From Chryseobacterium gleum (lineage in GTDB: Bacteria; Bacteroidota; Bacteroidia; Flavobacteriales_D; Crocinitomicaceae), in the NCBI GenBank assembly GCA_945888625.1, contig CAMDAH010000017.1:1-50432 (forward strand): a stretch of DNA of 50,432 nt, given 5' to 3'. Under the pieces are notes generated by a model. That model was not told the origin of the DNA. It made no database searches and saw only the letters and a program-made list of their open reading frames with translations. The position numbers were made by a program, and so were the translations under genes. Positions 1-50,432 of the stretch are shown here, piece by piece; position 1 is the first letter of the stretch; each line of letters starts with the position of its first letter.

Positions 1-306
1 GGACATTTGGTGATAAAAACCATTCAAAAATGTCAGACCGTAATGTTTACCGATAGTATTTTTCAACTTACCGACAACAAAGGAAATTATTATGTAATGC
101 ACGCAACGGAAACAGGCAAACCAGATACAACAGCAATTTTGCCAAATGGCTGGACACTCAAAAAAGTGATTTTGAAAGAACCGTTAATCATTTCACCTTT
201 CGGAGGAGGTAATGAATGTTACTACAATATCGTTGGAGACAATTTGGGGCAAGGCTATCATCAATATATTTTTGCTGATACAATTTATCCATCAAATGAA
301 AAATAA
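1..306 (+). CDS. Hypothetical protein, 5' end outside the window
   Basis: The frame is open from the first base and stops with TAA at 304-306, so the true start probably lies upstream of the window. A TTG at 7 and a GTG at 10 are possible internal starts but nothing supports them. The visible part is about 101 residues of mixed polar and beta-prone sequence, with Gly/Asn-rich stretches such as PFGGGNECYYN near the middle. I see no signal peptide, membrane segment or catalytic motif in this portion, and I do not recognise the family. It is followed after 28 bp by the first attC-like element, so by position it looks like the last gene of a cassette. Confidence 0.55.
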   Translation, partial: GHLVIKTIQKCQTVMFTDSIFQLTDNKGNYYVMHATETGKPDTTAILPNGWTLKKVILKEPLIISPFGGGNECYYNIVGDNLGQGYHQYIFADTIYPSNEK

Positions 307-333
307 ACAAGACAACAATTAATAATAAAACAG

Positions 334-469
334 CAGCTAACATCGGTTTGGCAAAAGTGGCGGTTCAGTGCTCCGCAGACACATTTCTGGTTAATCAAAC
401 ATTTGTTCTCCGCATTAACATTTGTGGTGAAAATCGCCACCTTCGCCAAGCCCGAAACCGTTACCAGCA
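334..469 (+). repeat. attC-like element 1 (cassette boundary)
   Basis: The element opens with GCTAAC and closes with CGTTACCAGC. The left arm (about 344-366, GGTTTGGCAAAAGTGGCGG) pairs imperfectly with the right arm (about 435-456, CGCCACCTTCGCCAAGCCCG), leaving a central bulge at AAAA/CTTC. The arms are nearly identical to those of element 2 at 7890-8042. Imperfect arm pairing and TAAC/GTTA ends are what integron attC sites show; assignment as a working recombination site is inference. Confidence 0.6.
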
Positions 470-725
470 AGCCTAAAAAGACGACAGTGCATAAAATGAA
501 CGACATAGCAAGACATCAAAACGTAACGGGACAATTGATCCGACTGACAGCCGACCGCACTGCCAACGCTCCTGTATTTTTATTTTTTTCCACCGCACAT
601 TTTTTAAAAACAATTTTAGCCAGCCGCACAAATGGCACATTTGCTTTTGCCCGACACACAAGCCGACCCTTCGCAAAACCAAAAGAGCCATTTTTTGCCT
701 AGCCTAATAATTCCTGCAATTTATA
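470..725. repeat. Non-coding spacer with inverted copy of a repeat (copy A)
   Basis: This stretch, together with the preceding attC-like element, forms the gene-free region 307-725. The segments at 573-589 (TGTATTTTTATTTTTTT) and 599-618 (ATTTTTTAAAAACAATTTTA) reappear as reverse complement at 7786-7802 and 7752-7770, on the other side of the three-gene module. ORFs crossing it on both strands are composed of unlikely residue runs and look spurious. I see no tRNA or protein gene here. Confidence 0.55.
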
Positions 726-2168
726 ATGATGACCGAAACTAAAACATATTTTGACTTTGAACTGAAACCACAACAACAGAAAGCTTTTTCTGCATTGTGG
801 AACTTCATTGAAAGCAAGTCAGACAAAGTTTTTATTCTGAAAGGTTACGCAGGCACAGGCAAGACAACTTTAATGAGTGGCTTAATCAAACGGCTTTCGG
901 AAGATAAAATTCCTTTTGCACTTTTGGCTTCAACAGGCAGAGCTGCAAAAATTTTATCCGACAAAACAAAGACCACAGCGAACACAATTCACAGCCACAT
1001 TTATGTTTTTAAAGAGTTAAGTGAGGACTTGGAAAAGATGAGTGAACTGCAACAAAACTTAGCAATTGACGACAAAGGACAAATTACTTTGCTTTTTGAC
1101 CTGACTCCAATCAGCAGCGACACAGAAAAAATTTACATCATTGACGAGGCATCAATGGTTTCGGATGAGGTTGATAAGAACACATCTTTCGCAAAATTTG
1201 GAAGTGGTGATTTGCTTGGCGACATTTTAAGTTACGATACGAAAGGTAAATTTATTTTTGTTGGCGACCCTTGTCAGTTGCCTCCAATCAATCAGGCAAA
1301 CTCCCCTGCTCTTTCTGCCTCACATATTTCAACAAAGTATAAATTACAGACATCGGAATTTGAAATGACCGACATCATTCGGCAAGCAAACACAAACGGA
1401 ATTATTAAAGCATCATTCAAACTCCGTAATTTATTTCACACAAACCCGAATGTTAAGTTTGCAAACCTACCAGTAAAAGGACACAGCAATATTTTTATTG
1501 AGAACTCACATGCAGGAATGTTAAACAAGTACATTGAAAAAATTAAAACCGAAGGTTTTAATCATTCCACTCTTATCTGTCAAACGAACAAACATTGTTC
1601 GGACTTAAATAATGTTATTCGTTCCTCATTGCAGAATAATAGTGAAAGAATTTGCGAAGGAGATTTACTAATGGTTACTCAAAATAATTATCTTTCAAAT
1701 CTTGTAAATGGCGACCAGATAATTGTTTTGAAAATCGGAAGCAGTGAATACAGATGTGGCTTATCATTCCTGCAAGTAGAGGTTGAAGAAATTTCTTCAA
1801 AGAGCAAATTCAATTTGCTTTTGATTGAAGATATTCTTTACTCTACATGGACAAACCTCAACACGAAACAACACAAGGAATTGATGATTGATTATTTCAA
1901 ACGCATGAAAGACAAAGGCATTAAGCAAAAAGATTCCGCCTTTAAAGATAACATGCTTAAAGACCCATATCTTAATGCACTGAAAACTGTTTATGGTTAT
2001 GCGTTGACTTGTCACAAAGCACAAGGCGGAGAATGGAACGAAGTGTTTTTGTATTTGGACAATAAAATTCACGGCATCAAGAAGCCAGGAATTTATCAAT
2101 GGCTTTACACAGCAGTTACAAGAGCAAAAGAAAATTTACATTTAGTTAATGACTGGTTTATAAAATAA
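726..2168 (+). CDS. RecD/Pif1-like SF1 DNA helicase
   Basis: This 480-residue protein has the layout of superfamily 1B helicases. Walker A is GYAGTGKTT at about residues 40-48, and Walker B is IIDEAS near 137-142. GDPCQLPP near 180 is the motif III region of RecD/Pif1/TraA-type enzymes. The C-terminal UvrD_C_2-like half carries TCHKAQGGEW near 429 and YTAVTRAKENL near 461. Family knowledge predicts ATP-driven 5'-3' DNA unwinding. It is shorter than a full RecD (about 600 residues) and has no visible nuclease. Two ATGs (726 and 729) compete for the start. The next gene begins 9 bp after the stop, so it is probably the first gene of a three-gene operon and supplies the nucleic-acid-processing part of that module. 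The function in the module is inferred. Confidence 0.85.
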   Translation: MMTETKTYFDFELKPQQQKAFSALWNFIESKSDKVFILKGYAGTGKTTLMSGLIKRLSEDKIPFALLASTGRAAKILSDKTKTTANTIHSHIYVFKELSEDLEKMSELQQNLAIDDKGQITLLFDLTPISSDTEKIYIIDEASMVSDEVDKNTSFAKFGSGDLLGDILSYDTKGKFIFVGDPCQLPPINQANSPALSASHISTKYKLQTSEFEMTDIIRQANTNGIIKASFKLRNLFHTNPNVKFANLPVKGHSNIFIENSHAGMLNKYIEKIKTEGFNHSTLICQTNKHCSDLNNVIRSSLQNNSERICEGDLLMVTQNNYLSNLVNGDQIIVLKIGSSEYRCGLSFLQVEVEEISSKSKFNLLLIEDILYSTWTNLNTKQHKELMIDYFKRMKDKGIKQKDSAFKDNMLKDPYLNALKTVYGYALTCHKAQGGEWNEVFLYLDNKIHGIKKPGIYQWLYTAVTRAKENLHLVNDWFIK

Positions 2169-2177
2169 CTTTGAGCA

Positions 2178-5100
2178 ATGATTGACATATTTAAAAAGGA
2201 AATAAAAGTTTCGGACAAAGTAAAACTCTATCTTAATTCAGGGAAAGAAGTAGAAGTTGATATTATTGAAATTGGCGACAAACATATTTTAGTAAAAAAT
2301 GCCGATGGCAGTCAATCAAGATTTTTTGAACAACTCATTGGCGGTTGGGACTTAATAACCAGTTCTAAGCCAGTAGAGGAAATAGTTGAACCAAAAATTG
2401 AAGCAGAAGCAAAACCTGTTGAAGTTGTTGAACCGGAAAAAGCAGAAAGTGAAAATAAAATTGGTTTAAAGATTTTAGGTAAGATTGACTTAGATAAAAT
2501 TGAGCCTAAAAGGAAAAAATACTATGAAAATAAATCCATTGTTCCGCAGTCAGAACAAACTACTACAAAACCTAAAACACTTAGTCAACATATCCGTGAG
2601 CAGAACTTAGTTTTCACTTCACTCCAAAACTTACAAGAACTCAAAGACAAAATCACCTCTGATTTTGCCAAACAAACAATCCCTGCAAATGCAATAATCA
2701 AAAGGTTTGGACAAAATTCTTACGGTTCAAAATTTGGTTTTCTTACAGACAACGAAAAAAGAGATTATTATTTTTCACTCACTGATGTTTGCGATGAAAA
2801 ATTAAAGGACATCTTAAACAACCCTAATCCACAAGGAACCCATGTAGTTTGCACATTAAAATCTATTCAAGGTAGATTAAAAGCAACTTCAATTTATATA
2901 CCGAAAACTGTAGAAGAATTTCAATCCATCGCTGAAACATTTTATGAAAAAAATGATTTTGCAGAAGCAATATCGATTATAAATTTCATTGTCAATTCCT
3001 TCGATGAATTTGAACCTGCACTAAAACTTAAAAATCAAATTTTAGCAGAGCAGAATAAAAAGAAAGTTACAGCTACATCAGCATCCCCAATTTATCAGCA
3101 AGCACGCACTGAACTGAAAAGAGGAAATATAGAATATGCAAAAAAATTACTGCTTGAACTTATTGATAGTCCAAATTCAAAATCAGAAGCCGCTTTAAAA
3201 GAATTAGCTTATGAATTACAGCGAGAAGGAAAACTTGAAGATGCTATTCAATTAGTTTTTAAGTATCAAACACTAATTAAAACCTCTGACCCTAATAGTC
3301 TATTGGCGTATTTCTATGAAACTAAAAAAGACTATACAAATGCAATTTCATACTTAAATAAAATAAGACCTCAAACACCTGTTGAAAGAATAAGAGTCGA
3401 GAAGAGATTTGCTATTTGCTATTTCCAAACAAAAGATTACGCTTCTTCGGAATTATATCTTAAAAAGGTATTAGAAAAACTTCCCAATGATTTTATTATT
3501 CAAAAACAACTTGAACTATTAGAGAAAATAAAATCCGAAGGTTTATCAGAAGAAATAGAATCAATATTTAATGAAGCTGAATTATATTCCTTATCAGGTG
3601 GATTAAGTCCATTCATGCAATTTGAGCTAAACAGATGCGATTATTATGGTGTTCAATCTTCAGAAGTCACAAAAGAATCCTTTTCAAGAAAAACTCTTAA
3701 TGAATTGAAGAAACTCATTGATGCTTTAAAAGAAGGCCGTCCGAAAGAAAGAGCTGAGCTTTATTTATCAGAGGCAAAAGTTCAGAGAACAATTAATTCG
3801 GAAGAGGAAAAAGCTATTAAATCTTCTTTAGCCAAATTTTGCACTTCTATTTCATTAAGCTGGTCTGCTGATAACCGTAACAACGATACTTTTCGTTTTT
3901 TCATACTCGAAGCAAGTTCCTTAAGCCCTGATTTTTCCATAATAACCCGGCATATTCCGATGTATCTCCACTCATTCTTTATTCCAAGCTTTGAAACAAG
4001 AGCAAAAGACACTCAATCCCTTAAATCACTTGTTGAAGAGATGTTTTCAAAAGAATTAAATGAAAAATTCTGGTTAGGGATTATTGATTTAATTCTTGTC
4101 AACACTGAGTTTACTTCCAAATTTCTATCCTATATATTTCCAGACAAGGTAAAAAAAGAGAAAGCAATAAAATTTCTTTCGAGCTTTTTAGAACAGGAGT
4201 TTAGTAATACTAATTCATCAAAGGACTACTTTATAGAAATATGGAATGAAGCAAGCAACAAAAGGAAAAGGCAAAAGGACATACTCAATGCCAAATATTT
4301 AGCTCTTAATAAAAGTAATACAACAGAAACTTTTATTGAAGCATTTGATTCATTAAGTTCAAATATTCCTGAATGGTGCTGCAATTTGGATAGAGCAAGA
4401 ATTAACTCCTTGTCTGAAATAACAAGGACAATTACCGGATTTAATAATCAGAATGCCTTTGAAGATAAAGAGAGGTATTTCAATATATCAATCAATCAAA
4501 TAAATTCATTGGAGTCGGAAATTATTGAAAGTCCTACTGAATTTTCATTTAACACAATGCGGCAACAATTGACAACACTTATAAAATTAATTGAACAGGA
4601 ATTTAGGACGGTTATTCAAACTAGCAAACCTGTAATCGACATTAAGGTTTTAGGTGAATCTATTATTCATGACAACAACTTGGTTGTTGCATCCATCAAT
4701 ATTTCAAATAAAAAAGGAAGTGCTCCTATATCATGGTTTCTTCTTGAAATAAATAATTCAGACGGTATTGAATTTATTCAAGAGAATCATGAAAGCAATC
4801 AGAGTTTAAAAGGTGGTGATGACAAAACATTGAAATTGAAAGTTCAAGTATCAAGCAGTATTAGGGAACAAGGAGCTTTTAACTTGAATGTAAAATTCAG
4901 CTACAAAGTGCGAGGAAGCGAAGATGTTTTGACATTCCCCGAAAACTTAGCTGTACGTTTATACTCTGAGAATGAATTTGACGAAATCACCAATCCATTT
5001 TCAGCAACAGCTGACAGTGGACCTGTTCAAGATGAAAAAATGTTTTATGGAAGAAATGAATTTATTGACAACATAAAAAACTCAATACTTGAATCTTCTT

Positions 5101-6152
5101 CAAAGTGTGTAATCATTTACGGACAAAAGCGTTCAGGTAAATCTTCTGTTTTGTTTCATCTAAAAAAACAACTTATTCAATCTGCAAATGCTTTCTGCAT
5201 TTCTTTTAGCTTGGGTGAAATTGTTGAAGATTTATCAGCACAAACATTTTACTACAAAATATTATCTGAAATTGAAGATTCATTGGAATCAATTTCAAAT
5301 GATGGAAATCCCAAACCGAAGTTCACAGCACCAACGCTATCAGAACTCAAAGAAGCACCATCACTTATTTTTAATGACTACATGAAAAAATTTCGGAAAG
5401 AATGTTCCGCAACAATTGGTTGGGAAAATAAAAACCTTATTTTACTTATTGATGAGTTTACTTACATCTACACTGCTATTCAAAAGGATTTCCTTTCAGA
5501 CCAGTTTATGAAAACATGGAAAAGTTTTGTCGAGAAAAGTTTCTTCACTTCAATACTAATTGGACAAGACATCATGCCTAAATTCAAAATGGCTTATCAA
5601 AATGAATTTGGAATTGCGGAGGATAAACGACTTTCCTATTTATCAAAAGAGGATGCAATTAAATTGATTGAAGAACCAATTTGGGATGAAAAACGGAAGC
5701 GTAGCAGATACTTAGGTAAAGCAATGGATTTAATTCTTGACTACACATCTTCAAATCCTTATTACATACAAATCTTTTGTGCAAGACTTGTTGAATACAT
5801 GAATAGTCAGAAAGCAATTAGCGTAACGGAAGCTGATGTTTATGATGTTGCTCAAACTTTCATACGAGGTGAACAATCTTTAAGTCCTGATAAATTTGAC
5901 AACTTGATAACAGCAGGTGACGCTGACATTGAAGCATTCAACCCACAGGACATTTTGAAAGCATTAAAGGAAATAGCTTTTGCTTCTAAGAATCTTGATA
6001 GTTGCTCCAGAGAATCAATAAAACTAGGAGATAAAGAAAAGGAAGAACAAATCCTTTCGGACTTAAAAACAAGGGAAGTTATTTCTTGTCCCCAACCCGG
6101 TTTTTATAAAATCAAAGTCCGTCTTTTTAAAGAGTGGCTATTAAACAACTAA
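2178..6152 (+). CDS. Large multidomain protein: SH3/Lsm-like + cold-shock-like + TPR + C-terminal STAND-like NTPase
   Basis: This is a 1324-residue protein. Residues 1-60 are a small beta-rich unit, followed by a Glu/Pro/Val-rich linker (about 65-95). Residues 168-240 resemble a cold-shock/OB fold (KFGFLTDNEKRDYYFSLTDV, then GRLKATSIYI). From about 245 to 480 come TPR-like helical pairs, then a long helical region. A beta-sandwich-like stretch spans about 815-930, and a P-loop NTPase starts at FYGRNEF (955), with Walker A GQKRSGKSS near 981 and Walker B LILLIDEF near 1090. I see no nuclease, TIR or protease motif. TPR plus a C-terminal NTPase suggests a sensor or scaffold, with the OB-like unit possibly contacting RNA or ssDNA; this is inference. 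The stop lies 5 bp before the preferred start of the next NTPase gene. Confidence 0.75.
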   Translation: MIDIFKKEIKVSDKVKLYLNSGKEVEVDIIEIGDKHILVKNADGSQSRFFEQLIGGWDLITSSKPVEEIVEPKIEAEAKPVEVVEPEKAESENKIGLKILGKIDLDKIEPKRKKYYENKSIVPQSEQTTTKPKTLSQHIREQNLVFTSLQNLQELKDKITSDFAKQTIPANAIIKRFGQNSYGSKFGFLTDNEKRDYYFSLTDVCDEKLKDILNNPNPQGTHVVCTLKSIQGRLKATSIYIPKTVEEFQSIAETFYEKNDFAEAISIINFIVNSFDEFEPALKLKNQILAEQNKKKVTATSASPIYQQARTELKRGNIEYAKKLLLELIDSPNSKSEAALKELAYELQREGKLEDAIQLVFKYQTLIKTSDPNSLLAYFYETKKDYTNAISYLNKIRPQTPVERIRVEKRFAICYFQTKDYASSELYLKKVLEKLPNDFIIQKQLELLEKIKSEGLSEEIESIFNEAELYSLSGGLSPFMQFELNRCDYYGVQSSEVTKESFSRKTLNELKKLIDALKEGRPKERAELYLSEAKVQRTINSEEEKAIKSSLAKFCTSISLSWSADNRNNDTFRFFILEASSLSPDFSIITRHIPMYLHSFFIPSFETRAKDTQSLKSLVEEMFSKELNEKFWLGIIDLILVNTEFTSKFLSYIFPDKVKKEKAIKFLSSFLEQEFSNTNSSKDYFIEIWNEASNKRKRQKDILNAKYLALNKSNTTETFIEAFDSLSSNIPEWCCNLDRARINSLSEITRTITGFNNQNAFEDKERYFNISINQINSLESEIIESPTEFSFNTMRQQLTTLIKLIEQEFRTVIQTSKPVIDIKVLGESIIHDNNLVVASINISNKKGSAPISWFLLEINNSDGIEFIQENHESNQSLKGGDDKTLKLKVQVSSSIREQGAFNLNVKFSYKVRGSEDVLTFPENLAVRLYSENEFDEITNPFSATADSGPVQDEKMFYGRNEFIDNIKNSILESSSKCVIIYGQKRSGKSSVLFHLKKQLIQSANAFCISFSLGEIVEDLSAQTFYYKILSEIEDSLESISNDGNPKPKFTAPTLSELKEAPSLIFNDYMKKFRKECSATIGWENKNLILLIDEFTYIYTAIQKDFLSDQFMKTWKSFVEKSFFTSILIGQDIMPKFKMAYQNEFGIAEDKRLSYLSKEDAIKLIEEPIWDEKRKRSRYLGKAMDLILDYTSSNPYYIQIFCARLVEYMNSQKAISVTEADVYDVAQTFIRGEQSLSPDKFDNLITAGDADIEAFNPQDILKALKEIAFASKNLDSCSRESIKLGDKEKEEQILSDLKTREVISCPQPGFYKIKVRLFKEWLLNN

Positions 6153-6157
6153 TTCAA

Positions 6158-7672
6158 ATGATATTAAAAAATCCATTCTCCGACTTTGGCGGAATCATTA
6201 AAGGTGACAGGTTTGTTGGCAGAAAATTCGAATTGAACCAAATTCAAAAAAGACTTTTGGGAGAAAGCTTTGGCAACCTTGCAATAATTGGCTTGCCAAG
6301 AATTGGTAAATCAAGTTTAGCATGGAATTCAATTATTGAAAATAAGGAAACACTTATTCAAAAAAAGATTCTACCGATTTGGATTCCCTTGGGAGAGTTT
6401 TCAAATCTTATTGAATTCCTTGATGAAGTTCTTTCAATAGTGTGTGACCAAATCCAAACGACAAACAATGATTTTTTCTCTGTATTTAATGAGTTGAGGA
6501 ATAGTTTTCATTCCGCAGATTCAAATCTTGAGAAAAGGCGATTTGTAAAAAAGTTTCTAAGAAATATAAATACCAACGGCTTTCGTTTAATTCTTGTAAT
6601 TGATGAGTTTGATAATGCACAAGATATTTTTTCACTTCAAGACTTTCAGTTTTTAAGAGAAAGTTCATACAATTTAGAAACTAAAATCGGAATCGTTACC
6701 GTTTCTCGAAAGACAATTCAAGAGTTAGAACCCGATAATGGTTCTTTATCAAATTTTTATCAAATATTTGACGAGTTAAGGTTGAAACTTTTTTCTGATG
6801 TTGATGTGGCTCTTTATTGGCAGCGGTTAAAGAATCTAGGAATAAGTGTTAGCGACACATATATTGAGAATATAATTTTCTATTCAGGAAAGCATCCCTA
6901 CTTACTTGACTTAATCAATTATAGCATCTTTAATAAAATTGAACAGACGGATATAAATCTTGATGAGATTTTGAATTCAACTTTAGAGACTTTAAAACTT
7001 AAAATTTACAATGAATATGAATCCATTTTGAAGTTAATGGAACAAGAAAGTCTTGACAAAAAACTTGTTCAAATGATTGTTGGGCCAAACTATGACATAA
7101 CTCAAAGAGATGTTGAGAAACTTCTAAAATACAGTTTGGTAAAATCTACGGCTGACGAATCTTTTGAATGCTTCGCAAAATTCTTTGAAGAATATCTTTC
7201 ACTCAAATCTTCTGAAATTGACATTTGGCCTCTTTGGTCAAATATAGAGAGTGAGTTGCGAAACATAATAAAATTTAGATTAACAGAAAAATATGGAGCA
7301 AATTGGGAAATTGGATTTGAAAAAGAGTTTGGTATTAAGAGAAAAAAACTAATGGAAGATTTAAGTTTTGTTAGAGATAAAAACAAAAAATCTTTTGGAG
7401 ATAAAGCGTCCGAACATCTTATTGATTATACATACCCTATGGATATGTTCAATGGGTTTATTACCTCAGATTGGAAATGGTATTCAAATATTTTTGGATT
7501 AAAAACTCAAACAAATGATTGGAATAAAAAATTTGAACATCTGAGTAAAATAAGAAATCCATTAGCTCATAATAACAAAAGCTTCTTAACTGAATCTGAT
7601 AAAAATATTGCATCTGGATTCTGTCAGGAAATATTAGCACTTATAAATAAATGGAAGGAAAGCCAAACCTAA
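6158..7672 (+). CDS. STAND-like NTPase with C-terminal HEPN-like domain
   Basis: From the ATG at 6158 the protein has 504 residues. An in-frame GTG at 6134 would overlap the upstream gene by 19 bp, but conserved-looking sequence (NPFSDFGGIIKGDRFVGR) starts right after the ATG. The NTPase has a VGRKFE entry, Walker A GLPRIGKSS near 44-52 and Walker B LILVIDEFD near 143-151. The same architecture ends the upstream protein, so the two ATPases are probably related. The last 130 residues are helical, starting with IESELRNIIKFRL and containing KIRNPLAHN. R466 and H471 make an R-x4-H motif, the signature of HEPN ribonuclease domains, and the region recalls Swt1-type HEPN. If active, this would be the toxic effector of the module. 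Function is inferred from motif and context. Confidence 0.75.
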   Translation: MILKNPFSDFGGIIKGDRFVGRKFELNQIQKRLLGESFGNLAIIGLPRIGKSSLAWNSIIENKETLIQKKILPIWIPLGEFSNLIEFLDEVLSIVCDQIQTTNNDFFSVFNELRNSFHSADSNLEKRRFVKKFLRNINTNGFRLILVIDEFDNAQDIFSLQDFQFLRESSYNLETKIGIVTVSRKTIQELEPDNGSLSNFYQIFDELRLKLFSDVDVALYWQRLKNLGISVSDTYIENIIFYSGKHPYLLDLINYSIFNKIEQTDINLDEILNSTLETLKLKIYNEYESILKLMEQESLDKKLVQMIVGPNYDITQRDVEKLLKYSLVKSTADESFECFAKFFEEYLSLKSSEIDIWPLWSNIESELRNIIKFRLTEKYGANWEIGFEKEFGIKRKKLMEDLSFVRDKNKKSFGDKASEHLIDYTYPMDMFNGFITSDWKWYSNIFGLKTQTNDWNKKFEHLSKIRNPLAHNNKSFLTESDKNIASGFCQEILALINKWKESQT

Positions 7673-7673
7673 A

Positions 7674-7736
7674 AGCAAGCACATTTGCAATTCGCGCAGG
7701 ACATCGTACAGACCAAAAATTGCAAAAGAGCTTGCT
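7674..7736 (+). repeat. Inverted repeat after the three-gene module
   Basis: AGCAAGCACATTTGCAAT (7674-7691) and ATTGCAAAAGAGCTTGCT (7719-7736) are imperfect reverse complements over 18 nt, separated by 27 nt, and start one base after the stop codon of the HEPN gene. No long T-run follows, so an ordinary intrinsic terminator is not clearly supported. It may be a stem-loop at the transcript end or part of the boundary repeat. Confidence 0.45.
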
Positions 7737-7889
7737 TTGCCAGCGCAGACAAAAATTGTTTTTAAAAAATTCCCCAACGCTTCAAAAAAAAATAAAAATA
7801 CACCATCACGCAGCCCGACAAACACAGCCAACAATGACAATAAAACTCAATACTGCCAAGGCTTACAACGACAAGGTGGACAAAAGGCC
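7737..7889. repeat. Boundary repeat (copy B) in gene-free spacer
   Basis: The segments 7752-7770 (AAAATTGTTTTTAAAAAAT) and 7786-7802 (AAAAAAATAAAAATACA) match, in inverted orientation, 599-618 and 573-589 on the left side of the module. Sequence between and around the blocks has diverged. This spacer plus element 2 makes up the gene-free stretch 7673-8055; an ORF covering it runs straight through the attC-like element and is not credible. Confidence 0.5.
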
Positions 7890-7936
7890 AGCAGGTAACA
7901 CGGGTTTGGCAAAAGTGGCGGTTCAGTGCTCCGCAG

Positions 7937-7952
7937 ATCCGCCGCGGCGGAT
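7937..7952. repeat. 16-bp GC-rich palindrome, copy 1
   Basis: ATCCGCCGCGGCGGAT is a perfect palindrome and is far richer in GC than its surroundings. At the equivalent place element 1 has unrelated AT-rich bases, so the palindrome looks like an inserted or replaced module in the loop part of the attC-like element. Confidence 0.8.
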
Positions 7953-7981
7953 GGTTAATCAAAGTTTGGTTCTCCACATCA

Positions 7982-7997
7982 ATCCGCCGCGGCGGAT
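7982..7997. repeat. 16-bp GC-rich palindrome, copy 2
   Basis: This is an identical copy of the palindrome at 7937-7952, 45 bp further on. The two copies sit at nearly mirror-image places of the attC-like stem, so each can fold by itself or pair with the other and lengthen the stem. Confidence 0.8.
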
Positions 7998-8055
7998 GGT
8001 GAAAATCGCCACCTTCGCCAAGCCCGAAAACGTTATAGGCAAGTAAAAATTAACT

Positions 8056-8556
8056 ATGGGAAAGAATTACAAAGAAATAATGTATTCAGCTTTTAAAGCA
8101 ATTTGCAAAATGGAAATCGATGAGTCTAAAAAAATTGGAATGTTAACCTATTTATTTTCTATTGAACCTAATTGTTGGAGGGTGACAGGAATAAGCATTG
8201 ATGCTATAAAAGTTTTTCAACAAAATGCTTTTCAACGAAAATCAAAAATGGGGATTAACAGATCACACATTAAAAGAAGATTTGATTCTTACAAGGAAAT
8301 ACTCAAAAAAGAATCTAACGGTGAATTCATTAATCATGAAGAATGGTGGAATTATTATTTTGATAATGATAAAACAATTCTTCAAACTTCATCGGAGAAT
8401 ATGAAAAAAAGTGGACACTCAAGAGTGATAGAAATATCAAATCCGGGTTGGGCATTATTCAAATCAAAAGGCTACGCATGGAATCATGGAAATGCTGAGG
8501 TTGAACTTTTAAGAAAATTGCATGAAGAACATGTAGCGGAACCTAAAAATGCATAA
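8056..8556 (+). CDS. Hypothetical cassette protein
   Basis: The 166-residue protein starts at ATG 8056, 13 bp after attC-like element 2, a spacing typical of a gene just inside a cassette. It is basic and rich in Lys, Trp, Asn and His, with motifs such as NHEEWWNYYFDND (around 94-106) and a C-terminal GYAWNHGNAEVELLRKLHEE. It has no signal peptide or membrane segment and looks cytosolic. I do not recognise the family. The Trp/His/Asn-rich stretches might suggest nucleic-acid binding, but no HNH or other catalytic pattern can be defended. No attC-like element separates it from the gene at 8654, so the two may share a cassette. Confidence 0.6.
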   Translation: MGKNYKEIMYSAFKAICKMEIDESKKIGMLTYLFSIEPNCWRVTGISIDAIKVFQQNAFQRKSKMGINRSHIKRRFDSYKEILKKESNGEFINHEEWWNYYFDNDKTILQTSSENMKKSGHSRVIEISNPGWALFKSKGYAWNHGNAEVELLRKLHEEHVAEPKNA

Positions 8557-8653
8557 GAATTAATCATAATATAAAGGTGGAGGCCAGAAACCACCAAATA
8601 AAACGGGGCGAAACCGAAAAGCCACACGAGTAGGAACTTAAAAAAAAGTAAAT
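8557..8653 (+). other. Spacer with small hairpin before the next gene
   Basis: GGTGG (8576-8580) and CCACC (8591-8595) can form a short stem around a purine-rich loop, followed by a GGGGCGAAACC-type stretch. The segment is less AT-rich than its neighbours and serves as the leader of the gene at 8654. No known RNA family is recognised. Confidence 0.3.
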
Positions 8654-9259
8654 ATGGTAGTAAATGTTAGAACTCATGACGATTTAAGAGATTTGCTCCG
8701 TAATCGTGCATCAGGTAACTGGAATGTCGGAATCGGTTCGGAGCCAAGAATTACTAAAGTTCGTGTATTTAATTGGGATACCAGTCAAGTACTTAAAGGA
8801 GATTATGAACCTGCGCGCTCCGCATGGGATGCAAACAATGATTTAATAATTGGCATTAGTAAATGTCGAATAGAAAATTTCAGCGCTAATGAAAGATGGT
8901 TTGATATTTTTAAAATGGCTGCGGTAGTTTATACACCACCTGTTGCGATTCAAAAATCAAATGGTAGAGTTACAGGAATTTTACGAGATGCCAACTTTGA
9001 TGAGATGAGTCAAAATGAAATAGATGAATTTTTCAGAAGATTAATAGCAGAAATTCGATTAAGTGGTCTTCAAAAAATTGTCTTCAAAGCTGGTGGAATT
9101 CCCATTCCTGATATTTTTAGGCAATGGTGTCAAGACAATAATGTAGAAATTGAGATAATCTCTGAGGATGAATTGAATAGGCAATATCCAATAGATAATG
9201 ATATTCTATGGGAAGATGACTTATTTGAGGATGACCAACAAATTGATTTCAGAGATTAA
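8654..9259 (+). CDS. Hypothetical cassette protein with acidic tail
   Basis: The protein has 201 residues with start ATG 8654. The N-terminal half contains THDDLRDLLRNRASGNWNVG and a region mentioning an expected amount or state (SAWDANNDLIIGISKCRIENF). The middle is helical (DEMSQNEIDEFFRRLIAEI), and the tail is strongly acidic (about 185-199, with many Asp and Glu). There is no signal peptide or membrane helix. The alternation of strands and helices with a GLQKIVFKAGG segment suggests an alpha/beta fold. I do not recognise a family. It lies between attC-like element 2 (upstream of the 8056 gene) and element 3, which begins 31 bp after its stop, so it looks like cassette cargo. Confidence 0.6.
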   Translation: MVVNVRTHDDLRDLLRNRASGNWNVGIGSEPRITKVRVFNWDTSQVLKGDYEPARSAWDANNDLIIGISKCRIENFSANERWFDIFKMAAVVYTPPVAIQKSNGRVTGILRDANFDEMSQNEIDEFFRRLIAEIRLSGLQKIVFKAGGIPIPDIFRQWCQDNNVEIEIISEDELNRQYPIDNDILWEDDLFEDDQQIDFRD

Positions 9260-9290
9260 ATCTGCGTAAATAAATGGTTGACAATTACCA

Positions 9291-9382
9291 GCCTATAACA
9301 GCGTGCAAGCGACATAACCCTGCCGTCCCGAAGGTTCGGGACAACTCAAGGCAACATCGCCTACACGCAAACCGTTAGCGGT
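9291..9382 (+). repeat. attC-like element 3 (cassette boundary)
   Basis: The element opens with CTATAACAGCGTGCAAGCGAC and closes with ATCGCCTACACGCAAACCGTTAG. The arms are reverse complements with bulges (GTG..AGCGA against TCGCCTACAC). The centre holds a perfect hairpin, GTCCCGAA-GG-TTCGGGAC, at 9325-9342. It is shorter than elements 1 and 2 but has the same TAAC...GTTA polarity. Confidence 0.55.
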
Positions 9383-9445
9383 CATTGTAAATAGACCAAA
9401 GTATAATTGAACAAACAGAATAATAATATTAAAACAGACAGACAA

Positions 9446-10138
9446 ATGAAAAAAACAGGATTGACTTTTATTATGCTTTTAACATTGGGTTTCATTGGTA
9501 AAGCACAGACAACTAGATATTTTGAATTTTCGACAACCTGTGGACATGGAAACTGGCAGGACACCACATTTATAGCTTCTACCTCTAATCAGATAATAAT
9601 AGACTCAGTTCTTGCTAACTTGGCTAGACCATTAAACCAGAGAAACTTTATTGGCGGACCAATTGATTATGGCAATGGAGGACACAATCACAATGCAAAT
9701 CATTGGTTTTTATGGCATTTTATTCCTAATCAATGGAACCTTGCAGAAGTGGCAATAGAACTTTGTGATGGTTGTCCTTATACAGATGTTGACGCAGATA
9801 CAGCTTATTGGATCGGAAATGTTGGTCAATTTTGCCCTTGGTCTGGTCGTCCGGTAAGAGAAGTATCAAACCCTTTAGGAATTAACGACCCGATTTTTGA
9901 AAATGAAATTTTACTTTATCCAAACCCAGCCAAGGACGAATTAAATTTGAAATGGAATAATTTAAATAACATTTCAGTCACAATATTTAATTCAATAGGA
10001 CAAGAATTATCAACTTTTTTTCTTTCAAAAGATAAGAACATTATTGACATATCAGAACTACAGAAAGGACTTTACTTTCTGAAAATTATTGACGGAAATA
10101 AAACAGGAATAAAAAAATTAATTATTGATGGAAAATAA
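9446..10138 (+). CDS. Secreted BP74-like domain protein with T9SS sorting domain
   Basis: From the ATG at 9446 there are 230 residues. A TTG 39 bp upstream is in frame, but the signal peptide (MKKTGLTFIMLLTLGFIGKA, cleavage near KA-QT) begins at the ATG. The mature N-terminal part carries the pattern of the BP74-N family: an opening YFEFSTTCG, a repeated-looking HWFLWHFIPNQWNLAEVAIE, and CPWSGRPVREV near residue 133. BP74 proteins are Dictyostelium calmodulin-binding or extracellular proteins with bacterial relatives of unknown role. The last 75 residues (LLYPNPAKDELNL to the end) are a T9SS type A sorting domain. The predicted product is exported and anchored or released. It lies between attC-like elements 3 and 4, so it appears to be a single-gene cassette. 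The family assignment is from memory of the pattern. Confidence 0.7.
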   Translation: MKKTGLTFIMLLTLGFIGKAQTTRYFEFSTTCGHGNWQDTTFIASTSNQIIIDSVLANLARPLNQRNFIGGPIDYGNGGHNHNANHWFLWHFIPNQWNLAEVAIELCDGCPYTDVDADTAYWIGNVGQFCPWSGRPVREVSNPLGINDPIFENEILLYPNPAKDELNLKWNNLNNISVTIFNSIGQELSTFFLSKDKNIIDISELQKGLYFLKIIDGNKTGIKKLIIDGK

Positions 10139-10143
10139 ACAAC

Positions 10144-10282
10144 GAACCGCTAACAGCACCTACAAGAAATTGGCGGTTCAGTGGTTAAATGAAGCTTTGT
10201 GCTTCGTATCAAGTTTTGTGGTGGCAGACAGTTTTCGTCTCCGAAATCGCCAACTTCTTTTAGCTGCAAAACGTTATAAGCA
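10144..10282 (+). repeat. attC-like element 4 (cassette boundary)
   Basis: The element starts 6 bp after the stop of the BP74-like gene with GAACCGCTAACAGC and closes with ACGTTATAAGC. AAGAAATTGGCGGTT on the left pairs with AATCGCCAACTTCTT on the right. An inner hairpin GAAGC-TTTGT-GCTTC is present at about 10191-10205. Confidence 0.6.
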
Positions 10283-10331
10283 ACCTTAAAATAGAACTTG
10301 ACAAGTTGAAAATTAAAATCTAAATTTGATT

Positions 10332-10610
10332 ATGCCTAAAATTGCTATTTATAAATTTCTGACTTTTTTTATTTTCGCCTACGATGCGCTTAATGAGCCA
10401 CCGCATTTGCATATTGTTAAAGAAAAAGGAAATCGACAACGTTCTGCAAAAATTTAGTTGGAGACTTTTAAAGTTGCTGAAAAAGGTACACTAAACGAGA
10501 AGGAATTAAATTAAGCAATTAGTTTGATTAAAAAGAATCAAATAATACTGATTGACTCATTTAACAAGGTGAAAAATGGTCAAAAAATAACTACTATAAA
10601 ATTTAAATAA
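10332..10610 (+). pseudogene. Broken DUF4160 gene
   Basis: Reading from ATG 10332 gives an N-terminus typical of DUF4160 (MPKIAIYKFLTFFIFAYDA, then NEPPHLHI), interrupted by TAG at 10455-10457 and TAA at 10512-10514, and then continuing in the same frame to TAA at 10608-10610. Without the stops it would be a 92-residue protein, normal for DUF4160. Codons consistent with the family surround both stops: ..SAKI-stop-LETF.., where Trp is expected, and ..KELN-stop-AISLI... No frameshift is needed. DUF4160 and DUF2442 genes commonly sit side by side and have been proposed to act like toxin-antitoxin partners; that role is inferred. The intact DUF2442 gene starts at the very next base. A sequencing error at two places is the alternative. 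Confidence 0.7.
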
Positions 10611-10871
10611 ATGACAACTACACTTAAAAATACCAAAATTTGTATTGAAAAATTAAGTTTCGACATTGCTGGTAAAATTTCTCTGAAGTTTGAGGATGGC
10701 CGTGTAATTATTGTCCCATTAAAATATTTTCCAGACATTCAAAAGTTGCCGGTTGAAAAAAGGAAAAAATACACAATTGTTGACGACCGAACCATTCTTT
10801 TCTCTTATTCTGACTCTGTGTATCATTTGGAGGATTTTATGGGATTAGAAAGCAAATGGCGAGAACGATAA
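10611..10871 (+). CDS. DUF2442 family protein
   Basis: This 86-residue cytosolic protein starts at the base after the DUF4160 remnant's last stop. The pattern fits DUF2442: an N-terminal strand pair, LKFEDGRVIIVPLKYFPDIQ in the middle (a conserved 'F.DG....PL..FP.L'), and IVDDRTILFSYSDSVYHLED near the end, the usual 'G.gihWp.lDEDl' region in a diverged form. DUF2442 proteins are small and often paired with DUF4160. The tight coupling suggests they were translated together before the partner was lost. attC-like element 5 follows after about 9 bp. Function is unknown, possibly an antitoxin-like regulator. Confidence 0.75.
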   Translation: MTTTLKNTKICIEKLSFDIAGKISLKFEDGRVIIVPLKYFPDIQKLPVEKRKKYTIVDDRTILFSYSDSVYHLEDFMGLESKWRER

Positions 10872-10879
10872 GAAAAGGC

Positions 10880-11019
10880 AGCTTATAACAGCTGTCATGG
10901 CGCCAGCCCATCTTGCTTCGAAAGAACGATTATTTTGAAAGAAAATAATTTTAACTTCGGTGTAACGATTTATTTAAAGAGTCGGGCCGATCGCCTACAC
11001 GCAAAACGTTATTAACAGA
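10880..11019 (+). repeat. attC-like element 5 (last of the array)
   Basis: The element opens with GCTTATAACAGCTGTCATGGCGCC and closes with GATCGCCTACACGCAAAACGTTATTAAC. The right arm's CGCCTACACGCAAA matches element 3's right arm (CGCCTACACGCAAACCG). Its middle is long and AT-rich (about 10925-10975). No further element is seen to the right. Confidence 0.55.
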
Positions 11020-11221
11020 TATTAGGATCCATGTAAGGGCATGCGTTCTTTTAGGAAATGGAAGGGATAAAATAATATTCCATACTCAATATACTTCCGC
11101 CTTTATTTTATAAAATATCGATATTTGGTGAATTCCTTAAATAAAAAAAATTATTGAGTCCGAAAGAGCAAAAAAAATATAAAATATTTTAATTTTGTTG
11201 AGAATCAATAAGATAAATAAA
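11020..11221 (+). promoter_or_regulatory. Leader of the YHYH gene, with candidate -7 box
   Basis: With the attC-like element this forms the gene-free stretch 10872-11221. TAATTTTG at 11190-11197 fits the Bacteroidota -7 box (TAnnTTTG), about 25 bp before the ATG at 11222. No TTTG lies at the expected -33 place, so the call is weak. Confidence 0.35.
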
Positions 11222-12562
11222 ATGAATTACGGAAAATTTTTACTTGTACCACTAGTGTGTACATTTTTGCAATCCAACATTTTGACTGCACAAACTACTA
11301 TTCAAAAAGTTAATCCATTACTTTTTTTAGATGGTGCAAGCGTAACAGTCTCTACTGTAAGCTGCACTTTGTCTAACGGAACCAGTACAAATTGTTATAA
11401 AATTGTTTCAACAAGTACCCCATCAGATCACACTATGGGGCCTTGGTGTCCAACAAATATTTCCGATGATGCAACCCAAGGTGGGATTTGGTTACAAAAC
11501 GGAAATGTGTATGATGTAGATGGTGCATTTATTCAAAATTTAGCTACTTTTTACAATAATAATACTTGGCAAATGTATAATACCACAACAGGTGAAATTA
11601 TCAGAACATTAACTCAAGCAGAGTGCGCAGCTGCAGCTAACCCAAATGTAGGAGTGCAATATCAAAATTATTGTGTAGAGTGTTTACCAGCTTATGTAGC
11701 CGGTATCACACAAACCTATCTATTCCCTGTAACGCCAGTTAAATTAACATCTTCCACCTCATTTGGGATGGGGCCAGGAGCAGTTGGGCCAACTGTGCGA
11801 GGGGTTGCATTCAATGGGGTGCGATTTGATGCTCCTGCTCCCGTAAATGCAATTTTAAATGCCTATACATTAGCTCCATTTGATGATGCAGGAGGACATA
11901 TAAACCTTGCGGCAGGATATCACTACCACGCTGCAACTGGTTTATCTTCAAATATAGCGCAGTGCGACGAACATGCACCAATGATAGGATATGCTTTAGA
12001 CGGACATGGTATATATGCTCATGCCAATGAAGATAACACAGTACCCAATGATTTAGATGCTTGCTTTGGACATTATGATGCAACAAGAGGTTATCATTAT
12101 CACGTTGACGCAGCAGGTAATAACAATTTTATTAATTGTATACATGGTGCATATGTAACTCAAGGTGGAAGTAATATTACCATTGATGTTGATGGCGATG
12201 GGTTTTCATTGTTGGAAGATTGCGACGACAACAATGCTGCCGTCAATCCAATTGCAGCCGAAATTGATGGAAATGCTATTGATGAAAATTGCGATGGTAT
12301 ATTCTGTACAATACTTTCTACTCTAGAGAATGAGTTAGGAAAAGTTGTAATCCTTTATCCAAACCCTATGAATAATGTTTTGAATTTTAGCGCGGACTTG
12401 CCTATCTTAAAAGTTGAAATCTATGATATGGCTGGTAGATTAATTAATGTAAAAACAGCACCAGACAACACTATTTATACAAATGATTTAAAATCGGGGA
12501 ATTATTTAGTAAAAATTTATTCACAAAATGGAATTACAAATACTAAAATAATCAAAGAATAA
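11222..12562 (+). CDS. Secreted YHYH-domain protein with MopE-type metal-binding motif and T9SS sorting domain
   Basis: The preferred ATG at 11222 gives 446 residues beginning with a signal peptide (MNYGKFLLVPLVCTFLQS... cut near TAQT). A TTG 27 bp upstream is in frame but precedes the signal peptide. Near residue 234 YHYH occurs in GYHYHAATG, then GYALDGHGIY and GYHYHVDAAG around 293, the features of the YHYH domain. Residues 322-360 hold a calcium- or metal-ligand-type Asp-rich motif (DVDGDG... EDCDDNN... DENCDG), as in MopE-like proteins. The tail from LYPNPMNNVLNF is a type A T9SS sorting domain. It is likely exported and metal-binding; the His-rich and Asp-rich motifs suggest copper or calcium, but this is inference. 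It marks the first gene beyond the cassette array. Confidence 0.8.
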   Translation: MNYGKFLLVPLVCTFLQSNILTAQTTIQKVNPLLFLDGASVTVSTVSCTLSNGTSTNCYKIVSTSTPSDHTMGPWCPTNISDDATQGGIWLQNGNVYDVDGAFIQNLATFYNNNTWQMYNTTTGEIIRTLTQAECAAAANPNVGVQYQNYCVECLPAYVAGITQTYLFPVTPVKLTSSTSFGMGPGAVGPTVRGVAFNGVRFDAPAPVNAILNAYTLAPFDDAGGHINLAAGYHYHAATGLSSNIAQCDEHAPMIGYALDGHGIYAHANEDNTVPNDLDACFGHYDATRGYHYHVDAAGNNNFINCIHGAYVTQGGSNITIDVDGDGFSLLEDCDDNNAAVNPIAAEIDGNAIDENCDGIFCTILSTLENELGKVVILYPNPMNNVLNFSADLPILKVEIYDMAGRLINVKTAPDNTIYTNDLKSGNYLVKIYSQNGITNTKIIKE

Positions 12563-12613
12563 GGACCCTAACGACCAACTTCTTCAATATAAAGACAGAT
12601 TAAATTGAAAATA

Positions 12614-13150
12614 ATGAATAAAACCATTTTTACAACTCGTTTGCTTTCAATTTTATTGTTTTCAGTGCTATTTTTTTCTTTTACGAATAAAAAAAATCAT
12701 GATTCTTCATACGCTACTACCATTTTGATAGAACAAGAAGACGGCTCATGGAAATTACAGATTTATTCTGCCTTGACTGCTTTCGAACATGAAGTACACA
12801 CAAATTATGGCAAAGATTCTTATAAAACACCCGAAGAGTTCAATAATTTGGTCATTCGTCATTTATTAAAAAATATTTTTATTAATATCAATGGTAAGGA
12901 AACTGTGATTTTTAAAAATGCCCTTGTGAAATTAGGGCATGAAACCTTAGCAGTTTTTGATGTGGTCGGAATTCCAAAAAAAATTAGAAAAGTTTTGTTT
13001 ACTAATTCTAGTTTTAAAGATGTCAATAATAATCAAAACAATTTAATGATTTTAACGAATGGAATGAAAAAACAAAGTTTTATTTTGAACAATATTAACC
13101 AACACAGAATTAAATTAAAAGTTTCAAAAAAACAATTCATTGAAAAATGA
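12614..13150 (+). CDS. DUF6702-like exported protein
   Basis: The ATG at 12614 gives 178 residues. A TTG at 12605 precedes it in frame, but the hydrophobic signal starts after the ATG (MNKTIFTTRLLSILLFSVLFF). The mature part matches the DUF6702 pattern: the strand LIEQEDGSWKLQIYSALTAFE followed by a helix-rich TPEEFNNLVIRHL and an ILTNG-type strand near the end. A second gene of this kind lies at 19994. The family's function is unknown; the products are secreted or periplasmic. The stop codon lies within a terminator stem, so transcription likely ends right here. Confidence 0.6.
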   Translation: MNKTIFTTRLLSILLFSVLFFSFTNKKNHDSSYATTILIEQEDGSWKLQIYSALTAFEHEVHTNYGKDSYKTPEEFNNLVIRHLLKNIFININGKETVIFKNALVKLGHETLAVFDVVGIPKKIRKVLFTNSSFKDVNNNQNNLMILTNGMKKQSFILNNINQHRIKLKVSKKQFIEK

Positions 13151-13163
13151 ATTGTTTTTTTTT
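13131..13163 (+). terminator. Intrinsic terminator after the DUF6702-like gene
   Basis: AACAATTCATT (13131-13141) and AATGAATTGTT (13146-13156) are perfect 11-bp complements with a GAAA loop, followed by a run of T at 13157-13163. The stem overlaps the last codons and the TGA stop. Confidence 0.85.
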
Positions 13164-13171
13164 CGATCTCT

Positions 13172-13193
13172 TAGTTTTCTTGCAAGAAAACTA
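13172..13193. repeat. 22-bp perfect palindrome
   Basis: TAGTTTTCTTG and its mirror CAAGAAAACTA form a perfect 22-bp inverted repeat without a spacer. It lies 10 bp after the terminator's T-tract, before the gene at 13371. No T-run follows, so it is more likely an operator-like site or a remnant than a terminator. Confidence 0.5.
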
Positions 13194-13370
13194 CCACAAT
13201 TGGCGAAAATGAAATTTTAAAGGTGAACTTTAACATCTATTTTTGGTGGTGTGTAATAAGAATTAATGTAATTTTAAAATGTCAGTTTAAATTCGATTTA
13301 TGACTCAAAAAAAAAGGTCGTAACTCGTTACAAATAAAACGTTAAATCAATTAAATTAAAAAATAACACC

Positions 13371-13793
13371 ATGAAAAATTTATTCATTTTAGCAAGCATT
13401 CTAATGAATTTTGGATTTGTGAATGCGCAGGCCATTGTGATTGCGCAAGATGGGAATTGCAGTGAGGAACAAGTTGTTCTGTCTAACCTAAAAATATCAG
13501 ATCTTAATGACATTGAAAAAGCAGAGGCTGTACAGGCATTAATCGCAGGTTCTTGTTATTACAAGGGAATCAAATTATGGGGTAAAGTCAAATTTGTAAC
13601 ATCCTACCCAGACTTTAAAATTCAATATGTTGACTCTTATCCCGACATAAAGGTCAAATTTGTAACTACCTATCCCGATAAATGTGGCTTATGGCAAATT
13701 ACAGATACTTATCCCGACTTCAAGGTTCAGGCGGTAAATTCTTATCCCGATCTAAAGATAAAAGTGGTGGAAACCTATCCAGGAGTAAATTAG
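13371..13793 (+). CDS. Secreted short-repeat protein (YPD repeats)
   Basis: The 140-residue protein has a signal peptide (MKNLFILASILMNFGFVNA, cut near AQA). Residues 75-138 consist of six units of roughly 10-12 residues, each with a TYPD or SYPD turn flanked by V-K-F/I-V strand residues (for instance KFVTSYPDFK, KFVTTYPDKC, QAVNSYPDLK). Cys residues occur near 23, 62 and 104. The repeat type recalls small exported proteins of unknown function in several bacteria, and the strands may build a beta-solenoid or hairpin array. Its neighbour at 13881 is also a strand-repeat protein, so the two may work in one surface structure; this is inference. Confidence 0.7.
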   Translation: MKNLFILASILMNFGFVNAQAIVIAQDGNCSEEQVVLSNLKISDLNDIEKAEAVQALIAGSCYYKGIKLWGKVKFVTSYPDFKIQYVDSYPDIKVKFVTTYPDKCGLWQITDTYPDFKVQAVNSYPDLKIKVVETYPGVN

Positions 13794-13880
13794 TGATACA
13801 ATCAATTTTTAAAACTATAGCTCCAATCTGTATTTAACGATTGGTTCTAATTCTAATCTAATTATTAACAAATAAATAAA

Positions 13881-14279
13881 ATGGCGATTCACATTTACTC
13901 AGGAAGATATACGAACAGCGGAGACATTATGTATTCATGGGATGGGTCTCATGTGTACAAAGGTCGCTACACAAATAGTCAAGATATCCTGTATACTTTC
14001 GACGGTAAACATATTTATCAAGGGCGTTATACTAACAGCAATGAGATAATGTACACCTGGGATGGATCACATGTGTACAAAGGCCGCTACACAAATAGCC
14101 AAGATATACTCTACACATTTGATGGAAAACATATTTATCAAGGCCGTTACACCAACAGTGGCGAAATTCTTTACACCCTTGACGGTGAACACTTATACAA
14201 AGGGCGATACACCAATAGTGGAGACATAATCATGACCTTTGATGGCAAAATCCCAATGTGTTTATTTATAATTTTTTAA
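13881..14279 (+). CDS. Tandem-repeat protein (GRYTNS...DG repeats)
   Basis: The 132-residue protein starts at ATG 13881. Nearly all of it is six units of 20 residues: (Y)xGRYTNSxDIxYTxDGxHxY, e.g. YKGRYTNSQDILYTFDGKHI. At DNA level the period is 60 bp, with alternating unit versions giving a 120-bp superperiod (units 1/3 and 2/4 are closest). No signal peptide is seen. The last unit ends in DGKIPMCLFIIF, a hydrophobic tail that also ends such repeat proteins elsewhere (recalled from the family, not computed). It resembles MORN-like hairpin repeats but lacks the MORN consensus. Each unit probably folds as a beta-hairpin in a small barrel or solenoid. Length variation between strains is expected because of the repeats. 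Confidence 0.75.
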   Translation: MAIHIYSGRYTNSGDIMYSWDGSHVYKGRYTNSQDILYTFDGKHIYQGRYTNSNEIMYTWDGSHVYKGRYTNSQDILYTFDGKHIYQGRYTNSGEILYTLDGEHLYKGRYTNSGDIIMTFDGKIPMCLFIIF

Positions 14280-14351
14280 TCATTTTTATAAATAATTACT
14301 ACCAAAATACTAAAGTAAAAAAAAGTTCAACAAACCATAAAACCAACTAAA

Positions 14352-15422
14352 ATGAAAAATAGTTATGCATTCTTACTAACTGCCCTTTATTTTTTTCCCT
14401 TTGCTAGTTTTTCACAAGGCATCACTGTAAAAGCCGTTTGTGGGGAGGGCACGTATGTAAATTGGCCAGAAATTAAAACAATGTATGAGGAAAGTGAAAT
14501 GAGTGAAGGAGAAGGTCCGGGTTTTTTTTACAATGACTGCGACCAAGGAATTAGTCCTTTGCGGGCCTCGTCAACACTTGCTAATCAAGGGAAATTCAAT
14601 TACAACATTAAAAATATAAACGACGACAATCCAATGACTGCTTGGGTTGAGGGTAGCGTTGACTATGGCATAGGTGTGTTCTTTGAAATTAAAGCTGCTG
14701 GAATCAATACAATTTACAACGGATACCAATCATCTCCCAAAAGTTGGATGGAGAACTCAAGGGTTAAAAAATTTAAAGTTTATAAGAATAATGTGGCATT
14801 GTGCTACCTTGAATTGACCGATGAAATGGGAAGACAATCTTTTGAATTACCCGGTCACAACAATTACAATCCGGAAATGAATTATAATTTCAAATTCGAG
14901 ATTATGGAGGTTTATAAAGGAACAAAGTGGAAAGACGTCGCTATTTCCGAGATTAATTTATCACTTTGTTGTGTTTCCCAATCTACTCAAATTGGTAACG
15001 CCCTAACTCCATTAATTGCCGCAGACGTTCAGAAAGGAAATACCATTTATTCCATAAATCTAGAAACTGGGGATGTTGTTAATGCGGAGGTTTTAGGTGT
15101 TTCAAAACAAAGACATTTGAGCATGCTTGAAATTACCACGGATACCAAATCGTTGTCATTGACTAGTAATCATCCAATTTTCATAAAAAATTACGGATTT
15201 TCATCCATTGGCAGGTATATGTTAACACACCAAGTAAACAATTACGAAGATTTAATTGATCACTTAGAGTTCGCTATTTGGAATGAAAATACCTGCTCAA
15301 TTAGTTATGAAAAATTAAAAAAAATACAGCTAATAAATGGTGATTTTCAAACCTATACCATTGGTAAGCTTAGTCAGGGTAATGCCTTTATTACAAACGG
15401 ATTTATCAGTAGACTCTATTAA
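14352..15422 (+). CDS. Secreted protein with NADase-type glycan-binding and Hint-like domains
   Basis: The 356-residue protein has a signal peptide (MKNSYAFLLTALYFFPFASF, cut near SQG). Residues about 73-203 fit the discoidin-like 'NADase-type glycan-binding' pattern: SSTLANQG.., TAWVEGSVDYGIGVFFEIKA, NGYQSSPKSWMENSRVK, and DVAISEINLSL. From residue 206 a Hint-like domain begins (CVSQSTQIG), with a later TSNHPIF block typical of the intein/Hedgehog block B His-Pro motif, and the sequence ends FITNGFISRLY. Hint domains often autocleave and release an effector; here nothing follows the domain, so there is no C-terminal cargo. It may act in surface presentation or be a remnant of a longer toxin. 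It lies 72 bp downstream of the repeat protein gene. Confidence 0.7.
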   Translation: MKNSYAFLLTALYFFPFASFSQGITVKAVCGEGTYVNWPEIKTMYEESEMSEGEGPGFFYNDCDQGISPLRASSTLANQGKFNYNIKNINDDNPMTAWVEGSVDYGIGVFFEIKAAGINTIYNGYQSSPKSWMENSRVKKFKVYKNNVALCYLELTDEMGRQSFELPGHNNYNPEMNYNFKFEIMEVYKGTKWKDVAISEINLSLCCVSQSTQIGNALTPLIAADVQKGNTIYSINLETGDVVNAEVLGVSKQRHLSMLEITTDTKSLSLTSNHPIFIKNYGFSSIGRYMLTHQVNNYEDLIDHLEFAIWNENTCSISYEKLKKIQLINGDFQTYTIGKLSQGNAFITNGFISRLY

Positions 15423-15588
15423 GTTATTGATTTTTACTGATTACGAGGCAAGTATTCATGATAATAAAACCATCCAATTTCTAAATGATACAGTCGACCA
15501 ACTAATTAAACAACTATTTCATTTGTCCATTCAAACAATTTCAATTGGTTTAAATTGTAGGTTCAAAACCACTTAGGTTGTAATTTAC

Positions 15589-15596
15589 TACTTTTG
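15589..15596 (+). promoter_or_regulatory. Candidate -7 promoter box for hemH
   Basis: TACTTTTG fits the Bacteroidota TAnnTTTG box and lies about 75 bp before the hemH ATG. No clear TTTG is found 19-21 bp upstream of it, so it is a tentative call. Confidence 0.35.
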
Positions 15597-15670
15597 CTCC
15601 ACCTATTTCAATAATATTTATTTTGGAATTGAACTTTACCTATCAATAATTGTTTTTCAAATATTCAATT

Positions 15671-16693
15671 ATGAAAAAAACGTGCGTTTTACTTTTACAA
15701 TTAGGTACTCCTGATAGCCCAAAAACAAGCGATGTTCGTCGTTACTTATCAGAATTCCTTAATGACGAACGCGTTATTGACGTTCCGTGGTTACTGCGAA
15801 AAATTCTAGTTAACGGAGTAATAGTTCCGTTTAGGGCGCCCAAATCAGCTAAAATTTACAAGGAACTTTGGGAAATTGGAAACGGTCAATCCCCGCTCTT
15901 AACTCATTCCTTAAATGTCAAAGAAAAGCTTCAACATCATTTTGACAATACGGAAATCACTATTGAAATGGCTATGCGTTACCAAAACCCTTCTATGGAC
16001 TCGGTTTTAGAAAGAATTCGCCTGTGTAATTACGACCAAATCATAATTTTTCCACTATTTCCTCAATATGCCAGTGCTTCAAGTGGTTCTGCCATGAAAA
16101 AAGCCATGCGTATTATTCAAAATTGGTGGGTAATTCCAGAAATTAAAATTATTAGTCAATTCTACACTAATGAGGGTTACATCAATTCGATTATTGAAAA
16201 TAGTAAAGAGTATGATTTGAGTTCATACGACCACATTCTTTTCTCGTTTCACGGTCTGCCAGAGAGACAAGTTGATAAAGTATACGAAGGCAAGGACTTG
16301 TGCGGCGACCAACCATGTGAATCGGAAATAAACGAAAAGAATAAATTTTGCTACAAAGCAACAAGTTATGCCACCGCTCGATTGATTGCTGACAAATTAA
16401 ATTTAAAAGAAAGTGATTATACAGTGTGCTTTCAATCGCGATTAACCAAAAAATGGCTCCTACCCTTTTCCGATAAAGTAGTGGAAGAATGGGGCAAAAA
16501 AGGAGCTAAAAAATTATTAGTTTTTAGTCCAGCTTTTGTAGCCGACTGCCTTGAAACAATTATAGAGATCGGGACGGAATACCAAGAAATATTTGAGGAA
16601 TATGGAGGGGAACACGTGCATTTAGTCAAAAGTTCAAACGACCACCCCTTGTTTATAGAGGGTTTAATTAATGAAATAAAAGAAAGACTGTAA
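15671..16693 (+). CDS. hemH: Ferrochelatase
   Basis: The ATG at 15671 gives 340 residues, the usual length for the enzyme; an upstream in-frame TTG (15650) is less likely. Ferrochelatase inserts iron into protoporphyrin IX (or coproporphyrin III) in the last steps of haem synthesis. Seen motifs: LLLQLGTPDSP at the start, PLFPQYASASSGSAM (about 133-147), FSFHGLPERQV (near 191-201, with the catalytic His), FQSRLTKKWLLPF (about 256-268) and FSPAFVADCLETIIEI (near 285-300). A Cys-rich stretch (CGDQPC, then FCYKATSYATA) follows the HGLPERQ motif, unlike the better-known enterobacterial proteins. The neighbour downstream is ahcY with its own promoter, so hemH is probably transcribed alone. Confidence 0.93.
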   Translation: MKKTCVLLLQLGTPDSPKTSDVRRYLSEFLNDERVIDVPWLLRKILVNGVIVPFRAPKSAKIYKELWEIGNGQSPLLTHSLNVKEKLQHHFDNTEITIEMAMRYQNPSMDSVLERIRLCNYDQIIIFPLFPQYASASSGSAMKKAMRIIQNWWVIPEIKIISQFYTNEGYINSIIENSKEYDLSSYDHILFSFHGLPERQVDKVYEGKDLCGDQPCESEINEKNKFCYKATSYATARLIADKLNLKESDYTVCFQSRLTKKWLLPFSDKVVEEWGKKGAKKLLVFSPAFVADCLETIIEIGTEYQEIFEEYGGEHVHLVKSSNDHPLFIEGLINEIKERL

Positions 16694-16726
16694 TAATTCA
16701 AAGCGAAAAGCAATCAAATAATAAAT

Positions 16727-16757
16727 TTTGACTTCGCTACTTAAATTTGTAATTTTG
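16727..16757 (+). promoter_or_regulatory. Bacteroidota promoter for ahcY
   Basis: TTTG at 16727-16730, a 19-bp spacer, and TAATTTTG at 16750-16757 give the canonical TTTG-N19-TAnnTTTG architecture. The ATG of ahcY lies 21 bp further on, so the transcript leader would be short. Confidence 0.75.
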
Positions 16758-16777
16758 TAACAATTAAAAATGAAAAT

Positions 16778-18091
16778 ATGATTAATACAATTGATAAAAT
16801 GAGCTACAAAGTTAAAGACATAAGCCTTGCAGATTGGGGAAGAAAAGAAATGAAATTAGCAGAGGCTGAAATGCCAGGTTTGATGGCACTTCGTGAAGAA
16901 TTTGCTTCAACAAAACCATTAGCAGGCGCAAGAATAGCTGGCTGTTTACACATGACCATCCAAACGGCTGTCCTAATTGAAACATTGATTGAATTGGGTG
17001 CCGAAGTTACTTGGTCATCATGCAACATATTTTCTACACAAGATCACGCAGCTGCGGCTATTGCAGCGAAAGGAATTCCAGTTTTTGCTTGGAAAGGTAT
17101 GAACGAAGATGAATTCAATTGGTGCATCGAACAGACTATCTTTGGTTTCAAAGAAGGTAAAGCGCTTAACATGATCCTTGACGACGGTGGCGATTTAACC
17201 AATATGGTATTTGACCACTACCCTGAATTAACCAACGACATACGTGGTTTGTCCGAAGAAACAACTACTGGGGTATTAAGATTGTACGATCGCATTAAAA
17301 ATGGTACCTTAGTTATGCCAGCCATTAACGTAAACGATTCCGTTACTAAATCAAAATTTGATAACAAATACGGATGCAAAGAATCATGTGTTGACGCTAT
17401 CCGTCGCGCAACTGATGTAATGATGGCAGGAAAAGTGGCTGTTGTTTGTGGATACGGAGACGTAGGTAAAGGTACAGCAGCATCGCTTGTTGGCGCAGGA
17501 GCCCGAGTAATCATTACCGAAATCGATCCGATTTGTGCACTACAAGCAGCAATGGATGGTTTTGAAGTAAAAGCGTTAAATTCTGTAGTGCATCTTGGTG
17601 ATATCATCGTAACAGCTACCGGAAATAAGAATATTGTTCAGGGAAGCCATTTCGAAAAAATGAAAGATAAGGTTATCGTTTGTAACATTGGCCATTTTGA
17701 CAACGAAATTGATATGGCTTGGTTGAATGATAATCACGGTGCTACTAAAATAGAAATCAAACCGCAAGTAGATTTATATAATATCGCAGGAAAAGATATT
17801 ATCATACTAGCCGAAGGTCGTTTAGTAAATCTTGGATGTGCAACAGGTCATCCATCATTTGTCATGTCTGCCTCATTTACTAATCAAGTTTTAGCTCAAC
17901 TTGAGCTATGGCAAAACGGAGCTAACTACAAAAACGATGTTTATGTTCTTCCTAAGCACCTTGATGAGAAAGTAGCTCGTTTGCATTTAGCCAAAATTGG
18001 TGTTGAATTAGAAATTTTATCTACTGATCAAGCCGAATACATTGGCGTAGCGGTTCAAGGTCCATTCAAATCTGATTTATACCGGTATTAA
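16778..18091 (+). CDS. ahcY: S-adenosyl-L-homocysteine hydrolase
   Basis: The protein has 437 residues. It hydrolyses S-adenosylhomocysteine to homocysteine and adenosine with bound NAD, clearing the product inhibitor of methyltransferases. Motifs: [12 protein letters not shown] at the N-terminus, [22 protein letters not shown] substrate region ([18 protein letters not shown], about 77-94), GYGDVGKG near 224 (NAD binding), and the C-terminal FKSDLYRY that completes the active site of the partner subunit. The start could be ATG 16778 or ATG 16799; family alignment from memory favours only a short leader before YKVKDISL, so both are close. A tiny ATG AAA ATA TGA overlaps the start. Its own promoter and terminator mark it as a single-gene unit. 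Confidence 0.96.
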
Positions 18092-18109
18092 TAAACAGTA
18101 ATTCATTGA

Positions 18110-18137
18110 AAGCGAGGTTCTACCTCGCTTTTTTTTT
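18110..18137 (+). terminator. Intrinsic terminator after ahcY
   Basis: AAGCGAGGT (18110-18118) and ACCTCGCTT (18122-18130) form a perfect 9-bp stem with a TCT loop, followed by T at 18131-18137. Confidence 0.9.
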
Positions 18138-18198
18138 GCGCAAAAATTTTGAAACCTTAGCGAGCAGATGTCGTTAGAAACAAAAGATTTTCAAAACA

Positions 18199-19083
18199 AT
18201 GATAAAAATACCGCTAATCGCTTCTCTCTTTGTATCGGTACTTGCTTTTAGCAACGAACCACCAACTACAAAAACACAATACAAAGAAAACTTCAAAGGA
18301 CTTGCCATTAAACAACAACAACTTTACAATATCCCTGCTAGTATTACTATTGCTCAGGGCATTCTCGAATCGGGTAGCGGAAATTCGGAGTTAGCAAAAA
18401 ATCACAATAACCATTTTGGAATTAAATGTCATTCGGATTGGTCTGGTGAAAAAGCATTTTACAATGATGACAAGGAAAATGAGTGTTTTAGATCCTATAA
18501 AAAGGTGGAAGATTCATACCTCGATCATTCGTTGTTTCTAACAAAACACGCCCGCTACAAAAGCCTATTCGAATTAAATGCTGCTGACTACAAGGCATGG
18601 GCACATGGATTAAAAAGTGCGGGGTACGCAACAAATCCTAATTATGCCTCTTCGTTAATCAATATAATTGAAGAACTAAAATTGTATGAGTTAGATGTAT
18701 TAACACCTCAAATAAAACCGATTGTAGGCAATTCATTCGACGCCGAAATAGAAGTACATGAAAACAAAGTGATCTTTGTAAAGTCAAAAAAGGGAGATTC
18801 ATACTACAAAATTGCAAAGCGGCATGGAATTACCCTTCACCAACTACACAAGTACAATGAAAAGTACCTTTCCATAGATATTTTAGAAGAAGGAACAAGT
18901 ATTTACCTTGCGCCTAGAAGAAATCATTCTAGAGTAAAGAGACATATCGTATTGGATCAACAAATGACCTTGCGAGAAATTGCCCAGAAAGAAGCAGTAA
19001 AACTCAAGCCCCTTATGCGTAAAAATGAAATCAATTCGCCTGATGAAAAACTACTAATTGGCGAAAAAATATTCCTGCGATAA
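18199..19083 (+). CDS. Glucosaminidase-family lysozyme with LysM-like domains
   Basis: This is a 294-residue secreted protein; its signal peptide is at the N-terminus (MIKIPLIASLFVSVLAF, cut near SNEP). Residues 30-155 are a GH73/FlgJ-type N-acetylglucosaminidase: IAQGILESGSGNSELA contains the expected catalytic Glu near 57, and NHFGIKC, LFLTKHARYKSLF and AGYATNPNYASSLI follow in order. Two LysM-like units follow (about 190-240, starting FVKSKKGDSYYKIAKRHGIT, and 247-294, REIAQKEAVKLKPLMRKN), which would bind peptidoglycan. The role is cell-wall cleavage in growth or separation. It starts 62 bp after the ahcY terminator and ends before a UUCG-type terminator, so it is a single-gene unit. Confidence 0.9.
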   Translation: MIKIPLIASLFVSVLAFSNEPPTTKTQYKENFKGLAIKQQQLYNIPASITIAQGILESGSGNSELAKNHNNHFGIKCHSDWSGEKAFYNDDKENECFRSYKKVEDSYLDHSLFLTKHARYKSLFELNAADYKAWAHGLKSAGYATNPNYASSLINIIEELKLYELDVLTPQIKPIVGNSFDAEIEVHENKVIFVKSKKGDSYYKIAKRHGITLHQLHKYNEKYLSIDILEEGTSIYLAPRRNHSRVKRHIVLDQQMTLREIAQKEAVKLKPLMRKNEINSPDEKLLIGEKIFLR

Positions 19084-19130
19084 CTTCGACTGAAAAATAG
19101 TGTAGATTGTTGTTGTGTTGTTTGTTAGAA

Positions 19131-19152
19131 AGCCTCGTTCGCGGGGCTTTTT
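19131..19152 (+). terminator. Intrinsic terminator with TTCG loop
   Basis: AGCCTCG (19131-19137) pairs with CGGGGCT (19142-19148, one G-T pair), the loop is TTCG, and TTTT follows. It sits between the convergent glucosaminidase and methyltransferase genes; the latter's stop codon (19151-19153) overlaps the T-run. Confidence 0.8.
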
Positions 19153-19867
19153 AGCTAATTTTTATGGCAACTTGATAATAATTATTTACCCCGCCCAAAA
19201 CTTCATACTGAATATAAAAAGATTTAGTCCACTCGTCAAATGCTTTAAATTCATGCATGGGCACATTAAATTCATCGAAAAATACAATGTCTCCTTTTTT
19301 CAAATAGGGAGTGAGTAAAGTTAACACATAAAGAGTTGCCGTATACAAGTCGGCATCCATGTGGATGACTTTTCGCTTATCATTAGTAAAGGTTGCTAAA
19401 AAAGGTATTAACGATTGTTGAAATAGTCCGGTGTAAAACTGATGGCGATCACCAATAATGTTTGGAAGTTCTTCACCGGAACTCATATCGCCTTTTTTAA
19501 ATGGGCCCCAATCTTCAGGCAAACCAGTGAACGTATCAAAGCCATGAAAACGAGCATCTTCGTGGTCAATCTTATTCGTCCACCACTTGAAAGAATCGCC
19601 TTTGGAAACACCGAACTCAAGGTAATCTATGGGTCCATTCAAGGCCTCATTTTCAATAACATAATTAAATAATTTTTCACGATTACTGTAAGTAAAAGCA
19701 AAAGAATAAAAATCGCTCATCCCTTCCTTTTTATGAACCGCTATCCATCGCGATAATTTCGATAATTGGCCTAAAAAAGAAAGATAATGCGCAGGCACGA
19801 TATAATGGAGTCGGAGCATAAAAAAAAGACCTTTCAATTTGCCCCTTAAAAAAAGTAATCTTCGCAT
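19151..19867 (-). CDS. Class I SAM-dependent methyltransferase (TylF/macrocin O-methyltransferase-like)
   Basis: The ATG at 19867 gives 238 residues. A TTG start at 19888 overlaps the -7 box at 19886-19893 and is therefore unlikely. After a hydrophobic N-terminal stretch (RLLFLRGKLKGLFFMLRL), YLEFGVSKGDSFKWW gives motif I of SAM-binding Rossmann folds with a non-GxGxG loop. HGFDTFTGLPEDWGP is the acidic-loop signature of the TylF/Methyltransf_24 group. VIHMDADLYTATLYVL and KGDIVFFDEFN provide the metal/catalytic Asp residues typical of this group. Substrate unknown, often a sugar hydroxyl in surface glycans. It faces the glucosaminidase gene convergently. Confidence 0.8.
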   Translation of the reverse strand: MRRLLFLRGKLKGLFFMLRLHYIVPAHYLSFLGQLSKLSRWIAVHKKEGMSDFYSFAFTYSNREKLFNYVIENEALNGPIDYLEFGVSKGDSFKWWTNKIDHEDARFHGFDTFTGLPEDWGPFKKGDMSSGEELPNIIGDRHQFYTGLFQQSLIPFLATFTNDKRKVIHMDADLYTATLYVLTLLTPYLKKGDIVFFDEFNVPMHEFKAFDEWTKSFYIQYEVLGGVNNYYQVAIKIS

Positions 19868-19885
19868 AGTTTTTACAAAAGAAAT

Positions 19886-19914
19886 CAAAATTACAAAAAA
19901 GAAAGACCTACAAA
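19886..19914 (-). promoter_or_regulatory. Promoter for the methyltransferase gene
   Basis: On the minus strand TTTG (19914-19911), a 17-bp spacer and TAATTTTG (19893-19886) are found, placing transcription start just before ATG 19867. This decides against the TTG start at 19888. Confidence 0.5.
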
Positions 19915-19993
19915 AAATTGATGTCTATTAAAGTATACCAGTTGTATTTATAAAAACGCATTATTATTTGTAAATTCGTTTACTCAAAAAACT

Positions 19994-20494
19994 ATGCGCG
20001 TAATTTTAGTATTGATTTTTCTTTTTTATTCAAGTACCGAAATCGCTGCTCATGCGTACTATTTTTCTTTCGCAGAAATACAATATAACCAACAAACTGC
20101 CTGCTTGGAAATCAGCATTAAAGTCGCTAGCCACGATTTAGAAGATTATTTCAGAAAAAAGGTGGTCGATATGAGCCTTGAAAAAGCGCGACTTATTGAT
20201 AGTATTTCAACTAAAATAAATCAACTCATCTTAGCGGGTTTTGTGATCAAACAAGACAATCAAATCATTGAACTGACTATTCAAGGGTACGAAAATACAC
20301 CCGATGGATTCACTTACTTCTACTTGACATCAGCTCCCCTATTTAAAGAAAAAGAAACTATTTTGACCTACGACTTGTTCATGGATTTGTATCCTGAGCA
20401 GCAACAAAAAGTAACGTTGTTAGGCAAAAAAATGGCTACCTACCAATTTATGCTATTTCAGCGAGAACAAATATTAAATTTTAATGAATTATGA
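19994..20494 (+). CDS. DUF6702 family exported protein
   Basis: The 166-residue protein has a signal peptide (MRVILVLIFLFYSSTEIAA) followed by HAYYFSFAEIQYNQQTACLE, the characteristic opening of DUF6702 proteins. ISIKVASHDLEDYFRKK follows, and near the end FLTSAPLFKEKETILTYDLFMDL-like strands. The function of the family is unknown; it often neighbours a peptidase gene. The stop codon overlaps the start of the M1 peptidase gene (ATGA, 20491-20494), so the two are translationally coupled. It is more typical of the family than the copy at 12614. Confidence 0.85.
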   Translation: MRVILVLIFLFYSSTEIAAHAYYFSFAEIQYNQQTACLEISIKVASHDLEDYFRKKVVDMSLEKARLIDSISTKINQLILAGFVIKQDNQIIELTIQGYENTPDGFTYFYLTSAPLFKEKETILTYDLFMDLYPEQQQKVTLLGKKMATYQFMLFQREQILNFNEL

Positions 20495-22788
20495 GATCAA
20501 CCTTTACTATTTTATTTGCAGTTAGCACTTTTTTTATAGGAAATACACAAAAAAAGTTTGCACAATTAGACATCGAATTACCAACGCCGAATTCCTATAG
20601 AAATGCAGCAGGTGCACCCGGACACGCCTACTACCAGCAGCAAGCAGATTATAAAATGAACATCACTATCGATGACAAAACACAAATTTTAAGCGGTATC
20701 GAAACGATTACCTACACGAATAACTCCCCTGACCAACTGGCTTATTTGTGGTTGCAATTAGACCAAAATATTTATGCCGAAAATTCAGACACAAAAATTA
20801 TTGAAGTCGAAAAAATGGAGGATTTTAAGTCAATTAGCGATATTGAAAATAAGTTTTTTAAATATGACGGTGGATTTAAAGTAGAATCGATTACCAATGC
20901 GCAGGGCGTAAAAATGAAATATGCAATTAACAAAACCATGATGCGAATTGATTTAGATAAACCATTGGCGTCAAAATCTTCGATTTCATTTCAAGTGAAA
21001 TGGTGGTACAACATAAACGACCGAATGAAAGTGGGAGGTCGATCTGGATATGAATACTTCGAAAAAGATAAAAATTATTTGTACACGATAGCTCAGTACT
21101 TTCCACGTATGTGCGTGTACAACGACGTAACAGGCTGGCAGAACAAACAATTTCTTGGGAGAGGCGAATTCACACTACCTTTTGGGAACTATGAAGTAGC
21201 CATCACCGTACCTTCCGACCACCTTGTAGGTGCAACTGGAATTTTAAGCAATGCAAATGCGGTGCTGAACGAGGAACAAAAAAAGAGATTAGCTTTAGCA
21301 AAAGTAGCCGATTCGCCTGTAATCATTGTATCGCAAGAGGAAGCCATCAAGGCAGAAAATAATCCCTCCACGAAAAATAAAACTTGGCTATTCAAAGCGA
21401 CTAATGTGCGCGACTTTGCCTTTGCCTCCTCAAGAAAATTTATTTGGGATGCACAAAATGCAAAGGTCGGAAACAACAATGTATTGTGTATGTCATACTA
21501 CCCGAAAGAAGGAAATCCACTCTGGGAAAAGTATTCCACTAAGTTAGTTGCGCATACGATAAAGACCTATTCCAAGTATACTGTTGATTATACCTACCCC
21601 GTTGCTATTTCCGTACATTCAAAATCAATAGGTATGGAATATCCGATGATTTGCTTCAATGGAGGCAGGCCAGAGGAAGACGGTACCTATTCTGAAGAAA
21701 CAAAATATGGCATGTGGGGCGTGATTATTCACGAGGTTGGTCATAATTTTTTCCCAATGATTATTAACTCAGACGAGCGGCAATGGACTTGGATGGATGA
21801 AGGATTAAATACATTTGTTCAATATTTGACAGAGCAAGAATGGGAAAGAGGTTATCCCTCTCGTCGCGGCCCAGCCTACTTGATTGCTGACTACATGCGT
21901 GGAGATCAAAAATTCATATCACCTACCATGACAAATTCTGAATCAATTAACCAGTTTGGAAACAATGCTTATGGAAAACCGGCCACAGCGTTGAACATAC
22001 TTCGGGAGACTGTGATGGGTAGAGAACTATTTGATTTTGCCTTCAAAACGTATTGTGAACGGTGGAAATTTAAGCACCCCTCCCCTGCCGACTTTTTTCG
22101 CTCGATGGAAGACGCCTCGGCTGTTGACTTAGATTGGTTTTGGCGGGGTTGGTTTTACGAAACACAACCAGTAGACATAGGCATTAGCCGAGTGAAGTGG
22201 TATCAACTTAACACACAAAATCCAACTACGGAAAAAGCTTTTTTAAAAGAGTTAAATACCAATAAAGACACATTTATTGGTGACGAATTAAACAAAACAA
22301 GTATCGCTCAAACCATCAACGAAAAGGATAAAAACATTGATGATTTCTACGCAAAAAGAGATAAATATGCCGTTGATGCACTTGACAAGAAAGAATACGA
22401 TGCTTTTATTTCTAAACTTAGTCCATCGGAATTAGCAATTTTTAATGCAAACTATCAATATTACGAGGTAGTATTTGATAACATAGGCGGATTGGTTTCT
22501 CCATTAATTATTGAATTTACATTTGGGGACAACACTACAAAAATAGTTAGAATCCCTGCTGAGGTTTGGCGACTAAATGAAAAACAGGTAACTAAAATTT
22601 TCATTTTTGATAAAGAATTGACTAAATTTCGCTTAGATCCTTTCCTAGAAACAGCCGACGTTGACTTTTCAAATAACTCATGGCCAGAAGAGAAACCAAT
22701 TTCTAGGTATCAAATGTACCAACAACAACGATTTAAAGGCAACTTGATGCAGAGAGAAATCGAGGTAGACAGAGTGAAAAAGAACTAA
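20491..22788 (+). CDS. M1 family metallopeptidase
   Basis: The 765-residue exported protein has a signal peptide (MRSTFTILFAVSTFFIGNTQ). The N-terminal beta-rich half binds substrate. GMEYPMICFNGG (about 388-399) replaces the GAMEN exopeptidase motif of classical M1 enzymes. HEVGHNF (about 414-420) with WMDEGLNTF downstream is the gluzincin zinc site HExxH...E. It should be a zinc aminopeptidase or related peptidase in the periplasm or on the surface. The C-terminal region carries a coiled-coil-like Lys/Asp-rich segment (about 590-640) and no clear T9SS sorting domain. Coupling to the DUF6702 gene suggests a shared process. Confidence 0.9.
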   Translation: MRSTFTILFAVSTFFIGNTQKKFAQLDIELPTPNSYRNAAGAPGHAYYQQQADYKMNITIDDKTQILSGIETITYTNNSPDQLAYLWLQLDQNIYAENSDTKIIEVEKMEDFKSISDIENKFFKYDGGFKVESITNAQGVKMKYAINKTMMRIDLDKPLASKSSISFQVKWWYNINDRMKVGGRSGYEYFEKDKNYLYTIAQYFPRMCVYNDVTGWQNKQFLGRGEFTLPFGNYEVAITVPSDHLVGATGILSNANAVLNEEQKKRLALAKVADSPVIIVSQEEAIKAENNPSTKNKTWLFKATNVRDFAFASSRKFIWDAQNAKVGNNNVLCMSYYPKEGNPLWEKYSTKLVAHTIKTYSKYTVDYTYPVAISVHSKSIGMEYPMICFNGGRPEEDGTYSEETKYGMWGVIIHEVGHNFFPMIINSDERQWTWMDEGLNTFVQYLTEQEWERGYPSRRGPAYLIADYMRGDQKFISPTMTNSESINQFGNNAYGKPATALNILRETVMGRELFDFAFKTYCERWKFKHPSPADFFRSMEDASAVDLDWFWRGWFYETQPVDIGISRVKWYQLNTQNPTTEKAFLKELNTNKDTFIGDELNKTSIAQTINEKDKNIDDFYAKRDKYAVDALDKKEYDAFISKLSPSELAIFNANYQYYEVVFDNIGGLVSPLIIEFTFGDNTTKIVRIPAEVWRLNEKQVTKIFIFDKELTKFRLDPFLETADVDFSNNSWPEEKPISRYQMYQQQRFKGNLMQREIEVDRVKKN

Positions 22789-22854
22789 CTACTTGTTTTA
22801 GACAACTTTATTGTTTAATTTCCGTCTGAATTTTTGAAGTTTTATTTTAACTTA

Positions 22855-25368
22855 ATGGCAAAAAAATTACTAGTTGTCCTGTTTGTCTTTCTAAAAATTG
22901 CGCTGCATGCTCAAGCCGAGGACTGCACTGCACCAACTAACATTGCCAACGTAATTAATTATTGTTCAGGGAATGGCTTTTTTACCAATTCAGGCTCCAT
23001 CCCTTCTACTTACGGAACACCAACTTGCTGGACAGCAACTGCAACCGAAGACGTTTGGTTTCAATTTACTGCTATCGGAACAGATGTACTTATATCAATT
23101 AATGGCTCTGGCAACGGTGGAACAATGTTTCAACCAAGGTTAGCTATTTACGATGGTGTTTGTTTAGGTGTCTTAAATGAATTAGGTTGTTCCAATGGAA
23201 CTCCGGGTGTGGGTACAACACAATTATATGAAGGTGCACTTACACCGGGCGTCAATTACCTTATCCGAGTTGCTTCTACGCAAGCTAATGAGGGGACATT
23301 TGAAGTATGCCTTAATAATTATACCCCAACATCAAATCCTGGTGCTGATTGTGGTGGTGCAGCATTTTTATGTAGTCAAAATCCGGTAAGCGTAGCGACT
23401 TTAAGTGGTGGTGGCTTGAACAACGATGAACCAGAACCTGGAACTTGCCTTGACGTTCCGGGTGTAGATGAAGGAAATTCTTCTTGGTTTTATTGGACTT
23501 GTGCAACCAGTGGACCGTTTACATTAGACATTACACCCATTAATTCAAATGATGATATTGACTTTATTTTATATCAACTTGCAGGAAATGATCCTTGCGT
23601 TGGAAGAACCCCCATACGTTGTTGTTCATCCTCGTGTTTAAATGCTACGGGTTCGACTGGTTTAAGCACAGCTGAATTCGATTTGAATGAATATCCAGGC
23701 TGTCAAGCTGGCTACAACGCTTATGTGCAATCGATTAACATGGTTGCAGGTATGAGCTATGCCATATTAGTGAATAATTTTAGTGCTAGTTCTGGTTTTA
23801 CGATAACCTTTAATAGCAATCTACCTAATGGTGCAACGTTTGCTGGTCCAAATCCTAATATAGTAGCCAATCCATTAACTATTTGTTCAGGTGGGAATAT
23901 TTCATATAACGGTTCCACCTCGGTAAATTGTGCTGGCGGACTTCAATGGAATTTTTTAAGTGGTGGAACTCCCACATCAGCTGTTGGCGCTGGACCACAT
24001 GTTGTTACCTATACAAACCCTGGCAATTATGTCGCAATACTTAATGGATTAGATAACCAAGGATGTCAAACCATTGAATATCTCAATGTTGTTGTCAACC
24101 CACCGATTCAAGTAATTATCCAGCCATATGATACCATTTGCAGCGGTGCAAATGCCATAATTCCTATTAGTGGCAATCCGGCAGGCGGACTGACTTATAC
24201 ATGGACTTGTTCGAATAATCCAGCTATTACTGGCGCTTTCAATGGTTCTGGCGGCGTAATTAATCAAGTAGTAAACAACACATCTAATGCAACTCAAAGC
24301 GTCATGTATACAGTAACTGCTTCCTTGGGTGGTTGTACAAGTACCGATTCTTGTCAGTTAACAATTAATCCATTAATTGAACCCCAATTTTTTCCGGAAG
24401 GCCCTTTTTGTTTAGGTCAAATTCCATATCCGGTTCTACCTATTCAATCCGTTAATGTTCCTTCTATCGCTGGCACATGGAATACACCGACAATTAATAC
24501 ACTTCTATTGGGACCAACTACTTATTCATTCACCCCTACTCCTAATCAATGTGCTGACACAAGTACCATGGTCGTTCTTATTTCAAATAACGGTGCTGTT
24601 TCTTTCACCGCTGACACTACAATTGGGTGCAGCCCCTTGAACGTTACATTTACAACAGCAGATATTCCAGGTGCAACCTATACATGGTTATCAAACGGTA
24701 GTTTAATGGGTAATACCCCTGTCATCACGGAACAATTTAATACATCTGGGTGCTATGATATTGAATTGCAATTTAACTTGAATGGTTGCTCAGCAAACGC
24801 TCTAATGCCTGACTACATTTGTGTAGAACCCAACCCAATAGCGGCATTTAGTTTTATCCCGGGAGTTTTTGGAAACCCTTCAGAAACGATTAGTTTTCAA
24901 AATGGAACAGTTGGCGCATCCACCTATTATTGGGACTATGGGGATGGGAGCAATTCTAATCTAAGTGACCCAACACATATTTTCAATAATACATACGGTG
25001 GCTACTCAGTAACGCTTTACGCCTATTCAAATTCAGGTTGTGCTGATTCAGTAACGAATCCGATTACCTATGAGGAAGGATTAATTTATTACATTCCTAA
25101 CACCTTTACACCCGATCAAGACGAGTTTAATCAAACATGGAAACCCGTTTTTACCAGTGGATTTGATCCTTATTATTATGAGTTAAGCATCTACAACCGA
25201 TGGGGAGAAATTATTTGGGTAAGTAATAATGTTGATGTAGGATGGGATGGTACATATGGAATCTCAAATGCCTGCCAGGAAGGAGTCTACACGTGGAAAA
25301 TAAACTTCAAAATTAAGGGCTTAGACGACCGAAGACTAATTAGCGGAACACTACATTTGTTGCGATAA
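22855..25368 (+). CDS. Large secreted protein with PKD domain and T9SS type B sorting domain
   Basis: The ATG at 22855 gives 837 residues; a TTG 21 bp upstream is less likely. The signal peptide is MAKKLLVVLFVFLKIALHA. The mature part contains Cys- and Gly-rich adhesion-like modules: a pre-peptidase-like beta domain in the first 160 residues (VWFQFTAIGTD...), another up to about 320, Ig-like segments, and a PFCLGQ...GTWNTP...YSFTPTPNQCAD unit related to the repeats in the 28736 protein. A PKD domain spans about 660-740 (TYYWDYGDGSNSNLSDPTH), and the type B sorting domain begins near 746 (YYIPNTFTPDQDEFNQTW ... YNRWGEIIW). It is predicted to be a surface or released adhesin-like protein. Confidence 0.85.
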   Translation: MAKKLLVVLFVFLKIALHAQAEDCTAPTNIANVINYCSGNGFFTNSGSIPSTYGTPTCWTATATEDVWFQFTAIGTDVLISINGSGNGGTMFQPRLAIYDGVCLGVLNELGCSNGTPGVGTTQLYEGALTPGVNYLIRVASTQANEGTFEVCLNNYTPTSNPGADCGGAAFLCSQNPVSVATLSGGGLNNDEPEPGTCLDVPGVDEGNSSWFYWTCATSGPFTLDITPINSNDDIDFILYQLAGNDPCVGRTPIRCCSSSCLNATGSTGLSTAEFDLNEYPGCQAGYNAYVQSINMVAGMSYAILVNNFSASSGFTITFNSNLPNGATFAGPNPNIVANPLTICSGGNISYNGSTSVNCAGGLQWNFLSGGTPTSAVGAGPHVVTYTNPGNYVAILNGLDNQGCQTIEYLNVVVNPPIQVIIQPYDTICSGANAIIPISGNPAGGLTYTWTCSNNPAITGAFNGSGGVINQVVNNTSNATQSVMYTVTASLGGCTSTDSCQLTINPLIEPQFFPEGPFCLGQIPYPVLPIQSVNVPSIAGTWNTPTINTLLLGPTTYSFTPTPNQCADTSTMVVLISNNGAVSFTADTTIGCSPLNVTFTTADIPGATYTWLSNGSLMGNTPVITEQFNTSGCYDIELQFNLNGCSANALMPDYICVEPNPIAAFSFIPGVFGNPSETISFQNGTVGASTYYWDYGDGSNSNLSDPTHIFNNTYGGYSVTLYAYSNSGCADSVTNPITYEEGLIYYIPNTFTPDQDEFNQTWKPVFTSGFDPYYYELSIYNRWGEIIWVSNNVDVGWDGTYGISNACQEGVYTWKINFKIKGLDDRRLISGTLHLLR

Positions 25369-26922
25369 CTAATCTATTTTTACCAAACTAATATTTTCAG
25401 TCTGATCCCCCTTTCGAACACAAACCAAATAATGTCCTTCAACTAAATCAGACGACTCACACGGAATATGATGAATTCCTTGTTCAAGTACTTGATTAAA
25501 TAGCTGTTTAACGATTCTACCATTAAGATCAAGAATTTCACACGAAACAATTCCATTAGTAATGTTATTGAACTTTAAGGTGAAATTAGAAGGCGTAGGG
25601 TTAGGATATACAAGCGCGGTTGCCTTGCCGCTATCAATGTCATCAAGCCCAACATTACAACCTGATATTACACTATAATACGTGATTTGATGCTCAAATA
25701 AGGCCTGAACATCTTGAGCAGGAACCCCAAACCAATCTTTCAACAGCGAAGCATACACATTTCTAAAGTCGATTTGCATAGGTATGCCAGCTTGCTCATG
25801 AATAATATTTGATATTTGTGGATTTGGACCGATAATTCCCGAATTGATACACGAACCAAATAAAAATAGCGGTGCTGCATCGCCATGATCTGTTCCAAAG
25901 CTTGCATTGGCAGCAATTTGGCGACCAAACTCGGAAAATGTTAAGCCAGCTACTCGCTCTTGTAAACCTAGTAATTGCAAATCATCTTGAAAAGCAGCAA
26001 TGGCGTCCGATAATTTCTTTAGCAATTTAAAGTGTGCACCATCCGTCGGATTCAGGTTATCGACTTGTCCATCGTGCGTATCAAAACCACTCAAATTCAA
26101 AATATAAACCTTTGTTTCTAGTCCTCCAGAAATCATTTGAGCCACATACCTTAATTGAACGGCCAAGGAATTAAGTGGATCATATAAGGTAGAAAGCGTA
26201 TTTCCTGCATTTGCTGCTGCATTAATTCGTGCACCGTATTCGTTTGCTTGATTAATTAAAGTCGCCACATACTCCACATTATAGCCAAAGTAACTACCAT
26301 CATTGATAAAGCCACCTTCGTATAAGTTAAAACTATTTAATGGGTTAGAAACGGTGTGAGAAAAATTCCCCATTAAGCCCTGACAAGTAGCGGAAACCTC
26401 GGAGCCCATGCTGATTGCAAAAGGATCTAAGTGAGTTGGATTTGGGTATTGCTCCGGAAAATTGGGGTATGTAGCATCAAACTGACGACCTAACCAACCA
26501 TTGGTTTGATTTATATCTAGCGAACCCGTTGACCATATATCTGCGGACCTAAAATGCGAACGATTTTGCTGTGGATAACCTACATTTTGAAGAATAGAAA
26601 GATTACCGGCATTATACATATTTTTCATACCAGTCATTGCTGGATGCAGTCCAACATCTTGGTTGAGTGTTAACACTTGATTCTGTGGAATGATAATATC
26701 CGCCCTTTGTATCATTAAATTGGCATACTGGTCGATTGGAATGACCGTATTAAGTCCATCGTTTCCACCATTTAATTGAATTAAAATCAATACACGATCC
26801 TCAGCTCCTGTTGAAAAATTGAATAATTTTTGGTTAACTGCCTCCATCCCAAAGCCATCTGAGATAAACGGCAGGGACAAGGACGCTAACGATATATTCC
26901 GTACAAATTGTCTTCTTTTCAT
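25369..26922 (-). CDS. DUF1501 protein with T9SS sorting domain
   Basis: The 517-residue protein starts MKRRQFVRNISLASLSLPFI, a twin-arginine-like signal (RRQFVRN). DUF1501 motifs are LILIQLNGGNDGLNTVIPI (about 45-63), QNVGYPQQNRSHFRSADIWST, GFDTHDGQ (near 285) and LTFSEFGRQIAANASFGTDHG (about 330-350), resembling the alkaline-phosphatase-like metal site (Asp/His/Glu). The last 80 residues (LVYPNPTPSNFTLKF...) form a type A T9SS sorting domain. DUF1501 almost always neighbours DUF1800, as here 10 bp apart, and the pair is transcribed on the minus strand. The stop codon directly abuts that of the convergent gene at 25368. Function of the pair is unproven; hydrolase activity at the surface is suspected. 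Confidence 0.9.
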   Translation of the reverse strand: MKRRQFVRNISLASLSLPFISDGFGMEAVNQKLFNFSTGAEDRVLILIQLNGGNDGLNTVIPIDQYANLMIQRADIIIPQNQVLTLNQDVGLHPAMTGMKNMYNAGNLSILQNVGYPQQNRSHFRSADIWSTGSLDINQTNGWLGRQFDATYPNFPEQYPNPTHLDPFAISMGSEVSATCQGLMGNFSHTVSNPLNSFNLYEGGFINDGSYFGYNVEYVATLINQANEYGARINAAANAGNTLSTLYDPLNSLAVQLRYVAQMISGGLETKVYILNLSGFDTHDGQVDNLNPTDGAHFKLLKKLSDAIAAFQDDLQLLGLQERVAGLTFSEFGRQIAANASFGTDHGDAAPLFLFGSCINSGIIGPNPQISNIIHEQAGIPMQIDFRNVYASLLKDWFGVPAQDVQALFEHQITYYSVISGCNVGLDDIDSGKATALVYPNPTPSNFTLKFNNITNGIVSCEILDLNGRIVKQLFNQVLEQGIHHIPCESSDLVEGHYLVCVRKGDQTENISLVKID

Positions 26923-26932
26923 AACTTATAAA

Positions 26933-28513
26933 TTATATCATTTGAAATTGAGGCATTTTGAACACACGATTTAACACAAATTCAATTCGCTGCCTAACAG
27001 GATCAAGCATTACTGGATTGGTGGGATCTGATAAATAATCATTGTACTGCAAAGTCCATTCAAAATCAGGTAGATTATTAGTTAGAATGGCTTTTAAAAT
27101 CGTCTTGTCTACAAGACTAACTGTTTCCGGAAAAAAGACATCACAAATATCATCAATAACATCGGGAGCACTAGACGGAATTGATAGTGCATTTAAAAAG
27201 CCCATGGTATTTAGTTTGAAATTATTTCCTGCAATGTTTAATCCAGCAAACAAGATACCCGATACTACATCGAAACGATACTTTATGGTTGTGGAATTTA
27301 TCCAAAGTTTTGAGTACGCTGGAACCTGATAATAGGCTGGCCATCCCGCTACGCTTGGCGGCTGAGCATACGATAAACCCATGTTTTCGGCAGCATAATA
27401 GATGGTTAGATACACATTGCTATTTCCAACTAAATCAAAGGTTGGGGTGGTTGATGTTGAATTTAGAACAGTAAATAACATGTCCAATGGATTTCTTATA
27501 ATCGTCCCGCGTAAGGTTCCATAAAAAAAGTGTTCACTTAAAAATAATTCTTGTAATACAGACTGTATATTGTAATTATTCGAAATTAAAGTTTGTGCTA
27601 AACCAGGGATAATGGTGTTGACAACATCCTGAGACAAATCATAGTTGACGAAATAACGATACAATTTTGTACAAATAAAATTGGCAACTTGCGGCTGCTG
27701 AAAAATAATATCAATGTAACTCGCATACTCATTCCCATTGTTATTAGTCACGACAACATCATTAAAATGATAAGAAAGCTGCTTTGCTGTTGTATTGTGC
27801 AGAACAGGCGTATAGGTAGCAATCGTGGAGGGCATTGTAGCACTTCGAATTCCAGACACTTGAAAACCAGTCAAAATCTTTGATCCAGCTGCGACATCCA
27901 TCTCTGTATAATAAGAATAATCACCGGCACCAATTTGATTCCCCTTACCTATTGTAAATAATTCCAATAATTCCCTTGCATAATTTTCATTCGGACTAAA
28001 AACGGTATTGGATGCACCGTTAAGAAAAATCAGCATAGACGGATCAATGGTAACGTCTTTCACTAATTGTTTGAAATCACCAAGTGAGTTCTGCCTTAAC
28101 AGCGTAATAAAGTGATACATTGCCCTTGCCTCGGTAACTGCACTAACGCCAAAATGATTCTGCCAAAAAAATAACATTTTTTCAGTAATCGATAATGATT
28201 CTTGATTGATATTTTGCATCATCCATGCCGCCAAGGACTTGTAACGAGCAGTTTCAGCATTATTATTTGCCATTTGCGTGGCCGGATAAACAGCATTTAC
28301 CCATGTAGCCCCTTGCGCGACAATCGTCTCACCTGCATCAAAAGCGAGGGGAGGAGAAACAACTGTAACCTGCAATAAAGAAGCTACTGTAGCAGGCAAG
28401 CCATTATTTACAGCATCAAGAATCTGTTGATTTGTTGCTCCGAACATGGTTCGTCTTAACAAATGTCCGGCTTCCTTTTTGGTCCAAGGACCTACATATG
28501 GATTTAAACTCAT
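26933..28513 (-). CDS. DUF1800 family protein
   Basis: This 526-residue protein starts at ATG 28513. The DUF1800 pattern is clear: an N-terminal AGHLLRRTMFGATNQQI, then KMLFFWQNHFGVS (about 112-124), and NENYARELLELFTIG (about 185-199), the most conserved helix with Asn/Arg/Glu. It continues with LYRYFVNYD, and SVAGWPAYYQV at the start of the C-terminal half. I see no obvious signal peptide at this start, so it may be exported by another route or kept inside, and it may pair with the DUF1501 partner. The DUF1501 gene follows after 10 bp, so this is the first gene of the operon. Confidence 0.9.
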   Translation of the reverse strand: MSLNPYVGPWTKKEAGHLLRRTMFGATNQQILDAVNNGLPATVASLLQVTVVSPPLAFDAGETIVAQGATWVNAVYPATQMANNNAETARYKSLAAWMMQNINQESLSITEKMLFFWQNHFGVSAVTEARAMYHFITLLRQNSLGDFKQLVKDVTIDPSMLIFLNGASNTVFSPNENYARELLELFTIGKGNQIGAGDYSYYTEMDVAAGSKILTGFQVSGIRSATMPSTIATYTPVLHNTTAKQLSYHFNDVVVTNNNGNEYASYIDIIFQQPQVANFICTKLYRYFVNYDLSQDVVNTIIPGLAQTLISNNYNIQSVLQELFLSEHFFYGTLRGTIIRNPLDMLFTVLNSTSTTPTFDLVGNSNVYLTIYYAAENMGLSYAQPPSVAGWPAYYQVPAYSKLWINSTTIKYRFDVVSGILFAGLNIAGNNFKLNTMGFLNALSIPSSAPDVIDDICDVFFPETVSLVDKTILKAILTNNLPDFEWTLQYNDYLSDPTNPVMLDPVRQRIEFVLNRVFKMPQFQMI

Positions 28514-28735
28514 TTCACAAGAAATTATTAATTACTTATAAATGTAAAAATACAAAAAGCAACCGCATAAAACCTAATTCGTATAGAAATAAAACAAAGG
28601 GTAATATAAAATTAATGAATTCTAAATAATCGATAAAAGTCTATTGTTGAAAAGATATAATTGATCTCTATTAGTTTTTTTCGCTCTAATTTATAAAATT
28701 TGAGTATTTTAGTAATTGTTTAATAAAAGACATAA

Positions 28736-31459
28736 ATGATAAAAATATACGCCAAAACAAAAATTTTCTTTTTTAGTTTTATTTTTCTTTTAGGAACCCA
28801 GTCTCTTTTTTTATCTCAAACTGCTACTTTCAACTATACAGGAAATGTTCAAACGTGGACCGTTCCTCCATGTGTTTTTTGCCTTAATATTGATATGCGT
28901 GGTGCACAGGGTGGTGGTATTTTGGGTAATCCATACGGGGGCTCTGGGCAAGGTGGTCGAGGAGCAAGAGTCATACATCCATGCATTCCTGTTCAGCCTG
29001 GTCAAGTTTTAGAAATTCGTATTGGTGGTAGCCCGACAACGCATACAGGAGGTTATAATGGTGGTGGTAACGGTCATACTTTTGGAACTGTTCAGATGGC
29101 TTCAAAAGGTGGTGGCGGAGCAACAGACATACGCGTAGCTCCCTATGCTTTGGGTAATCGTATTGCAGTAGCAGGAGGAGGAGGTGGCCGTTCAGGTGGT
29201 TCCCAACAACAAGGTTATCAAGCAACTGGAGGAGGAGGAGGATGTGCCTCAGGACAACAAGGTTTTGGCTCCCCTTTTACTGGTGTTGGCGGAGGCGGTG
29301 GAACACAAGCAGCCGGTGGCAATGGCGGACCACCATGGGGTGGCGGACAACCAGGAAGTGCGGGCAGCTTAGGTCAAGGAGGAAATGGTGGTTTTTATTC
29401 ATCTGCTTCAGGTGGCGGAGGTGGTGGCGGATATTACGGTGGTGGAGGTGGCGGAGCCGATAATTGCTGTCAAGGAGCCAACGGAGGAGGTGCTGGTTGT
29501 GGTGGATCATCTTTTTACCCCGCAGGAGCAACTTGCACACAAGGTTTTCAAACTAGTGATGGACAGTTAGTCATTACCTACGCAGCAGGTGGAGCTTTAA
29601 TTACAGCATCTAATACTGGTCCATATTGCGCTGGACAAACGATAAGTTTAAGTGCTACAAATGGCGCATCATCTTACTCTTGGACAGGTCCTAACGGATT
29701 TACTTCTAATGTTCAAAATCCAACCATTCCAAATTCTACAGGACTTGATGCAGGTGTGTATACCTTGAATTATGTTACACCAGCATGCAACGGCTCAACG
29801 ACAACTAACGTGGTTGTGAATATTCCCATTAACCCTTTATTTACCCAAATTACTCCAATTTGCGAAAGTGGACAAGTACCATTATTGCCAGGAGCATCAA
29901 ACAATAACCCTGTAATAACAGGGACTTGGTCTCCTGCAGTTATTTCTTCTGCAGTAGCTGGTACACAAGTTTATACATTCACACCTGCACCAAATTTTTG
30001 TGCCAACGTAGCTACCATGAACATTGTTATATTACCAAATGAAATTCCAACTTTCACGCAGATTAACCCGCTGTGTATAAATGATCCTGCGCCTATTTTA
30101 CCCAACCCTTCAACCAATCTCACTCCTTACACAGGAACTTGGTCACCTCCAACTGTGATAACCAATACAGCGGGAATTTATACCTACGGTTTTACTCCTA
30201 CCGCAGGTCAATGCGCAGTAGCGACAACCATGGATATTTCTATTTTAAACTACACTATCCCAACATTTACTCAAATTGGTCCAATTTGTCAATTCACGCA
30301 AGGAGTAGTTTTACCTGGAAGCTCGACGAATCTTGTTCCAATCACAGGGACATGGAATCCAGCAATTATTAATACCCAAATTCCAAATACCACAGTTTAC
30401 AATTTTACTCCAGATCCTTTTCAATGCTCAGCAACCGGTCAAATGACCATTACAGTTGATCCATTAAACACCCCGCAGTTTTCACAAATTCCACCGGTTT
30501 GTCAAGGCGATGTGCCTCCGTTAATTCCTACTGTTTCGAACAACGTACCTGGTATTGTAGGCTTGTGGAATCCCCCAACTATTGACAGTTCAGTGGATGG
30601 AACCACAACGCATACCTTTATCCCTAGCCCAAACCAATGTGCCGATTCTGTCACTATGAATATCGTTGTAATTGCAGCAATGCCACCAACTTTTGTGGCG
30701 GATACGCTCAGCGGTTGTAATCCACTTATGGTTAATTTATCCACTCAACAAGTGCAAAGCGCTACCTACACGTGGACATGGAATGGTAACACGATTGGTG
30801 TAGGAAATAACGTGGATTATTTGTTTACAAGTGCAGGATGCCACGACCTAACACTAATATATAACCTTCAAGGATGTATAGAGACCACTACATACAATTC
30901 ATACATTTGCATGGAAAATTACCCAGTTGCTTCTTTTACTAGTAATCCAAATGTTTTGTCATCACAAAGTGAAACCATACAATTTAATAATAACTCCCTA
31001 GGTGCCACAAGTTATTTCTGGGAATTTGGTGACGGGGAAGTTTCTTCTGAATTTGATCCTAACCATCCGTATGTTGGCGTAAGTGAAAATATGCTTGTAA
31101 GTTTAACCGCATCAACACCCTTGGGATGCTCTGATATTTTTGAATTAACGTTGGTTGTAATTAGCGACCCAATATTCTATGTTCCTAATTCGTTCACGCC
31201 CGATCAAGATGAGAACAATCAAACATGGCATCCAGTATTTACCACAGGTTTCGACCCTTACAAATTCTCTTTAGTTATCTATAATAGATGGGGAGAAATC
31301 ATATGGGAAAGTCTGAATGCTGAGGGAGAATGGGATGGAACATACGGCCTAGATGGACTAGATGTACCTTTAGGAGTTTATACTTGGGTAATTAATTATT
31401 CCAATAAAGAAACGGATGATAAGAAAGTGATTACGGGCAACATTAACCTTATTCGATAA
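28736..31459 (+). CDS. Glycine-rich secreted protein with tandem repeats and T9SS type B sorting domain
   Basis: The 907-residue protein has a signal peptide (about residues 1-27, ending LFLSQ-TA). Residues about 30-280 are a glycine-rich domain of the FTxxGxxQTWTVP...RGAQGG type, with many GGGG runs that create spurious ORFs on other frames. Then four to five units of about 75 residues follow (each with P-x-FTQI-x-P-x-C, ITGTW, YTFTP, QCA), a PKD-like domain (SYFWEFGDGE, around 755) and from about 811 a type B sorting domain (YVPNSFTPDQDENNQTW, YNRWGEIIWE). It is related to the 22855 protein in the repeats and sorting domain. Predicted extracellular adhesin or matrix protein. The der gene faces it only 17 bp away. 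Confidence 0.85.
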   Translation: MIKIYAKTKIFFFSFIFLLGTQSLFLSQTATFNYTGNVQTWTVPPCVFCLNIDMRGAQGGGILGNPYGGSGQGGRGARVIHPCIPVQPGQVLEIRIGGSPTTHTGGYNGGGNGHTFGTVQMASKGGGGATDIRVAPYALGNRIAVAGGGGGRSGGSQQQGYQATGGGGGCASGQQGFGSPFTGVGGGGGTQAAGGNGGPPWGGGQPGSAGSLGQGGNGGFYSSASGGGGGGGYYGGGGGGADNCCQGANGGGAGCGGSSFYPAGATCTQGFQTSDGQLVITYAAGGALITASNTGPYCAGQTISLSATNGASSYSWTGPNGFTSNVQNPTIPNSTGLDAGVYTLNYVTPACNGSTTTNVVVNIPINPLFTQITPICESGQVPLLPGASNNNPVITGTWSPAVISSAVAGTQVYTFTPAPNFCANVATMNIVILPNEIPTFTQINPLCINDPAPILPNPSTNLTPYTGTWSPPTVITNTAGIYTYGFTPTAGQCAVATTMDISILNYTIPTFTQIGPICQFTQGVVLPGSSTNLVPITGTWNPAIINTQIPNTTVYNFTPDPFQCSATGQMTITVDPLNTPQFSQIPPVCQGDVPPLIPTVSNNVPGIVGLWNPPTIDSSVDGTTTHTFIPSPNQCADSVTMNIVVIAAMPPTFVADTLSGCNPLMVNLSTQQVQSATYTWTWNGNTIGVGNNVDYLFTSAGCHDLTLIYNLQGCIETTTYNSYICMENYPVASFTSNPNVLSSQSETIQFNNNSLGATSYFWEFGDGEVSSEFDPNHPYVGVSENMLVSLTASTPLGCSDIFELTLVVISDPIFYVPNSFTPDQDENNQTWHPVFTTGFDPYKFSLVIYNRWGEIIWESLNAEGEWDGTYGLDGLDVPLGVYTWVINYSNKETDDKKVITGNINLIR

Positions 31460-31476
31460 GAATAAGTAAGCTTCAA

Positions 31477-32787
31477 TTATTTCTTTCGGAAGAAAATCTT
31501 AATAGGAACTCCTTTGAAATCAAACACTTCACGCATACGATTTTCTAAAAATCGACGGTATGCCTCTGTTAAGTATTGCGGCAAATTACAAAAGAATGCA
31601 AAAGCTGGTGCATGTGTCGGCAATTGTTGAACAAATTTTATCTTGATGTATTTCCCTTTATTAGCAGGAGGAGGTGTTTGTTGAATAATTTCCAACATCA
31701 CATCATTTAATTTTGAAGTAGGTATTTTCTTCGTGCGATTAGCAAAAACCTCCATGGCAGATTCAAGCGCTTTGTGAATACGTTGTTTTGTAACCGTTGA
31801 AGTAAAAATAATCGGCACATCATTGTAAGGTGCTAATTGCTTTCGTATATTCTCCTCGTATGCAATCATGGTGGTGTGGTCTTTTTCTACTAAATCCCAT
31901 TTATTAACAAGTACCACTACCCCCTTAGAATTTTTTTCAATCATGTAATAGATACTAAGATCCTGCTTTTGAATTCCTTCAGAAGCATCAATTAAAAACA
32001 GACAAACATCGGCATTTTCAATTGTTCGAATCGAACGCAGTACAGAATAAAACTCAATATCTTCGGTAACCTTTGCTTTTTTTCGTATACCTGCTGTATC
32101 AATCATGATGAAATCAAAACCGAACGATTTATAACGCGTATGGATTGAATCGCGTGTAGTTCCAGATATATCCGTAACAATATTTCTTTCTTGACCTGTA
32201 AACGCATTAATAAGGGAGGATTTACCGACATTTGGCCGCCCTACAATGGCAAATCGAGGAAGATTCACCTCTTCATTAACCACTTCATTTTCCTTGTCAA
32301 AATAAGGAACTAGCGCATCTAAAATTTCACCGGTTCCACTACCGTTGGTGGCTGAAAGATCAAACACCTCACCAAGACCTAAAGAATAAAATTCGGCAGA
32401 CATACCCACTCGATCATTGCTATCCACTTTATTAGCAACAACAATAATTTTCTTTTTACTTCTTCTTAGCAATTGCGCAACAACTTGATCCATTTCTGCA
32501 ATGCCCGTGGTTACATCGAGCATAAATAAAATAACGGTAGCCTCTTCAACTGCTAATTCAACTTGCTTTCTAATTTCCTTTTCGAAAATATCTTCTTTTG
32601 TTGTGGCATAACCTCCCGTATCAATTACAGAAAACTGATAACCATTCCACTCCCCTTTTCCATAAAGACGATCACGAGTAACCCCACTTACCTCCTTAAC
32701 AATTGCATCCCTTGACTCAGTTAAACGATTAAAAAGTGTGGACTTACCAACATTTGGTCTTCCAACAATAGCAACGATATTGCTCAT
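31477..32787 (-). CDS. der: GTPase Der (double-domain ribosome assembly GTPase)
   Basis: This 436-residue protein has two GTPase domains in tandem, the hallmark of Der/EngA. Domain 1 has [14 protein letters not shown] near residue 8, DTGGYA near 57 and NKVD near 119. Domain 2 has [14 protein letters not shown] near 183, [16 protein letters not shown] near 230 and NKWD near 296. A KH-like C-terminal domain ([12 protein letters not shown] at the end) follows. It matures the 50S ribosomal subunit and is essential in most bacteria. It lies 21 bp downstream of era on the same strand, so the pair likely forms an operon of two ribosome-assembly GTPases. Confidence 0.97.
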
Positions 32788-32808
32788 GTTAATTTGATTG
32801 TTTGACGA

Positions 32809-33684
32809 TTAATATCCGTATTTTTTTAACTTCGCTTCCGTGGAACGCCAATCTTTGTCAACTTTCACAAAAGTTTCTAAATACACTTTTTTATCTAGGA
32901 ATTTTTGAATTTCATAACGCGCCGTACTTCCAATTTTCTTGAGCATCTCTCCTCCTTTTCCAATTACAATTCCCTTTTGGGATTCGCGCTCAACAATAAT
33001 CAAGGCACGTATTCGAGTGATTGTTTCTTCTTCGATAAATTCCTCTATTTCAATTTGGCAACTGTAAGGAACTTCTTTTCTACAGAGAAAAAAAATCTTT
33101 CCTCGAATAATTTCGGAAACAAAAAATCGCATTGGACGATCTGATATCTCCTCTTTGTCATAATACGGCGGATTTTCGGGAATTAATGACAAAATCTTTA
33201 ACCATACCGCATCAATACTGAAATTGTGTAATGCTGAAATAGGGAATACAGTTGCATCGGGTAATTCTGCTTCCCAATAGGCTGCCTTTGCCATTACCTC
33301 ATCTTGATTTGATAAATCTATTTTATTTATGAGACAAAGCACGGGCACTTTTAATTTTTTAATCTTGTCCAGCGTTTCTTTGTGGTTCATTTCATTTTCC
33401 TGCGTATCAGTTAAGAACAATACGACATCAGCATCATAGAGCGAAGCATTAACATACTCCATCATACTTTCATGCAATTTATATGATGCATTTAAAACAC
33501 CAGGGGTATCTGAAAATACAATTTGATAATCCTCCTCATTTACAATTCCAAGAATTCGATGACGCGTGGTTTGCGCCTTAGCAGTTACAATCGATAATTT
33601 TTCACCCACCAGATGATTCATTAAGGTAGATTTACCCACATTTGGACTTCCAACAATACTTACAAAACCTGATTTGTGCGCCAT
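32809..33684 (-). CDS. era: GTPase Era
   Basis: This 291-residue protein has G1 [18 protein letters not shown] at about 11, the switch region AKAQTTRHRILGIVN, G3 DTPGVLN near 59, and G4 NKID near 122. A C-terminal KH domain includes IVIGKGGEMLKKIG near 247. It binds 16S rRNA near the 3' end and helps 30S assembly. The G1 has Ser where GRPNVGKS is usual, as in Bacteroidota and others. The start ATG is at 33684. The der gene follows after 21 bp. Confidence 0.97.
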   Translation of the reverse strand: MAHKSGFVSIVGSPNVGKSTLMNHLVGEKLSIVTAKAQTTRHRILGIVNEEDYQIVFSDTPGVLNASYKLHESMMEYVNASLYDADVVLFLTDTQENEMNHKETLDKIKKLKVPVLCLINKIDLSNQDEVMAKAAYWEAELPDATVFPISALHNFSIDAVWLKILSLIPENPPYYDKEEISDRPMRFFVSEIIRGKIFFLCRKEVPYSCQIEIEEFIEEETITRIRALIIVERESQKGIVIGKGGEMLKKIGSTARYEIQKFLDKKVYLETFVKVDKDWRSTEAKLKKYGY

Positions 33685-33700
33685 TTTACAAAACTAATGG

Positions 33701-33708
33701 CAAAGGTA
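33701..33708 (-). promoter_or_regulatory. Candidate -7 box for era-der
   Basis: CAAAGGTA on the plus strand reads TACCTTTG on the minus strand, a TAnnTTTG match 17 bp before the era ATG. No clear TTTG at -33 was found, so only the -7 part is supported. Confidence 0.4.
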
Positions 33709-33786
33709 CGGAATTTAACAGTGTCTTTAATTTAGAAAGCCCCAAATAAGAAAAGTATTCTTGAATTAACTAACTTTACAGATGAA

Positions 33787-34821
33787 ATGGAGCATGTAAA
33801 TTTTATGCAAAGGTGCATTGACCTTGCCTATCTTGGCCAAGGTTATGTTAGTCCAAACCCAATGGTTGGTTGTGTAATTGTTAAAAATGGAATGATAATT
33901 GGGGAAGGTTACCATGCTGAATTTGGTGGTAAACACGCCGAAATTGTTGCTATTGAGAGCGTAGAATTTCCTGATGAAATAGAAAATTCTACTGTATACA
34001 TATCGCTAGAACCCTGCGTTCATACCGGTAAAACCCCGCCTTGTATAACAGCACTTATCGGTGGCAAAGTCAAAAAAGTCGTAATTGGCAGTAGAGACAA
34101 CAACCCTTTAGTCGGAGGAAAGGGAATTGAAGCATTAAAACGAGCAGGAATTGAAGTTGAAGAGAACATCCTGAGCGAAGAATGCCAAACACTAAATAAA
34201 CGATTTTTTACTTTTCATGAGAAGCGACGACCCTACGTTATATTAAAATGGGCACAAACTTCCGATGGATACTTAGACAAAGCGAGATATGCAGGTGAAA
34301 AAGGCATTAATTGGATATCATCGCCCCAATCAAAAGTTCTTGTACATAAATGGCGGAGTGAAGAGCAGAGTATACTTGTTGGAAGAAATACGATACTAAA
34401 TGATAACCCCTCCCTTACCGTTCGCGAGATAAGTGGCAAAAATCCAATCCGAATTATTATCGATAGTCAAATGCAATTGAGCAAAGACGTCAATATTTTT
34501 TCAAAAGACGCTCCGACGATCATTTTCAATCGAATTACCAATAAAAAAACGGAAGCTGTTGAATGGATAAAAATTCAAGAAACCTCCACCAAATTTATTT
34601 TAGAAGAACTTTACAAGCGCAACATCTTATCGGTTTTAGTTGAAGGCGGGAGTAGAACGCTTCAATACTTTTTAATTGACAACGTATGGGACGAAGCTAG
34701 AGTAATAGTTGGCGATGTGCGTTTCGGCGAAGGGATTAAGGCACCAATTATAAATAAAGTACCCATCCGAGCACATCAATTCAGTGCGCATGATATGATT
34801 TATTATTATCTAAGAAAATGA
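33787..34821 (+). CDS. ribD: Bifunctional riboflavin biosynthesis deaminase/reductase RibD
   Basis: The 344-residue protein combines the deaminase and reductase needed for steps 2 and 3 of riboflavin synthesis (deamination of the pyrimidine and reduction of the ribosyl side chain). N-terminal deaminase: GGKHAEIVAI (HAE zinc motif near residues 47-49) and PCVHTGKTPPC (zinc Cys residues near 76-85). C-terminal reductase: KWAQTSDGYLD near 155, ILVGRNTILNDNPSLTVRE near 197 and LVEGGSRTLQYFL near 286. Start is ATG 33787 (MEHVNFMQRC), diverging from era. The stop overlaps the next start by 4 bp (ATGA). Confidence 0.95.
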   Translation: MEHVNFMQRCIDLAYLGQGYVSPNPMVGCVIVKNGMIIGEGYHAEFGGKHAEIVAIESVEFPDEIENSTVYISLEPCVHTGKTPPCITALIGGKVKKVVIGSRDNNPLVGGKGIEALKRAGIEVEENILSEECQTLNKRFFTFHEKRRPYVILKWAQTSDGYLDKARYAGEKGINWISSPQSKVLVHKWRSEEQSILVGRNTILNDNPSLTVREISGKNPIRIIIDSQMQLSKDVNIFSKDAPTIIFNRITNKKTEAVEWIKIQETSTKFILEELYKRNILSVLVEGGSRTLQYFLIDNVWDEARVIVGDVRFGEGIKAPIINKVPIRAHQFSAHDMIYYYLRK

Positions 34822-35690
34822 TTGAATTAATAAGCTGTATTATTTGCTCAAGTTTAATTTTTGTGCTCTTCAAACTTTTCCCTAAGTATAAGGTGGATAC
34901 TTTTCAAGCGATTGTTTTTAATTACTTTACAGCAGCCATTTGCGGCACAATTTTCTTTCATCAAGAATTTAGAGGGCTCGAAAGTTACCAACTCATTACC
35001 TTAAACTACGCTATTTCCTGCGCTATTTTATTCATATCATTATTTCTCATTATGGGCATAAGTGCGCAAAAAAATGGTGTTTCTTCTACCTCTGTAGCTG
35101 TTAAAATGTCAATGGCAATTTCCATGTTAGCCATGATTAGCTACAACCAAGAAAGCCTAACAATACTCAAATTAAGCGGCCTAGCTGCGGCAATTCTAGG
35201 CGTTGTCTTAGTCTCCATGCCAGATAAAAATGAAAAAAAAGGACAGCAAACCATCTGGATGTTAATTATACTATTTTTTGGAAGTGGCTTGCTTGATTTT
35301 CTACTCAATGTTGCACAAAAAAGCAAACTCAACGGACTACATCCTGGATTATTCTCGGCGTTAGGCTTTTTGATGGCAGGCGTGATTGGTTCGCTAATTT
35401 TAGTTGTACAAATAGTTCGTAAAAAGAAGAAATTGGCACTTAAAAATTTAATTGCAGGGGTGTTCCTTGGTGTTCCTAATTACTTTTCGATTTATCTTTT
35501 ACTAGCTGCTTATCAAACGACAGGTTGGTCGGACTCTACCGTACTGGCGATTATAAATGTTTCAGTAGTAATATTAGCATCCATCATTGGCTTAATGATT
35601 TTTTCTGAACGACTTAACCTAAAGAAAACGATTGGACTTTGTTTTTCAATTCTAGCCATTATCATTTTGTATATTTCCAATGCTCGCTAG
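34818..35690 (+). CDS. EamA-family (drug/metabolite) transporter
   Basis: The 290-residue protein is mostly hydrophobic with about ten transmembrane helices, the usual count for a two-EamA-repeat transporter (for instance LISCIICSSLIFVLF, AISMLAMISY, AAAILGVVLVSM, ALGFLMAGVIGSLILVV, FSILAIIILY). A second-half segment (AIINVSVVILASIIGLMIFSERL) has the conserved Glu after the helix hinge of EamA domains. The start overlaps the ribD stop by 4 bp, so it is translated with ribD; substrate unknown. A vitamin or precursor export role next to ribD is possible but unproven. Confidence 0.85.
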   Translation: MIELISCIICSSLIFVLFKLFPKYKVDTFQAIVFNYFTAAICGTIFFHQEFRGLESYQLITLNYAISCAILFISLFLIMGISAQKNGVSSTSVAVKMSMAISMLAMISYNQESLTILKLSGLAAAILGVVLVSMPDKNEKKGQQTIWMLIILFFGSGLLDFLLNVAQKSKLNGLHPGLFSALGFLMAGVIGSLILVVQIVRKKKKLALKNLIAGVFLGVPNYFSIYLLLAAYQTTGWSDSTVLAIINVSVVILASIIGLMIFSERLNLKKTIGLCFSILAIIILYISNAR

Positions 35691-35764
35691 AGAAGAGTAT
35701 TTTATATCTCATTAATTATTTAATTAAGCCATTTATTTCTTAATTTAGCTGAAAGAAAAGTTAC

Positions 35765-38700
35765 ATGCGGAAATTTATACTTCTAATTTTCTTATTACCG
35801 GTTGGCATCTTGTTTTCTCAATTAAATATTAATGAAGCGAGTAATGCAAATGGGAATACCATTGTTTTGCCGAACGGAAGCACCCCAGATTGGATAGAAA
35901 TTTATAATGGTTCAGCAATCCCAGCCAATATTGGAGGGTATGGGCTAAGTGATGATAGAAACTTGCCTTTGAAATGGACTTTTCCTACCACAATGATTAG
36001 CCCATTAGGTTTTTTAGTTGTCCATGCAGTAAATAAAAACACCGTAAATTTTATTGATCACTATGAAACAGCGGTATTTGCAGATTCTATTTGGCAATAT
36101 GAAACACCCATTGCCGAGATACCCCAATGGAATAGTAGCACCTTTAACAGCGGCGCTTGGTCGAGTGGACCAGCAAGCATTGGTTATGGTGACGGCGATG
36201 ATGCAACAGATATAATTGGACCATTTACGACCATTTATTCTAGGATCAACTTTCAATGCACGAACATAAATGCCATTAAAAAAACAATCCTAGACATCGA
36301 TTATGACGATGGATTTGTAGCTTACTTGAATGGTATTGAAATCGCACGTGCAGGTCTGACAGGTACGCCACCGACATGGGATGAATTAGCGAATGGCCAT
36401 GATCCAGCACTCCCACAAGGTCTCGCTATTCCATCTTTTGAAATTGATACGACCACTATTCAAGCAGCCCTTATCCTTGGGAATAATGTGCTTGCCATTG
36501 AAATTCACAATTCAGATCCGAATTCATCCGATTTAACCGGAAAGCCCTATTTAACATTTGGCTATGGCACCCCAGGTACATTTGCAAGCGGAACAACGCA
36601 TCCCTATTTCACTGCAATTGTTGGAGGAGCATTAGAGACAAATTTTGGCATCTCAACAAGTGGTGAAATGCTTTACCTTTCAGATCCAACAGGTGTTTTT
36701 GTTGATTCATTGCATATAAGTGACCTTGAACCTAACATGTCGAATGGTAAAGCTGTGGATGGCGGAAGTCAAAGCGCCACTTTTAGTGTCCCAACACCCA
36801 ATGCTTCAAACAATACGTCCATTGGTTATGATGGCTATGAAAATCAAGCAACCATCACCAATAATGGCGGCGTATTTCAAGGACCTATTCTTGCTAATAT
36901 CGTTAATAATTCTGTGGCAAATGGTGAACTTAGGTACACCTTAACAGGTGTTAATCCAAGCGCAAATTCCCCGTTGGTGGTTGGACCCATCTTACTTTCG
37001 ACGAATTGTGTTTTGAAAGTTCGTTGTTTCCCAGTCGGAACGAATTTACTTCCAAGTTTAGTTAGTACAGAAACATTTTTATTTCAAGAAGATTTTACCT
37101 TACCCATTATTTCCTTGACAATTGATTCAGTAGACCTTTATGGAGGTAATGGAATTTTTGATAATTGGTGGACAGACTGGAGAAAGCCGTGTGTGGTAGA
37201 ATATTTTGACGCAAATGGGATCAAAAAGTTTGAAACAAGGGCCTCTGTAAAACCAGATGGAGGAGCAGGTGGAAGCCGATCCGCCCCGCAACATAGCGTT
37301 ACAATCGAACCCGCTCATTCCTTGTATGGAGAAGGGGTACCTGTCCACTATCCAATTATTCCTCAAAAACCATATATTGAAGATTATTATGCCCTCTTTA
37401 TTCGAAATGGTAGTAATTTTTGGAACCAATACCCACAAAGAGACGCTACCCTTTGCAGAATAATGGCAAAGACCAATGTTAATTCGCAAGCATATACCCC
37501 AGCAAACGTCTTCTTAAATGGTCAATATTTTGGTGTTTACGAGCTGCGGGAAAAAGCCAACGAAGGATATTTTAAAAATAATTACAATAACGACTTAGAT
37601 AGTTTAGACTTACTTTCAGTAAGTTATTTTTATGGCGCTGGAGTAATTAGAATAGTAAAAGGATCGGATACATCATTTTACTCCATGCGCGATTACATCA
37701 CTACAGCAGATGCTACGAGTCCTAGCTATTTTAATGACTGTAATAGCAAATTAGACTTGTATAATTACACAGATTACATTGCAGGAGAAAACTGGTATGC
37801 AAATGCCGATTGGATCTACAATAACATGAAAATGGCAAGGATGCGATCCACCGATAACAAATGGCATTTCTATTTACAAGATATAGAATGGGGCCTTGGT
37901 GGCTGGACCGATTATAATACCAATATGTTTGATTGGTTTAGGAACAACCAACAACCGAATCCATTTTGGCAAATCTATGATGCCTTGGTTCAAAACACAG
38001 AATTTAAAAATTATTTTGTGAATCGCTACGCAGACCTTATGAATTTCACTTTTCAAAGTAATAAATACACCCCTATTATAGACAGCTTATACTACGAATT
38101 ACTGCCAGATATGCCCAGGCATTTTCAATTATGGACAGGAGACGTAGCTGGAGGAATGGCAAACTTTGCCTATTGGCGAGATGTTCATATTGCGCAATTT
38201 AATAATCGAAATGCTGTCGTACGAGATCAAATGGTTACTGAATTTAATTTGGTAAAAAAAGTAAATGTTAGTTTAGAAGTATTTCCTGCAGGCGCTGGAT
38301 ATATCAAAATTTCTACTATTGTACCGGAAACACTTCCATGGACAGGCGTTTATTTTGACGGTGTTCCCGTAAAAATTACAGCCATCGCTAATCCTGGCTA
38401 TACCTTCAATAATTGGGTTCAAAATATGACACTTCCAGCAGGCAGCTTGTTACAGTCCAGTATAACCCAAAACATTGATCAAAATGATTTATTCAGAGCG
38501 GTATTTATTGGATCGCCGGAAGAACCATCCTTAACCATTTCAGAGGTTAATTACAACCCCGACGCAACAGTAGATGGTGGAAATTGGATTGAACTTCACA
38601 ATTTTGGAACTACCGCTATGGATTTAACAGCTTGGCATATTCAGACAAAGAACCATTACGATAAATTTAGTTTTGAGGACCAAACTATTATTCCACCTAA

Positions 38701-39760
38701 TGGCTATTTAGTGGTTTGTGAAAACATGGCACTTTTTAATAGCATGTATCCCCAAGTTCAAAATGTGGTAGGAGGAACTGGATTTGTATGGAGCAATAAA
38801 TACGACTCCATTCGAATTTTTAATCCTTTTGATAGCATGGCCTTGGTGGCGGTATACACAGACGAAGCCCCCTACCCTAAGTGTGCAGATGGTTGGGGGA
38901 GAACCTTAGAAAACAAACATACCTCTATTTCATTGCTTGATGAAAATTCATGGTTCTGTGGTTGCATCGGAGGATCACCTGGAAAAGCATACGAAGAATG
39001 TGAAGAGCCAATATATGTGAGTGAATTTAGCTACAATAACACCAACCAAATTTATAATGCCGGCGATTGGATTGAGCTCTACAATAATACTTCAAGCGAC
39101 ATTAATCTACTTGGCTACGTTTTCAAAGATTCCAAAAACGACCATGAATATATATTTCCATCTATAAATCTAGCACCTGATGCATTTCTTGTTGTAGGGA
39201 ATGACCTTAACTCCTTTAATTTAAGAAATCCTTTAGTGCAAAATGTAATTGGACAATTTGACTTTGGCCTGTCACCAAAAGATGGGATTCGCTTGTACGA
39301 TAACAATGGGATCTTAATCAGTAGTTTTAATTACGATACGATAGCTCCTTGGTCAACTATTCCAAGTTTCCAAGACTTTACAAATGAATATAATTTCTAT
39401 GATGGCTACCTTAACCCCAACAATGGCTTATCCTGGTTTATTGGCTGCGAAGGGGGATCGCCAGGCACAAAATATGTAACCTGTCCTGTATTACCAGATG
39501 GTGAATTTGCTTTTTTATATCCAAATCCTAGTTATTCAAATGTTACAATAAGCATCGACAACACCGCATCGGGAATTGGTGTGACGAAGTTGGTCATTTT
39601 TGATTTAAACGGCCGTGTACTTGAACAATACAATTTAGATAAAGTACAAGAATCAGTGATGAGTGTAGAAATAGACGTGGCACATTTCCTCCAAGGAGTC
39701 TATTATGTGAAAATTATACAAGCAGATCAAAGCAAGACGCTTCCCTTTGTAAAATTATAA
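35765..39760 (+). CDS. Giant CotH-kinase/lamin-tail surface protein with T9SS sorting domain
   Basis: The protein has 1331 residues with a signal peptide (MRKFILLIFLLPVGILF, cut near SQL). A lamin-tail domain follows (INEASNANGNTI...DWIEIYN, about 20-110), then beta modules, then a CotH-like region (about 445-810) with YFGVYELREKANEGYF, YTDYIAGENWYANADW and YLQDIEWGLGG. CotH proteins phosphorylate spore-coat or other proteins in other bacteria; here the role is unknown. A beta-grasp-like repeat (about 840-910) and two more lamin-tail domains (PSLTISEVNYNPD from 922, PIYVSEFSYNNT from 1081) follow, then a type A T9SS sorting domain from about 1248 (FLYPNPSYSNVTI). It is probably a surface-exposed protein. 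The stop lies 5 bp from that of the convergent acidic gene. Confidence 0.88.
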   Translation: MRKFILLIFLLPVGILFSQLNINEASNANGNTIVLPNGSTPDWIEIYNGSAIPANIGGYGLSDDRNLPLKWTFPTTMISPLGFLVVHAVNKNTVNFIDHYETAVFADSIWQYETPIAEIPQWNSSTFNSGAWSSGPASIGYGDGDDATDIIGPFTTIYSRINFQCTNINAIKKTILDIDYDDGFVAYLNGIEIARAGLTGTPPTWDELANGHDPALPQGLAIPSFEIDTTTIQAALILGNNVLAIEIHNSDPNSSDLTGKPYLTFGYGTPGTFASGTTHPYFTAIVGGALETNFGISTSGEMLYLSDPTGVFVDSLHISDLEPNMSNGKAVDGGSQSATFSVPTPNASNNTSIGYDGYENQATITNNGGVFQGPILANIVNNSVANGELRYTLTGVNPSANSPLVVGPILLSTNCVLKVRCFPVGTNLLPSLVSTETFLFQEDFTLPIISLTIDSVDLYGGNGIFDNWWTDWRKPCVVEYFDANGIKKFETRASVKPDGGAGGSRSAPQHSVTIEPAHSLYGEGVPVHYPIIPQKPYIEDYYALFIRNGSNFWNQYPQRDATLCRIMAKTNVNSQAYTPANVFLNGQYFGVYELREKANEGYFKNNYNNDLDSLDLLSVSYFYGAGVIRIVKGSDTSFYSMRDYITTADATSPSYFNDCNSKLDLYNYTDYIAGENWYANADWIYNNMKMARMRSTDNKWHFYLQDIEWGLGGWTDYNTNMFDWFRNNQQPNPFWQIYDALVQNTEFKNYFVNRYADLMNFTFQSNKYTPIIDSLYYELLPDMPRHFQLWTGDVAGGMANFAYWRDVHIAQFNNRNAVVRDQMVTEFNLVKKVNVSLEVFPAGAGYIKISTIVPETLPWTGVYFDGVPVKITAIANPGYTFNNWVQNMTLPAGSLLQSSITQNIDQNDLFRAVFIGSPEEPSLTISEVNYNPDATVDGGNWIELHNFGTTAMDLTAWHIQTKNHYDKFSFEDQTIIPPNGYLVVCENMALFNSMYPQVQNVVGGTGFVWSNKYDSIRIFNPFDSMALVAVYTDEAPYPKCADGWGRTLENKHTSISLLDENSWFCGCIGGSPGKAYEECEEPIYVSEFSYNNTNQIYNAGDWIELYNNTSSDINLLGYVFKDSKNDHEYIFPSINLAPDAFLVVGNDLNSFNLRNPLVQNVIGQFDFGLSPKDGIRLYDNNGILISSFNYDTIAPWSTIPSFQDFTNEYNFYDGYLNPNNGLSWFIGCEGGSPGTKYVTCPVLPDGEFAFLYPNPSYSNVTISIDNTASGIGVTKLVIFDLNGRVLEQYNLDKVQESVMSVEIDVAHFLQGVYYVKIIQADQSKTLPFVKL

Positions 39761-39765
39761 TCTGA

Positions 39766-40245
39766 TTACGCTTTTATTGCTTTGTTAATTAGAGAAATCA
39801 TCCCAATGGTAACTATAAATAATTGGCTAGCCGTTTCTTCACTCAAAGAGGTCCCATCTTCATCATCTGTGGACACTTCCACCGCCATGAATTTTGCTAA
39901 ATCCGGTTGGTCACAAAAAGATTCAATTTCCTCCTCGTCTTCACTTTCGAAATAACTATCCAACATTTCAAAATAAGATTCTTGCATCGCATCGATGTCA
40001 TCATCAGAAACAACATTTAAAGCAATATCTTGTACTTCAAATGAATACATTATTAAGCAGAAATAATAAATTAATAATCCTTCCAATTCTTCATTTTCAT
40101 ATTCCGTGGGAGCTAACATCACGTAATCCAATAATTCAGGTTGTGCCAAGGCATAACGTTCAGATAAAGCCTCTAAAGCATCATCATCTAGGTTGTCAAC
40201 ATATGCAATTGCTGACTCAATACTTTTTAAACTTACGTGTGCCAT
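39766..40245 (-). CDS. Acidic hypothetical protein
   Basis: The 159-residue protein starts at ATG 40245. It is strongly acidic (many Asp/Glu, especially about 78-120, DDDIDAMQESYFEMLDSYF) and mostly helical. It contains a hydrophobic helix (LEGLLIYYFCLIMYSF, about 54-69) and a hydrophobic C-terminus (TASQLFIVTIGMISLINKAI). I do not recognise a family. The segment DNLDDDALEALSERYA near the start suggests a helical hairpin. The promoter box upstream is well formed, so it appears to be an independent gene. Function unknown. Confidence 0.65.
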   Translation of the reverse strand: MAHVSLKSIESAIAYVDNLDDDALEALSERYALAQPELLDYVMLAPTEYENEELEGLLIYYFCLIMYSFEVQDIALNVVSDDDIDAMQESYFEMLDSYFESEDEEEIESFCDQPDLAKFMAVEVSTDDEDGTSLSEETASQLFIVTIGMISLINKAIKA

Positions 40246-40261
40246 AATATCTAATTTTTAA

Positions 40262-40290
40262 CAAAGTTAAGATTCTCATTTTAATTTCAA
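40262..40290 (-). promoter_or_regulatory. Promoter for the acidic hypothetical gene
   Basis: On the minus strand TAACTTTG lies at 40269-40262, with TTG (40290-40288) 18 bp upstream. The -7 box ends 17 bp before the ATG at 40245. Confidence 0.5.
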
Positions 40291-40349
40291 CTTTTCAGGT
40301 GGCGCAGTTGGTTAAAAAAAGATTAAATTAACTTTACGAAAAAAAAATT

Positions 40350-40598
40350 ATGAAAAAAACAATTATTGACGTTAGAACAAAAGAAGAGTTTATGGGAGGT
40401 CACATTGAACATTCCTTGAATATACCATTACAAGAAATCATTAACCACGTGGAAGAAATAAAAACAATGGATGCCCCAATCATTTTTTGTTGTGCTAGTG
40501 GCGGAAGAAGCGGACAGGCAGCAGCCTATTTTAATTCCCTTGGAATTGAATCTGAAAATGGTGGTGGATGGATGGAATTAAACAAGAAAATTCAATAA
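40350..40598 (+). CDS. Single-domain rhodanese-like protein
   Basis: The 82-residue protein is shorter than a usual rhodanese domain (about 100). It opens MKKTIIDVRTKEEFMGGHIEHSLNIPL, matching the DVRT.EEF..GHI..A.NIP pattern, and carries FCCASGGRSGQAAAYF, where the second Cys (about residue 48) fits the CxxGxRS active-site loop. It should move sulfur or sulfane groups from a thiosulfate-like donor to a cytosolic acceptor. It sits 72 bp before trhO, another rhodanese-based enzyme, on the same strand; the two may be linked in sulfur or tRNA metabolism. Confidence 0.88.
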   Translation: MKKTIIDVRTKEEFMGGHIEHSLNIPLQEIINHVEEIKTMDAPIIFCCASGGRSGQAAAYFNSLGIESENGGGWMELNKKIQ

Positions 40599-40636
40599 AA
40601 TAAGTGACGCTATTTTTTAACGTTTAGATTTTGACT

Positions 40637-40644
40637 TATCTTTG
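40637..40644 (+). promoter_or_regulatory. Candidate -7 box for trhO
   Basis: TATCTTTG matches TAnnTTTG 27 bp before the trhO ATG. A T-rich stretch is present at -33 but not TTTG, so the call is partial. Confidence 0.35.
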
Positions 40645-40670
40645 AATTACCTTTTTTAATTTTACATAGC

Positions 40671-41720
40671 ATGCAACTGTGGAATACTTTAAATAAGGAG
40701 GAATTAGAAACAACACTGCGTGAGCTTGGTCATCAATTTATTACCATCTCTTTTTATCAATACGCAAACATTGCTAAGCCTCACTTATTTCGCGATGAAC
40801 TCTATCTCATGTGGAAAAAGTTTAATATTATCGGCAGAACCTACATTGCTTACGAGGGCATTAATGCCCAGATAGCAGTACCATCAGAATTCATAGGGCA
40901 ATTTAGAGAAGAACTATATCAAATAGATTTTCTTCATAACGTTCGGCTAAATTTTGCAGTCGAAGACTCAGCCGCTGAGTTTCCCTTCATTAAATTAAAA
41001 ATTAAAGTACGCGATAAAATTCTCGCAGACGGATTAAATGATAAAACATTTGATGTAAGAAAAATAGGAAAACACCTTAATGCATTAGAATTCAATCAAT
41101 TAACCGAAGACCCTGACACCTTATTAATCGATTTCAGAAATCATTATGAACATGAAGTTGGCTACTTTAAAGGTGCCATTTTACCGGATGTTGATACATT
41201 TAGAGATAGCCTTCCATTTATTGAGAAAACCTATTTAGAAGGAAACCAAGACAAAAATATCGTGATGTATTGTACCGGTGGTATTCGCTGTGAAAAAGCA
41301 TCAGCATGGTTTAGGCATAAAGGATATGAAAACGTGCATCAATTGGAGGGAGGAATCATCAAATATGCAAATGATGTAAATGAACAAAAACTTGAAAATA
41401 AATTCATTGGAAAAAACTTTGTATTCGATGAAAGAAGAGGAGAGCGAATAACGGAGGATATTGTTGCTGTTTGTCATCAATGCGGTGAACCAGCAGATGT
41501 GCATACAAATTGCATTAATAATGCATGTCATTTACTATTTATCCAATGCGCTTCTTGCAGAAAAAAAATGGAAAATTGCTGTTCAACAGAATGCCAAGAG
41601 ACCATTCATTTGAGCGAAGAAAATCAAAAATTACTTCGGAAAGGAAAAGATAACAGCAATAAAATTTTTAAAAAAGGACGTTCAAATAACTTAATTTTTA
41701 AGGTAAATTCACAAAAATAG
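40671..41720 (+). CDS. trhO: tRNA uridine(34) hydroxylase TrhO (rhodanese-type)
   Basis: The 349-residue protein matches the TrhO (YceA) family: an N-terminal ferredoxin-like UPF0176 part (about 20-110, with IAYEGINAQIAVP) and a rhodanese domain starting LIDFRNHYEHEVGYFKGA. The active-site loop is MYCTGGIRCEKASAWF (Cys near 201), followed by LEGGIIKYANDV. The C-terminal region has a Cys-rich cluster (CHQCGEPADVHTNC, then CASCRKKMENCCSTEC) that probably binds zinc. TrhO makes 5-hydroxyuridine at position 34 of tRNA. The tail is Lys/Asn-rich. lgt follows 34 bp later. Confidence 0.93.
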   Translation: MQLWNTLNKEELETTLRELGHQFITISFYQYANIAKPHLFRDELYLMWKKFNIIGRTYIAYEGINAQIAVPSEFIGQFREELYQIDFLHNVRLNFAVEDSAAEFPFIKLKIKVRDKILADGLNDKTFDVRKIGKHLNALEFNQLTEDPDTLLIDFRNHYEHEVGYFKGAILPDVDTFRDSLPFIEKTYLEGNQDKNIVMYCTGGIRCEKASAWFRHKGYENVHQLEGGIIKYANDVNEQKLENKFIGKNFVFDERRGERITEDIVAVCHQCGEPADVHTNCINNACHLLFIQCASCRKKMENCCSTECQETIHLSEENQKLLRKGKDNSNKIFKKGRSNNLIFKVNSQK

Positions 41721-41721
41721 C

Positions 41722-41729
41722 TACCTTTG
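41722..41729 (+). promoter_or_regulatory. Candidate -7 box for lgt
   Basis: TACCTTTG matches TAnnTTTG and lies 25 bp before the GTG start of lgt, just after the trhO stop. No TTTG is seen at the -33 distance. Confidence 0.35.
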
Positions 41730-41754
41730 AAACCAATCAAAAACATAAAATAAC

Positions 41755-42570
41755 GTGTTTCTAGCAATAAATTGGACCGTAAGTTCAGAAATAATTGAGG
41801 GTTGGAGAACACCCAATTGGTATGGACTTCTTTTTGTTACGGGACTCATCCTAGGCTATTTTGTAGTTAAAAAAATGTTTCAAAAAGAAAACATCTCCAA
41901 CGACATGTTAGATAAACTCGTCATGTATACAGTGGTAGCTACCATCATTGGCGCTCGATTGGGACATGTATTTTTCTATGACTGGGGACACTACAGCCAG
42001 CATCCAGAGGAAATCTTAATGGTTTGGAAGGGAGGACTTGCAAGCCATGGTGCTGCCATAACAATCTTAATTTCACTCTACATGTACTCAAAGTTTGTGG
42101 TAAAAAAACCTATACTTTGGATTTTAGACCTCATGTCAGCACCCATAGCAATAGGCGCAACATTTATACGATTTGGTAACTTAATGAATCATGAAATTGT
42201 TGGTCATGTAACCAATGTTCCATGGGCATTTAAGTTTAGTCGTTTCTACAACGATGCAACAGGGAATTACGATCCTTCTCCACGACATCCAACTCAATTG
42301 TATGAGGCGCTTGCCTACCTTTTAATCTTCGGCTTGTTACTGTTTTTTTTCTGGAAAAAGAATCTTTGGCAAAAACCTGGATTATTATTCGGTAGTTTTT
42401 TAATCCTTGTTTTTAGTGCACGCTTTTTTATTGAGTTTTTTAAGGAGGGGCAAACGGCAAGAGATTTTGAACAAGCAATCAATACGGGCCAACTACTCAG
42501 CATTCCATTTGTGATCGCAGGAATTTATCTTTTTGTAATCGCAATTAAAAAGAAACCAATCGTACAATAG
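41755..42570 (+). CDS. lgt: Prolipoprotein diacylglyceryl transferase
   Basis: The GTG at 41755 gives 271 residues. This inner-membrane enzyme moves diacylglycerol from phosphatidylglycerol to the lipobox Cys of prolipoproteins. Motifs seen: RTPNWYGLLFVTG near 18, GARLGHVFFYDW near 66, FIRFGNLMNHEIVGHVT near 139 (the Lgt signature) and HPTQLYEALAYL near 180. Hydrophobic segments fit about seven transmembrane helices. The GTG start fits the family, where the N-terminus begins shortly before the first helix; no ATG lies nearby. Confidence 0.93.
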   Translation: MFLAINWTVSSEIIEGWRTPNWYGLLFVTGLILGYFVVKKMFQKENISNDMLDKLVMYTVVATIIGARLGHVFFYDWGHYSQHPEEILMVWKGGLASHGAAITILISLYMYSKFVVKKPILWILDLMSAPIAIGATFIRFGNLMNHEIVGHVTNVPWAFKFSRFYNDATGNYDPSPRHPTQLYEALAYLLIFGLLLFFFWKKNLWQKPGLLFGSFLILVFSARFFIEFFKEGQTARDFEQAINTGQLLSIPFVIAGIYLFVIAIKKKPIVQ

Positions 42571-42648
42571 CCATTCAAAGACCCACAGACTTTGTAAAAC
42601 AATAACATTTCTGTGATGTATCGTGCATAGAAGTATCATTTTCATTCT

Positions 42649-42656
42649 TATATTTG
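42649..42656 (+). promoter_or_regulatory. Candidate -7 box for pdhA-pdhC
   Basis: TATATTTG matches TAnnTTTG 23 bp before the pdhA ATG. The -33 place is not a clear TTTG, so only the -7 box is supported. Confidence 0.4.
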
Positions 42657-42679
42657 TCCTTAAATAAAATAATTAAAAA

Positions 42680-43729
42680 ATGGCTGAGAAATTTGCAAGT
42701 TCTAAACTTAGCTCCGAACCTAAAAAAGTTAAATCCAAACAAAAATTCGCAAAAGAAACGTACATTAAATGGTACAAAGACATGTTACTGATTCGTCGTT
42801 TCGAGGAAAAAACTGGTCAATTGTATATTCAACAGAAATTTGGAGGTTTTTGTCACCTGTACATAGGTCAAGAGGCTATCGTTGTTGGAACAGCCAGTGC
42901 TTGTCGACCAAGTGATAAACACATGACGGCCTACCGCGACCATGGGCATCCGATAGCGCTTGGCACTGATCCTCGGGTACTAATGGCTGAACTTTACGGA
43001 AGAACAACCGGATGTTCGAAAGGTAAGGGTGGATCCATGCACTTTTTTGATAAAGAAAAAAATTTTATGGGTGGACATGGTATTGTAGGCGCACAAATCG
43101 CAATGGGTACTGGTGTAGCATTTGCAGAACAATACAATGGAACTGATAACATCGCTGTGGTATCGATGGGAGACGGAGCAGTTCGTCAGGGTGCATTGCA
43201 CGAAACGTTCAACATGGCCATGTTATGGAAATTACCTGTTGTTTACATCATCGAAAATAACAATTACGCGATGGGAACTTCAGTTGAAAGAACAACCAAC
43301 GTTACCGATTTATCCAAGATTGGCTTATCGTACGAAATGCCATCAAAAATAGTAAATGGTATGCATCCTGAGGATGTACACGATGCAATTGAAGAAGCAG
43401 CAAATAGAGCACGTCGTGGCGACGGACCGACATTATTAGATATTAGAACGTATCGCTATAAAGGTCACTCCATGTCCGATCCACAAAAATACCGTTCGAA
43501 AGACGAAGTAAGTGATTGGATGGATGAAGACCCAATAAAACATGTGCTTGATATCATTACCGAAAATAAATGGCTAACTGAAAAAGAACTCGATGATATT
43601 TCAGATTGGGTGAAAAAAGAAATTGAAGAGTCGGTTGAATTTGCGGAAAATTCTCCCTACCCCGAAGCGCACGAATTGTACGAAGATGTTTACATGCAAT
43701 CGGATTACCCCTACATTAAAGAATATTAA
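42680..43729 (+). CDS. pdhA: Pyruvate dehydrogenase E1 component, alpha subunit
   Basis: The 349-residue protein has MLLIRRFEEKTGQLYIQQK (about 35-53) and KGKGGSMHFF near 115. The thiamine diphosphate motif GDGAVRQGALHETFNMA...ENNNYAMGTS lies near 162-199, and RYKGHSMSDP holds the conserved phosphorylation-loop region. It decarboxylates pyruvate and reductively acylates the E2 lipoyl group together with E1 beta. The E2 gene follows after 15 bp, but no E1 beta gene is next to it; in other Bacteroidota the beta subunit can lie elsewhere. The start is the ATG at 42680, with a Lys/Ser-rich tail before the first conserved helix. Confidence 0.95.
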   Translation: MAEKFASSKLSSEPKKVKSKQKFAKETYIKWYKDMLLIRRFEEKTGQLYIQQKFGGFCHLYIGQEAIVVGTASACRPSDKHMTAYRDHGHPIALGTDPRVLMAELYGRTTGCSKGKGGSMHFFDKEKNFMGGHGIVGAQIAMGTGVAFAEQYNGTDNIAVVSMGDGAVRQGALHETFNMAMLWKLPVVYIIENNNYAMGTSVERTTNVTDLSKIGLSYEMPSKIVNGMHPEDVHDAIEEAANRARRGDGPTLLDIRTYRYKGHSMSDPQKYRSKDEVSDWMDEDPIKHVLDIITENKWLTEKELDDISDWVKKEIEESVEFAENSPYPEAHELYEDVYMQSDYPYIKEY

Positions 43730-43744
43730 AATAAATTTAAGATT

Positions 43745-44989
43745 ATGGCGGAAATAGTTTACATGCCGAAATTAAGCGATACCATGACAGAAGGTGTTGT
43801 AGCTTCGTGGATTAAAAACGTAGGTGATACGGTTAAAAACGGAGAAATCATTGCTGAAATCGAAACCGATAAAGCAACCATGGAATTTGAGTCTTTTTAT
43901 GATGGCGTGCTCCTCTACATCGGTGTTGAAACTGGCGATACCGCACCAGTTAATACTATCCTTGCAATCATTGGTGAAAAAGATGAAGACATTACCGAGT
44001 TAATTTCGCAGACGACTGTGGTTAGCGACAAAATAACTGAACCTGATCCAATTGTTCCAATTATAGAAACGCCACAAGCAGAAGTTAAAACTGTGGCACC
44101 AGCCAAAGTTCCAGTAATTGCACAGAACACGGCAGTCGACCGAATATTTGCTTCTCCACTTGCCAAAAAATTGGCAGAAGAAAAAGGAATTGACATTAGT
44201 TTTGTTGCAGGAACAGGCGAAAATGGTCGAATAGTAAAGCGCGACGTTGACCACTACGTTCCTTACAATAGTCAACAAAAGCAAATACAAACCAATTATG
44301 TTGGCGTGGAATCGTATACTGACGAGCCAATTAGCCAAATGCGAAAAACAATTGCTAAAAGATTAGCGGAAAGTAAGTTTACGGCACCACATTTTTATCT
44401 TACCATGGATATTGATATGGATAATGCTATTCAAACAAGAAAATCGCTCATTGCCTTGGATGTAAAAGTTTCCTATAATGACTTCATAATTAAGGCCGTT
44501 GCCCTTGCTTTAAAGAAAAACCCCAATGTTAATAGCGCCTGGTTAGGTGATGTAATACGAAGAAACCAACATGTGCACATTGGTGTGGCTGTCGCTGTTG
44601 AAGATGGATTATTAGTACCTGTTATTCGTTTCGCAGATGAAAAAAGTCTAACTGAAATTTCTAACGAGGTAAAAGAACTAGCCGGAAAAGCCAAAACAAA
44701 AAAATTACAACCAAGTGACTGGGAAGGAAACACTTTCACAATTTCAAATCTAGGTATGTTCGGAATCGAAGATTTTACCGCAATTGTAAACCCGCCTGAC
44801 AGTTGCATTTTAGCCATTGGGGCCATTAAAGAAATTCCGGTTATTAAAAATGGACAAGTTGTTCCGGGTAATGTGATGAAAGTAACCTTGTCTTGTGATC
44901 ATCGAGTAGTTGATGGTGCAACAGGTTCCACTTTTTTAGTTAGCTTTAAAGAATATATGGAAAATTCAGTGTCTTTGCTACTGAAATAA
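43745..44989 (+). CDS. pdhC: Pyruvate dehydrogenase E2 (dihydrolipoamide acetyltransferase)
   Basis: The 414-residue protein has one lipoyl domain (residues 1-78; the lipoyl Lys is in ETDKATMEF near 43), a flexible Pro/Val/Thr-rich linker, and an E3-binding domain (FASPLAKKLAEEKGIDISFV...GRIVKRDVDHY, about 135-175). The catalytic domain runs from about 195 to the end (MRKTIAKRLAESKFTAPHFY, DFIIKAVALALKKNPNVN, and SCDHRVVDGATG near 380 with the His-Asp active site). It transfers the acetyl group to CoA. It starts 15 bp after pdhA and ends 11 bp before the secreted giant gene. Confidence 0.95.
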   Translation: MAEIVYMPKLSDTMTEGVVASWIKNVGDTVKNGEIIAEIETDKATMEFESFYDGVLLYIGVETGDTAPVNTILAIIGEKDEDITELISQTTVVSDKITEPDPIVPIIETPQAEVKTVAPAKVPVIAQNTAVDRIFASPLAKKLAEEKGIDISFVAGTGENGRIVKRDVDHYVPYNSQQKQIQTNYVGVESYTDEPISQMRKTIAKRLAESKFTAPHFYLTMDIDMDNAIQTRKSLIALDVKVSYNDFIIKAVALALKKNPNVNSAWLGDVIRRNQHVHIGVAVAVEDGLLVPVIRFADEKSLTEISNEVKELAGKAKTKKLQPSDWEGNTFTISNLGMFGIEDFTAIVNPPDSCILAIGAIKEIPVIKNGQVVPGNVMKVTLSCDHRVVDGATGSTFLVSFKEYMENSVSLLLK

Positions 44990-45000
44990 ACTTAAAGGGA

Positions 45001-48000
45001 ATGAATTTTAATAAGTATATACAATCTCTTATTGTTTTCGCTTGTTTCAATTTATGCTACCATACCTCTATTTCTCAGGCGACTATACAAGTGACTGTAG
45101 TTTCTGTGCAAACACTAAACAATGTTGATTGCGACGGATTATTCCTCGGAAATAGTGACTTCGTTTGGGAATTTACAGCAACAGATAATACCATTGGATA
45201 CTCCAATAATAACCCTGCACTCTTTGGTATATTTAATTTCAATTACGCCTATAAAAATAATGATAACGGCCCGTATATCATGACTTCACCAAATGGTGGA
45301 TTCTCCCCTAATAATGGTTTGTTTTTTAACCACGATTACCTCTGTGCCACTACCGTTCCAAGTGTTATCAATTTAGCATGGGAAGCATATGAAAACGACG
45401 ACATAGGAAATTATGATGTACTTGGTCTAAACGATGGACAAACAAATATTCAAAACGTTAGTATGCCCATACCAGCGGCAGGTGGATTTCTAAATTATAA
45501 CTTCATCGCTAGTTCTGTAGACCCTTCATGCGCACAACAATACCGCATAACCTTAAGAGTTGATCGAATTCCCATCGTAGTAAGTTATCTCGATGACTTT
45601 ATTTGTAATGCCAATACTGTCGCACTTAATACCACTTACACATTCGGTTGGTGTCCGGCAACCCTCGAGCCAAATGAACCTGCTGCAAATGACGTTCAAA
45701 ATGCAGGATCTACTTGGGCAAAGTTTATTGCGCCGGCAAGTGGCTCCGTTCAAGTGACCACCGATTTGGCCGGAACACAAATTGGCACCTATATTCAAAT
45801 TTACCACGCAGCAGATGGAATGAATTGCACCGATGGTATCCATGCCGTAACAGGCGCATTGGTAAAAGATAAATTCGAATACCTTTCAAATGTTGACTTT
45901 TCAGACGGCATTGACCTGTTAGGGATTGATCCAGAGAGTGACATTACGTTTAATGCATGTGATCCAATCCCATTAATTTCTTACCAAAAATTAATTCCAG
46001 GTCAAAGTTATTACATACAATTTACTGTCGATAATCCCGGCGATAACGGGTACTATCAATTGCGTGTGAATAGCCTTGGCGGTGGTGCACCTAACCTCGA
46101 GGACATCCCTTGCCTGTCGTCCAATGTTACTTATAATACCTCTGCGATTTCATCGGCATCAAATAGCGCTCCCTCTATCGTACTCAATTTTGGCTGTGCT
46201 TTTGATGGTGGGAACGGTGCTGGTGAAACAGGACAACAACATAGTTCTGCCAATCCAAGTCAATATCATGCCTATGATTACCCGCATGTTGCCGTCAATA
46301 ATTCTGTAATGAACGAAAGTGTTTGGTTAAATTTCATTGCGCCAAATCAAGGAAGAATTGCTTTTGAGACAGATTATCAAAGTGTGCTTTATGGGGAAAG
46401 TGCTGCACTTTTTGGATTTAATAAGGTATTTGGCCCCGGTGTTCCGAACGATTATTTATGCACGAACTTAACTTTTATTGATTCTGACGAAGGAGGTACC
46501 AACAGCTTTTTAGGTGGGGATCCAAGCGCGCTTATCAATGGGCAATGTTTAGAGCCCGGCTATCGCTATTACGGTATGGTCGACCCTTCAGACAACATTA
46601 CACCTTTGAGTCCCCAAAATATCAAAACATGGTTGTTTGACCCTAGTATTGTTAATCCAACTTTAAATCCTCCTGGTAATGACATTCTTTGTTTAACCAT
46701 GCAAAATCCCTTGTACCAAGTACCCGTTATTTTAGCAGGGACCAATCCCACTTTTCAATCGGTAGCAGGTTCAAATGTTCTGGCCTGCAGAGAATACCTA
46801 GCTGGCGAACCACCGATTGATCCTAATCCTGCCAACTGCGCAGAGCAAACGGTATGGCATTATTTTGTTGCACCTCCATCTGGAGCTGTAGAATTGAGTA
46901 TTCGGGCATTTATCGGTATGAATTTATTGCGATTTAATGTATACGAATTGTTAAATGGAACCAATTGCTACGGTGGTCTACAACCTGCCACATTTACAAT
47001 TAATGGAACAAGATTTTCTCCTGTTATAACACCAGTAGCGTCTGGAACAGCGACTTTTAGTGGACACCAAGAAACGATGTGCTGCTTGGATACAGGTAAA
47101 ATTTATGCTATACAAATTGATGGCGGAGCGCCAGGCGATGTTGGTCAATACATTATAGAATATATAAAAGAATTGGAAAGTGACGCAGGAGATGTATTTG
47201 GAAATATCTCCAATGGACAGTACATTGATATTACTAGTCCAGATACAGCATTTGTGTGTTATGGAGACCAAATTACCCCAGGAATCCTCTTAGATGGAAA
47301 TGGCATTTCAACTGCTTCCCTCCCCTCCTGTTTATTACCTGGATACGTCTTACATCAAACGCAACCATTACCGACCCCAATAGCTAATACTGGGTTTACG
47401 TACATTGATTCAATTCAAGGATTGAACGGCTTTTTTAGTAATAATGGGACTGGTTCAGGTGTCTTTGGCGACCCTTTATTCAATTCCGTTTACTTTCTAT
47501 CGCCTGCTGGTGATCTTCCAGTCAATTGGGGAAGTTTTACGTGTATAACCTCAACGGTTGAGCCTGGAATTCCGGTGGTTTTTTTACAGGATCTTACAAC
47601 AAATTTCAATTACAATAATACAACCTGTTCCGTGTCCTTTTCTGCCAACGGTGGACTAAATAGCTTCTACAATCAACCATACGCTTATACAATCACAAAT
47701 CCATTAGGTGCAATAGCGCAAAGCGGTTCCATTACTCCTGGACAAACAATTAATTATACTGCAGCAATTATTGGTGTTTATACCGTGTTTATTAACGATG
47801 GCGCCTGTCCTCAAACCTACACTTTCGATGCAACAGGGTGTTTAAATCCATGCGTTCCGACAGCTATAAACATTGATTATTCAATTTGCGCAGGCGACAG
47901 TTTGTATTTAGAAGCAAATTGGCAAAGTGTGCCGGGTGTATTCACGGATTCACTTCTATCTGTTATGGGATGTGATAGCATTGTTGTTACCAATTTATCT

Positions 48001-48747
48001 TTATTTGCTAACCCAGTTTATGGATTTCAAGAATACACAATTTGCCAAGGAGAAAGTATTTCAGTCGCTGACAATTCCTATAATAGTAATGGTTTGTACA
48101 TTGACACGCTCCAAACAATAAATGGATGTGATAGCATTCTCACAACAGGAATTTTTGTGATTACGCCTGTAGTCGTGAACTCAGAAGTGCATCTTTGCAA
48201 TGGAAGTTCATACACCTTCAATGGCACTACGTACAATTCCGAAGGTGTTTATTTTGATACAATTGCTACCGTGCAAGGTTGCGATTCGGTACTCGTACTT
48301 TCCTTGTTTTTAAATGATTCTTACGATGTATTCCTTACAGATACTATTTGTATTGGGGATCGAATTATTTTTGGTATTGACACCATTTATGCAGCAGGTT
48401 TATACCAACTGCCACTTGTGGCAGACAACGGTTGCGATTCAACAATTAATTTGTTGGTGAATGCCATCGATTGTGAATTAGTGACCGTATATGCCCCCAA
48501 TTCATTTACCCCAGACGAAGATGGATTGAATGATACTTGGTTACCTATTGTGATGAATGTAAAAAAACTTGAATTTTCAATTTTTAACCGCTGGGGAGAA
48601 CTGGTTATTACTTCTCAAGGGGAAGCTTGGGATGGCAAGTTTAAAGGCGATTATTGTCCCATTGGTGTTTATGCTTACGTACTCATTTGGATAGATAAAG
48701 AAAATGTGAGTCATCAAGTAACAGGACATATTAGTTTAATTCGTTAG
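45001..48747 (+). CDS. Giant secreted T9SS type B protein, paralogue 1
   Basis: The 1248-residue protein has a signal peptide (residues 1-26, with FACFNLCYHTSIS, cut near QAT). It opens with TIQVTVVSVQTLNNVDCDG, followed by an N-terminal region of about 550 residues shared with the partial gene at 48793. Beta modules of pre-peptidase-like type follow (YDYPHVAVNN..MNESVWLNFIAP, a 'W..F.AP..G' pattern). From about 950 there are four tandem units of about 60 residues (IC-x-G-[DE]-S, G-x-Y-x-DTL, GCDS). The C-terminal type B sorting domain starts near 1160 (VYAPNSFTPDEDGLNDTW, FNRWGELV). It is exported and anchored or released by the T9SS. The start is 11 bp after pdhC, so it may be co-transcribed. 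Confidence 0.85.
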   Translation: MNFNKYIQSLIVFACFNLCYHTSISQATIQVTVVSVQTLNNVDCDGLFLGNSDFVWEFTATDNTIGYSNNNPALFGIFNFNYAYKNNDNGPYIMTSPNGGFSPNNGLFFNHDYLCATTVPSVINLAWEAYENDDIGNYDVLGLNDGQTNIQNVSMPIPAAGGFLNYNFIASSVDPSCAQQYRITLRVDRIPIVVSYLDDFICNANTVALNTTYTFGWCPATLEPNEPAANDVQNAGSTWAKFIAPASGSVQVTTDLAGTQIGTYIQIYHAADGMNCTDGIHAVTGALVKDKFEYLSNVDFSDGIDLLGIDPESDITFNACDPIPLISYQKLIPGQSYYIQFTVDNPGDNGYYQLRVNSLGGGAPNLEDIPCLSSNVTYNTSAISSASNSAPSIVLNFGCAFDGGNGAGETGQQHSSANPSQYHAYDYPHVAVNNSVMNESVWLNFIAPNQGRIAFETDYQSVLYGESAALFGFNKVFGPGVPNDYLCTNLTFIDSDEGGTNSFLGGDPSALINGQCLEPGYRYYGMVDPSDNITPLSPQNIKTWLFDPSIVNPTLNPPGNDILCLTMQNPLYQVPVILAGTNPTFQSVAGSNVLACREYLAGEPPIDPNPANCAEQTVWHYFVAPPSGAVELSIRAFIGMNLLRFNVYELLNGTNCYGGLQPATFTINGTRFSPVITPVASGTATFSGHQETMCCLDTGKIYAIQIDGGAPGDVGQYIIEYIKELESDAGDVFGNISNGQYIDITSPDTAFVCYGDQITPGILLDGNGISTASLPSCLLPGYVLHQTQPLPTPIANTGFTYIDSIQGLNGFFSNNGTGSGVFGDPLFNSVYFLSPAGDLPVNWGSFTCITSTVEPGIPVVFLQDLTTNFNYNNTTCSVSFSANGGLNSFYNQPYAYTITNPLGAIAQSGSITPGQTINYTAAIIGVYTVFINDGACPQTYTFDATGCLNPCVPTAINIDYSICAGDSLYLEANWQSVPGVFTDSLLSVMGCDSIVVTNLSLFANPVYGFQEYTICQGESISVADNSYNSNGLYIDTLQTINGCDSILTTGIFVITPVVVNSEVHLCNGSSYTFNGTTYNSEGVYFDTIATVQGCDSVLVLSLFLNDSYDVFLTDTICIGDRIIFGIDTIYAAGLYQLPLVADNGCDSTINLLVNAIDCELVTVYAPNSFTPDEDGLNDTWLPIVMNVKKLEFSIFNRWGELVITSQGEAWDGKFKGDYCPIGVYAYVLIWIDKENVSHQVTGHISLIR

Positions 48748-48792
48748 TTTTTTATTTTTTTGACTAAATTAGCCCATAATTAAATCATAATT

Positions 48793-50432
48793 ATGACAAA
48801 ACTTTTATTCCGATTATTCTTCCTTACTTTCTTTTCAGTTAATTTAGTTTCAGCGCAAGCCATATTAAAAGTCAAAGTAGTTTCTGTTCAAACCTTAACC
48901 AATGAAGACTGCGATGGACTTTTTCTTGGTAATAGCGATTTTGTTTGGGAATTTACCGCTACAGACAATACCATTGGCCTTTCGAACAACAATCCAGCTT
49001 TATTCGGCATATATAATTTTAACTACGGGTATAAAAACAACGACAACGGACCCTACACGATGTCCTCACCTAATGGTGGTTTCTCGCCAAATAATGGACT
49101 ATTTTTCGATAGGGAATACATTTGTGCCAATGATGTTCCAACCCAAATTAATCTTGCTTGGGAAGCGTATGAAAACGACGATGTTGGGAATTACGACATT
49201 CTAGGATTAACCGACGGACAAACGGGCTTACAAAACGTAAGTATGGCTGTACCAATTGCAGTTGGCATCTTGAATTATACCTTTACAGCAAATAGCAACG
49301 ATCCAGGTTGTAATCAACAATATAGCATCACTTTATCGGTGGAGAGACTACCAATTGTGGTGAGTTATTTGGATGACAACATTTGTAATGCTAACCTTTT
49401 GGCATTAAATACAACATACGCTTTGGGTTGGTGTACAGCAACACTTGAAACCAACGAACCAGCCGCAGGCGATGTACAAAGTGCAGGCTCACAATGGGCA
49501 AAATTTGTTGCACCTGCGAGTGGCTCTGTTCAAGTAACAACGGATTTAGCAGGAACAGATATTGGTACTTACTTTCAAATTTACCATGCCGCTGATGGCC
49601 TTACGTGTACTGCAGGGATACATCCGGTAACCAATATTTTACTAAAAAATAAATTTGAATACCTATCACATGTCGATTTTTCTGACGGCATTGATTTTCT
49701 TGGAGTAGATCCGGAAGGAGACATCACCTTTGATGCTTGCGACCCAATTCCATTCATCTCCTATCAAAAACTAATTCCTGGTGAAACCTACTACATTCAA
49801 ATGACCTCCGATGATGTGAATGACAAAGGTTATTTTCAGTTACGAGTGAATGGACTTGGTGGAGGAGCGCCCAATTTAGAGGACCTTCCTTGCTTATCAA
49901 ATGCTGTCAATTTAACAACCAACGCCATATCCTCTGCGCAAAACAGTCCTCCGTCTGCAAACTTAAATTTTGGTTGTGCCTTTGATGGAGGAAATTCTTC
50001 CGGTGAAACAGGACAGCAGCACGTTTCAGCCAATCCAGAACAATACCATGCCTATGATTACCAGCACATCGCCGGTGGAAATCCAGTAATGAACGAAAGT
50101 GTTTGGGTAAACTTCATCGCGCCAAATCAAGGCAGAATATCCTTTGAAGGAGATTATCAAAACGCACTTTACGGTGAAAGTGGAGCCGTATTCGGATTTG
50201 ACAAGCAATTTGGACCAGGCGTGCCCAACGATTACCTGTGTGCCAACTTAAAATATATTGATTCTGACGAAGGAGGCACTAATAGTTTTCTTGGCGGTGA
50301 TCCAAGTGCAATCGTCATGGCAAGGTGCTTAGAACCGGGTTATAAATATTATGGAATGATTGATCCTTCCGATAATGTTACGCCGTTAAGCCCTCAAGAC
50401 ATTAAAGCTTGGGCATTTGACCCCTCTGTTTC
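48793..50432 (+). CDS. Giant secreted protein, paralogue 2 (cut by right edge)
   Basis: The ATG at 48793 begins a frame open to the window edge, about 546 residues. A signal peptide (MTKLLFRLFFLTFFSVNLVS, cut near AQA) is followed by sequence that tracks the protein at 45001 along its whole visible length: CDGLFLGNSDFVWEFTATDN, PNGGFSPNNGLFF, and ALNTTYALGWCTATLETNEP against ALNTTYTFGWCPATLEPNEP. It also has GRISFEGDYQNALYGESGAV against GRIAFETDYQSVLYGESAAL. The two lie in tandem, 45 bp apart, a clear duplication. The sorting domain would be beyond the edge. No minus-strand gene is credible here. Confidence 0.85.
   Translation, partial: MTKLLFRLFFLTFFSVNLVSAQAILKVKVVSVQTLTNEDCDGLFLGNSDFVWEFTATDNTIGLSNNNPALFGIYNFNYGYKNNDNGPYTMSSPNGGFSPNNGLFFDREYICANDVPTQINLAWEAYENDDVGNYDILGLTDGQTGLQNVSMAVPIAVGILNYTFTANSNDPGCNQQYSITLSVERLPIVVSYLDDNICNANLLALNTTYALGWCTATLETNEPAAGDVQSAGSQWAKFVAPASGSVQVTTDLAGTDIGTYFQIYHAADGLTCTAGIHPVTNILLKNKFEYLSHVDFSDGIDFLGVDPEGDITFDACDPIPFISYQKLIPGETYYIQMTSDDVNDKGYFQLRVNGLGGGAPNLEDLPCLSNAVNLTTNAISSAQNSPPSANLNFGCAFDGGNSSGETGQQHVSANPEQYHAYDYQHIAGGNPVMNESVWVNFIAPNQGRISFEGDYQNALYGESGAVFGFDKQFGPGVPNDYLCANLKYIDSDEGGTNSFLGGDPSAIVMARCLEPGYKYYGMIDPSDNVTPLSPQDIKAWAFDPSV

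What the first reader, a model, noticed from the sequence alone, without database searches (positions are those of the whole stretch)
726..7672. Candidate new three-gene conflict system: helicase, TPR-NTPase, NTPase-HEPN
Three co-directional genes, spaced 5-9 bp apart, combine a RecD/Pif1-like helicase, a 1324-residue protein (cold-shock-like, TPR, beta-sandwich, P-loop NTPase) and a P-loop NTPase with a C-terminal HEPN-like part (R466-x4-H471). The sensor-scaffold plus toxic-RNase layout is what NTP-dependent (STAND-type) immune modules look like, and the module sits in accessory DNA bounded by repeats. I do not recognise this exact set as a named system.
Basis: partly seen in the sequence, partly recalled or inferred. 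Interest (0 to 1): 0.9.

Follow-up and report, generated by a model that had tools for sequence, protein, structure and literature searches.

The report
Portable two-protein RNA-cutting alarm switch
Two adjacent bacterial genes that stay together in almost every relative examined encode predicted NTP-driven switch proteins, one ending in a likely RNA-cutting domain, so the pair probably works as an infection alarm; here it sits beside a helicase gene between repeats that look like integron recombination sites, which would make it a portable variant of an already predicted kind of immune system.

Summary
The three genes are real, but they are not a fixed trio. In 57 of 58 loci fetched with the second protein, the TPR-NTPase gene (g2) is paired with the NTPase-HEPN gene (g3), once as a single ORF. 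The helicase (g1) lies directly upstream in 2 of those 57; 20 of 21 sampled genomes with g1-like helicases gave no g2 or g3. A g1 89% identical to this one precedes a g2 only 34% identical: g1 is an optional, exchangeable partner.

g3's C-terminus behaves as HEPN: R466-x4-H471 is present in all 54 rows that align there, and the model aligns best with HEPN domains. One relative has a protein kinase there. In one relative all three genes directly follow CBASS and type I restriction genes.

The flanking repeats are attC-like hairpins, five in one orientation; the module fills one 7.57-kb cassette-like unit. No integron integrase passed its cut-off in this genome.

Paired STAND NTPases with HEPN effectors, and Swt1-like HEPN with STAND, TPR and S1, are already predicted in print. 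This is a new variant: both NTPases intact, with a cold-shock-TPR partner. Antiphage function is inferred, not shown.

The parts
333..470 (+). attC-like site closing the preceding unit (core GTT at 460-462)
   Evidence: Repeat families D1-D3; bottom strand folds to a hairpin, z -2.8; one of the five sites that model R1 was built from
461..8032 (+). cassette-like unit of 7,572 bp between two attC-like cores, holding g1-g2-g3
   Evidence: Cores read from the sequence, boundaries; no further + strand R1 match inside at E up to 1
726..2168 (+). g1: RecD/Pif1-like SF1 helicase, 480 aa; optional partner
   Evidence: AAA_30, UvrD_C_2; PADLOC candidate PDC-M16A E 1.8e-129; directly upstream of g2 in L002 and L005 only
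2178..6152 (+). g2: 1324 aa; cold-shock-like domain near residues 171-212, TPRs near 300-445, STAND-type NTPase from about 951
   Evidence: Pfam over 32 relatives, PDB profile hits to TPRs and a cold-shock protein, K988 and D1092-E1093 in 58 of 58 rows
6134..7672 (+). g3: NTPase-HEPN, 512 aa from GTG 6134 or 504 aa from ATG 6158
7190..7672 (+). HEPN domain of g3, with R466-x4-H471
   Evidence: R and H invariant in 43 sequences; model pLDDT 93.9; best re-aligned solved chains are HEPN domains
7891..8042 (+). attC-like site closing the module's unit (core GTT at 8032-8034)
   Evidence: Hairpin z -6.3; used to build R1
9290..9382 (+). attC-like site
   Evidence: Hairpin z -4.4; used to build R1
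10146..10281 (+). attC-like site
   Evidence: Hairpin z -2.65; used to build R1
10883..11017 (+). attC-like site, weakest fold
   Evidence: Hairpin z -1.4, 20 of 200 shuffles fold as well; used to build R1

Best explanation
The core is a two-gene pair, kept together in 57 of 58 loci, that likely works as an NTP-driven infection switch: g2 is predicted to sense aberrant nucleic acid or a phage product and to assemble with g3, whose likely HEPN RNase would then cut cellular or phage RNA and stop the infection. Shown here: linkage of g2 and g3, conserved Walker motifs in both, an R-x4-H present in every row that aligns there on a HEPN-like model, cold-shock and TPR matches in the g2 family, and in one relative the replacement of HEPN by a protein kinase, as expected of an exchangeable effector. 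Inferred: ligand, assembly, RNase activity and antiphage effect. The RecD-like helicase g1 is an optional partner that is exchanged independently of the pair; it would process or expose the nucleic acid being sensed. In this genome the set occupies one cassette-like unit of an attC-like array, so it probably moves, or once moved, by integron-type recombination.
For: g2+g3 linkage in 57 of 58 loci, one of them fused in a single ORF; 28 shared contig lengths between the g2 and g3 homologue lists of 120 each, against 0.5 on average and 3 at most for shifted lists. Walker motifs: g2 K988, D1092, E1093 in 58 of 58 rows; g3 K51 in 57 of 58; R466 and H471 in 54 of 58, the other four not aligning there. 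Fold: NTPase part closest to 2qen, archaeal ORC2, 2fna, CED-4 and plant NLRs. HEPN part: rows 1-5 of the re-alignment are AbiA, the yeast Swt1 C-terminal domain, a HEPN toxin and two MntA-HepT entries, and rows 8-9 a HEPN protein and another toxin-antitoxin entry (that the MntA-HepT toxins are HEPN is recalled). Effector swap: protein kinase E 6.5e-39 at the C-terminus of L045 g3. Defence context: in L005 a type I restriction subunit, a CBASS cyclase (E 1.8e-103) and a 2TM effector directly precede g1-g2-g3. g1 exchange: 88.5% identity in L005 against 33.9% for g2 and 39.5% for g3, with an 84% DNA match ending 52 bp into g2. attC-like sites; L002, which carries all three genes, has an attC-like hairpin after g3 (z -2.5) with weak R1 support (E 0.77).
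Confidence: 0.55

Rival explanations
1. Fixed three-gene system: the helicase is an obligate part of the machine.
For: g1 is directly upstream with 5-9 bp spacing in the window, L002 and L005; 14 of 120 listed g1 homologues share a contig length with a listed g2 or g3, against 1.0 on average and 4 at most by chance.
Against: g1 directly upstream in 2 of 57 loci (five have under 1.5 kb upstream of g2); 20 of 21 sampled genomes with g1-like proteins gave no g2 or g3; 41 of 55 listed g1 contigs of 8 kb or more show no listed g2 or g3 (lists cut at 120).
Confidence: 0.12
2. Toxin-antitoxin or general stress module: g3 is a HEPN toxin held by g2, and it responds to RNA stress or nutrient shifts rather than to phage.
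For: HEPN toxins are common in such modules (recalled; PMC3710099 passages, discuss such roles); the cold-shock and TPR parts of g2 fit RNA stress sensing; few defence neighbours overall.
Against: g2 is a large protein with Walker motifs kept in 58 of 58 rows, unlike typical small antitoxins; kinase in the effector place; CBASS and restriction neighbours in L005.
Confidence: 0.2
3. The C-terminal domain is a HEPN fold used for RNA binding or dimerisation only, not as an RNase.
For: The aligned Swt1 C-terminal domain (4pqz) belongs to a family that PMC3710099 describes as possibly inactive.
Against: R and H invariant in 43 of 43 fragments and present in 54 of 54 aligned rows.
Confidence: 0.08
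4. The flanking repeats are ordinary interspersed palindromic repeats, not recombination sites, and the unit is not a cassette.
For: No integrase over its cut-off; the weakest site does not fold better than shuffles; a 7.6-kb unit is very large for a cassette (recalled).
Against: Five sites in one orientation with genes between; matches on C9, C14 and C26 that were not used to build the model, three of them clustered on one strand of C9; four of five fold with z below -2.6.
Confidence: 0.2

Closest known systems
nSTAND2 two-gene counter-invader operon (PMC8195603; section 15 with the legend of Fig. 6C read)
   Same: Two-gene operon, STAND NTPase in both proteins, C-terminal exchangeable effector that can be HEPN; g3 matches nSTAND2 in 20 of 33 relatives
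   Different: There the effector-bearing NTPase has eroded motifs; here g3's are kept. g2 matches nSTAND1 in 32 of 32 and nSTAND2 is not among the 25 families shown, and it carries cold-shock and TPR parts. Effectors seen here are HEPN and a kinase, not GT4.
Swt1-like HEPN with STAND-ATPase, TPR and S1 (PMC3710099, Table 1: Npun_F6454, MED222_16016, Desac_1927; passages seen)
   Same: Same ingredients: Swt1-like HEPN, STAND-type NTPase, TPRs, and a cold-shock domain, which like S1 is an OB-fold (recalled)
   Different: Listed there as fusions; here two proteins with two NTPases in all loci but L037. Those three proteins could not be compared directly here.
PADLOC candidates PDC-M16A and PDC-M34B
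   Same: g1 matches PDC-M16A (E 1.8e-129); g3's HEPN part matches PDC-M34B in 30 of 33 relatives
   Different: No PADLOC model matches g2; the partner genes that define M16 and M34 were not available
CoCoNuT systems (PMC11090510, passages seen)
   Same: Cold-shock domains, NTPases, HEPN nucleases, a TPR protein and helicases in systems predicted to target RNA
   Different: No McrB GTPase, McrC or coiled-coil tandem among the Pfam matches of g1-g3
Plant NLR resistosomes and CED-4
   Different: Fold-level likeness only; two-protein layout with a C-terminal RNase-like domain

Membership tests
[quoted passage not shown]
   R122-x4-H127 of the fragment lies at the end of helix 108-126 before helix 135-159; placement as described in PMC3710099
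HEPN domain RNases | HEPN fold | tested here: met
HEPN domain RNases | RNA cleavage | not testable with these tools
   Needs an assay
nSTAND2 two-gene operon (PMC8195603) | two adjacent genes, each with a STAND-type NTPase | tested here: met
nSTAND2 two-gene operon (PMC8195603) | both NTPases of the nSTAND2 family | tested here: inconclusive
   g3: 20 of 33 members; g2: nSTAND1 in 32 of 32, nSTAND2 not among the 25 of 37 families shown
nSTAND2 two-gene operon (PMC8195603) | effector-bearing NTPase has lost its NTP-binding motifs | tested here: not met
   g3 K51 in 57 of 58, D149 in 56 of 58 rows
nSTAND2 two-gene operon (PMC8195603) | variable C-terminal effector | tested here: met
   HEPN motif in 54 of 58 rows; kinase in L045; L019 shows no recognised domain there
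nSTAND2 two-gene operon (PMC8195603) | conserved arginine finger in both proteins | not tested
   Not assigned on the models
Swt1-like HEPN with STAND-ATPase, TPR, S1 (PMC3710099) | Swt1-like HEPN | tested here: met
   PF18731 in 23 of 33 members at E 0.01 or better, best 2.2e-6; the window protein alone only E 0.013, under cut-off
Swt1-like HEPN with STAND-ATPase, TPR, S1 (PMC3710099) | all domains in one polypeptide | tested here: not met
   Two genes in the window and in 56 of 57 loci; fused in L037 only
Integron gene cassette | attC site pairing as a hairpin on the bottom strand, with GTT core | tested here: met
   Four of five sites z below -2.6, one -1.4; alignment of cores
Integron gene cassette | integron integrase in the genome | tested here: not met
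   No gene reaches the TIGR02249 cut-off of 265 bits; the best one has 195.5 bits as a whole protein
Integron gene cassette | excision and integration | not testable with these tools
   Needs an assay
PADLOC candidate PDC-M16 | PDC-M16A plus its defined partner | tested here: inconclusive
   PDC-M16A matched by g1; no other PDC-M16 component among the five window proteins scanned; the definition of the partner was not seen

The most novel reading that the evidence does not exclude
A two-protein, NLR-like RNA-surveillance machine in which two intact STAND NTPases, one with a cold-shock-TPR sensor and one with an exchangeable HEPN RNase or kinase effector, form one hetero-oligomer; it picks up a swappable helicase as a substrate-feeding partner and travels in Bacteroidota as a 7.6-kb three-gene integron cassette without a classical integron integrase.
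Probability: 0.3. Interest if true: 0.75.

Novelty: new variant of a known kind. Interest (0 to 1): 0.55.

Why it matters
If it works as inferred, this is a widespread immune switch (loci from about nine phyla, assigned by me from the record titles) whose sensor gene no PADLOC model matches, with an RNA-binding sensor architecture and an effector slot that accepts at least two kinds of domain. It would link NLR-like NTPase switches to RNA sensing in bacteria. It would also show that integron-type arrays in Bacteroidota, for which PMC9024848 names a single complete integron in its data set (passages), can carry multi-gene immune modules.

Tried and rejected
Three-gene obligate module: rejected as the general form. 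Whole-chain fold search of g3: list filled by its NTPase part, so the C-terminal part was modelled alone. Foldseek with that model: no significant match; HEPN rows came to the top only on re-alignment. Phages, viral contigs and plasmids: a DNA search of plasmids gave only short matches; protein-level searches found no relatives of g3 and g2 in viral contigs, of g1 in viral contigs, of g2 and g3 in plasmids or of g2 in phages. Recombinase on contig C9 as an integron integrase: not accepted, since it is under the cut-off, lacks profile positions 180-237 and scores higher with NF040815, an XerA-type model whose description also names integron integrases, itself just under its cut-off (213.7 of 220 bits); VchIntI4 (2a3v) is its second-best PDB match. 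Literature: the searches in the held open-access library listed no paper that I recognised as describing this exact set; 'PDC-M16' gives no paper. Papers were seen as passages (PMC11090510, PMC13092281, PMC3710099, PMC9024848, PMC7159879), as passages plus one section (PMC8195603), or only in listings. g2's beta-sandwich and its N-terminal 65 residues (aligned) were not assigned. A wider look for effector swaps in the groups of L019 and L029 did not run.
Full report
Observation. The three ORFs exist as described: 726-2168 (g1, 480 aa), 2178-6152 (g2, 1324 aa) and 6134/6158-7672 (g3, 512 or 504 aa), all on the + strand. g1 is an SF1 helicase of RecD/Pif1 type and strongly matches the PADLOC candidate family PDC-M16A (E 1.8e-129). 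g2 has no PADLOC match. g3 matches AAA_16 and, weakly, HEPN_Swt1 (E 0.013). Taken alone, neither g2 nor g3 reaches a Pfam cut-off.

Families. Searches gave 206 relatives of g2 and 520 of g3. Scanned one by one at E 0.01, 32 of 32 aligned g2 relatives match AAA_22 and nSTAND1, 21 of 32 match TPR_19 and 8 of 32 the cold-shock domain; the g2 profile hits TPR structures at about 300-445 and a cold-shock protein (2k5n) at 171-212. Of 33 aligned g3 relatives, 23 match HEPN_Swt1, 20 match nSTAND2 and 30 match PADLOC PDC-M34B, in the window protein over the HEPN part.

Linkage. A scan of one genome per species with the g2 alignment returned 58 loci. In 57 of them g3 was found with g2; mostly the genes overlap by 1-50 bp or are a few bp apart. 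In L043, L044 and L052 an ORF of 184-191 aa lies between them (in L043 it matches g3 weakly itself), in L037 both are one 1998-aa ORF, and L035 has a short g3. The 58th, L058, is a weak hit with neither. From the record titles I assign the loci to Bacteroidota, Bacillota, Campylobacterota, Pseudomonadota, Cyanobacteriota, Chloroflexota, Desulfobacterota, Planctomycetota and Babelota. As an independent check, the best-120 lists of g2 and g3 relatives share 28 contig lengths, against 0.5 on average (at most 3) when one list is shifted.

The helicase. g1 lies directly upstream of g2 in L002 and L005 only, 2 of 57 (five loci have under 1.5 kb upstream); L009 has a related helicase nearby, behind a gene on the other strand. 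In 395 sampled genomes of the phylum, g2 and g3 were each found once, in the own genome (only a few first-look candidates per genome were scored), while g1-like proteins at E 1e-60 or better occur in 21, the own genome included, some of them longer, RecD2-sized proteins. Among the best 120 g1 relatives, 14 share a contig length with a listed g2 or g3, against 1.0 (at most 4) by chance. So g1 is a real but optional associate. In L005, g1 is 88.5% identical to the window's, g2 only 33.9% and g3 39.5%; the 84% DNA match runs from 89 bp before g1 to 52 bp inside g2. g1 and its upstream region have thus been exchanged between distant g2-g3 pairs, with the operon junction kept.

Catalytic motifs. 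Over the window and 57 loci, g2 keeps K988, D1092 and E1093 in 58 of 58 rows; g3 keeps K51 in 57 and D149 in 56 of 58; R466 and H471 are both present in 54 of 58 and the other four rows do not align there. Of these four, L027 ends with its contig, L035 is short, L019 has no recognised domain there, and L045 carries a protein kinase (PF00069, E 6.5e-39) in the effector place.

Context. In L005 the order is type I restriction subunit (E 9.7e-28), CBASS cyclase (E 1.8e-103), 2TM effector (E 8.1e-49), then g1-g2-g3. Elsewhere the picture is mixed: 91 near neighbours were given to the scan (of 171 listed). Among the first 25 of 90 matching PADLOC families, those with more than one member are WYL (7), RecD-type models (4), the g1 family PDC-M16A, PDC-S68 and PDC-S53 (3 each) and mad8 (2), and the first 25 of 118 Pfam families are mostly unrelated to defence. 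No relatives of the pair were found in viral contigs or plasmids, and none of g2 in phages.

The repeats. The repeats that bound the module are part of a set of five attC-like sites at 333-470, 7891-8042, 9290-9382, 10146-10281 and 10883-11017, all in one orientation, each ending in a GTT core. Their bottom strands fold into long hairpins, with z -2.8, -6.3, -4.4, -2.65 and -1.4. A model built from these five finds further sites on contigs C9 (three, on one strand, 208-1634), C14 and C26, which were not used to build it, and a weak one on C37. The module therefore fills a 7,572-bp unit (461-8032), followed by units of 1,342, 899 and 735 bp (cores read by eye). No gene passes the integron-integrase cut-off; a tyrosine recombinase 3.2 kb from the C9 sites scores higher with an XerA-type model and is under that cut-off too. 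By the terms of PMC9024848 (passages) this is a cluster of attC sites lacking an integrase. L002, from another MAG with all three genes, has an attC-like hairpin after g3 (z -2.5; R1 E 0.77) and, read by eye, an attC-like end before g1. L001, L003-L008, L013 and L015 gave no match.

Mechanism. From established knowledge of STAND NTPases, the likely course is: g2 recognises a trigger through its N-terminal cold-shock and TPR parts, NTP binding drives assembly with g3, and HEPN domains brought together become an active RNase. The evidence shows the parts and their linkage; trigger, assembly, cleavage and antiphage effect are inferred. g1, where present, would unwind or expose nucleic acid for sensing; this is a guess from its family.

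Known kinds. PMC8195603 (section 15 read) predicts a mobile two-gene operon of two nSTAND2 proteins, one of them with eroded NTP-binding motifs and a GT4 or HEPN effector. The present pair shares the plan but fails the eroded-NTPase feature, so it is not filed as a member. PMC3710099 (Table 1 passages) lists Swt1-like HEPN with STAND-ATPase, TPR and S1, mostly active; the pair here looks like the split, two-NTPase counterpart of that. The verdict is a new variant of a known predicted kind.

Noticed in passing
window 8572-8640 (+): Rfam DUF805 RNA (RF03081, 80.2 bits, gathering 51.1) between the two ORFs of the next cassette-like unit.
   Followed up: no
G000 contig C9, L072:208-1634 and 4861-5988 (-): Three attC-like sites near a contig end and, 3.2 kb away, a 375-aa tyrosine recombinase close to XerA-type and integron-integrase models but under both cut-offs. 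C9 and C17 may be two ends of one array.
   Followed up: partly
L045:2758-4689 (+): g3-like NTPase with a Ser/Thr protein kinase domain in place of HEPN, in a Babeliaceae MAG.
   Followed up: partly
L005:3946-8452 (+): Restriction subunit, CBASS cyclase and 2TM effector directly before g1-g2-g3.
   Followed up: yes
L043, L044, L052: An ORF of 184-191 aa between g2 and g3 in these three loci of Bacteroidota.
   Followed up: no
window 7937-7958 and 7982-8003: Two copies of a short GC-rich palindrome inside the loop of the attC-like site after g3, absent from the otherwise similar site at 333-470.
   Followed up: no
window 9407-10138 and 11195-12562: Proteins ending in what look like type IX secretion sorting tails (by eye, recalled motif), the first inside the cassette array.
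   Followed up: no
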